Positions 1 to 43,320 of a DNA stretch of 43,320 bases are shown here, one piece after another (positions within the stretch are counted from its first letter, which is position 1; each line of letters opens with the position of its first letter). The position numbers and the translations under genes are program-made. Location of the stretch: positions 1 to 43,320 of the forward strand of contig RXIX01000014.1 of NCBI GenBank assembly GCA_003989075.1, given 5' to 3'. A model generated the notes under the pieces. The model did no database searches and was not told the origin of the DNA. It saw nothing but the letters and a program-made list of their open reading frames with translations. The stretch comes from Candidatus Competibacteraceae bacterium. Its GTDB lineage: Bacteria; Pseudomonadota; Gammaproteobacteria; Competibacterales; Competibacteraceae.

Positions 1-449
1 GCCAGGAAACTCCCGCACAGCCAGGCATGCACCGGCGAGGCATTGAAGGCGTGATAGGCGATCAGCGTGGTGCCCAGGCCGCAGGCCAGGGCCATCGGCA
101 CCGAATGGATCAGCCCACGGTGCACGGTATGACGATTGAGCAGATAGAACAGACCGTGGCGGATCAGCGCGAAACAGCCCAGCCAGAGCAGCAGCAGTTC
201 CAGCAGTGAATAGCGCTGGCCAAAGGTGAACACCACCAGAAAGCCGGCGATCACCGCCAGCGCCAGAAAGGCCAGGCGCACCGGAATGGAACGCGGCGCA
301 TCGATGTCCGGCAACAGGCCACCGATCACGCCAAGAGTAAAGTAACCGATCACTGCCGGGTGCGGCACCGTGCCGGACATGGCCAGCACAGTCGCGGTCA
401 GGCCACTGACCACCACCGCACCCAGCAGATGGGTGCGAAAATCCGCCAC
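1..449 (-). CDS. YdjM-like inner-membrane metal-dependent hydrolase (partial)
   Basis: This gene runs off the left edge of the window; only its first 149 codons are present. It starts with GTG at 449, 1 nt after the stop codon of the upstream DUF2333 gene, so the two are probably translationally coupled. The product begins MADFRTHLLGAVV and alternates hydrophobic helices with short polar loops. Two motifs typify the YdjM/DUF457 family: GGLLPDIDAPRS around residues 43-54 and HRGLIHSVP around residues 110-118, where the Asp and His residues would bind metal. The family is annotated as membrane-bound metal-dependent hydrolases, but the substrate is not known. The missing C-terminus prevents a length comparison. 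Confidence 0.75.
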   Translation of the reverse strand, partial: MADFRTHLLGAVVVSGLTATVLAMSGTVPHPAVIGYFTLGVIGGLLPDIDAPRSIPVRLAFLALAVIAGFLVVFTFGQRYSLLELLLLWLGCFALIRHGLFYLLNRHTVHRGLIHSVPMALACGLGTTLIAYHAFNASPVHAWLCGSFL

Positions 450-450
450 C

Positions 451-1530
451 CTAACCCTGCAGCAGCAGGTTGCGCAGGTCGATGATCGCGGCGTTGGCGC
501 GGGAGATGTATGAGGCCATGATCAGCGAGTGGTTGGCCATCATGCCAAAGCCGGTGCCGTTGAGAATGATCGGACTCCAGATAAAGGCCTGGGTGTTCTC
601 CAGTTCGCGGATAATCTGCTTGAGCGACACTACTGCATTTTTATTCTGCAGTACGCTGCTAAAGTCGACTTCCAGCGCCTTGAGGGTATGCAGCAGCGCC
701 CAGGTGTAGCCGCGCGCCTCGAAGAACACATCATCGATCTTCAGCCATGGAGTCTTGAACTGGGTTTGATCCGGCGTCGGCGTCGACTGATGGGCATTGG
801 GATCGCCGGCCAGATCGAGGTTGAAACGGGTCTGGCCGACGCCCGCCGCCAGCCGCTGCGCCAGACTGCCAAGGCGCTTTTCCACCACCTGCAGATAACT
901 GCTGAGGTTGTCGGCGCGGGTGAAGAACTGGCCATCGTGCGCCTTCTCATCGGCCAGGCGGGCGAGGTAGCGATTCAGGGCGTCGATACCCTTGCGATAC
1001 TCCGATTCCGATGAGGGCAGAATCCAGGATGCCGAGTCGTAGTTGAACTGCGGATCGGCGATCTGCAAATCCTTGTCCTCGACCGACTGGGTCTGCGAGC
1101 GGCTGAAATCATTGCGCATGGCGCGCACCAGATCACGCAGCTCGGTCAGCACGCCATATTCCCAGTTGGGAATATTGTCGAGGTAGATGCCCGGCGGGGT
1201 GACGTCGTTGCTCAGATAGCCACCGGGCTTGTGGAGCAGGGTTTCGGCCGTGTGAATGGCCGTGGCGGCGGTCACATAGCCCGGTACCAGCTTGCTCTGG
1301 TCATTGTTCGCGGCTTCCAGGGCGATTTCACGCACATCGAAATCGCCGGGTGAACGTGACCAGATAAAGCCCAGCACCAGGACCAGCACCAGATAGGTGA
1401 CCACGAACAGGCCCAGCGTCCACCACAGGCCTTTTTCCTTCCAGGTGCGCGGATGGTAGAAGGTGGCCACCTGACTGACTTTCGCGCCCAGCTTGGGCTT
1501 GGTTGCGGATAAGGCGTCTTGATCGTCCAT
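451..1530 (-). CDS. DUF2333 family membrane-anchored protein
   Basis: This 359-residue protein has a short cytoplasmic N-terminus, one transmembrane helix at about residues 34-56 and a large, presumably periplasmic, alpha-helical remainder. The layout and sequence match what I recall of the DUF2333 family found in gammaproteobacteria, whose function is unknown. ATG at 1530 is preceded by AAGGAT at a sensible distance. The downstream YdjM-like gene begins 1 nt after its stop codon, so the two likely form one transcript. No catalytic motif is evident. The family assignment rests on overall recognition rather than on a diagnostic motif. Confidence 0.65.
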   Translation of the reverse strand: MDDQDALSATKPKLGAKVSQVATFYHPRTWKEKGLWWTLGLFVVTYLVLVLVLGFIWSRSPGDFDVREIALEAANNDQSKLVPGYVTAATAIHTAETLLHKPGGYLSNDVTPPGIYLDNIPNWEYGVLTELRDLVRAMRNDFSRSQTQSVEDKDLQIADPQFNYDSASWILPSSESEYRKGIDALNRYLARLADEKAHDGQFFTRADNLSSYLQVVEKRLGSLAQRLAAGVGQTRFNLDLAGDPNAHQSTPTPDQTQFKTPWLKIDDVFFEARGYTWALLHTLKALEVDFSSVLQNKNAVVSLKQIIRELENTQAFIWSPIILNGTGFGMMANHSLIMASYISRANAAIIDLRNLLLQG

Positions 1531-1573
1531 TGCAGATCCTTGAGTTTGTTTAAATTCCGCTGGCGGATGGCCG

Positions 1574-4339
1574 CTACAGCCGCTGGATACGGGTCAATTG
1601 CTCTTCCAGCCGCGTCATTGCCTGTTGGAGTTCAGCGACGCGGGCGCGTTCCTTCTCGACCACCTCGGCCGGGGCACGGCCGGTGAAGTCACGATTAGCC
1701 AGCTTGGCGGCGCCACGTTCGACCTCTTTGCGCAGGCGGCCGATCTCCTTCTCCAGGCGCGCGCTTTCCGCCGCCTGATCGATCAGCCCGGACATCGGGA
1801 TCAGCACCTGCAGGGCGCCAACCAGCGCGGTAGCGGCTTCCGGCGCCGGTGCAGCCTCATCCAGCACCGTGATCGACGCCAGCCGGCCCAGAGTCAGCAG
1901 CGCCCGCTGCTGCCGCACCAGCCGGTGCTGGTCCTCAGCGTTGCCATGCTGCACCAGAACTGGCAGCGGCTTGCCCGGGGCGATATTCATTTCGGCGCGG
2001 ATCCGGCGCACACCACCGAGGAACTGCCGCAGCCACTCGATATCGGCCACCGCCGCTGCGTCGATCCGGCTGTGATCCGCTTCGGGATAGGGCTGGCGCA
2101 TGATCGATGCGCCGCTGATCCCGGCCAGCGGCGCGACGCGCTGCCAGATCTCCTCGGTGATGAACGGCATCAGCGGGTGCAGCAGGCGCAGCAGGGTTTC
2201 CAGCACCTGCACCAGCGTCTGCCGCGTGCCGCGCTGCGCCGCCGCAGCGCTGGCCGGATCGGTGAGCACCGGCTTGGACAGTTCCAGATACCAGTCGCAG
2301 AATTCATTCCAGGTGAACTCATACAGCGCCTGCGCCACCTGATCGAAGCGGTAGTCCTGGGTCGCGGCATTGACCGCAGCGATGGTGTCCTGCAGGCGCG
2401 CGCTGATCCAGCGGTCGGCCTGGCTCAATTCAATGGGGCCACCGGCCAGACCGGTATCATGGCCTTCGGTGTTCATCAGCACATAGCGGGCGGCATTCCA
2501 CAGCTTGTTGCAGAAGTTGCGATAGCCTTCGACCCGGCCCATATCGAACACGATATCCCGGCCCGTGGTGGCCAGTGCAGCAAAGGTAAAGCGCAACGCA
2601 TCGGTGCCGTGGGCGTGAATGCCAGCGGGAAATTGCTTGCGGGTGGCCTTTTCGATCCTGGGCGCCATCTGCGGCTGCATCAGGCCGCTGGTGCGCTTGG
2701 CGACCAGTTCATCCAGACCGATGCCGTCGATCAGATCCAGCGGGTCGAGCACGTTGCCCTTGGACTTGGACATCTTCTGTCCTTCATGGTCACGCACCAG
2801 GCCATGAATGTAGACCTCGCGGAACGGCACCTCGCCCATGAACTTCAGGCCCATCATGATCATCCGCGCCACCCAGAAGAAGATGATGTCGAAGCCGGTG
2901 ACCAGTACGCTGGTCGGGTAGAAGGTCTTGAGCGCCTCGGTATTGTCCGGCCAGCCCAGGGTCGAGAACGGCCATAGCGCTGAGGAAAACCAGGTATCGA
3001 GCACATCCGGGTCCTGGGTCAGCGCCACGTCAGCACCCAATCGATGCTGGCTGCGCACCTCGGCCTCGCTGCGCCCGACGTAGACCCGGCCCTTGTCGTC
3101 ATACCAGGCTGGAATGCGGTGACCCCACCAGATCTGCCGGCTGATGCACCAGTCCTCGATGCGGTTGAGCCAGTCGAAATAGGTCTTTTCCCAGTTCTCC
3201 GGGATGAATTTAATCTTGCCGGTCTTGACGGCGGCAATGGCCGGGCCAGCCAGCGGCGCGGTTTTCACATACCACTGATCGGTCAGGAACGGCTCGATCA
3301 CCGCATGGCTGCGATCGCCGCGCGGCACCATCAGCTTGTGCGGCTTGATCTCCTCCAGCAGGCCGAGTTCCTCCAGATCGGCGACCACGCGCTTGCGGGC
3401 CTCGAAGCGATCCAGGCCGCGATAGGCATCGGGGCCGTTTTCATTGATTCTGGCATCGGCGGTGAAGATGTTGATCAGCGGCAACTGGTGGCGCTGGCCG
3501 ACCGCGTAGTCGTTGAAGTCGTGCGCCGGGGTGATCTTGACGCAGCCGGTGCCGAAGCTGGGATCGACGTAGTCGTCGGCAATGATCGGAATGGTGCGCC
3601 CGGTCAGCGGCAGGGCCACCTGCAATCCGATCAGGTGCCGGTAGCGCTCATCGTCGGGATGCACCGCAACCGCGCTGTCGCCGAGCAGGGTTTCCGGGCG
3701 GGTAGTGGCAACAATCAGATCACCGCCGCCCTCGGCGAGCGGATAGCGAATGTGCCAGAGAAAGCCGTTTTCCTCGGCGCTGACCACTTCCAGATCGGAC
3801 ACGGCGGTATGCAGCACCGGATCCCAGTTCACCAGCCGCTGGCCGCGATAGATCAGCCCTTCCTCGTACAGGCGCACGAACACCTCGCGCACCGCCGCCG
3901 ACAGGCCCTCGTCCATGGTGAAGCGCTCGCGCGCCCAGTCCACCGAAGCGCCCATGCGCCGCAACTGCCGGGTGATGGTGCCGCCGGATTCCGCCTTCCA
4001 GGCCCAGACCCGTTCGATGAACGCCTCGCGACCGAGATCGTGGCGGCTCTTGCCCACGCCGGCCAGTTGCCGCTCAACCACCATCTGCGTGGCGATGCCG
4101 GCATGATCGGTGCCCGGCTGCCACAGGGTATTGTGGCCCTTCATCCGGTAGTAGCGGGTCAGCGCATCCATGATGGTGTCCTGGAAGGCATGGCCCATGT
4201 GCAGGGTGCCGGTGACATTCGGCGGCGGGATCATGATGCAATAGGGCGCGCCCTGACCGCTGGGGGCAAAACAGCCCTGCTCCTCCCAGAAAGCGTACCA
4301 GCGGGGTTCTATGGCGTGCGGTTCGTAGGTCTTGTCCAT
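1574..4339 (-). CDS. valS: valine--tRNA ligase
   Basis: ValRS charges tRNA-Val with valine and edits mischarged threonine. The product is a class I synthetase of about 921 residues, close to the usual bacterial length. The HIGH-type motif is in [14 protein letters not shown] near residue 45, the KMSKS loop is in [13 protein letters not shown], and the central CP1 editing insertion carries [17 protein letters not shown]. The C-terminal 70 residues form the Lys/Glu-rich coiled-coil arm typical of ValRS. I place the start at ATG 4339 ([15 protein letters not shown]), where family similarity begins. The frame stays open to a TTG at 4384, but the extra 15 residues look unrelated to the family. Confidence 0.97.
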
Positions 4340-4483
4340 GGCGGTCTTTGGCTGATGGGATTCGGCGGGCGCGGCGGCGCGCAAGGCGTAGCGCCGGCAT
4401 CTTCAACAGGCTCAAGAGTATAACCCAGCCATGGCCGCGCCGCGTTCACCCGCTGCCGGGTCATGCAGCGCCACAACGCACAA

Positions 4484-4501
4484 GACCCGCCGCAGCGGGT
4501 C
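4484..4501 (-). terminator. hairpin downstream of the duplicated-domain lipoprotein gene
   Basis: A perfect 7-bp stem (GACCCGC/GCGGGTC, 4-nt loop) lies about 30 nt beyond the stop codon of the lipoprotein gene at 4531-5166. On the minus strand it is followed by only a weak T-rich stretch (CTTGTG), so intrinsic termination is possible but not convincing. Confidence 0.3.
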
Positions 4502-4530
4502 CCGTGGGCACAGCCTGCGTGGTGCGGCGC

Positions 4531-5166
4531 TTATTTCTTCTTTGCCGCACCCTTGGCCGGCGCCGTCCGCTCGACGGAGATTGCCAGTTCCTCGACATAG
4601 GTCAGGCGCACCTGATCACCGACTTCGAGCTTGTTCATCTTCACTTCTGCCGGCACCTTCACGGTCAGGGTATTTTCCGGACCCTGGAAGGTCACGCGGC
4701 GGGTCTTGGCATCGATCGCCAGCACATTGGCGATGATTTCCACGGTGTTGCGCACCGTGCCACCCGACATCGCGCCCAGCGGCGCGCGCGTACCGCTGAC
4801 ACTTTCCTTGCGCGAGGTGATACCGCCAGTGCTGGTGTCGCGGTTGATGTCCACAGCCACGGCTTCGGTGTACTTGGCCACCACCGTATCACCGACACGC
4901 ACCTGCGGCAGGTTGCGGGCATCCTCACTGACCTGAATAGTGAACGCCTTGCCGTTCTTCGGCTTCAGGGTCACCTTGCGGGTCTTCAGGTCAATCGCCT
5001 GAACCCTGGCAGTCATGGTCGTGGTCTCGGTCACGCCGACGGCCGGTGCGGCCGGTGCGGCTGCCGTGGTTTGCGACGTGGCCGGCGGCGGATTATTCGT
5101 GCTCGCACAGCCCGCGCTCACCAGCACAGCCACCACGCTCAGAACGGCTACGATACGATCTTTCAT
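4531..5166 (-). CDS. lipoprotein with an internally duplicated beta-rich domain
   Basis: This 211-residue protein starts with a lipoprotein signal peptide (MKDRIVAVLSVVAVLVSAGC) whose lipobox is VSAGC, so Cys20 would be acylated. An Ala/Pro/Thr-rich linker follows. The mature part contains two copies of one unit: V-x-AID-x-KTR-x-VT, then a hydrophobic segment, then VGD-x-V and Y-x-E-x-x-A. The copies cover about residues 52-110 and 143-202. The tail is Lys-rich (AKKK). The repeated VGD-V pattern suggests small beta-barrel domains as in DUF5666-type proteins, but I do not recognise a specific family. The cellular role is unknown. The gene appears monocistronic. Confidence 0.8.
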   Translation of the reverse strand: MKDRIVAVLSVVAVLVSAGCASTNNPPPATSQTTAAAPAAPAVGVTETTTMTARVQAIDLKTRKVTLKPKNGKAFTIQVSEDARNLPQVRVGDTVVAKYTEAVAVDINRDTSTGGITSRKESVSGTRAPLGAMSGGTVRNTVEIIANVLAIDAKTRRVTFQGPENTLTVKVPAEVKMNKLEVGDQVRLTYVEELAISVERTAPAKGAAKKK

Positions 5167-5323
5167 GCGTTTTTCTCCTTGGTCGGGGTTATATCCCGGT
5201 CAATATTGCAAGCGAATTGGAAATAACGGCGCGGCGCCTGGCCTCGCCGGCATTGAATTGCGCGGCGCAGTATAAGCGTTAGCGGGTGAATGTGACGCAC
5301 ATTTGGCGACAGGCGGTCGTTGC

Positions 5324-8300
5324 TCAATCACTGAGCTGTCTACGCCAGACGCGTGGCGGCCCGGCGGTCGCCCAGAGCGGCTCGGGACAGAAGTGCCGCG
5401 TCCAGTCGGGAATCGCCACCGCCGGCATCGGCCGGGCAATGCCATAACCCTGGGCCAGATCGCAGCCCAGGTGCATCAGCAGCAGGCCCTGCTCGGCTTT
5501 TTCCACACCCTCGGCGATCACCTGGCGCTGAAAAGCCTCGGTCAGGCCGATCACGCCAGCAATGATGGCCAGATCTTCGGGATCGTCGAGCATGTCGCGC
5601 ACGAAGCTCTGGTCGATCTTGAGAATATCGACCGGCAAGCGCTTGAAGTAGGTCAGCGATGAATAGCCGGTGCCGAAGTCGTCCAGCGCCACCGGCACGC
5701 CCAACTGGCGGCATTCGCGCAGCACCCGTCCGGCCAGTTCGATGTCCGCCAGGGTAGCGGTTTCCAGAACCTCCAGGCTCAGCGCACCACGCGCCAGTTG
5801 CGGCACCGCCGCCAGCAGTTCGCGCAGGCGCTCGACAAAACCCGCCTGCTGCAGGTGCCAGGCGGCGATATTGACGCTCACCGGCAACACCAGCCCCTGT
5901 TGCTGCCATTCGACCATCTGCCGCAGCGCCTCGGCCAGTACCCAGTTGCCAAGCGCGCAGCACAGGTCGTGATCGTCAATCAGCGGCAGGAATACACTCG
6001 GCGGCAGCAGGCCCCGCTGCGGATGCTGCCAGCGGATCAGCGCCTCGGCGCCTATCACCGTACCGTGGCGCATATCGACCTTGGGCTGGTAGTACAGGCG
6101 GAACTCGCCGCGTTCCAGTGCCTCGCGAATCTCGACCAGCGCCTCGCGATGGCTGCGGGTACGCTGGTCCTGATCGGCGTCGAACAGGTGGTAGATATTA
6201 CGGCCGCTCTGCTTGGCGGCGTACATGGCCTGATCGGCATGGCGCAGCAGACTGTCCGGATCACCCTGATCGAGTGGATACAGGGCCACGCCAATGCTGG
6301 CGGACAGATTGATCCGCTCATGACCCAAGGCATAGGGCTGGGCGAGCACACGCAGCAGCCGTTCCAGCGCCGGTGCACAATCTTCGACCGTGTCCAGCCC
6401 GGTTATCAGCAGCACGAACTCGTCACCGCCAAGACGGGCCACGGTATCAGCGCCGCGCAGGGTCTCCTGTAGCCGCCGCGCAACCTCGACCAGTACCTGA
6501 TCACCGACTTCGTGGCCGAGGCGATCATTGACTGCCTTGAACCCATCAAGATCGAGATAGCAGACCGCCAGCAACTGCTGGTCGCGCTCGGTCTGCGCCA
6601 GCGCCATATCCAGACGGTCGGCGAGCAGTACCCGATTGGGCAGGCCGGTGAGAGCGTCGTAATGCGCCAGTTGCTCCAGTTGCCGTTGCTGTTGCTGCCG
6701 CGCGGTGATGTCGGTGAACAGGGTGGCGAAGCCCCGCGCACCCCAGGGTGCCACCGAAATCGCGAACCACTTTTCCAGCGGCGGGAAGTAGGTTTCAAAG
6801 CGTTCGGCCTCGCCGGTCAGCGCCACCCGGGCATAGAGCGACAGGTAGGGTGGCTCGGCGGTGGCGTAGGCGACATCGCCGGTCTGGTTCAGTACCGCCT
6901 CTGCCGGCAGGCCCAGGATCGTTTCATAGGCCGGATTGACCCCGCGCAGAATGTAATTGACCGCTTCGCCGGCGGCGTTGAAGCACAGTTCGTGCAGGGC
7001 CACGCCTTCGTTCATGTGATCGAACAGCGATTGAAAGCGGGCGTGGCTGTCGCGCAATGCAGCCTCGGCGCGCTGGCGCTCACGGATATCGCGGGCGATG
7101 GACAGCACCAGGGTCTGGCCACCCAGTTCGAACAGGCAGGCGTGGAATTCGAGCGGAATCCGTTCACCGCTGCGGGTCAGCAGCCGCTTTTCAAAGACCA
7201 GACGCCGCTCACGCAGCAGGGTTTCCACCTCGCCCGGCACTTCGACCAGATCCTCTGGCGCCAGCAGATCCAGCGGCGAGCGTTGCAGCAGTTCGGTGCG
7301 TGAATAGCCCAGACAGGCACAGATCTTCTCGTTGACTTCGATGAAGCGCGCCGGTGACTCCGGGCTGGCCAGGGGATGCACGAAGATCAGGTCATCGGCG
7401 GCTTCGAACAAGGCCCGATAGCGGGTGTCGCTCTCGCGCAAGGCAGTTTCGGCGCGCTGGCGCTCGCGGATTTCGCGGCGCAGGCGACGATTCCACAGCA
7501 GCGCCGAACCCAGCAGGCCGATGGCGAGCGCGCTGATGCCGGTGATGATCCACCAGAACGTGCGCCAGTTGACCAGCCGCTCATCAGGTCGTGCCAGCCA
7601 GCGCTGGCGGATGGCGCCGTGTTCGGCTTCGCTCATCACATTCAGTGTTCTGTCGATCAGGCTGGCCAGCGGTTGCCAATCCGGGCGCACGCCCATGGCC
7701 TGCTCGTGATAGCCCAGCGGCGTCGGCGCGGCGATGCGCAGATTATCAAAGCCGCGGTTGCTGATCAGATAGATACCGGTGACCAGATTGCCGATGTAGG
7801 CATCGACCTGAGCCGTGGCCAGACGCTCCAGGGCCTGCTCGGTCGTATTGCTTTCCTCAAGGTGCACGCCCGGCCAGTCGCGGTGCAGCGGATCGCTGAT
7901 TGCGAATCCCTTTTCCACCGCCACCCGGCGAGCATCGAGATCGGCGATCTGGGTGACGAGCGGGCCATTCTCACGGGTGAAAATCACCCAGGGCGCCCGC
8001 AGGTAGACCTGGGTAAAGGCCACCTGCGCGCGCCGTTCGGCGCTCGGATAGATCGTCAGCAACAGGTCAGCGCCATTCGCCTGCCCGAGCGTTTCCAAGG
8101 CATCCACCCAGGGAATACCGGTCACGAACCGGCAGGACAGATGATGCGTCCGGCACAGCAGCCGCGCGTAATCAACAGCGATGCCCTGGGCCTGATTGCG
8201 CTCGATAAAATGGTAGGGCGGCACATCGGCAACACGGATGCGCACGGCATGGCCCTGCGCCAGCCAGGCCTGTTCCCCGGCATCCGGCGCAACCCGCCCG

Positions 8301-8437
8301 GCCAGACTCGCTGCCAACGGTGCCAGCCAGTCCGCATCGGGCAGTTGCAGAATCTGCGGCGCGGCCAGGGCAGCGCTCATTGCCAACGCCAGAGTCGCTG
8401 CCAGAACAGCGCCCCAGCCGGTGCGCCGTCCGCGCAT
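5324..8437 (-). CDS. SBP-type sensor / PAS-PAS-GGDEF-EAL cyclic-di-GMP protein
   Basis: This 1037-residue protein combines a cleavable signal sequence (about 1-26), a periplasmic family-3 solute-binding domain (about 60-285), one transmembrane helix (about 293-315), two PAS domains, a GGDEF domain and an EAL domain. The cyclase site is intact (VARLGGDEFVLL) and is preceded by an RGAD I-site for product inhibition. The phosphodiesterase motifs EALIRW and DDFGTGYSSL are also intact, so both activities are possible. The periplasmic domain probably binds an amino acid or other small ligand. I start at ATG 8437 (MRGRRTGWGAV) because it gives a clean signal peptide and sits 4 nt after the chagasin-like gene; the frame is open further upstream. 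Which activity dominates cannot be read from sequence. Confidence 0.93.
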   Translation of the reverse strand: MRGRRTGWGAVLAATLALAMSAALAAPQILQLPDADWLAPLAASLAGRVAPDAGEQAWLAQGHAVRIRVADVPPYHFIERNQAQGIAVDYARLLCRTHHLSCRFVTGIPWVDALETLGQANGADLLLTIYPSAERRAQVAFTQVYLRAPWVIFTRENGPLVTQIADLDARRVAVEKGFAISDPLHRDWPGVHLEESNTTEQALERLATAQVDAYIGNLVTGIYLISNRGFDNLRIAAPTPLGYHEQAMGVRPDWQPLASLIDRTLNVMSEAEHGAIRQRWLARPDERLVNWRTFWWIITGISALAIGLLGSALLWNRRLRREIRERQRAETALRESDTRYRALFEAADDLIFVHPLASPESPARFIEVNEKICACLGYSRTELLQRSPLDLLAPEDLVEVPGEVETLLRERRLVFEKRLLTRSGERIPLEFHACLFELGGQTLVLSIARDIRERQRAEAALRDSHARFQSLFDHMNEGVALHELCFNAAGEAVNYILRGVNPAYETILGLPAEAVLNQTGDVAYATAEPPYLSLYARVALTGEAERFETYFPPLEKWFAISVAPWGARGFATLFTDITARQQQQRQLEQLAHYDALTGLPNRVLLADRLDMALAQTERDQQLLAVCYLDLDGFKAVNDRLGHEVGDQVLVEVARRLQETLRGADTVARLGGDEFVLLITGLDTVEDCAPALERLLRVLAQPYALGHERINLSASIGVALYPLDQGDPDSLLRHADQAMYAAKQSGRNIYHLFDADQDQRTRSHREALVEIREALERGEFRLYYQPKVDMRHGTVIGAEALIRWQHPQRGLLPPSVFLPLIDDHDLCCALGNWVLAEALRQMVEWQQQGLVLPVSVNIAAWHLQQAGFVERLRELLAAVPQLARGALSLEVLETATLADIELAGRVLRECRQLGVPVALDDFGTGYSSLTYFKRLPVDILKIDQSFVRDMLDDPEDLAIIAGVIGLTEAFQRQVIAEGVEKAEQGLLLMHLGCDLAQGYGIARPMPAVAIPDWTRHFCPEPLWATAGPPRVWRRQLSD

Positions 8438-8441
8438 ACCG

Positions 8442-8882
8442 TCAGGGCAGAATGTGTAGGTTGACGCTGAAGCGTTCGCTGACCGAAGCATCGCCTTCCC
8501 AGAAGCGCCAGTATTTCAGGGCCAGCACCACATCGCCGGGTTGGCGGGCCCGGAAGATAAAGCTGCGCTGGCCGCGCGCGCCGACAAAGCCGCTCTGTTC
8601 CGGCGCGCTGTAGGTCGTGCCCTCCAGCACCAGGCGCTGGTTATCGCTGCTATCAATCGCCCAGCCAAAGCCGGTGGTCGGATTTTCCGCCAGACGCAGC
8701 TCGAAGGTCTCACCGACACGCAGATCGGCACTGCGATTCTGATCAGCGCGGGTCAGCACCAGCAGGCCGCTGTCGCGATTACCTGCCGGCGGCAGCGTCG
8801 CGGGCTCCTTCGAGCCGGTGCAGGCAACCAGCAGCAGGCTGAGCAACACCTGCGGTAGATGACGTGCAATTGAGATCGACAT
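8442..8882 (-). CDS. chagasin-like (I42) protease inhibitor lipoprotein
   Basis: The 146-residue product has a lipoprotein signal peptide with lipobox LVAC (Cys21) and then one beta-rich domain. The motif NPTTGFGW, which forms the first inhibitory loop of chagasin-family cysteine-protease inhibitors, is present at about residues 67-74. The later GALK/YWRPWE-type loop is represented by LALKYWRFWEGD. Members of inhibitor family I42 block papain-like proteases; a periplasmic anchored form would protect against self or foreign proteases. Its stop codon lies 4 nt before the start of the sensor GGDEF/EAL gene, so the two are probably co-transcribed. Inhibitory activity and target are inferred from the family. 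Confidence 0.88.
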   Translation of the reverse strand: MSISIARHLPQVLLSLLLVACTGSKEPATLPPAGNRDSGLLVLTRADQNRSADLRVGETFELRLAENPTTGFGWAIDSSDNQRLVLEGTTYSAPEQSGFVGARGQRSFIFRARQPGDVVLALKYWRFWEGDASVSERFSVNLHILP

Positions 8883-8979
8883 GGCAACTCACGGCTTAGG
8901 GGTTGAGAGCAGAACACGCGCTGCCTGGGGGGCCTGCAGATGATCTGCCATCGCTTGGCTTGCAAAAATCCCGGGATGC

Positions 8980-9029
8980 AAAAAGCGGTGTTCGCGCCCG
9001 ACCTGTCCGGTCGTGGCGCGAACACCGCT
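8980..9029 (-). terminator. strong rho-independent terminator of icd
   Basis: A perfect 15-bp stem (8984-8998 pairing with 9015-9029) is extended by a further 5 bp inside the loop (8999-9003 with 9009-9013, one bulged base). On the minus strand it is followed by a T-run at 8984-8980. It lies about 30 nt beyond the icd stop codon at 9061. Confidence 0.88.
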
Positions 9030-9060
9030 AGCGGTTCCGGCAGTCAGCCGGCAGCGGGGA

Positions 9061-10824
<1,764 letters not shown>

Positions 10825-10933
10825 GAACCCTCCTTCTCGTTGTGGTTTCCACTGGAGTGCTGAATTCCGCAGCGCGCCACGGCTCGCGGAGAGCTTCCGC
10901 GCCCGGCCGCCAGCGCTTGAAAAAAGCGCAATA

Positions 10934-10962
10934 AAACTACACGCAAACCGTTTTTCTGTCCA
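10934..10962 (-). promoter_or_regulatory. candidate sigma-70 promoter for icd
   Basis: Reading the minus strand, TGGACA (10962-10957) and TAGTTT (10939-10934) are separated by 17 nt. They lie about 110 nt upstream of the icd start, in the divergent icd/oxyR gap. This is a consensus match only; nothing in the sequence proves use. Confidence 0.35.
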
Positions 10963-11016
10963 TGAAAACGGGCGGCGGCGCGCAATACCGTCGCCCTCAA
11001 CCGGCTGCTAATCGTC

Positions 11017-11979
11017 ATGACTCTAAATGAACTGCGCTACATCGTCGCCGTTGCCCGTGAACGGCATTTTGGCCATGCCGCCGAGGCCTGCCACGTCAGC
11101 CAGCCCACCCTGAGCGTAGCGGTGCGCAAGCTGGAGGAAGAACTCGGCGTGCCCCTGTTCGAGCGCGCGCCCGGCGAGGTGACCATTACCCCGGTCGGTC
11201 GGCGCATCATCGCCCAGGCCCAGCGGGTGCTGGAGGAAGCGGACCTGCTGCGGCAACTGGCCACCCAGGGTCAGGACGAGCTGGCCGGCATGTTGCGCCT
11301 GGGGGTCATCTACACCATCGGCCCCTACCTGCTGCCGCACCTGATCCCGCGCCTGTACCGGCGCGCGCCGGCGATGCCGCTGCAAATCGAGGAAAACTAT
11401 ACGGCAGTGCTGCGTGAGCGGCTGAAGAACGGCCAACTGGATGTGCTGATTCTGTCGCTGCCGTTCGCCGAACCGGGCGTGCTCACCCAGTCGGTGTATG
11501 AGGAGCCCTTCGTGGTGCTCATGCCCAGCGGCCATGCCCTGGAACAGGCGGCGCTGATCGATGCGGCAACCCTGGCGCGGCAGGATCTGCTGCTGCTCGG
11601 GCCGGGACATTGCTTCCGCGACCAGGTGCTGCAGTTTTGCCCGGAGTGCCATCAGCTGAGCAGCGCGTCGGACACCATGCAAAAGACCCTGGAAGGCAGT
11701 TCCCTGGAAACCATCCGCCTGATGGTGGCCACCGGCATGGGCGTGACCGTGCTGCCCTATACCTCGGTGAGCGGTTATGCCGATGCCGGTGAGCTGTTGA
11801 GCGTGCGGCCATTCGCGCCACCGGCGCCGACGCGGGTGGTGGCGCTGGCCTGGCGGCGCAGCTTTCCACGTCCGCGGGTGATTGACGTGCTGGCGGCAGC
11901 CATCCGCGCCTGTCCGCTTGGTGCAGCGGTGCGCCTGCTGGACGCAGCGGATGCTGCAGCGCCGGGCGCTTCGGCCTGA
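11017..11979 (+). CDS. oxyR: hydrogen peroxide-responsive LysR-type regulator OxyR
   Basis: OxyR senses H2O2 by forming an intramolecular disulfide and then activates peroxide-defence genes. The 320-residue product has an N-terminal winged helix-turn-helix (about 1-60, with HFGHAAEACHVSQPTLS) and a LysR substrate domain. The redox motif GHCFRDQVLQFC places cysteines at positions 199 and 208, the same numbers as in E. coli OxyR, and Thr100 and His198 are also present. ATG 11017 starts an ideal family N-terminus. The gene is divergent from icd and convergent with the DUF5691 gene, with 9 nt between their stops. No katG or ahpC lies nearby. Confidence 0.95.
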   Translation: MTLNELRYIVAVARERHFGHAAEACHVSQPTLSVAVRKLEEELGVPLFERAPGEVTITPVGRRIIAQAQRVLEEADLLRQLATQGQDELAGMLRLGVIYTIGPYLLPHLIPRLYRRAPAMPLQIEENYTAVLRERLKNGQLDVLILSLPFAEPGVLTQSVYEEPFVVLMPSGHALEQAALIDAATLARQDLLLLGPGHCFRDQVLQFCPECHQLSSASDTMQKTLEGSSLETIRLMVATGMGVTVLPYTSVSGYADAGELLSVRPFAPPAPTRVVALAWRRSFPRPRVIDVLAAAIRACPLGAAVRLLDAADAAAPGASA

Positions 11980-11988
11980 TGCGGCGCT

Positions 11989-13485
11989 TCACGCATCAGC
12001 GCGCAGGGCCTCGGCCATCACCCGCCGCAGGCGCAGCCGTTCCAGACAGGCATTCAGCGCCGTTTCCCAGCGTGGCCAATGCCGGGCCTCGACCGGCCAG
12101 CCTGCCGCCACTTCATCGTGCAACTGCGGCGGCAGCCAGCGGGCGAATCCACGCAGGGCGCTGCTCGCCCAGCTTTCCAGGCTTTTATCCTCAGCGGCGC
12201 GCTGGCGCAGATGGCTCAGCACCGCCCGGCCCAGGTCGACACTCCAAGGGCGCTGCGCCTGGCCCAGAATCAGCAGGGCCCGCTCTGGATCCTCAGCAAG
12301 CAGGCCCATGAGCAACTGCTCAAAGCGCGCTGCGGGCAACAGCGCCGCCAGCGCCGCCGTATGGCTGGCATGGTCAGGGTACAGGGACAGCAGCGCCTCA
12401 GCCCAGTCGGCATCGCCCTGGCACAGCGTCGCCCGTAACCAGCCCTCGCGCAGCGCATCGCACCATTCACTGGCCTGCGCGGCGACCAGGATGGCTGCAG
12501 GTGACTGTTGCCAGTGCTGACACCAGGTCGCCGGCGGCACCGCAGCCAGCATCTGACACAGCCGCCAGGCCTTTTCGCCCAGGCGCACGGCCGCACCGGG
12601 CAGCGCCGCGCCGGTCACACCATCACGGCGCAGCGCCGGCTCATCCTCGGGCGGTTCGACCTCCAGCACCAGTCGCCCCGCCGCCAGCGTGCCGCGCAGC
12701 ACATTCAGAGCCCGCTCGCGCAGCCGATGCACCAGAGCCGCATCCGGCAGGCGCGCCAGCAACGCAGCCGCCGCCGCGCGCGTTTCGGCGCTGCGTTCAT
12801 CCAGCACGGTTTCCAGCCACGGCTCATCCTCCAGACTCAGCCCGATCGCCAGTACGGCGAGAAAGGCCCGACGCTGCCGCGCCAGTTCCGTATCCCAGGT
12901 CGACGCCAGCAGTTCGCGGCCTCGCGCCGGATCAACCGTGCGCAGATACTGCAGCAGTGCCAGACGTTCGGCCTGACTGTCGCTGCTCCACTGCGCCTCA
13001 TCGCGCACCCGCACCGCATAGCGCCACTCCTCACGCTGCCGCGCCAGCCAGTCGCCCCGCTCGCCCAGCACCGCCGGCAACAGCGGCTGCACATCCATCT
13101 GCCGCGCGCCGACATCGAGCAGGGCCGGCAACAGAGCTGCGGGCACCCGTCGCCCCACTGCGGCCAGCTGCTCCAGCCATTCCGGCAGTAATTCCACATT
13201 CTGCCCCTGCAGCAGCCGCTCCAGATGCCGCGCTGCGCGCACCCCGCAGACCGGCACGCTATCGGCCGCACTCGCGGGCGGACAGGGCTGCCTGTCATCC
13301 AGCAATTCCTGACCGGCGCGCTGCCACAGCGCTACCACGCCAGCAGCGCGCAGCAGATCGCCTTCGCGATCGGTGCCATCCAGCTGTCCGAGCAGTCGCC
13401 CAAGTGCATCGTCACCGGCCAGTGCCGGAGGCGCCTGACGTTCAGTACCGAGCAGCGCGCAACTCACCAATGCCTGCCATGCCAT
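11989..13485 (-). CDS. DUF5691 family protein
   Basis: The 498-residue product starts MAWQALVSCALLGTER, the conserved N-terminal signature I associate with DUF5691. It is rich in Leu, Ala and Arg helices and resembles an alpha-helical repeat scaffold; no signal peptide, membrane segment or catalytic motif is visible. The gene follows the SWIM zinc-finger gene by 21 nt on the same strand. In many bacteria a SWIM protein and DUF5691 protein are encoded with a MoxR-type AAA ATPase and a VWA-domain protein, but those partners are absent here: the next gene is the convergent oxyR. The function of the family is unknown. Confidence 0.8.
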   Translation of the reverse strand: MAWQALVSCALLGTERQAPPALAGDDALGRLLGQLDGTDREGDLLRAAGVVALWQRAGQELLDDRQPCPPASAADSVPVCGVRAARHLERLLQGQNVELLPEWLEQLAAVGRRVPAALLPALLDVGARQMDVQPLLPAVLGERGDWLARQREEWRYAVRVRDEAQWSSDSQAERLALLQYLRTVDPARGRELLASTWDTELARQRRAFLAVLAIGLSLEDEPWLETVLDERSAETRAAAAALLARLPDAALVHRLRERALNVLRGTLAAGRLVLEVEPPEDEPALRRDGVTGAALPGAAVRLGEKAWRLCQMLAAVPPATWCQHWQQSPAAILVAAQASEWCDALREGWLRATLCQGDADWAEALLSLYPDHASHTAALAALLPAARFEQLLMGLLAEDPERALLILGQAQRPWSVDLGRAVLSHLRQRAAEDKSLESWASSALRGFARWLPPQLHDEVAAGWPVEARHWPRWETALNACLERLRLRRVMAEALRADA

Positions 13486-13506
13486 CGTCCTGCCTCCGTC
13501 CCACGC

Positions 13507-14838
13507 TTACAGCGCCACAAATGCGCCATCGACCCAGGCGCCCAGCGGTCGAAACTGCCGGCCATCCCATTCGCCAAATACCGGCAAACCCTGCCCGCCA
13601 CTCAGCGCCAGCAGTGGCCAGCCCTGACTGAATCCCGGATGACAGGGCAACAGCCGCGCCGCGCTATCGCGCAGATACCAGGTATTGGCGGCGCTGCGCG
13701 CCGGCACCACGTTATCCAGCCGTGCCGGCAGCAGGCCCAGCCAGGGCTGTTGCGCCAGGGCCCCGGCGTAAGCATCGAGCAGCGCCGCGCCATCGGCCCA
13801 TCCCGGCGGTGCCGCATCCAGAGCGGTCAGGGCACAGGCATTACGCAGCACCGCACGCAGCGGATACTGGCTGGGAAAAAAGCCCAGTTCCGCTTCCAGC
13901 CAGCTACCCGGCGCAGCCAGCGGCGTCAGGGTCTGGCTCTGGTGAGCAAAATCGAGCAGCAGCGCCAAACGGCCACAGTCGTGACCCCACAGCCAGGCGC
14001 GGCGCATGCGGATCTGCTCCTCTTCCTGCGTGTACTGACCGAGCAGCAGCCAGCGGTCGCGCACCCAGTTCCCATCCGGCACATCCGCCTCGCCCAGGGT
14101 CCAGCCGATGCGCCCACGGATATCGGCCTGCAATGTTTCGGGCAAGGTATCCAGGCGCCGATAAGCCTCCAGCAGCAGGAACAGGTGCCCCAGTTGCGCC
14201 AGCAGGCGCCCGCTCCAACCTTCACCGCTGGCAGGAATGCTGCCCAGATCGCGCAGCCAGCGCGCCAGTCCCGGAGCCTGGGCATCGACCAGCCGCGCCG
14301 CCATGTCGTGCCAGTAGCGCAGTGGCTGGCGCTGCGCCTGCGCCAGTCCCTGGCGGACCAGATCGCGCAGCCAGCGCTCCAGCTCTTCCAGGCCAGCTTC
14401 GACCTTGCGCTGCCGGGCGCTGGCCCGCTTGTCGCGGGCGACGGCGCGCTGGGCCTGCTGCTCGGGATCGAGTTCAGTCGCGGCAACGGCACGGGCGGCC
14501 TTGCGCTGGGCGTTCTGCGCCCGCTTAGCCTGCCATTCCAGCAGCCATTGCGGCGCCGGTGCGGCGGGCAGCAGACCCGGCTCATCCGCCGCCAGCAGCA
14601 GCAGCGCCAGCACATGCTTACAGGGCAACTTGCGACTCGGGCAGGTGCATTTAAACGCGGGCTCGCCGGGCTCGACGCTGATTTGATACAGCGCGCTGCC
14701 CTTGCATTCGCCCCACAGGGCCTGCTCATCGTGACCGAGCGTCAGCCATTTGGCGGGGCGCGCCAGACCGCGCGCGGCCTTGATGGACGCCTCATCAGGG
14801 GCCAGGGCGAGAACTTGGGCGGCGCTCAGAGTGTTCAT
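13507..14838 (-). CDS. SWIM zinc-finger domain protein
   Basis: This 443-residue soluble protein carries a SWIM-type zinc finger in FKCTCPSRKLPCKHVLAL (about residues 64-81), giving the canonical C-x-C-x6-C-x-H ligands. SWIM fingers bind DNA or proteins. An Arg/Lys/Ala-rich helical stretch (about 110-150) follows, then a long helical region without recognised domains. The gene is first of a two-gene unit with the DUF5691 gene, which starts 21 nt downstream. The pairing recalls the wider SWIM/DUF5691/MoxR/VWA clusters, but the ATPase and VWA genes are missing, so what the pair does here is unclear. Confidence 0.85.
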   Translation of the reverse strand: MNTLSAAQVLALAPDEASIKAARGLARPAKWLTLGHDEQALWGECKGSALYQISVEPGEPAFKCTCPSRKLPCKHVLALLLLAADEPGLLPAAPAPQWLLEWQAKRAQNAQRKAARAVAATELDPEQQAQRAVARDKRASARQRKVEAGLEELERWLRDLVRQGLAQAQRQPLRYWHDMAARLVDAQAPGLARWLRDLGSIPASGEGWSGRLLAQLGHLFLLLEAYRRLDTLPETLQADIRGRIGWTLGEADVPDGNWVRDRWLLLGQYTQEEEQIRMRRAWLWGHDCGRLALLLDFAHQSQTLTPLAAPGSWLEAELGFFPSQYPLRAVLRNACALTALDAAPPGWADGAALLDAYAGALAQQPWLGLLPARLDNVVPARSAANTWYLRDSAARLLPCHPGFSQGWPLLALSGGQGLPVFGEWDGRQFRPLGAWVDGAFVAL

Positions 14839-14938
14839 GCAGTAGGGGGCTCGGGGCAGGTCCGGCGGAGCGGTTGAACAGTGCCTTCAGTCTAGCCGTC
14901 ACCGGGCCTGGCGGGAACCCGCAGGGCCAGACGCATGA

Positions 14939-15345
14939 CTGAGTTCAGAGGTCAACTACCCCGCCCTTTAGGGCGGGGCTTGCGGCTGTGCTCGGACGGT
15001 CCCTTGTCGTCATTGCACGCTGCATTGGGCATTCAAGCATGGATTCCTGGCATAACATGCGTACCCGTTAGGTCGGTTGACACCCCGGATCAAGGGGCTG
15101 CGTTGAAGCAGAGCGACCTCGCTCTTCGTTCCGAGTCTTGATCGATTGCGACCCGTGTGGATTGCTCCACTCAGACGAACAGCGCCAGTATTTTTCTGCA
15201 CGGGAAACGGTTTACCGCGAGGGTGCCTATGTGCATTACGTCTGATTACATAGGAAGTTATGACTCAATTCAACCCAAAAGCTGACCGCGCTGTGCGCGG
15301 TGCGCTATCCCTCCCCGCCGTAAACAGCGGGGCTTCTCGCGCAAT
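14939..15345 (+). mobile_element. non-autonomous IS200/IS605-group (IscB/TnpB-type) element
   Basis: This roughly 400-nt segment has no convincing gene and is bounded by two GC-rich palindromes: an 8-bp perfect hairpin at 14959-14978 (CCCCGCCC, loop TTTA) and a 6-bp hairpin at 15313-15332 (CCCCGC/GCGGGG) followed by GGCTTCTCGCGC. Hairpins of this kind mark the ends of IS200/IS605-related transposons. The left end follows the tetranucleotide ATGA at 14935-14938, the insertion context described for HEARO elements. No transposase, TnpB or IscB reading frame is present, so the element would depend on enzymes supplied elsewhere. The exact ends are uncertain by some 10-20 nt. The remaining gene-free stretch, 15346-15488, shows nothing except possible weak promoter-like sequence for the next gene. 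Confidence 0.5.
14950..15255 (+). ncRNA. HEARO / omega-RNA-like structured RNA
   Basis: Several perfect helices can be drawn by eye on the plus strand, as expected of a structured RNA. They are 14959-14966/14971-14978 (8 bp); 15070-15075/15114-15119 (AGGTCG/CGACCT) enclosing 15083-15086/15094-15097 (CCCC/GGGG); 15157-15161/15166-15170 (GTGGA/TCCAC, tetraloop); and 15226-15232/15248-15254 (CCTATGT/ACATAGG). Length, 5' hairpin and position directly at a transposon-like left end agree with HEARO RNAs, now known as the guide RNAs of IscB nucleases. The ATG at 15260 opens only 66 codons unrelated to IscB. The strand and the class (IscB versus TnpB guide) are inferred. Confidence 0.45.
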
Positions 15346-15488
15346 TCTGGTGATAAACCAGGTGCTCCCGATCCCGTGGCTACTCCTCTGCCTGCCAGGA
15401 GAGAATTGGCGGTGCGGTCACTTGACCCATCTCTCTGCAGACCACTATGGAATTTCTTAAAATTCAATATCGCCCACCGGAGATCACC

Positions 15489-17546
<2,058 letters not shown>

Positions 17547-17660
17547 TTTTCAGCCATCACCGGCGCCGATCAACCATAATTGAGAAGCTACCCGATCCGG
17601 GCCAAGGCCACCGGCGGGACTCTGCACAGAACCTTATCACCCTGGAGAGGGCGCACCACC

Positions 17661-18425
17661 ATGACCGTCCATCTTTACTTCTCGCTGATTCCCGAAGCGC
17701 TGATCGCCTCGATGCTCACGCCGGAACAGTTCGGGCAGTACTACGCCACGGGCCACAAGTACAAATCCAAAGGTCAGGCGATCTTTTTCGAAGTCGATCC
17801 CAGCTTTCGCCACGATTTCTTCGCCATCGAGGAAGGCATCAAGCGCTGCGTGCCGCACCCGGACGGCACCCCGAAGAACTCGGTCTACATCTCGGTTTAT
17901 CGCGTGCTCGAGCATCTGCCGGTCAGCGCCTTGGGCCAGCTATACCTGAGCACCGCCTATGGCCACACCCTAGGCATCGCGCGCAGCGACACGCTGCCGG
18001 CGTCCGAACCGGGCCTGTACCTGTATCAGGACCTGTCGCCGGTCAACAGCCTGGTGGTGAGTACGCAGGATCCGGTGGCCTATTACCACGGGGTTACCCG
18101 CCAGCCGGCCAAGTTCATTCGCTTCCCGGGACTGTGCTTCGTCGATCTCGGCCTGGGCGCGCTGGCCAACGATCCGGCTCATGGTGCGCTCGGCGACCTG
18201 CCCTACTCCTTCATGCATCACCTGCGCGAGGCACTGCTGGTGCTGGATCCTCAGACCAAGCAAAGCAAGCTGGTGCATCGCGTGCATTCCCTGGAATTCC
18301 CCTACCGCATGGTCAGGAGCGGCTTTTACATGGGCAATGGCGAGGATCTGGCATTTTATCCGATGCCGTCCCATGACGTTCTGCGCCGCCAGCATCATCA
18401 GTGGTGGCGCTCGGCCAATCTGTAA
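17661..18425 (+). CDS. conserved-looking hypothetical protein
   Basis: I do not recognise this 254-residue protein. It has no signal peptide or transmembrane helix and reads as a compact globular domain: MTVHLYFSLIPEALIASML at the start, several Tyr/Phe-rich strands, and a C-terminus with YRMVRSGFYMGNGEDL. ATG 17661 is preceded by TGGAGAGGG at good spacing. Codon use and base composition match the surrounding high-GC genes, so it looks like a stable resident gene. It follows the YyaL-like gene by 114 nt on the same strand and ends in a strong terminator at 18444-18480. The YyaL linkage might hint at shared function, but this is weak. Confidence 0.8.
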   Translation: MTVHLYFSLIPEALIASMLTPEQFGQYYATGHKYKSKGQAIFFEVDPSFRHDFFAIEEGIKRCVPHPDGTPKNSVYISVYRVLEHLPVSALGQLYLSTAYGHTLGIARSDTLPASEPGLYLYQDLSPVNSLVVSTQDPVAYYHGVTRQPAKFIRFPGLCFVDLGLGALANDPAHGALGDLPYSFMHHLREALLVLDPQTKQSKLVHRVHSLEFPYRMVRSGFYMGNGEDLAFYPMPSHDVLRRQHHQWWRSANL

Positions 18426-18443
18426 CGGCAGGAGCGGGCAAAA

Positions 18444-18480
18444 AAACGGCCGGTGCTGGAGCACCGGCCGTTTCGTTTTC
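18444..18480 (+). terminator. rho-independent terminator, probably bidirectional
   Basis: A perfect 13-bp stem (AAACGGCCGGTGC pairing with its complement at 18461-18473, loop TGGA) is flanked by an A-run upstream and TTTCGTTTT downstream. It would end the plus-strand gene at 18425 and could also serve the minus-strand gene whose stop is at 18495. Confidence 0.88.
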
Positions 18481-18494
18481 ACCTGCTGTCCGGT

Positions 18495-18836
18495 TCAGTA
18501 GGGCGGGCGATTGTAATAGCCGGGCGGCGGGCCGTAATCGGGCGCGGGATTGTAATAGCCCTGGCGCTGCATGCGGCGAATCTGGCGCTGCTGGGCGTAG
18601 ATCTGCTGGTCCTGATAGTCCATCTGGTTGCCAATCGAGCCGCCAATCAGCGCGCCGGCCACGCCACCGGCCACGGCACCGTTGTTATGGTCGAGCTGGT
18701 GGCCGATCACGGCACCGGCGGTTGCGCCCGCCAACGCGCCGTTCTGGGTGTGGTAATAGGGTGCACCGGGCGGCGCACAGGCCACGCTCAGGCTCAGGGC
18801 CGCAATCGCAAGGGCAAGTTTTAGAGCGGTAGGCAT
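18495..18836 (-). CDS. small glycine-zipper lipoprotein
   Basis: The 113-residue product has a lipoprotein signal peptide ending in SVAC (Cys20). A glycine-zipper segment follows (GALAGATAGAVIGHQL and GAVAGGVAGALIGGSIG), of the type seen in outer-membrane proteins such as the SlyB/YMGG families. The C-terminal tail is rich in Gln, Tyr, Pro and Gly. Such proteins are thought to insert in or brace the outer membrane; no specific role is known here. ATG 18836 is chosen because it gives the signal peptide; the frame stays open about 33 codons further upstream without signal character. It lies opposite the terminator shared with the preceding gene. Confidence 0.85.
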   Translation of the reverse strand: MPTALKLALAIAALSLSVACAPPGAPYYHTQNGALAGATAGAVIGHQLDHNNGAVAGGVAGALIGGSIGNQMDYQDQQIYAQQRQIRRMQRQGYYNPAPDYGPPPGYYNRPPY

Positions 18837-18987
18837 GGCGCTTCTCCAGCAGGCGTCCAGGAATTGTGGATCGGGTGGAAAAAGCGGGCGGTGGACACGC
18901 ATTGGTACCCCCGCCCAAAACCCGCTGACTTCCACACGCGTCAGGATTCAGTATTGATCTGGGGCCATGAATGCGAACTGAATGCGT

Positions 18988-19449
18988 CTACAGCAGCGGG
19001 ATGGGCAGCCAAAAGCGTCTCGTGCGGCTCGCGTTGTCGGGCTGGATACCGGCATTGGCGCAGAAACGGTGATAGGCGGACTCCAGCTTGGCGTTGGGCT
19101 TGGGCGCCATGCCCAGTAACCGGCTCAGCATGTCGGTAGCCTGACGGGTGTCCATGGCAGCGGCGTGAGCCTTGCAATTTTCAATGCTGTTGTGGCGATA
19201 GCCGATGAAGCGGTTCGATGCGAAGCGCAGCGCACCATCGCTGCCGTTCCAGGCCAGAAAGCAGGTGCCCTGACGCAACAGCCGGTTGTGAAAAGCCTGC
19301 TCGCGGCGGTTCGCCGAACACCGATAATGCTCCAGCGTCCACAGGTTGCGGCGCAGATCGTTCAGATTGCTGACGAATTCCAGCGGCAGTACCTGAGTCG
19401 ACAGGTGCACACTGTCGGTAAAAGTGAAGTCTTCAAAGTGCCTGGTCAT
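18988..19449 (-). CDS. hypothetical protein
   Basis: This 153-residue reading frame has ATG 19449 preceded by AGGAAA at suitable spacing. No signal peptide or membrane helix is present. The segment RFIGYRHNSIENCKAH with the following Arg/Lys-rich helices faintly resembles a short domain found N-terminal to some HNH-type restriction proteins (pattern RF-x-GY-x-NS-x-E), but I cannot assign a family. The C-terminus ends abruptly in FWLPIPLL. It is one of several small genes in the 18.5-20.7 kb patch whose neighbours do not form an obvious pathway. It follows the EamA-type gene by 57 nt on the same strand. Confidence 0.6.
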   Translation of the reverse strand: MTRHFEDFTFTDSVHLSTQVLPLEFVSNLNDLRRNLWTLEHYRCSANRREQAFHNRLLRQGTCFLAWNGSDGALRFASNRFIGYRHNSIENCKAHAAAMDTRQATDMLSRLLGMAPKPNAKLESAYHRFCANAGIQPDNASRTRRFWLPIPLL

Positions 19450-19506
19450 GGAATTTTCCTGTTGCAGCTTTTCAATAGGGGCATGGGCGCGGCGCTGTTG
19501 CCTCCC

Positions 19507-19941
19507 TCAGCGCTTGAAGGCGAGCAGCAGAACGCCGCCCGCGACCAGAGCAATGCCGATCCATTCACGAAGGGCGGGGCGCTCACCGAGAAATGCAAAT
19601 GCGAACAGCGCAACCAGGACCAGACTCAGCTTGTCAACTGGCGCGACTTTCGATGCATCGCCGATCTGGAGGGCGCGGAAATAACACACCCAGGATGCAC
19701 CCGTCGCCAAGCCGGACAAGCCGAGAAAGAGCCACGTTCTAGCCGGCAGCGTGAAGGGACTGCTCCACTTTCCCGTGAACCAAACGAAGGCGGATAGCAC
19801 AATCATGATGATGGCTGTACGCACCAGTGTCGCCAAATCTGAATCGACACCTTGAATGCCAATCTTGGCAAAAATGGCGGTGAGTGCAGCAAAGACTGCG
19901 GAGAGTAGTGCCCAGTAGAACCAGAGGTTGTGACTTGTCAT
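19507..19941 (-). CDS. half-size EamA/DMT-family membrane transporter
   Basis: The 144-residue product is almost entirely hydrophobic, with five predicted transmembrane helices, and matches one EamA repeat of the drug/metabolite transporter superfamily. Features include the N-terminal W-x-x-WALLSAVFAALTAIFAKIG, SWVCYFRALQIGDASKVAPVDKLS and a terminal GIALVAGGVLLL helix. Full-length DMT carriers have two such repeats; single-repeat members of about 140 residues are a known subgroup and would work as dimers. The substrate cannot be predicted. ATG 19941 begins a typical N-terminus. The gene is likely complete rather than truncated, since it ends after the expected fifth helix. Confidence 0.88.
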   Translation of the reverse strand: MTSHNLWFYWALLSAVFAALTAIFAKIGIQGVDSDLATLVRTAIIMIVLSAFVWFTGKWSSPFTLPARTWLFLGLSGLATGASWVCYFRALQIGDASKVAPVDKLSLVLVALFAFAFLGERPALREWIGIALVAGGVLLLAFKR

Positions 19942-20047
19942 TCCCGTAACTGTGCTTTTTGGTTAATCTAGAACCCAGACGGTGTGCCGTACTGCAGTTT
20001 TCAAATAGCAGAACAGGTTTTAGTGCAGTCTGCGATGACTCGGCCGC

Positions 20048-20677
20048 TTAGATTAAGCCCTTTGATGCCGCATGCAGAATGGAACGCAGCACACCAGACC
20101 CGGAGTCTGAAAAAAACCAAAACAGAAAACCGCAGTTGACTGCAACCGTCATCCAGAAAACTATTTGAAATGACTGCTTTTTTGATTTATGACGCAGGAT
20201 CTGCTGTGCCATCAGGGCTCCGGGCCAGCCGCCTATCAATCCAAATATATGCAGCGTATTCTCTGGCGTTCTCCAGCGACCCTTTACAGCAGCCGACTTA
20301 TCAATACAATAGGCAAAAAATGCTGCCAAGCTCATAGCCAGATATGCCGCAAGAATTAGAAACGGCAATTTATCCGTCAACACCATCAGCGCCAAAAAAA
20401 AAATAAAAAAGACTGAAAATATCAGTGGAAACACAGCGTACATGGGTAATGCTGTGCGGGCAAAACGGCCTGTTGAGCACACAACTTTAATAGCCTGTAT
20501 TCGGCCCTTTTCATCCGCTTTTAATTCGTAGCTGACTGCCTGATTTGCCATGGGTCGCGCTTGTCGATCCGCGAATGAACTGATATGCACGAAAACATTC
20601 TTGCCGCCCTCATCCGGATTTATAAAGCCAAAACCTTTTTCATTATTCCAGTCAGCTATCTTGCCTTTATATTGCAT
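20048..20677 (-). CDS. cold-shock domain/DUF1294 membrane protein
   Basis: The 209-residue product joins an N-terminal cold-shock domain (about 1-65) to a C-terminal DUF1294 membrane domain. The cold-shock part has KGKIADWNNEKGFGFI and VFVHISSF, the RNP1 and RNP2 single-strand nucleic-acid-binding motifs. The membrane part has about four hydrophobic helices and the DUF1294 signature DKSAAVKGRWRTPENTLH followed by GGWPGA. CSD-DUF1294 fusions are widespread in proteobacteria but their role is unknown; RNA binding at the membrane is an inference. Base composition is visibly more AT-rich than in neighbouring genes. Start: ATG 20677; a GTG three codons upstream is possible, and neither has a clear ribosome-binding site. 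Confidence 0.92.
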   Translation of the reverse strand: MQYKGKIADWNNEKGFGFINPDEGGKNVFVHISSFADRQARPMANQAVSYELKADEKGRIQAIKVVCSTGRFARTALPMYAVFPLIFSVFFIFFLALMVLTDKLPFLILAAYLAMSLAAFFAYCIDKSAAVKGRWRTPENTLHIFGLIGGWPGALMAQQILRHKSKKQSFQIVFWMTVAVNCGFLFWFFSDSGSGVLRSILHAASKGLI

Positions 20678-20870
20678 AAAAACCACACAAAATTAATTAA
20701 ACAGGGTATTGACTGTTAATGGCATACTCTCACACTCCGTTGTCACTAATAAACTGTTCCTTTTCGCGAAAGCACCCGCAATTTTGTAGTCTGACTTCAC
20801 AGCACCCATCACCCGATCAAGCGCTTTTCTGTTACAAAAAAGAGACAACAAAAATTCCGTCAGTCGCCCA

Positions 20871-20896
20871 TAAAAAAACCCGCTTTCGCGGGTTTA
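20871..20896 (-). terminator. rho-independent terminator of the hppA-moaC-rnd unit
   Basis: An 8-bp stem (AAACCCGC pairing with GCGGGTTT, loop TTTC) is followed on the minus strand by a seven-T run (20878-20872). It lies about 30 nt past the rnd stop codon at 20925. Confidence 0.88.
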
Positions 20897-20924
20897 TCAA
20901 ACAGTTATGCGTAGAAAACAGCTT

Positions 20925-22040
20925 TCAGCGCCTGAGCTGTTCCAGGGGCGGCAACACCCCATCCAGCACTGCGGCGCGCCAGCCGTGACGCAGGGGCACA
21001 TCCTCGCCCACCAGCAGCCGTTCCACATCCTCGCGACCGGCCAGCAGTTGCGGCGGAATTCCGCAGGCATGCGCCCGGGCAGCAATCATGGTCAGCAGGA
21101 TATCCACCTGCTCCACCTGACGCGCTGCCAGTTGCGGCCGCCGGGGTCGCGTCGGCCACTGCTCAGGCAGTTCGGCGCGCGCCGCTGCGATCCGTTCCAG
21201 CAGCACCGCGCCATGCCGCGCCAGGGTTGCCGGTGGCAGGTCCTGCGCGCGCGCCAATTCCTCAGGGGTGCGGGGCATGCGCCGGGCCAGATCCAGCAGC
21301 GTATGATCGCCAAGAATCCAGCGGCGCGGTCGATCCTGCTGCATTGCCTGGGTCTCGCGCCAGGCTGCCAGCGCCCGCAGCACTGCCCGCTGCACACCCC
21401 GCAAACGCGGATGCTCGCGAATCCGCCGCCATGCGTCCTGTGGCTGCGGCTGGTAGCGCTGCGGTTCGCACAGCACGGCGAAATCCTCCGCCAGCGCTGC
21501 CAGCCAGTTGCGTTCAATTAGCGCCGCCCGCTGTTGCCGATACAGGTCCGGTAAATAGCGCACATCATCAGCGGCATAGGACAGCCATGCCGGCTCCAGC
21601 GGTCGACGCTGCCAATCCGCCCGGGCATGTGCTTTGTCCAGTACCACGCCCAGCCGGCGCGCCACCAGATCGGCGTAACCTATCTGGCTGCCCTCACCGA
21701 GCACCAGCGCCGCCAGTTGGGTGTCGAAAATCGGTGCCGGCACCGCGCCGCCGGATTGAAACAGAACCTCCATATCCTGATGCGCGGCGTGCAACACCTT
21801 GAGGATGCCGGGGTTGTAGAGCAGCGCCAGCAGGGGGTCCAGCGAGGGCAGCGCCAGCGGGTCGATACAGGCAATCTGGCCGGCGCCGGCGATCTGGATC
21901 AGGCACAGCCGCGGATAGTAGCTGCTGTCGCGGATGAACTCGGTATCCAGCGCCAGCATGTCCACGTCGCGCAGGCCGGCGCAGAATCCGGCCAGCGTTG
22001 CCTGATCGGTGATGTAGAGCGGTGGCGCGTTCAAGGGCAC
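20925..22040 (-). CDS. rnd: ribonuclease D
   Basis: RNase D is a 3'-5' exonuclease that trims tRNA and other structured RNA precursors. The product of about 371 residues (E. coli 375) contains the DEDDy exonuclease core: [15 protein letters not shown] (Asp and Glu), [11 protein letters not shown] (Asp), and [13 protein letters not shown] (Tyr and Asp). A C-terminal HRDC domain follows. The frame is open far upstream inside moaC, but similarity begins at [10 protein letters not shown], so the start is either GTG 22040 (10-nt overlap with moaC) or TTG 22034 (4-nt overlap, TTGA). Either way translation is probably coupled to moaC. A terminator follows at 20871-20896. Confidence 0.93.
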
Positions 22041-22507
22041 CGCCAGGATCCGGACTGGCCGCCGCTTTTCTCCAGCAGGCGCACATCGGTTATCACCATG
22101 CCGCGATCGACAGCCTTGCACATGTCGTAGATGGTGAGCAGCGCAATCTGCACGGCGGTCAGAGCCTCCATTTCCACACCGGTGCGACCGATGGTCTCCA
22201 CCGTCGCCTGCACCCGCACCGCGCATTCCTCCGCCAGCGCCTCCAGATCCACCGCCACCCGGCTCAGCGCCAACGGATGGCACAGCGGAATCAGCTCAGC
22301 GGTGCGCTTGGCAGCCATGATCCCGGCCAGCCGCGCCACGCCCAGCACATCGCCCTTGGTCTGAGTGCCGGCCACGATCCGTTCCAGCGTGGCCGGCTGC
22401 ATGCGAATCCAGCCTTCAGCCACCGCCACCCGGTGGGTAACCTCCTTGTCACCCACGTCCACCATATGCGCCGCACCCGCAGCGTTGAAATGCGTCAGCT
22501 CCGCCAT
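22031..22507 (-). CDS. moaC: cyclic pyranopterin monophosphate synthase
   Basis: MoaC acts with MoaA in the first step of molybdenum cofactor synthesis, converting 3',8-cyclo-GTP to cyclic pyranopterin monophosphate. The 158-residue product has the expected length and conserved segments: [18 protein letters not shown] near the N-terminus, [19 protein letters not shown], and [10 protein letters not shown], with the C-terminal [12 protein letters not shown] containing active-site residues. ATG 22507 lies 4 nt after the hppA stop codon, and its own stop overlaps the rnd start. No other moa, moe or mog gene is in the window, so moaC is separated from the rest of its pathway. Confidence 0.96.
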
Positions 22508-22511
22508 CGGC

Positions 22512-24599
22512 CTACTTCGGCATCGCCACCAACAGCGGCACGATCAGCAGCGCGACGATGTTGATGATCTTGATCAACGGATTGACTGCCGGCCCCGCCG
22601 TATCCTTGTAGGGATCGCCGACCGTATCGCCCGTAACCGCCGCCTTGTGCGCCTCGGACCCCTTGCCGCCATAGTGACCGTCCTCGATGTACTTCTTGGC
22701 GTTATCCCAGGCGCCACCGCCAGCGGTCATGGAAATGGCCACGAACAGCCCGGTGATGATGGTGCCCATCAGCAGCCCGCCCAGAGCCCGGGCGCCCGCA
22801 TCGCCACCCAGCAGCCAGGCCATGCCAAAAGCCACCACAATCGGCGCCAGCACCGGCAGCAGCGACGGCACCAGCATTTCCTTGATCGCCGCCTTGGTCA
22901 GCATGTCCACCGCCCGCGAATAATCAGGCCGCGCCTCGCCGGTCATGATGCCGGCGATCTGCTCGAACTGGCGGCGCACCTCACGCACCACCGCGCCGGC
23001 CGCGCGCCCGACCGCCTCCATGGCCATCGCCCCGAACAGGAATGGGATCATGCCGCCGATGAACAGGCCGATGATCACCACCGGATCGCTCAGGTCGAAA
23101 CTGACCTTCATCCCGGCCGCCTCCAGCTTGTGCTGGAAATCAGCAAACAGCACCAGCGCCGCCAGCCCGGCCGAGCCAATCGCGTAGCCCTTGGTCACCG
23201 CCTTGGTGGTGTTGCCCACCGCATCGAGCGGATCAGTGATGGCGCGGATCTTCTCGTCCATTTCCGCCATCTCGGCGATGCCGCCGGCGTTATCCGTGAT
23301 CGGCCCATAAGCGTCGAGAGCGACGATGATCCCGGTCATCGACAGCATGGCGGTAGCGGCGATAGCAATGCCATACAGCCCCGCCCAGTGATGCGCCAGA
23401 CCGATGCTCAGGCACACTGCCAGCACCGGCAGGGCCGTGGCCTTCATCGAGATCGCCAGGCCGGCAATGATGTTGGTGGCGTGACCGGTGGTGGACGCTT
23501 CGGCGATGCCGCGCACCGGGCGATACTCGGTAGCGGTGTAGTACTCGGTGATCACCACCATGGCCGCAGTCAGCACCAGCCCCACCAGGGCCGAGGCGTA
23601 AATACCCCACCAGGAATACTGGCCGTTCTCCCACATCAGCAGCGCGGTGACCGGCAGAAAAATCAGCGCGGCAATCCCACCCGCCACCAGCAGACCGCGA
23701 TACAGGGCGTTCATGATCTTGCCGCCCTCGCGGGCCTTGACGAAGCGAATGCCGATGATCGAGGCGATGATCGACACCCCGCCCAGTACCAGCGGCAGCG
23801 CTACCGCCTTGAAAGCCACCGCCAGATCGGCCGTGAACACCAGACTGCCAACCAGCATGGTGGCGATGATGGTGACGGCGTAGGTCTCGAACAGGTCGGC
23901 GGCCATGCCAGCGCAATCGCCGACGTTATCCCCGACGTTATCGGCGATCACCGCCGGGTTGCGCGGATCGTCCTCGGGAATACCGGCCTCGACCTTGCCG
24001 ACCAGATCCGCGCCAACATCAGCGCCCTTGGTGAAAATGCCGCCGCCGAGCCGGGCGAAAATCGAAATCAGTGAGCCACCAAAACCCAGTCCGATCAACG
24101 GCCCCAGGTCCGGCAGCGTTTCGGGATTGGGATTGAGCAGCACCAGCGCGACGTAATAGCCGGCCACGCCGAGCAAACCCAGGCCGACCACCAGCAGGCC
24201 GGTGATCGCGCCGCCGCGAAAGGCCACTTCCAGCGCCGCGTTCAGGCCCTCGTGGGCAGCCTGGGCGGTGCGGACATTGGCGCGCACCGAAACGTACATG
24301 CCGATATAGCCGGCCGCCGCCGAACACAGCGCGCCGATGGCAAAGCCGGTGGCGGTCAGCAGGCCCTTCTCGGCGCCATAGGCGTAGTAGATCAGGGCGG
24401 CGATCAGCACGCCGACTACGGCTATGGTCAGATATTGCCGGTTCAGGTAGGCGCGCGCGCCCTCCTGGATGGCAGCGGCAATTTCCTGCATCCTGGCATT
24501 GCCGGCATCCTTGGCCAGAATCCAGCGTACCGACTGGACACCGTAGATGAGTGCGCCCAGGGCGCAGAGTAACGCGAAGATCAGGCCTATTGCCGCCAT
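22512..24599 (-). CDS. hppA: K+-independent H+-translocating membrane pyrophosphatase
   Basis: This integral membrane enzyme couples pyrophosphate hydrolysis to proton pumping (or the reverse). The 695-residue product has about 16 hydrophobic helices. The PPi-binding region is intact: [13 protein letters not shown], then [19 protein letters not shown] (about residues 194-238). The C-terminal [14 protein letters not shown] is also present. [10 protein letters not shown] has Lys at about residue 466, the substitution (Lys for Ala) that marks K+-independent enzymes; this agrees with the Rhodospirillum-type sequence. ATG 24599 has GGAGG 9 nt upstream and opens a hydrophobic N-terminus; upstream in-frame codons are not family-like. 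moaC follows after 4 nt. H+ rather than Na+ coupling is inferred from subclass. Confidence 0.97.
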
Positions 24600-24983
24600 G
24601 ACGCAAATCCTCCAGCAACGGGATGAAGGGCTCGCATGGTTCCTCCTCGTTCTACTCGTTTTGGTTAGATGATGCGGCACTGCCTGACGCGGCGCGCATG
24701 CGCGATGCCCGGCGGAAACCGCTTTCCATTTTTAACGGGACTTTCGCTTTTCGTCATTCCCGCGTATGCGGGAATCCAGTAGCGTGTTGAAAAGAATGGA
24801 TACCCGCTTTCGCGGGTATGACGGAAAAAGTCAGGTAAGCGAACGTCCTGTTTAATAAAGTTAAGAACAAGAATCGGGTTAAAACGACTGCGCCGCGCAG
24901 GCGGGGCCGGCGCGGCGCGGATGGGGCGCGGATACAACGACGGCCGCTCCGCTCGGAGCGAGACGGGTCGTGCCCGGCCGGTA
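24600..24983 (-). other. intergenic region between ppa and hppA
   Basis: This gene-free stretch holds the strong hppA ribosome-binding site just after its left end, the palindromic repeat element at 24752-24823, and a GC-rich stretch (about 24885-24980) with short inverted repeats such as CGCTC/GAGCG after the ppa stop. I see no convincing gene. A minus-strand reading frame through it would be made largely of the repeat. Confidence 0.6.
24752..24823. repeat. palindromic MITE/REP-like repeat
   Basis: The 72-nt element has 27-nt imperfect terminal inverted repeats (24752-24778 and 24797-24823), both starting CGTCAT when read inward and separated by 18 nt. Each arm is itself a hairpin: TTCCCGC/GCGGGAA with loop GTAT, and TACCCGC/GCGGGTA with loop TTTC. 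The CGTCATTCCCGC...GCGGGAATGACG pattern is typical of small dispersed repeats in proteobacteria. It sits between ppa and hppA, which read in the same direction, where it could act as an RNA hairpin. Confidence 0.82.
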
Positions 24984-25517
24984 TTATTGCTTGCTGTTGT
25001 GGCGTTCCACGCTCAGCATCACCTCGTGCTTGGCTTCCTCAACGCCACCCCAGCCGTCGATGCGCACCCACTTGCCAGAGTCAAGATCCTTATAGTGCTG
25101 GAAGAAGTGGGCGATGCGGGCCAACAGAGTCTTGGACATCTGTTCGTAGGATTCAATATTGTCGAACTGGGTGCATTCCTTCTTGATCGGCACCGCCAGG
25201 ATCTTGGCGTCACCGCCGCTCTCATCGGTCATCTTCAGCACGCCCAGAGGCCGGGCGCGCACCACACAACCACTGATCACCGGCAGCGGCGCCACCACCA
25301 GCACGTCCAGCGGGTCGCCATCCTCGCACAGAGTGTGGGGGATATAGCCGTAGTTGCAGGGATAGTGCATGGCGGCGTTCATGAAGCGGTCCACGAACAA
25401 AGCGCCGCTCTCCTTATCGACCTCATACTTGACCGGGTCGGAATGCGCCGGGATTTCGATGATGACGTTGAATTCCTCAGGGAGGTTGTGACCGGCGCCC
25501 ACTCTGTCCAGAATCAT
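24984..25517 (-). CDS. ppa: soluble family I inorganic pyrophosphatase
   Basis: PPase hydrolyses pyrophosphate in the cytosol and pulls biosynthetic reactions forward. The 177-residue product has the size of bacterial family I enzymes (E. coli 176). It contains the signature EDGDPLDVLV, whose aspartates bind Mg2+, and the conserved EIPAHSDPVKYEVDK and NYGYIPHT segments. ATG 25517 is preceded by GAAGGG. The gene lies upstream of hppA in the same direction, separated by a repeat element, so the cell has both a wasteful and an energy-conserving way to remove PPi. It is divergent from adk. Confidence 0.97.
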   Translation of the reverse strand: MILDRVGAGHNLPEEFNVIIEIPAHSDPVKYEVDKESGALFVDRFMNAAMHYPCNYGYIPHTLCEDGDPLDVLVVAPLPVISGCVVRARPLGVLKMTDESGGDAKILAVPIKKECTQFDNIESYEQMSKTLLARIAHFFQHYKDLDSGKWVRIDGWGGVEEAKHEVMLSVERHNSKQ

Positions 25518-25729
25518 GGCGTTACCCTTCTTGTGCGGTTTATGAGGGAATGCGTTGCAAGGCAGCTTAATACTACAACAAGCCCGGCCTCTTGGCAGCG
25601 GTCGCGATCTGTTGGTGCGGCCTTCCTGTACACGCCGGGCGGGTATGCAGGATCAACTTGAACTATTATTTCAGATGTTTTCGGCAATTCCCGCCGTTTT
25701 CCCGCCCCTACAAGAAAGAGTAAAAAGCC

Positions 25730-26293
25730 ATGAGAATCGTTCTGCTAGGCGCCCCTGGTTCTGGCAAGGGCACGCAAACCGATGCCATCATCGCCCGCTA
25801 TGGTGTGTCCACGGTTGCAACAGGTGATCTGCTGCGTGCCGAGGTCGCCGCCGGCACCGCGCTCGGCCAGCAGGCCAAGCCGTACATGGACGCTGGCGAG
25901 CTGGTGCCCTTCGACATCGTGCTGGGCATGATCGAAAACGGTCTGCGCAGCCTGGCCGCGACCAATCCCAGGGGCTTCATGATGGACGGCTTCCCGCGCG
26001 ACCTGGCCCAGGCCGAGGCGCTCGACCGCATCCTGGCCAAGCTCAACCAGCCGCTTGATCTGGTGCTGTTCTTCGATGTGGACTATGAGGAGATCGTCAA
26101 GCGCCTGCTCGGCCGCGGCCGCGCCGACGATAACGAGGACACCATCCGCAACCGGCTGCGGGTCTATGAGGAAAAGACCGCGCCGCTGATCGACTACTAC
26201 ACCAACAAGGGCCTGCTGCGCACCATCAAGGGTACTGGCAGCATCGATGAGATTGGCGCGCGCATCCGCGCCGCGCTGGATGAAATCGCCTGA
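25730..26293 (+). CDS. adk: adenylate kinase (short-LID form)
   Basis: Adenylate kinase interconverts ATP + AMP and 2 ADP. The 187-residue product has the P-loop GAPGSGKGTQ at residues 7-16, the AMP-binding segments TGDLLRAEV and GFPRD, and the LID hinge RLLGRGRADDNEDTIRNRL. The LID is short, as in cytosolic AK1-type enzymes, and lacks the four-Cys zinc or long-LID insertion; E. coli Adk is 214 residues. ATG 25730 follows an A-rich leader with AAGAAAGAG. It is divergent from ppa with about 210 nt between the two starts, so their promoters probably share that gap. Confidence 0.96.
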   Translation: MRIVLLGAPGSGKGTQTDAIIARYGVSTVATGDLLRAEVAAGTALGQQAKPYMDAGELVPFDIVLGMIENGLRSLAATNPRGFMMDGFPRDLAQAEALDRILAKLNQPLDLVLFFDVDYEEIVKRLLGRGRADDNEDTIRNRLRVYEEKTAPLIDYYTNKGLLRTIKGTGSIDEIGARIRAALDEIA

Positions 26294-26305
26294 GCCATCA
26301 CAGCG

Positions 26306-26335
26306 CCGCCCGCTTGCACATAAGCAAGCGGACGG
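26306..26335. terminator. hairpin between convergent adk and livF
   Basis: Two 12-nt arms (26306-26317 and 26324-26335) pair with one C-A mismatch around an ACATAA loop, between the stops of adk (26293) and livF (26351). No good T-run follows on either strand, so termination strength is doubtful. Confidence 0.5.
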
Positions 26336-26350
26336 TTGTCATAGCGCTGC

Positions 26351-27055
26351 TCAGCCGCCTAGATAGGCGCGGCGCACTTCGTCATTAGCCAGCAGATTAG
26401 CGCCACTGTCGGCCAGCACGATCCGGCCGTTTTCCAGCACATAGCCCCGGTCCGCCAGTTGCAGGGCGCGGTGGGCGTTCTGCTCGACCAGGAAGATGGT
26501 CACGCCTTCCTCGCGGATTTCCTTCAGGATCTGGAAAATCTGCGCGATGATGATCGGTGCCAGGCCCAGCGACGGTTCATCCAGCAGCAGCAGGTTGGGT
26601 CGGCTCATCAGCGCACGACCAATGGCCAGCATCTGCTGTTCGCCGCCGGACAGAGTGCCGCCGCGCTGGGCACGCCGCTCCTTCAGGCGCGGGAACAGGG
26701 TAAATACCCGATCCAGGTCAGTCTCCAGCCGCGCCTTGTCGGCAAAAAAACCGCCCATCTGCAGATTTTCCTGCACGGTCAGGCCGGGGAAGATACGCCG
26801 TCCCTCCGGCACCAGCGCCAGCCCGCATTGCATGATGACGTGAGTGGGCTTGTGGGTGATGTCCTGTCCTTCGAACAGTACCGTGCCCTGGCTGGCCTGT
26901 GGCGACCCGCAGATGGTCAGCAGCAGGGTGCTTTTGCCGGCGCCGTTCGCGCCAATCAGGGTGACGATCTCGCCGGGATGCACATCCAGCGACACCCCCT
27001 TGAGCGCCTCGATCTGGCCATAGAAGGTGTGGACGTTTTCCAGTTTCAGCATCAT
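26351..27055 (-). CDS. livF: branched-chain amino-acid ABC transporter ATPase LivF
   Basis: LivF is one of two ATPases powering high-affinity uptake of leucine, isoleucine and valine. The product of about 234 residues has Walker A GANGAGKST, signature LSGGEQQMLAIGRAL, and Walker B LLLLDEPSLGLAP, with the short C-terminus ending VRRAYLGG that is typical of LivF. ATG 27055 shares its A with the livG stop codon (TGATG) and has GGGAG upstream; GTG 27058 and ATG 27052 are alternatives. It is the last gene of the liv operon and converges on adk. Confidence 0.95.
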   Translation of the reverse strand: MMLKLENVHTFYGQIEALKGVSLDVHPGEIVTLIGANGAGKSTLLLTICGSPQASQGTVLFEGQDITHKPTHVIMQCGLALVPEGRRIFPGLTVQENLQMGGFFADKARLETDLDRVFTLFPRLKERRAQRGGTLSGGEQQMLAIGRALMSRPNLLLLDEPSLGLAPIIIAQIFQILKEIREEGVTIFLVEQNAHRALQLADRGYVLENGRIVLADSGANLLANDEVRRAYLGG

Positions 27056-27858
27056 CACTCTTCTCCCAGATACGCCTTGATCACCTTGGGATTGCTGCGA
27101 ATCTCCGCCGGCGTACCGGTCGCAATGGGCCGACCATATTCCATGACCAGGATGCGGTCGGAAATGCCCATGACCAGACTCATGTCATGTTCAATCAGCA
27201 GCACTGCCACGCCATGCCCGGCGCGCAGCTCGTTGATCAGGCGGTCCAGATCGCGGGTTTCCTGCGGGTTCAGGCCCGCCGCCGGCTCGTCGAGCATCAG
27301 CAGCTTCGGCTGCGTGATCATGCAGCGGGCGATCTCCAGGCGACGCTGTTGCCCGTAAGCGAGATTGCCGGCCTCGCGGTTGGCGACCGCCAGCAGCCCG
27401 ACCTTTTCCAGCCAGAACGCGGCCCGGTCCAAGGCCTCGGCCTCGGCGCGGCGATAGCGGGGCGTCTTGAACAGCCCGGCCAGCAGCCCGGTTTCCAGTT
27501 GGGTGTGTTGCGAGATCAGCAGGTTCTCGACCACGGTCATGGTCTTGAACAGGCGCACGTTCTGGAAGGTGCGCACCAGTCCACACTGGGCAATGCGATG
27601 GCTGGGCAGGTGGTGGATCGGCTGACCATCCAGCACCACGCTGCCGGTGGTGGGCCGGTAGAAGCCGCCGACGCAATTGAACACCGTGGTCTTGCCGGCG
27701 CCATTCGGGCCGATGATGGCGAAAATCTGGTCCGGCAGAACATCGAACTGCACGCCATCCACGGCCAGCAGACCACCAAAGCGCATGCTCAGATCGCGTA
27801 CCTGCAGCAGCGGCGACGCACCCGTGGCAGGAGTGGTCTTTGCCAGGTCCAGGCTCAT
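27055..27858 (-). CDS. livG: branched-chain amino-acid ABC transporter ATPase LivG
   Basis: The second ATPase of the Liv system has 267 residues. Walker A is GPNGAGKTT, the switch region reads [12 protein letters not shown] as usual in LivG, the signature region is [15 protein letters not shown], and Walker B is [13 protein letters not shown]. The signature has AYGQQ in place of the classic LSGGQ, which is normal for LivG. The N-terminal 15 residues are a short extension relative to E. coli LivG (255 residues). Its ATG overlaps the livM stop by 4 nt (ATGA), and its own stop overlaps livF, indicating translational coupling. Confidence 0.95.
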
Positions 27859-29132
27859 CGCGTTGCCTCCGCATGTTCCGGCAGTTGCAGTTTGGGACGG
27901 GAGGCGGGCAGCAGGCCCTGCGGTCGCCAGATCATCATCAGCACCATCACCAGGCCAAAGGCCAGCATCCGGTATTCGTCAAACTCACGCGCCAGCTCCG
28001 GCAGAGCGGTGATCGCAATCGCCGCCAGCATGACGCCAAGCTGTGAACCCATGCCGCCCAGCACCACGATCGCCAGCACCATCGCCGATTCGATGAAGGT
28101 GAAGGATTCCGGGTTGATATGGCCCTGGCGCGCGGCGAAAAAGGCTCCAGCCAGACCGGCGAAGGCCGCGCTCAGCGCCAATGCCGACAGCTTGATCACG
28201 GTCGGATTCAGGCCCAGCGAACGACAGGCGATCTCATCCTCACGCAGCGCCTCCCAGGCCCGGCCCAGTGGCATGCGCAACAGGCGGTTGATCACGAACA
28301 AAATCAGCAGCACCAGCGCCAGTCCCAGCAGATAGAGGAAAATCACCCCATAGTCACCGCTGTAGTCCAGGCCGAAAAACTCGTGAAAGGTGGTGCCGCC
28401 TTCCCTGGCACGGCGGCTGAATTCCAAACCGAGCAGGGTCGGGCGCGGAATGTTGCCGATGCCGTCCGGGCCGCCGGTCAGGACATTCAGATTGTTCAGC
28501 AACAGGCGGATGATCTCGCCAAAGCCGAGCGTGACAATAGCCAGATAATCACCGCGCAGGCGCAACACCGGCATGCCAAGCAGGAAGCCGGTCAGCGCCG
28601 CCAGCGCGCCGGCTACCGGCAAACTCAGCCAGAAGGACAGACCAAACTGCTGGGCCAGCAGCGCGTAGGTATAGGCGCCGACCGCGTAAAAGGCGGCGTA
28701 GCCGAGCACCAACAGGCCAGCAAAGCCGACCACGATGTTCAGGCCCAGACCGAGCATCACGTAGATCAGCGCCAGGGTCATCACGTCCACCGCGCCGCGT
28801 GAAGCCGTGAACGGCCAGATCAGCGCCGCCGCCAGCAGCAGCATCCAGAACAGCCGTTGCCAGCGCGCCTGCTGACGCATCCGGCCCAGGGCGCCGCTCA
28901 GGGCACTGTCACGGTAGAACGCCGCCAGATGCACACGGTCCCACAGTTGCCGCAGCGGCGCCTCGAACAGCCGCAGCAGAAACACGATAATCACCGCGAC
29001 GATCACCGGGGTCGGCGTGCGATTGAGCGAAACGTTGACGCCATCGACATGGATGCGCAGGCCAAGAATCGGAATCAGCAGCACGGCGGTCAGCACCGCC
29101 GACAACAGGGCTCCAGGCAGTACACGGCGCAT
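27855..29132 (-). CDS. livM: branched-chain amino-acid ABC transporter permease LivM
   Basis: LivM forms half of the membrane channel for branched-chain amino acids. The 425-residue product equals the length of E. coli LivM and includes the N-terminal extension of about 100 residues with two helices that distinguishes LivM from LivH. Conserved permease segments include [37 protein letters not shown] and the cytoplasmic coupling motif [20 protein letters not shown]. It starts 3 nt after the livH stop and its stop overlaps the livG start. Confidence 0.95.
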
Positions 29133-29135
29133 GGC

Positions 29136-30065
<930 letters not shown>

Positions 30066-30106
30066 GGGCGCCGCGTCTGCAAGGTGAGGGGGATGCGTGA
30101 AACCTG

Positions 30107-30142
30107 AGGGGTGGGCGCGAGACGCGCTTGCGCCTCACCCCT
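30107..30142 (-). promoter_or_regulatory. intercistronic stem-loop between livK and livH
   Basis: Bases 30107-30118 pair with 30130-30142 (12 bp with one bulged T, 11-nt loop). The hairpin follows the livK stop (30167) in the direction of transcription and has no T-run. Such structures often protect upstream mRNA and let binding-protein genes be expressed above permease genes; that role is inferred here. Confidence 0.55.
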
Positions 30143-30166
30143 GACCCCTCAACCCGGACTCATGGA

Positions 30167-31288
30167 TTACTTGACGGGCGTCTTGGTGGCGTCGGCGTGC
30201 CACGCGAAAATGACGAACTCAAATTCCTTCAGGTCGCCGTTATCCTTGAATGCCACCTTGCCGATCGGGGTCTGGAAGCTGTTCTTGCGGATGTATTCGG
30301 CCAGCTTGACCGGATCCTCGGTCTTGGCGCCCTTGATGGCGTCGGTGATGATTTCCACCGCCGCGTAGGACGGCATCACGAACGGGCCGCTGGCGTCCTG
30401 GTTCTTGGCCTTGAAGGCGGCGACCAGTTCAGCATTGGCCGGATCGGTGCTGAAATCAGCCGGCAGCGTGACCAGCAGCCCTTCCGAGGCCGGGCCGGCG
30501 ATGGCGCTGATGTCCTTGTTGCCGACGCCTTCCGGACCCATGTACTTGGCGTCAAAACCCTGCTCGCGCGACTGGCGCAGCAGCAGGCCCAGTTCCGGGT
30601 GATAGCCGCCGTAATAGACGAAATCGACGCCGTCCTTCTTCATCTTGGTGATCAGGGCGGAAAAGTCGGTCTGGCCCTTGTTGATGCCCTCAAACAGCAC
30701 CGGCTTCATGCCAGCGGCCTCGACGGTCTTCTTCACTTCCTTGGCGATGCCTTCGCCGTACTGCTGCTTGTCATGCAGGATCGCCAGCTTCTTGGGCTTG
30801 ATCTGGGTGGCGATGTACTTGCCGGCGGTCGGGCCCTGCTGGTCATCGGTGCCGATGGTGCGGAACACCATCTTGTAGCCCTGCTGGGTGATGGCCGGGT
30901 TGGTGGCCGCCGGGGTGATCATCAGGATGCCTTCCTCCTCGTACAGCTTGGAGGCGGGCTGAGTGGACCCGGAGCACAGATGGCCGACCACATACTTGAT
31001 CTTCTGGTTGACGATCTGGTTGGCGACGGCGACCGCCTGCTTGGGCTCGCACACGTCGTCGATCAGCACCGCTTCCAGTTTCTTGCCATTAACGCCGCCC
31101 TTGGCGTTGATCTGCTCGACCGCCATCTTGGCGCCGATCATCTGCATGTCGCCATACTGGGCGACCGGGCCGGTGATCGGGCCGGCCACGGCAATCTTGA
31201 TCACATCGGCGGCCTGCGCCAGACCACCCAGACCCAGGATAACCGCGCCGACGGCGGCGCTCAGGACACTACGGCTGAAGGTATTCAT
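30167..31288 (-). CDS. livK: branched-chain amino-acid ABC transporter substrate-binding protein
   Basis: This is the periplasmic receptor of the Liv system. The 373-residue product has a cleavable signal peptide (SVLSAAVGAVILGLGGLAQA), and the mature protein starts near ADVIKIAVAGPITG. It has the type I periplasmic-binding fold, with VAVANQIVNQKIKYVVGHLCSGST and ITPAATNPAITQQGYKMVFR as typical ligand-site segments. ATG 31288 follows AGGAGAGG and starts the signal peptide; an in-frame extension to 31387 has no signal character. It is the first gene of the operon livK-H-M-G-F. Leu/Ile/Val specificity is inferred from the operon. Confidence 0.95.
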   Translation of the reverse strand: MNTFSRSVLSAAVGAVILGLGGLAQAADVIKIAVAGPITGPVAQYGDMQMIGAKMAVEQINAKGGVNGKKLEAVLIDDVCEPKQAVAVANQIVNQKIKYVVGHLCSGSTQPASKLYEEEGILMITPAATNPAITQQGYKMVFRTIGTDDQQGPTAGKYIATQIKPKKLAILHDKQQYGEGIAKEVKKTVEAAGMKPVLFEGINKGQTDFSALITKMKKDGVDFVYYGGYHPELGLLLRQSREQGFDAKYMGPEGVGNKDISAIAGPASEGLLVTLPADFSTDPANAELVAAFKAKNQDASGPFVMPSYAAVEIITDAIKGAKTEDPVKLAEYIRKNSFQTPIGKVAFKDNGDLKEFEFVIFAWHADATKTPVK

Positions 31289-31411
31289 CAGGCGATTCCT
31301 CTCCTCGTGAGATGGCTTTACATAACTGCCCGCGTCGCCCCGGACGCGTAACCGGTAAAGAATTAACCAAATTCCCGGTGAGAACAAGCCAGAGCGGAAA
31401 AAAACGACGGA

Positions 31412-32794
31412 TCAGATGACCTTGGAAAAGCGGCGCTGCCCGTGTTCGCGCAGGTAGCGATCAAACGCCATGCAGATGTTGCGAATCAACAGCCGGCCCG
31501 GCGGCAGCACCCGGATGCCGCTTGCCGATACGGCCAGCAGTCCATCCGCCTGCAGCTCGGCCAGCGCCGCCAGTTCAGCGGCGAAATAGTCGCCAAACAC
31601 GATGCCGTACTGGCGCTCGATGGTGGCGAATTCCAGGCTGAAATGGCAGATCAGCGCAGTAATCACCGCCCGCCGCAAGCGGTCATCGGCATCCAGGCGC
31701 ACGCCGCGAAACACCGGCAACTGACCGGCATCGATGCGTGCGTAGTAGTCCTCCAGCCCTTTCAGATTCTGGCTGTAGCTGTCGCCTATCATGCCGATCG
31801 AGGTCGCGCCCAGCCCGATCAGGTCGCAATCGGCATGGGTGCTGTAGCCCTGAAAATTGCGGTACAGAGTACCGGCCTGCTGCGCCCGCGCCAGCTCATC
31901 GTCGGGCTTGGCGAAGTGGTCCATGCCGATATAGACGTAGCCGGCGGCGGTCAGCCGTTCGATCACCCGGCCAAGAATCTCCAGTTTCACCACGGGCGCC
32001 GGCAGCGCGGCGGCATCGATCTGCCGCTGGGTCTTGAACAGCTCAGGCAGGTGGGCGTAGTTGAACACCGAAATCCGGTCCGGTGACTGCTCGATGATCG
32101 CCTCCACCGTGCGGCCAAAGCTGGCCACGCTCTGCAGCGGCAGGCCATAAATCAGATCGACGCTGATCGATTTGAAGCCCTCGCGGCGCGCAGCCTCCAT
32201 CACGCTCAGGGTCAGCTCGGGCGACTGCAGGCGATTGACCGCCTTTTGCACCGCCGGATCGAAATCCTGCACGCCCAGGCTCAGCCGGTTAAAGCCCAGC
32301 TCACGCAGCAGGGCAATCGTGCCGCCATCGGTCTCGCGCGGATCGACTTCGATCGAATACTCGCCACGGTCATCGTCCAGCAGGCGGAAGTGCGCGCCGG
32401 TGAACTGCATCAGCTCGCGCATCTCGGCGGCGCTGATAAAGGTCGGCGTTCCGCCACCCCAGTGCAGTTGAGTCACTGGCCGCTCGCGGTCGAACAGCGC
32501 GCCCTGCAGGGCAATCTCGCGCTGCAGGTGATCCAGATACGGCGCGGCATGGCGCCGGTTCTTGGTGACGATCTTGTTGCAGGCGCAGTAAAAGCACACC
32601 GTGTCGCAGAACGGGATATGCAGATACAGCGACAGCGGCCGGCCACTGGCATTGCTGGCCCGTGCCTGCGCTGCATACTCGCTGGCGCCAAAGCCGTCAT
32701 GAAACTGCACGGCAGTCGGATAGGAGGTATAGCGCGGCCCGGCCTTGTCATACTTGCTGATCAGGGCCGGATCGAACACGAGCGTGGTATCCAT
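31412..32794 (-). CDS. hemN: oxygen-independent coproporphyrinogen III oxidase
   Basis: HemN is a radical-SAM enzyme that decarboxylates coproporphyrinogen III to protoporphyrinogen IX without O2, so haem can be made under anoxia. The 460-residue product has the 4Fe-4S motif CDTVCFYC preceded by LYLHIPF, the second-site cysteine in YCACNK, and GGGTPTF for SAM binding. Length and N-terminus (KYDKAGPRYTSYPTAVQF) match true HemN rather than HemW. ATG 32794 has GGGAGAG just upstream and lies 9 nt after the prmB stop, so the two genes form a unit. No FNR-type site was identified. Confidence 0.96.
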   Translation of the reverse strand: MDTTLVFDPALISKYDKAGPRYTSYPTAVQFHDGFGASEYAAQARASNASGRPLSLYLHIPFCDTVCFYCACNKIVTKNRRHAAPYLDHLQREIALQGALFDRERPVTQLHWGGGTPTFISAAEMRELMQFTGAHFRLLDDDRGEYSIEVDPRETDGGTIALLRELGFNRLSLGVQDFDPAVQKAVNRLQSPELTLSVMEAARREGFKSISVDLIYGLPLQSVASFGRTVEAIIEQSPDRISVFNYAHLPELFKTQRQIDAAALPAPVVKLEILGRVIERLTAAGYVYIGMDHFAKPDDELARAQQAGTLYRNFQGYSTHADCDLIGLGATSIGMIGDSYSQNLKGLEDYYARIDAGQLPVFRGVRLDADDRLRRAVITALICHFSLEFATIERQYGIVFGDYFAAELAALAELQADGLLAVSASGIRVLPPGRLLIRNICMAFDRYLREHGQRRFSKVI

Positions 32795-32803
32795 GACTCT
32801 CCC

Positions 32804-33706
32804 TCAGAAGCGACGCAACTGCGCGGCATTGAGCAGAAACACACCCTGGCCGCCACGTTCAAATTCCAGCCAGGTGAACGGCGCCTCGGGAAAGGCATCG
32901 CTCAGCGCATACTGGGCATCGCCGACCTCGACGATCAGCAGGCCCTCCGGCGCCAGGTAATCGGCAGCTTCGCTGAGAATCTCCACGACTACGTCCAACC
33001 CGGCAACGCCAGCGGCCAGGCCCAGACGTGGCTCATAGTGATATTCGGCCGGCAGAGTATCGAGCTCGGCCTGCGCGACGTAGGGCGGGTTGCTGATGAT
33101 CAGATCATAGCGGCGGCCCTTGAGCGCCGAGAACAGGTCGGACTGGATCACCTCGACCTGCTCTTCCAGGCCATGTTCGGCGACATTGCGCCGCGCGACC
33201 TCCAGAGCATCGGCGGAGATATCGACCAGATCGACCCGCGCCTCGGGGAAGGCGTAGGCACAGGCGATGCCGATGCAACCGCTGCCGGTACCCAGATCGA
33301 GAATGCTGTTCACGGCATGGCTGCCGGTCAGCCAGGGTGCGAACTGGCGCTCGATCAATTCGGCCAGCGGCGAGCGCGGCACCAGCACCCGCTCATCGAC
33401 ATAGAACGGCAGCCCCATGAACCAGGCGCGCTGGGTCAGATAGGCGGCCGGGCGGCGCTCGCTGACCCGCCGCTCCAGCAGGCGCAGCGCGGCCTGCTTT
33501 TCCGGTGGCGTCAGTCGCGCCTGGAAATAGTCGCTCTGCAGGTCCGGCGGCAGGTGCAGGGCGTGCAGCACCAGAGCCGCCGCTTCATCAAGGGCATTAT
33601 CGGTGCCGTGGCCAAAGTGCAGGCCGACCTCGTTCATGCGGCTGGCGCCCCAGCGGATCAAGTCGCGAATGGTATCCAGATAGGGCAGGACGTCGTGGCT
33701 GGTCAT
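32804..33706 (-). CDS. prmB: ribosomal protein uL3 N5-glutamine methyltransferase
   Basis: PrmB methylates a glutamine of ribosomal protein L3 using SAM. The 300-residue product has an N-terminal helical domain and a Rossmann methyltransferase domain with ILDLGTGSGCIGIACAYAFP (SAM site) and DLIISNPPYV, the NPPY motif that holds the target glutamine. The residues after it, AELDTLPAEYHYEPRLGL, follow the PrmB rather than the PrmC pattern. ATG 33706 is the family start. It is followed by hemN after 9 nt and is divergent from psd. Confidence 0.94.
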   Translation of the reverse strand: MTSHDVLPYLDTIRDLIRWGASRMNEVGLHFGHGTDNALDEAAALVLHALHLPPDLQSDYFQARLTPPEKQAALRLLERRVSERRPAAYLTQRAWFMGLPFYVDERVLVPRSPLAELIERQFAPWLTGSHAVNSILDLGTGSGCIGIACAYAFPEARVDLVDISADALEVARRNVAEHGLEEQVEVIQSDLFSALKGRRYDLIISNPPYVAQAELDTLPAEYHYEPRLGLAAGVAGLDVVVEILSEAADYLAPEGLLIVEVGDAQYALSDAFPEAPFTWLEFERGGQGVFLLNAAQLRRF

Positions 33707-33880
33707 GGAATCTCAAAGCCTGGGCGGGTAAGGAAAGTACTGCGATGGAATGCCGTGCATTCTACTGATTTGCGGATCGACCGGGTACCGAAGCGGTTTT
33801 TGGTATGCTGCGCAGGCCTTGGATAAAACCGTTGCCCCTGTTGGACAAAACCGCTGCTCCTAAAACAAAAGGATGCCTCC

Positions 33881-34816
33881 ATGTCGAACCCCGTCGCGCC
33901 CAACCCCACCCCAGTGGCGCACCTTGCCTCAGCCAGCCTGGGCGAGCGGCTGCGCTACCTGCCGCACTATCTGTTACCGCAGCGCCTGCTGACCGCCCTG
34001 ACCTATCGGGTGACGCGGGTCCGCATACCCTGGTTCAAGGATGCACTGATCCGCGGTTTCAGCCGCCATTTCCGGGTGGATCTGAGCGAGGCGCTGGAGC
34101 CGAACCCGCGCGCCTATGCCGATTTCAACGCCTTCTTCACGCGCCCGCTGCGCCCCGATGCCCGGCCGCTGACCAGCGGCGAGCGGGCGCTGTGCTGTCC
34201 GGTGGATGGCGCGGTCAGTCAGGCCGGCACGGCTGCCGCCGATACCCTGTTGCAGGCCAAAGGGCGCCTGTTCTCACTGACCGCGCTGCTCGGTGGCGAT
34301 GGGCAACTGGCGCAGCCTTTCCAGAATGGCAGCTTCGCAACGCTGTATCTATCGCCGCGCGACTATCACCGCATTCACATGCCACTGGCCGGACAGTTAC
34401 GCACCATGCTGCATATTCCCGGCAGGCTGTTCAGCGTATCGCCTCTGACCACACGCGTGGTGCCGGAACTGTTCGCGCGTAACGAACGGGTGGTGACCGT
34501 GTTCGAGACCGCCGCCGGGCCGATGGCGCTGGTGCTGGTCGGTGCGATCAATGTCGCTTCGATCGAAACGGTGTGGGCCGGAGCGATCACACCGCCGCTG
34601 GGTACGACTGTGCGCCGCTGGGATTATCCACGCAGCGGCGAAGGCGCGGTGCACCTGGCGCGCGGCGCCGAGATGGGCCGTTTCAACATGGGTTCGACGG
34701 TGATCGTGCTGTTCGGACCGGGCGCGGTGCGCTGGGAGAATGAGATCCGCGCCGGCGCAACTCTGCGCATGGGCCGGCGGCTGGGCAAAATAACGCAAAC
34801 AGCCGGCGCAGCGTGA
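33881..34816 (+). CDS. psd: phosphatidylserine decarboxylase proenzyme
   Basis: Psd converts phosphatidylserine to phosphatidylethanolamine at the inner membrane. The 311-residue proenzyme has conserved FNAFFTRPLRPDARP, SPRDYHRIHMP and, near the C-terminus, RFNMGSTVIVLF. Self-cleavage between Gly and Ser of this motif would create the pyruvoyl cofactor; the usual LGST reads MGST here, a mild variation next to the scissile bond. ATG 33881 is preceded by AAAGGA. It stands alone, divergent from prmB and convergent with epmA, with 19 nt between the stops. Confidence 0.95.
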   Translation: MSNPVAPNPTPVAHLASASLGERLRYLPHYLLPQRLLTALTYRVTRVRIPWFKDALIRGFSRHFRVDLSEALEPNPRAYADFNAFFTRPLRPDARPLTSGERALCCPVDGAVSQAGTAAADTLLQAKGRLFSLTALLGGDGQLAQPFQNGSFATLYLSPRDYHRIHMPLAGQLRTMLHIPGRLFSVSPLTTRVVPELFARNERVVTVFETAAGPMALVLVGAINVASIETVWAGAITPPLGTTVRRWDYPRSGEGAVHLARGAEMGRFNMGSTVIVLFGPGAVRWENEIRAGATLRMGRRLGKITQTAGAA

Positions 34817-34835
34817 TCCGCCACCCGGGCGCGAC

Positions 34836-35831
34836 TCAGGCGCGGTCGAAGGGAAAAGCCAGCACCGCATCCAGCGCGGTCGCGCCAGACGCCAGCATCA
34901 CCAGCCGGTCAAAGCCCAGCGCTACCCCGGCGCAGGCCGGCAGTCCCACGGCCAGCGCCGCCAGCAGATGCTCATCCAGCGGCATTGGAACCTGACCTTG
35001 CGCCTGCCGCGCCGCATTCTCCTGCATGAAGCGACGGCGCTGCTCGGCGGCATCGCCCAGTTCGTGGAAGCCGTTAGCCAGTTCGACACCGTGCAGATAC
35101 AGCTCGAAGCGCTCGCCCAGCGGGGGATCATCCGGCCGCAGCCGGGCCAGCGCTGCCTGCGCAGCCGGATAGTCGTACACGAAGGTCAAACGCCCCTGCC
35201 CCAGATGCGGTTCGATGCAGTGGGTCAGCAGCAAATCCAGCCAGGGATCGACTGCATCGCCCGGCATGCCGGGCGGAATCGATAGCCCGGCGCGCTCAGC
35301 ACAAGCCGCCAGTTCCGCCACCGTGCTCCGGTGCGGGTCTACACCCAGATGGCGCTGAAAAATCTCCCGATAGCTGAGCCGCTCTGCCGCCGCTAATGGC
35401 AGCCGCCCAGCCAGCAGCAGGGTGACCAGTTCGGCTACTTCGTCCATCAGCCGGTGATGATCAAAGCCGAGCCGGTACCATTCCAGCAGAGTGAATTCGG
35501 GATTATGACGGCGACCGGCTTCGCCATCGCGGAACACGCGTGCAATCTGATAGATGCAACCGCTGCCCGCCGCCAGCAGCCGCTTCATCGGGAATTCCGG
35601 CGAGGTGTGCAAATACAGCGTCTGGCCATGGCGTGGCCCGGGGCCGTGATAGACCGTCGCGAAGCTGTGCAGATGGGGATCGCTGATTGCCGCCGCCGAC
35701 AGCAGCGGCGTTTCCACTTCCAGCACGGCGCGCGCGGCGAAGAAGGCGCGAATCGTAGCCAGCAGCGCAGCGCGCAGACGCAGCGTGTCCCAGCAGGCGC
35801 TTGGCCGCCACGCCGTATCGACCGGTGGCAT
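34836..35831 (-). CDS. epmA: EF-P lysine(34) lysyltransferase
   Basis: EpmA (also PoxA/GenX/YjeA) ligates beta-lysine to Lys34 of elongation factor P. The 331-residue product resembles only the catalytic domain of class II lysyl-tRNA synthetase and lacks the anticodon-binding domain. Visible class II motifs are VEVETPLLS (motif 1), IARVFRDGEAGRRHNPEFTLLEWY (motif 2, given here as two joined parts: IARVFRDGEAGRRHN and PEFTLLEWY) and GVALGFDRLVML (motif 3). ATG 35831 is 3 nt after the stop of the upstream GGDEF gene, so the two are probably co-transcribed, though no good ribosome-binding site is visible. efp and epmB lie within 3.5 kb. Confidence 0.95.
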   Translation of the reverse strand: MPPVDTAWRPSACWDTLRLRAALLATIRAFFAARAVLEVETPLLSAAAISDPHLHSFATVYHGPGPRHGQTLYLHTSPEFPMKRLLAAGSGCIYQIARVFRDGEAGRRHNPEFTLLEWYRLGFDHHRLMDEVAELVTLLLAGRLPLAAAERLSYREIFQRHLGVDPHRSTVAELAACAERAGLSIPPGMPGDAVDPWLDLLLTHCIEPHLGQGRLTFVYDYPAAQAALARLRPDDPPLGERFELYLHGVELANGFHELGDAAEQRRRFMQENAARQAQGQVPMPLDEHLLAALAVGLPACAGVALGFDRLVMLASGATALDAVLAFPFDRA

Positions 35832-35834
35832 CGC

Positions 35835-37646
35835 TCAGGCGCGCCGCGCGTGCAACAGCGGCGCGGGCGCCACGCACACCTGATTACGGCCGCCGTTCTT
35901 CGCCCCGTACAGCGCCATATCGGCACGCTGGATCAGGTCCAGCAGAGCCTCACGCGGCTGGCGCACCGCCACACCAATGCTCACCGTCACCACGCGATCG
36001 GCCATCGGCTCGGCAAAGCGCAGCGCCGCAATCCTGGCCCGCAACCGTTCGGCAAAGAGCGTGATATGCGCCACCGCCTCGCCGACCGCGAAGACCGCGA
36101 ATTCCTCACCGCCGAGGCGCACCGGGATATCGCTGCTGCGCACACTCTCGATCAGGGTAGCAGCCACCTGACGTAATACCACGTCACCCTGATTATGGCC
36201 GTAGGTATCGTTGATGCTCTTGAAGTGATCGATATCGATCATCAGCATCGCCACCGGGTTGCCGGGGTTGCGATCCTGAATCTCGCACAGGCGCTGCACC
36301 ACTTCCTGCATGTAGATGCGGGTGAACAACCCGGTGAGCGGGTCGCGGATCGAGCGCTCGTAGATGCGCTGCCGCTCCAGGTCAAGCTGGCGATAGATCA
36401 CCTCGCGCTCCACCGCGACCTGCAGCGGCACGCTCATCTGCTCAACCACCTGCTGCAGTTCCTCGGTCGAACTGGCCGGAGCACTGAGGTGAATGATCGC
36501 CACCGCCTGCGCCGTGCCGCGCTCCGGGTCAAATAGCGGCAGGGTCAAGGACGGCCCAATACTGGAGTCGCTGGCCAGGATGAAGGCGTCGGCCGCGCCC
36601 GCAGCGTTCAGCTCGCGCCACTGCTTGTGATCCAGATCCAGAATCCGCGCGACTGCCGACGGCGGATCCGCCTCGATGCCACGATAGCGGCTCTCGGGCG
36701 ACAGATGCAGGACCCGCCCGCCGTCGAGCCGGGCATAGAATTCCAGCGAGAGCGCCGGCAAAAAACGCTGGGTGATATCGAGCAGGCTGCCGGCGATATC
36801 GCGAAAATCGCGATAGACCAGCATGGTCTTGGTGATATCGCGCAAGGTCTGGTTCAGCTGCGACAGCTTCTGAATATCAGTATTACCGCGGGCAATCAGG
36901 TACAGGCCGCACTCCAGGGTCTTGAGCTTCTCGATCATGAACGTGACCAGAGGCTCGGGAATGATCGAACCGTGCTGCGGCGCGATCATGCGCACCGGGT
37001 ATTTCTCAATCGAGCGCAGTGCATAGCCGAGGATGTCGCGACTCGGCATGTAGTGCTCGTGGAAGGGCCGCAGCGCCTCGAAGTAATTCTCATCCTGAGC
37101 GACCAGGGAAAACTCCGGGGTCAGGCCGCCAAACAGATCGCTGGAAAACAGTACCCGCGACACAGGATCAAAGCTGCAGATCGCCCCGGGAAAATGCGCA
37201 TAGGGCGTGAAGACGAAATCCAGGCGCCGATCCTGCAGTTCCAGGGTCCAGTCGTGTGCATCGACCAGCCAGAACGGCAGGTTCAGACCGTAATGCTTGA
37301 CCAGCATCTGCGTGCGCCAGTGCGTCACCAGCAGGGCATCATCGCGACTGATCAACTGGTCGATCAGCGGCAGCGCGCCGGTGATATCCGGGTCCTGATG
37401 ATGACAGACAAAGTAGCGAATCGACGAAAAGGGGATGATTTCCTCGATCTTGCGCAGGGTGTGCCGGAAGGTGAGCTGCGATCCAGGATCGAACAGCACC
37501 GACTGATTACCCTGCTCCAGCAGGTAGACGTGGCATTGAAAGATATCGTTTTCCTGCCGGTGCCCCACCCACCAGATCCGGTCCGCCACCTGGATTGCGT
37601 GGTTGGTATCCGCATGCTCAAGATCGTCGATCGTATAGGGTGTCAT
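35835..37646 (-). CDS. ODP-type metallo-beta-lactamase/GGDEF diguanylate cyclase
   Basis: The 603-residue cytoplasmic protein has three parts. Residues about 10-245 form a metallo-beta-lactamase fold like the diiron domain of FprA/ODP proteins, with candidate ligands His83, Asp85 and Asp87 (HHQDPD), His151, Asp170 and His225. Residues about 255-420 look like a GAF-type or helical sensory domain ending in a coiled coil. Residues about 430-595 are a GGDEF domain with an intact GGEEF (512-516) and an RSSD I-site (503-506), so active cyclic-di-GMP synthesis with feedback is expected. ODP-like diiron domains bind O2 or NO, which suggests an O2- or NO-controlled cyclase; this is inference. ATG 37646 has GGAG upstream. 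epmA follows after 3 nt. Confidence 0.9.
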   Translation of the reverse strand: MTPYTIDDLEHADTNHAIQVADRIWWVGHRQENDIFQCHVYLLEQGNQSVLFDPGSQLTFRHTLRKIEEIIPFSSIRYFVCHHQDPDITGALPLIDQLISRDDALLVTHWRTQMLVKHYGLNLPFWLVDAHDWTLELQDRRLDFVFTPYAHFPGAICSFDPVSRVLFSSDLFGGLTPEFSLVAQDENYFEALRPFHEHYMPSRDILGYALRSIEKYPVRMIAPQHGSIIPEPLVTFMIEKLKTLECGLYLIARGNTDIQKLSQLNQTLRDITKTMLVYRDFRDIAGSLLDITQRFLPALSLEFYARLDGGRVLHLSPESRYRGIEADPPSAVARILDLDHKQWRELNAAGAADAFILASDSSIGPSLTLPLFDPERGTAQAVAIIHLSAPASSTEELQQVVEQMSVPLQVAVEREVIYRQLDLERQRIYERSIRDPLTGLFTRIYMQEVVQRLCEIQDRNPGNPVAMLMIDIDHFKSINDTYGHNQGDVVLRQVAATLIESVRSSDIPVRLGGEEFAVFAVGEAVAHITLFAERLRARIAALRFAEPMADRVVTVSIGVAVRQPREALLDLIQRADMALYGAKNGGRNQVCVAPAPLLHARRA

Positions 37647-37712
37647 CGTGTGCGCTCCAGCGGCGTTATCGACTGGGAATCGGCGGGAAAACGAACTGCT
37701 ACGGCAGCAGGG

Positions 37713-38282
37713 TTATTCCTTGACCCGGGAGACGTATTCGCCCGTGCGGGTATCGACCTTGATCACCTCGCCGCTCTGCACGAACAGCGGCACGCGCACC
37801 ACCGCGCCGGTTTCCAGGGTCGCCGGCTTACCGCCACCACCGGAGGTATCGCCGCGCAGGCCCGGATCGGTCTCGATGATGGTCATGATCACGAAATTGG
37901 GCGGGGCCACGCTCAGCGGTGCGCCGTTCCACAGCGTCACCTGACACAACGCCTCTTCCTTCAGCCATTTGGCGGAATCACCCATGGCGGCGGCATCGGC
38001 GGTGAGCTGTTCGTAGCTCTGCGGGTCCATGAAATGCCAGTATTCACCATCGTTATAGAGATACTGCAATTCAACATCGACCACATCGGCACCTTCGACG
38101 GTATCCCCCGACTTGAAGGTGCGTTCAATGACCCGACCGCTCTTCAGATTGCGCACCTTGACCCGGTTGAAGGCCTGGCCCTTGCCGGGCTTAACGAACT
38201 CGTTCTCGACGATGGCATAGGGGTCGCCATCCATCATGATCTTCAGCCCGCTTTTGAATTCATTGGTACTATAAGTTGCCAT
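37713..38282 (-). CDS. efp: elongation factor P
   Basis: EF-P rescues ribosomes stalled at consecutive prolines. The 189-residue product (E. coli 188) has an N-terminal KOW-like domain and two OB domains. The modification site is Lys34 in [10 protein letters not shown], fitting the lysyl type made by EpmA/EpmB, both encoded nearby. The C-terminus has the conserved [23 protein letters not shown] 38282 starts a standard N-terminus ([14 protein letters not shown]). The gene is divergent from epmB with only 44 nt between starts, so their promoters must overlap or lie partly inside coding sequence. Confidence 0.97.
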
Positions 38283-38326
38283 GCCAAACCTGCCTGGATT
38301 GTGAATGTGGGACCAAAAAGGAACCT

Positions 38327-39334
38327 ATGATAACGGCAAAGTCAACCCTGCGTCAGGTGCCGCTCTGGCAGCGCGAACTGGCCCGAGCCATCACCGATCC
38401 GGCAGAACTGCTGCGGGTACTGGAACTCGACCCGGCGCTGTTGCCGGCGGCGACTGCAGCGGCGGCCCGGTTTGCGCTGCGCGTGCCACGCGGTTTTGTC
38501 GCCCGGATGCAGCGTGGCGATCCCGCCGATCCGCTGCTGCGCCAGGTCCTGCCGCTTGAGGCCGAGCTGGCCGAGATGCCCGGTTTTATCGCCGATCCGG
38601 TCGGCGAGCACGCGGCCCTGGCGGCGCCGGGCCTGCTGCATAAATACCACGGCCGGGCGCTGCTCATGGTCACTGCTGCCTGCGCGGTGCACTGCCGCTA
38701 CTGCTTCCGCCGCGAATTTCCCTATGCCGGGCAGCACAGCGGCGCTGACCACTGGAGCACGGCACTGGCTTATCTGCGCGCCGATCCGGACATTCACGAA
38801 GTGATCCTCAGCGGTGGCGATCCGCTGTCGCTGTCCGACCGGCGCCTGGGTGAAGTGCTGGCCGAACTGGCGCGTCTGCCACAACTGCGCCGCCTGCGCA
38901 TTCACAGCCGCCAGCCGATCGTCCTGCCCGAGCGGGTCGATGATGGACTGCTAACGCTGCTCAGCGGCTGCCCGTGGCCGGTGGTGCTGGTGACGCACGC
39001 CAATCATCCCCAGGAAATCGATGCCGCAGTGATCGCAGCGCTGCGCCGGCTGGGCGCTGCCGGCATCACCCTGCTCAATCAGGCGGTACTGCTGCGCGCG
39101 GTCAATGACGATGCCGGGACCCTGGCGACGCTGAACGAAACCCTGTTCGCCGCGGGTGTCCTGCCCTATTACCTGCATCAGCTCGACCGGGTGCGCGGTG
39201 CGGCACACTTCGAGGTGAACGATATCCAGGCATCAGCTATCATGGAGACACTGCGCCAGCGCCTGCCGGGTTATCTGGTGCCGCGCCTGGTCCGGGAACA
39301 GCCCGGCCAGCCGGCCAAGACCCCAGTCGCCTAA
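38327..39334 (+). CDS. epmB: EF-P (R)-beta-lysine-forming L-lysine 2,3-aminomutase
   Basis: EpmB (YjeK) converts L-alpha-lysine to (R)-beta-lysine, the donor that EpmA attaches to EF-P. The 335-residue product (E. coli 342) is a radical-SAM enzyme with the cluster motif CAVHCRYCFRREFPY and the PLP and SAM regions SGGDPLSLSD and QPIVLPERV. It is shorter than catabolic lysine 2,3-aminomutases and lacks their C-terminal extension. I start at ATG 38327, which has AAGGAA upstream; the frame is open to 38276 inside the efp start region but without family similarity. No EpmC hydroxylase gene is visible nearby. Confidence 0.95.
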   Translation: MITAKSTLRQVPLWQRELARAITDPAELLRVLELDPALLPAATAAAARFALRVPRGFVARMQRGDPADPLLRQVLPLEAELAEMPGFIADPVGEHAALAAPGLLHKYHGRALLMVTAACAVHCRYCFRREFPYAGQHSGADHWSTALAYLRADPDIHEVILSGGDPLSLSDRRLGEVLAELARLPQLRRLRIHSRQPIVLPERVDDGLLTLLSGCPWPVVLVTHANHPQEIDAAVIAALRRLGAAGITLLNQAVLLRAVNDDAGTLATLNETLFAAGVLPYYLHQLDRVRGAAHFEVNDIQASAIMETLRQRLPGYLVPRLVREQPGQPAKTPVA

Positions 39335-39393
39335 GGTGCCGGCTCATTCCGGTTTACCACGGCAGCGTCCGGCTACCAGAGAGGTTGGAAAGC

Positions 39394-41481
39394 GTGCCCG
39401 AATCCCCTGTCGTTAATCTGCTGATCGTCGATCGCTCGCGGCCTGACATCGAGCACATCATCAAAACCCTTGAAGGTGACGGTTACCAGCTGGAACTGAC
39501 CCAGGCCAGCGACGTAGAAACCGTGCGCAGCACCATCGATTATCAGCCCCTGGATCTGCTCCTGCTGCGCCTGGGCGAAGACTTACCTACCGTCGCCGAA
39601 GTGCGCCTGATGATTGTCGAAGCCCGTCAGGACATCCCGATCATCGCCGTCATCGACGACGAACAGCGCCCGCTGCGCAAACCGCCCCGCCTGCTCGACG
39701 AAGGCGCCGACAACTACATCTACCTTGATGACGCCGATCATCTGGTCGCGGTGGTGCGCAAGGAACTGCGCCACCTGCAGGATCGCAAGCGCGAACAGTC
39801 CTTCGAGATTCGCTTCAAGGAAAGTGAAAACCGCAGCGCCGCCCTGCTCGACAATATCCAGGAAGCCATCGCCTATATTCACGAAGGCATACATGCCTAC
39901 GCCAATCCCGCCTATCTGAAACTGTTTGGCTACGGCCACGCCGACGAACTGGCGCAGATCCAGATGGTGCACATGGTGCCGCCCGGTTACCGCGACACCC
40001 TCAAGAGCGTCATGCGCCGCAGCACCCGCTCCGGCAAGGCGGTCGAACCGATCGAACTGGTCGGGGTGCGCAGCAACGGCCAGACCTTCCCAATCCTGCT
40101 CGAATGTGCGCCGACGCGCATGAACGATGAACCCTGCACACAGATCATCGTCCGTGATGCCACCCCGGAAAAAAGCGCCTACAACCAGCAGCTCGAAGAC
40201 CTGCTCAAGTACGACGATGCCACCGGCTTCTATACGCGGCGCTTCTTCCTGGAAACGCTGGAGATCGACCACGACGGCACGGTGCTGTACATCCTGTTTA
40301 ACGACTATGCCTCGATCCGCTATGCCCTTGGCTTTGAAGCCATCGAGCAGTTCATGATCGAATCCGCCGGTCTGTTCAAGGAACTATTGTCCTCGCAGGA
40401 TGTGCCCGCACACTTCGCCAGCGGCGTCTTTACCGTGTACATTCCGGCACGCTCACCGACCGACCCGGCCGCGCTCGCCGAGCAGATTCGCGCTGCAGTC
40501 GCCGCACACAGCTACCAGCTCAGCGGCAAGCTGTTCACCACCACCTGTTCGATTGGCGCCTGCCGCGCCTATGACGGCCAGGAAAGCGCGGTGCAGATTC
40601 TCTCCCACGCTGATCGTGCCTGCGAAGGCGCCCGGCAAAAGGGTGGCAATCAGGTCGAGTTCTATCAGCCGCCGCGTGAGGAAAGCGGCCGCCGCACGCT
40701 CAGTGAGCAGGATGAAGCTACGCTGCGCATGATCCGCGACGCCCTGACCAAGGGTCGCCTGAGCCTGATCTATCAGCCGATCGTCAGCTTCGAAAACGCC
40801 GAGGAAGCGCGCTACAAGGCCTATCTGCAACTGCAGGATCCCACCGGCAAGCCGCAGGCCATGGACACGCTCGGCACCATCGCCGTGCGCTATGGCCTGA
40901 TGGGCGCTCTGGACAAGTGGACGATCATCCGCGGCCTGTCGGCGCTGATCGAGCTGCACAAGGCCGGGATCACGCCACCGATACTTTTTATGCGCCTGTC
41001 ACGCAATTCGCTGGCCGATAATGAATTCTTTGATTGGCTAAGCAAGCGCTTCAAGGATTGCCGCCTGCCCGGTCATTATCTGGTGCTGGAAATCAAGGAA
41101 GATAACGCCGAGGAAAGCTTTGAGGAAACCAAGCAGTTGCGCGCTCGCCTGCGCGAGATCGGCTGCGGGCTGGCTCTGTCGCACTTTGGCGGCAAGAGCC
41201 ATTCCGACCGCCTGCTGAGCGAACTGGTGCCCGACTACATCAAGCTCGACGGCAGCCTGATCGAGCGCCTGGCCAAGGCCAAGGATGAGAAGAGCCGCCA
41301 GGCCATGGCGCTGCTCACTGAGCAGGCCCGCGATCTGCGCACCCGGGTGGTGGCGGCCGGCGTATCCACCGCGCCGCAGATGGCCAGCATCTGGCAATTC
41401 GGCGTCACCCTGGTCCAGGGTAACATGGTCGCCGAGGCCGGCCCGCGGCTGGATTTCGACTTCCGCCAGTACGCCGGCTAG
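39394..41481 (+). CDS. fimX: FimX-like REC/PAS/degenerate GGDEF-EAL protein
   Basis: This 695-residue protein matches the size and layout of P. aeruginosa FimX (691): a receiver-like domain (about 8-125), PAS (about 145-265), a GGDEF domain whose signature is degenerate (ASGVF in place of GGDEF), and an EAL domain without the EAL motif (AYLQLQD where EALxR is expected). The receiver domain seems to lack the usual acidic pocket. FimX-type proteins bind cyclic-di-GMP through the dead EAL domain and regulate type IV pilus assembly and twitching. No pil gene is in the window, so this role is inferred from architecture. I start at GTG 39394 with GAGG 9 nt upstream; TTG 39385 is the alternative. 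Its stop overlaps that of the convergent lipoprotein gene within CTAG. Confidence 0.85.
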   Translation: MPESPVVNLLIVDRSRPDIEHIIKTLEGDGYQLELTQASDVETVRSTIDYQPLDLLLLRLGEDLPTVAEVRLMIVEARQDIPIIAVIDDEQRPLRKPPRLLDEGADNYIYLDDADHLVAVVRKELRHLQDRKREQSFEIRFKESENRSAALLDNIQEAIAYIHEGIHAYANPAYLKLFGYGHADELAQIQMVHMVPPGYRDTLKSVMRRSTRSGKAVEPIELVGVRSNGQTFPILLECAPTRMNDEPCTQIIVRDATPEKSAYNQQLEDLLKYDDATGFYTRRFFLETLEIDHDGTVLYILFNDYASIRYALGFEAIEQFMIESAGLFKELLSSQDVPAHFASGVFTVYIPARSPTDPAALAEQIRAAVAAHSYQLSGKLFTTTCSIGACRAYDGQESAVQILSHADRACEGARQKGGNQVEFYQPPREESGRRTLSEQDEATLRMIRDALTKGRLSLIYQPIVSFENAEEARYKAYLQLQDPTGKPQAMDTLGTIAVRYGLMGALDKWTIIRGLSALIELHKAGITPPILFMRLSRNSLADNEFFDWLSKRFKDCRLPGHYLVLEIKEDNAEESFEETKQLRARLREIGCGLALSHFGGKSHSDRLLSELVPDYIKLDGSLIERLAKAKDEKSRQAMALLTEQARDLRTRVVAAGVSTAPQMASIWQFGVTLVQGNMVAEAGPRLDFDFRQYAG

Positions 41482-42131
41482 CGGGCGACCTGCAGGGCAA
41501 ATCGGGTCATATCACTCAGCACACGCTGTGCCGCGATGCCGGCGGCCCGCGCCGCACCCTGTGCATCATCGCTGGGTGCCGGCTCCAGCACATCGAACAC
41601 CCGGGTGCCCAGGACGTGCCCGCTCTTCATGTCCACCACCTTGATGCGCGCCGTCAGCCGCACCTGGCTGGGCTGGCTCATGAGTTCCTGCTGCAGGCGG
41701 ATCACGTCGACATCCACCCGGACATTGGCCAGCACCGGCGCCGGCGGCGCCACCACCGCCTTGAAGGCACCGGTCTGCTCGAAGGCCCGCACCAGCGCCG
41801 GCAACAACATCTTCGCCGGCGTATCGCCCCAGACACTATCGTTGTAGTAATCCAGCTTGGGCGGCTGCCGGGTATAGGCGATGCGATTGGAATCATAGCC
41901 GGACGCGGCCCGGGGCTCGGTCACCAGCAGCACCCGGCCACGGCTGCGCCGCGCAGACGGGGCCACAGGTGCCGGCGCCGGCGTGGCATCCAGCAGATAA
42001 GTCTGCGGGGGCGGTGTTTTGTCCTGCGGCAGGGTGCAGCCAGCCAGCGCCAGCAGCGCCACCATGACTCCGCCCAGCCAGCCGGCTGTGCCTGCGCCCC
42101 TGCGGGCAATGACGCGCATCAGCATCATCAT
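41478..42131 (-). CDS. ABC-type transport auxiliary lipoprotein (DUF330/PqiC-like)
   Basis: The product of about 217 residues has a lipoprotein signal peptide (LGGVMVALLALAGC, Cys about 31 from the first ATG) and the ABC_trans_aux domain (formerly DUF330), found in PqiC and in partners of Mla/MCE systems. The pattern YLLD near the N-terminus, then RIAYTRQPPKLDYYNDSVW and a C-terminal domain with FDVLEPAPSDDA, is typical. Such outer-membrane lipoproteins assist phospholipid or solvent-related transport by MCE complexes. ATG 42131 (first of three tandem ATGs) has AGGAGA upstream. The frame is open to 42302, but that extension precedes the signal peptide. It follows the MlaD-like gene by 171 nt and is probably its partner. 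Confidence 0.85.
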   Translation of the reverse strand: MMMLMRVIARRGAGTAGWLGGVMVALLALAGCTLPQDKTPPPQTYLLDATPAPAPVAPSARRSRGRVLLVTEPRAASGYDSNRIAYTRQPPKLDYYNDSVWGDTPAKMLLPALVRAFEQTGAFKAVVAPPAPVLANVRVDVDVIRLQQELMSQPSQVRLTARIKVVDMKSGHVLGTRVFDVLEPAPSDDAQGAARAAGIAAQRVLSDMTRFALQVAR

Positions 42132-42302
42132 GATTCCACATTCTCCTGATTGATCCGGTAGGGAAAAACTGCTGCACTCACCCGTGCGCCCGGCTGGCTG
42201 CAAACCCCTATGCAGGATATCCCGCACAACTGCCGTTCGCGCCGAGCCTGTCATGAAGGATGGGTACGGTACAAAGCCCAACCGGTCGGGAGCAGACCCC
42301 AC

Positions 42303-43304
42303 TCAGGGTTCCTCGCCCGGACCCGGCCGGCCACGCGGCTTGCCCAGCAGGAGCGCGCGTGGGTTCTGCTCCAGCAGCAGCGACAGGCGCTGCAGCACGG
42401 CGAACAGATCGCGGGCCTGCATCAGCGTTGCATCCAGCTCGGGCAGGGTGTTCTGGTCGAGGCGCTGCAACTCACGCCGCCCATCCTCGGCCAGGGCCGT
42501 AAACGCTGCACCGGTGCGATCGAACTGATCGGCCACTTTGCGCACCGACTGGGCACTGGCGCGGAATTCACGCAGGGTCAATTGAGCCTGTACCCCCAAA
42601 TCGCCACTGCCCTCCAGCGCCGCCGCCAGTTGATCCAGCGCCCGGCCCAGCCGCTCGGCACGCCCGGCCAGGGTCGCGGTGAACGTTTCCACATGGCCCA
42701 GGCTGCGGCCGATGCTATCACCGCGCGCAGCCAGGGCACCGCTGAGCGTGCTCAGGTGCTGCAGCGTCTCGGTGAGCGCCTGCTGATTGTCATCGCCCAG
42801 CAGGCGCTCCAGGCGCTTGGACAGGCTATCAAAATTGGTCAGGATGCTGTTGAAGGCATCATCCAGCCGCGCCACCAGCGATGGGCCCGCCTCGATCACC
42901 GGCAAATCCTCACCGGACTGCGGCTCCAGCGGCGCCGCTGCGCCACTGCTCCCGCTCAGTTCCACCGAGGCCACCCCGGTCAGACCACGGGTTGACAGCG
43001 TAGCAATGGTATCGCGCCGAATCGGCGTACCACGCTCAATGTCCAGCACCACGCCGACCCGGTCCGGATTGCGCGGGTCCAGCCCGATCGACTCGACCTG
43101 CCCGACCTGAACGCCGCGATAACGCACGGTCGCCTTGGGATTCAGGCCCGCCACCGACTCGCGGAAATAGACCCGATAGCGATCATAAACCCGGGTATCG
43201 CCACCCAGCGTCAGCCAGAACACCACGCCAAGCAGCGCCGAGCCGAGCACGATCACGAACAGGCCCACCAGGGCATAATTCACGTTGCTTTGCACAGTTG
43301 CCAT
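42303..43304 (-). CDS. MlaD/MCE-family lipid transport protein
   Basis: The 333-residue product has one N-terminal transmembrane helix (about 9-34), a single MCE domain (about 38-115, with YRVYFRESVAGLNPKATVRY and RGLTGVASVEL), and a long helical region (about 135-320). MCE proteins form hexameric rings that bind lipids in the periplasm between an inner-membrane ABC transporter and the outer membrane. The helical tail is longer than in E. coli MlaD (183 residues) and resembles the tail of organisms with needle-like MCE assemblies. Upstream ATPase and permease genes would lie past the right edge of the window. ATG 43304 has CGAGG just upstream. Confidence 0.92.
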   Translation of the reverse strand: MATVQSNVNYALVGLFVIVLGSALLGVVFWLTLGGDTRVYDRYRVYFRESVAGLNPKATVRYRGVQVGQVESIGLDPRNPDRVGVVLDIERGTPIRRDTIATLSTRGLTGVASVELSGSSGAAAPLEPQSGEDLPVIEAGPSLVARLDDAFNSILTNFDSLSKRLERLLGDDNQQALTETLQHLSTLSGALAARGDSIGRSLGHVETFTATLAGRAERLGRALDQLAAALEGSGDLGVQAQLTLREFRASAQSVRKVADQFDRTGAAFTALAEDGRRELQRLDQNTLPELDATLMQARDLFAVLQRLSLLLEQNPRALLLGKPRGRPGPGEEP

Positions 43305-43320
43305 CCTCGGGATTGCGCGC

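Follow-up and report, generated by a model that had tools for sequence, protein, structure and literature searches.

A nuclease-free IS200/IS605-type element with a candidate TnpB-type omega-RNA in a Candidatus Competibacteraceae genome

A stretch of 43,320 nucleotides from a Candidatus Competibacteraceae draft genome (contig RXIX01000014.1; hereafter the window) carries a segment that the initial annotation described as an orphan omega-RNA element. The analysis reported here indicates that this segment is probably a nuclease-free and transposase-free IS200/IS605 element (PATE) that has kept, and remodelled, a minus-strand TnpB-type omega-RNA, which would be used in trans. The initial annotation was correct in recognising a mobile element of the IS200/IS605 type with no nuclease gene and an omega-RNA-like structure, but the family, strand and boundaries that it assigned were wrong.

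Extent, mobility and genomic setting

A search for further copies, as recommended in the initial annotation, recovered two from the same genome, on contigs C55 and C25, in addition to that of the window (contig C14). Comparison of the three placed the boundaries of the element at 14951 and 15349, giving a length of 399 bp, as opposed to the limits of 14939 and 15345 first proposed. Since the near-identical copies (∼98–100% identity) share this interval amid unrelated flanks, the element is mobile. The draft genome comprises 278 contigs, many of which break or end inside these repeats, and copy numbers are accordingly minima. The element is non-coding and is described here on the minus strand, which is the tnpB sense. 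The structured segment is gene-free and is flanked by GC-rich palindromes, as had been described, at 14959–14978 and 15313–15332, the latter forming with a second hairpin (15280–15306) the left end of the element (15280–15349), which matches that of an intact tnpB element on contig C154. Adjoining this end is the target or TAM-side tetranucleotide (15350–15353; GTGA on the plus strand, TCAC on the minus strand), which is common to the copies and to intact tnpB elements. The minus-strand flank reads TCAC in two of the window-type copies, TCAT in the third (C25; ATGA on the plus strand) and TTCAC in tnpB elements. The ATGA originally considered to adjoin the element (14935–14938) lies 12 bp outside it, at the opposite end to the real target. 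The lack of a transposase gene, the occurrence in several copies without target duplication and the near-terminal palindromes in common with an IS605-type element are the features of a PATE.

The location initially reported, between gene groups and upstream of a YyaL-like gene, holds; a minus-strand gene (13507–14838) lies on the other side, placing the element within a divergent promoter region that extends from 14838 to 15490. A domesticated regulatory RNA or promoter element serving the neighbouring genes could feasibly occupy such a position. However, an empty site, which the initial annotation had suggested looking for, is present in four relatives belonging to one genus, in which the element is absent and ∼175–180 bp separate the divergent neighbour gene from the adjoining yyaL, as opposed to ∼650 bp in the window. 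The copies, moreover, reside at unrelated loci, and the predicted guide has no trans match in the genome, rendering domestication very improbable.

Relationship to tnpB elements and to HEARO

Over its first 70 bp the element shares 84–86% identity with the 3′ end of the genome's tnpB elements, its right end, in plus-strand terms, matches the left end of those elements, and both ends match the intact element on C154. The latter (C154:1361–2637) encodes, on the opposite strand, an intact 382-residue TnpB that contains OrfB_IS605 and TNB domains and has relatives among TnpB/Cas12f chains of solved structure. A tblastn search with this protein detected a relic of the tnpB C-terminal coding end at 14955–15041 on the minus strand (17 of 29 residues identical, E = 1e-7, one internal stop), and no tnpB relic outside the C-terminus was found in the element. 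The tnpB stop codon falls inside the terminal TTGAC in the window and C154 elements alike. The ends, the relic, the TAM-like left-end flank in common with the cognate TnpB element and the pseudoknot described below identify the element as TnpB-type, to be read on the minus strand, and it probably derives from a tnpB-bearing ancestor that lost nearly all of tnpB.

The initial annotation had also proposed that partner proteins be sought elsewhere in the genome. An intact IscB (contig C7) and the intact C154 TnpB were found, but the search of the draft genome for an intact IS200-type TnpA returned only a truncated gene (C66) and a RAYT-like gene (C147). Another genus of the family (G018, assembly JAUPTV01) has intact Y1 TnpA genes beside similar ends; there, tnpA and tnpB are divergently oriented, with tnpA directed toward the TAM-side end. 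The window genome (G000) also contains, at locus L021 (C113:8262–9073), a tnpB element of ∼808 bp with an internal deletion and a stop codon, intermediate between a tnpB element and the nuclease-free form.

The proposal that the segment is a HEARO RNA, associated with IscB, is refuted within the limits of the Rfam model. No Rfam matches at gathering thresholds were found across the window, and the HEARO model (RF02033) gave no match on the segment at E ≤ 10, nor on the locus of the element at E ≤ 1 in a run in which a HEARO element, included as a positive control, scored 125 bits. Elsewhere in the window genome the same model returned 16 matches, ten of them above the cut-off and scoring up to 130 bits, none being on the contig of the window. 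HEARO identity was rejected on this basis, the model match being absent although the positive control and other elements of the same genome score. A diverged HEARO, i.e. an IscB omega-RNA read on the plus strand, would account for the left and right outer end motifs that the element has in common with HEARO-only elements of its genome, and for a GTCAAC/GTTGAC helix near the left end that those elements also possess. Conversely, the element has no IscB frame, its sole detected protein relic being that of TnpB on the minus strand (C154 TnpB as query), the pseudoknot geometry fits TnpB, and the pattern of wobble pairs fits an RNA on the strand opposite to that of a HEARO reading. In conjunction with the missing model match, these features leave the diverged HEARO as a highly unlikely explanation. 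Orphan HEARO elements of the kind envisaged do exist on other contigs of this genome, but the window segment, without a match to RF02033, is not one of them. Two of these HEARO elements are readable in full and, at ∼417 bp, are too short to encode a nuclease, several others being cut by contig ends, whereas the C7 element combines HEARO with an intact IscB frame containing RRXRR and HNH domains. The family is large, with members on contigs C21, C96, C161, C19, C10, C75, C100, C63, C47 and C7, and consists of nuclease-free elements together with the IscB-bearing one on C7.

A separate observation concerns IS200/IS605 elements with the same ends, several of them HEARO-only, at loci L004, L028, L031, L034, L039, L042, L085, L088 and L126 of G000 and G018. 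The target ATGA at their plus-strand right end is situated exactly before the start codon of housekeeping genes, encoding SixA, NadC, ModA, MetY, GreA, a Ubi hydroxylase, malate dehydrogenase, SucC and BioD (NCBIfam; nine of ten checked), and some of the ends provide a Shine–Dalgarno-like GGAGAA ahead of the ATG; the ten start-codon loci were picked by eye, and ∼9.5% of random ATGA sites pass the ORF proxy.

RNA architecture and compensatory changes

The perfect helices counted at the outset, at least five in number, are not in themselves persuasive, since the plus-strand fold is only modestly better than that of shuffled sequences (z = −2.1), 4 of 100 of which equalled it. Their importance comes from their recurrence in homologues, where compensating changes are seen. 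On its minus strand, the element has the stem 2, stem 4 and 3′-terminal pseudoknot of a TnpB omega-RNA at positions resembling those in the solved ISDra2 RNA (PMC10097598). The right-end hairpin, an inverted repeat at 14959–14978, corresponds to stem 4, and its tetraloop occupies −20 to −17, the position found in ISDra2. The 5′ strand of stem 2/3 (15015–15023) pairs with a 3′ strand at 14982–14991, of which the stem 2 part ends at −32 in both systems (−36 to −32 here, −35 to −32 in ISDra2). The terminal GUUGAC (14951–14956), which marks the right boundary in the copy comparison, forms the 3′ strand of the pseudoknot with an upstream GUCAAC at 15076–15081 (−131 to −126), the corresponding pair in relatives being GUCAAU/AUUGAC; as in ISDra2, the pseudoknot engages the last nucleotides (the last six here) and the guide would come from the right flank. 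The window element differs from ISDra2 in having no tnpB, in a TCAC-type rather than TTGAT flank, and in the position of the upstream pseudoknot strand, which is about −105 in ISDra2. In tnpB elements this strand is at −88, inside a hairpin loop, as against −131 in nuclease-free elements. It is adjoined by a hairpin at 15083–15097 (CCCC/GGGG; CCUU/AAGG in G018), and between it and stem 2 there is an extra hairpin (GCAUG...CAUGC, 15037–15060) that is absent from tnpB elements; a different hairpin, CCGGGUU/AACCCGG, lies near the corresponding place in G018. Of the Rfam matches to the segment, the one with the lowest E value is to sot0042, a family described as TnpB omega-RNA (PMC12558985), and falls at the minus-strand 3′ end, albeit with E = 0.12 and below threshold. 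The haloarchaeal sotRNAs RF02656 and RF02657 are likewise TnpB-associated RNAs overlapping the tnpB 3′ end, and the weak terminal match is on the same strand, but falls far under the gathering score.

Across 12 sequences, comprising tnpB and nuclease-free elements, 97% of cells were paired and five pairs had changed on both sides, while slid controls were at most 48% paired; within stem 2/3, four of nine pairs showed double changes, again with 97% paired. Wobble cells outnumber A–C cells by 21 to 7 on the minus strand, a relationship that would reverse on the plus strand, which favours an RNA on the minus strand. Among the nuclease-free copies alone, four pairs had changed on both sides (two in hairpin 15083–15097, one in the pseudoknot and one in stem 2), compared with none or one in slid controls, in a small set, made up of one sequence from G000 and three related ones from G018, that represents essentially two lineages. 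These comparisons indicate that the RNA folds are kept by compensating mutations after loss of the nuclease gene.

The G018 relative is full-length, nuclease-free and 65% identical to the window element, and is present in several copies, with five right and four left ends recovered; since these are mostly at contig ends, the number of whole copies is uncertain. The interiors are homologous even on their own, with a local score of 51 as against 28 for the highest-scoring of 200 shuffles. The best conserved interior block (GGCACCC.CGCGGTAAAC.GTTTC, 15194–15226, minus strand) is 84% identical in the G018 copy; it is also present in a further genome, G020, although the omega-RNA half is missing there. 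A small plus-strand ORF (15260–15460) begins within the element and has a similar counterpart in a tnpB element; its start codon is absent from some G018 copies. When 39 genomes of the family were searched with a model of the window RNA variant (R2), full-strength hits of 143 bits or more were confined to G000 and G018, two more copies, truncated at contig ends, were revealed in G018, and no nuclease gene was found to accompany this variant among the hits. A genome-wide pattern derived from the conserved interior matched only JAUPTV01 and no viral contig, and searches of plasmids and phages returned either nothing or matches confined to the ends. The full-length relative and its homologous interior in a second genus suggest that the nuclease-free form arose long ago or was transferred from one genus to another.

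These findings bear on a simpler alternative, judged unlikely though by no means negligible, in which the element is an ordinary PATE whose end hairpins alone matter, because they are the TnpA sites, the omega-RNA-like part being passive tnpB inheritance. Going by what is known of IS608 and ISDra2, the pseudoknot, stem 2 and hairpin 15083–15097 are not TnpA sites, yet these are where double changes occur among nuclease-free copies, and homology of the interior between genera persists at 65% identity. On the other hand, the end hairpins are the best conserved parts in the comparison with G018, one stem 2 pair is broken in the window copies (an A·C mismatch), and PATEs that carry a tnpB stub are known (PMC7290912; PMC3119063). 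The PATEs of Haloquadratum and Halanaerobium (PMC3119063; PMC7290912) resemble the window element in being short and transposase-free, with near-terminal palindromes, IS605-type ends and, in one described case, a tnpB 3′ stub, but differ from it with respect to its long interior conserved between genera, its TnpB guide-RNA fold upheld by compensating changes, and its extra hairpin, which is missing in the tnpB parents.

Proposed use of the RNA in trans

While the mobility of the element, its ends, its relatedness to tnpB, and the architecture and compensatory upkeep of its RNA are directly supported, we infer the transcription, TnpB loading in trans, cleavage and retention outlined here. Since the nuclease gene has been lost but the RNA folds kept, the element probably borrows a TnpB encoded at another locus of the genome. 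Excision of the element, and its insertion next to TCAC or TCAT, would be carried out by a Y1 TnpA acting in trans. The element part of a minus-strand RNA would end at 14951 and continue into the flank as the guide; the predicted 16-nt guide flank, CUCUGAACUCAGUCAU (14935–14950, minus strand), adjoins the right end and is unique in its own genome, with no second target at ≤2 mismatches. No minus-strand promoter was found within the element. TnpB, most likely the C154 protein, which has the same ends and TAM, would be supplied in trans, load the window RNA and cut TCAC+CTCTGAACTCAGTCAT, the empty site that results from excision or exists on an uninserted sister, and repair would then copy the element back. 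In the published TnpB model, similarly, the guide sequence is taken from the flank, and the sites cut by TnpB are those without the element (PMC11870625). The C154 TnpB may not accept the window RNA, however, since the distance between pseudoknot strand and guide exceeds that in tnpB elements by 43 nt. It is conceivable, and is put forward tentatively, that the nuclease-free lineage is evolving a TnpB guide RNA of its own, released from tnpB coding and having an extra hairpin and displaced pseudoknot, and that it parasitises TnpB from elsewhere for copy-back after excision.

Three defined components are available for examining this proposal: the copy in the window, the intact TnpB of C154 and the empty site predicted for that copy. 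If use in trans is correct, then the TnpB and IscB omega systems would have taken the same step, since nuclease-free HEARO elements occur in the same genome. If the guide RNA does work in trans, RNA-guided retention would be open also to elements without a nuclease, and small elements could hitchhike.
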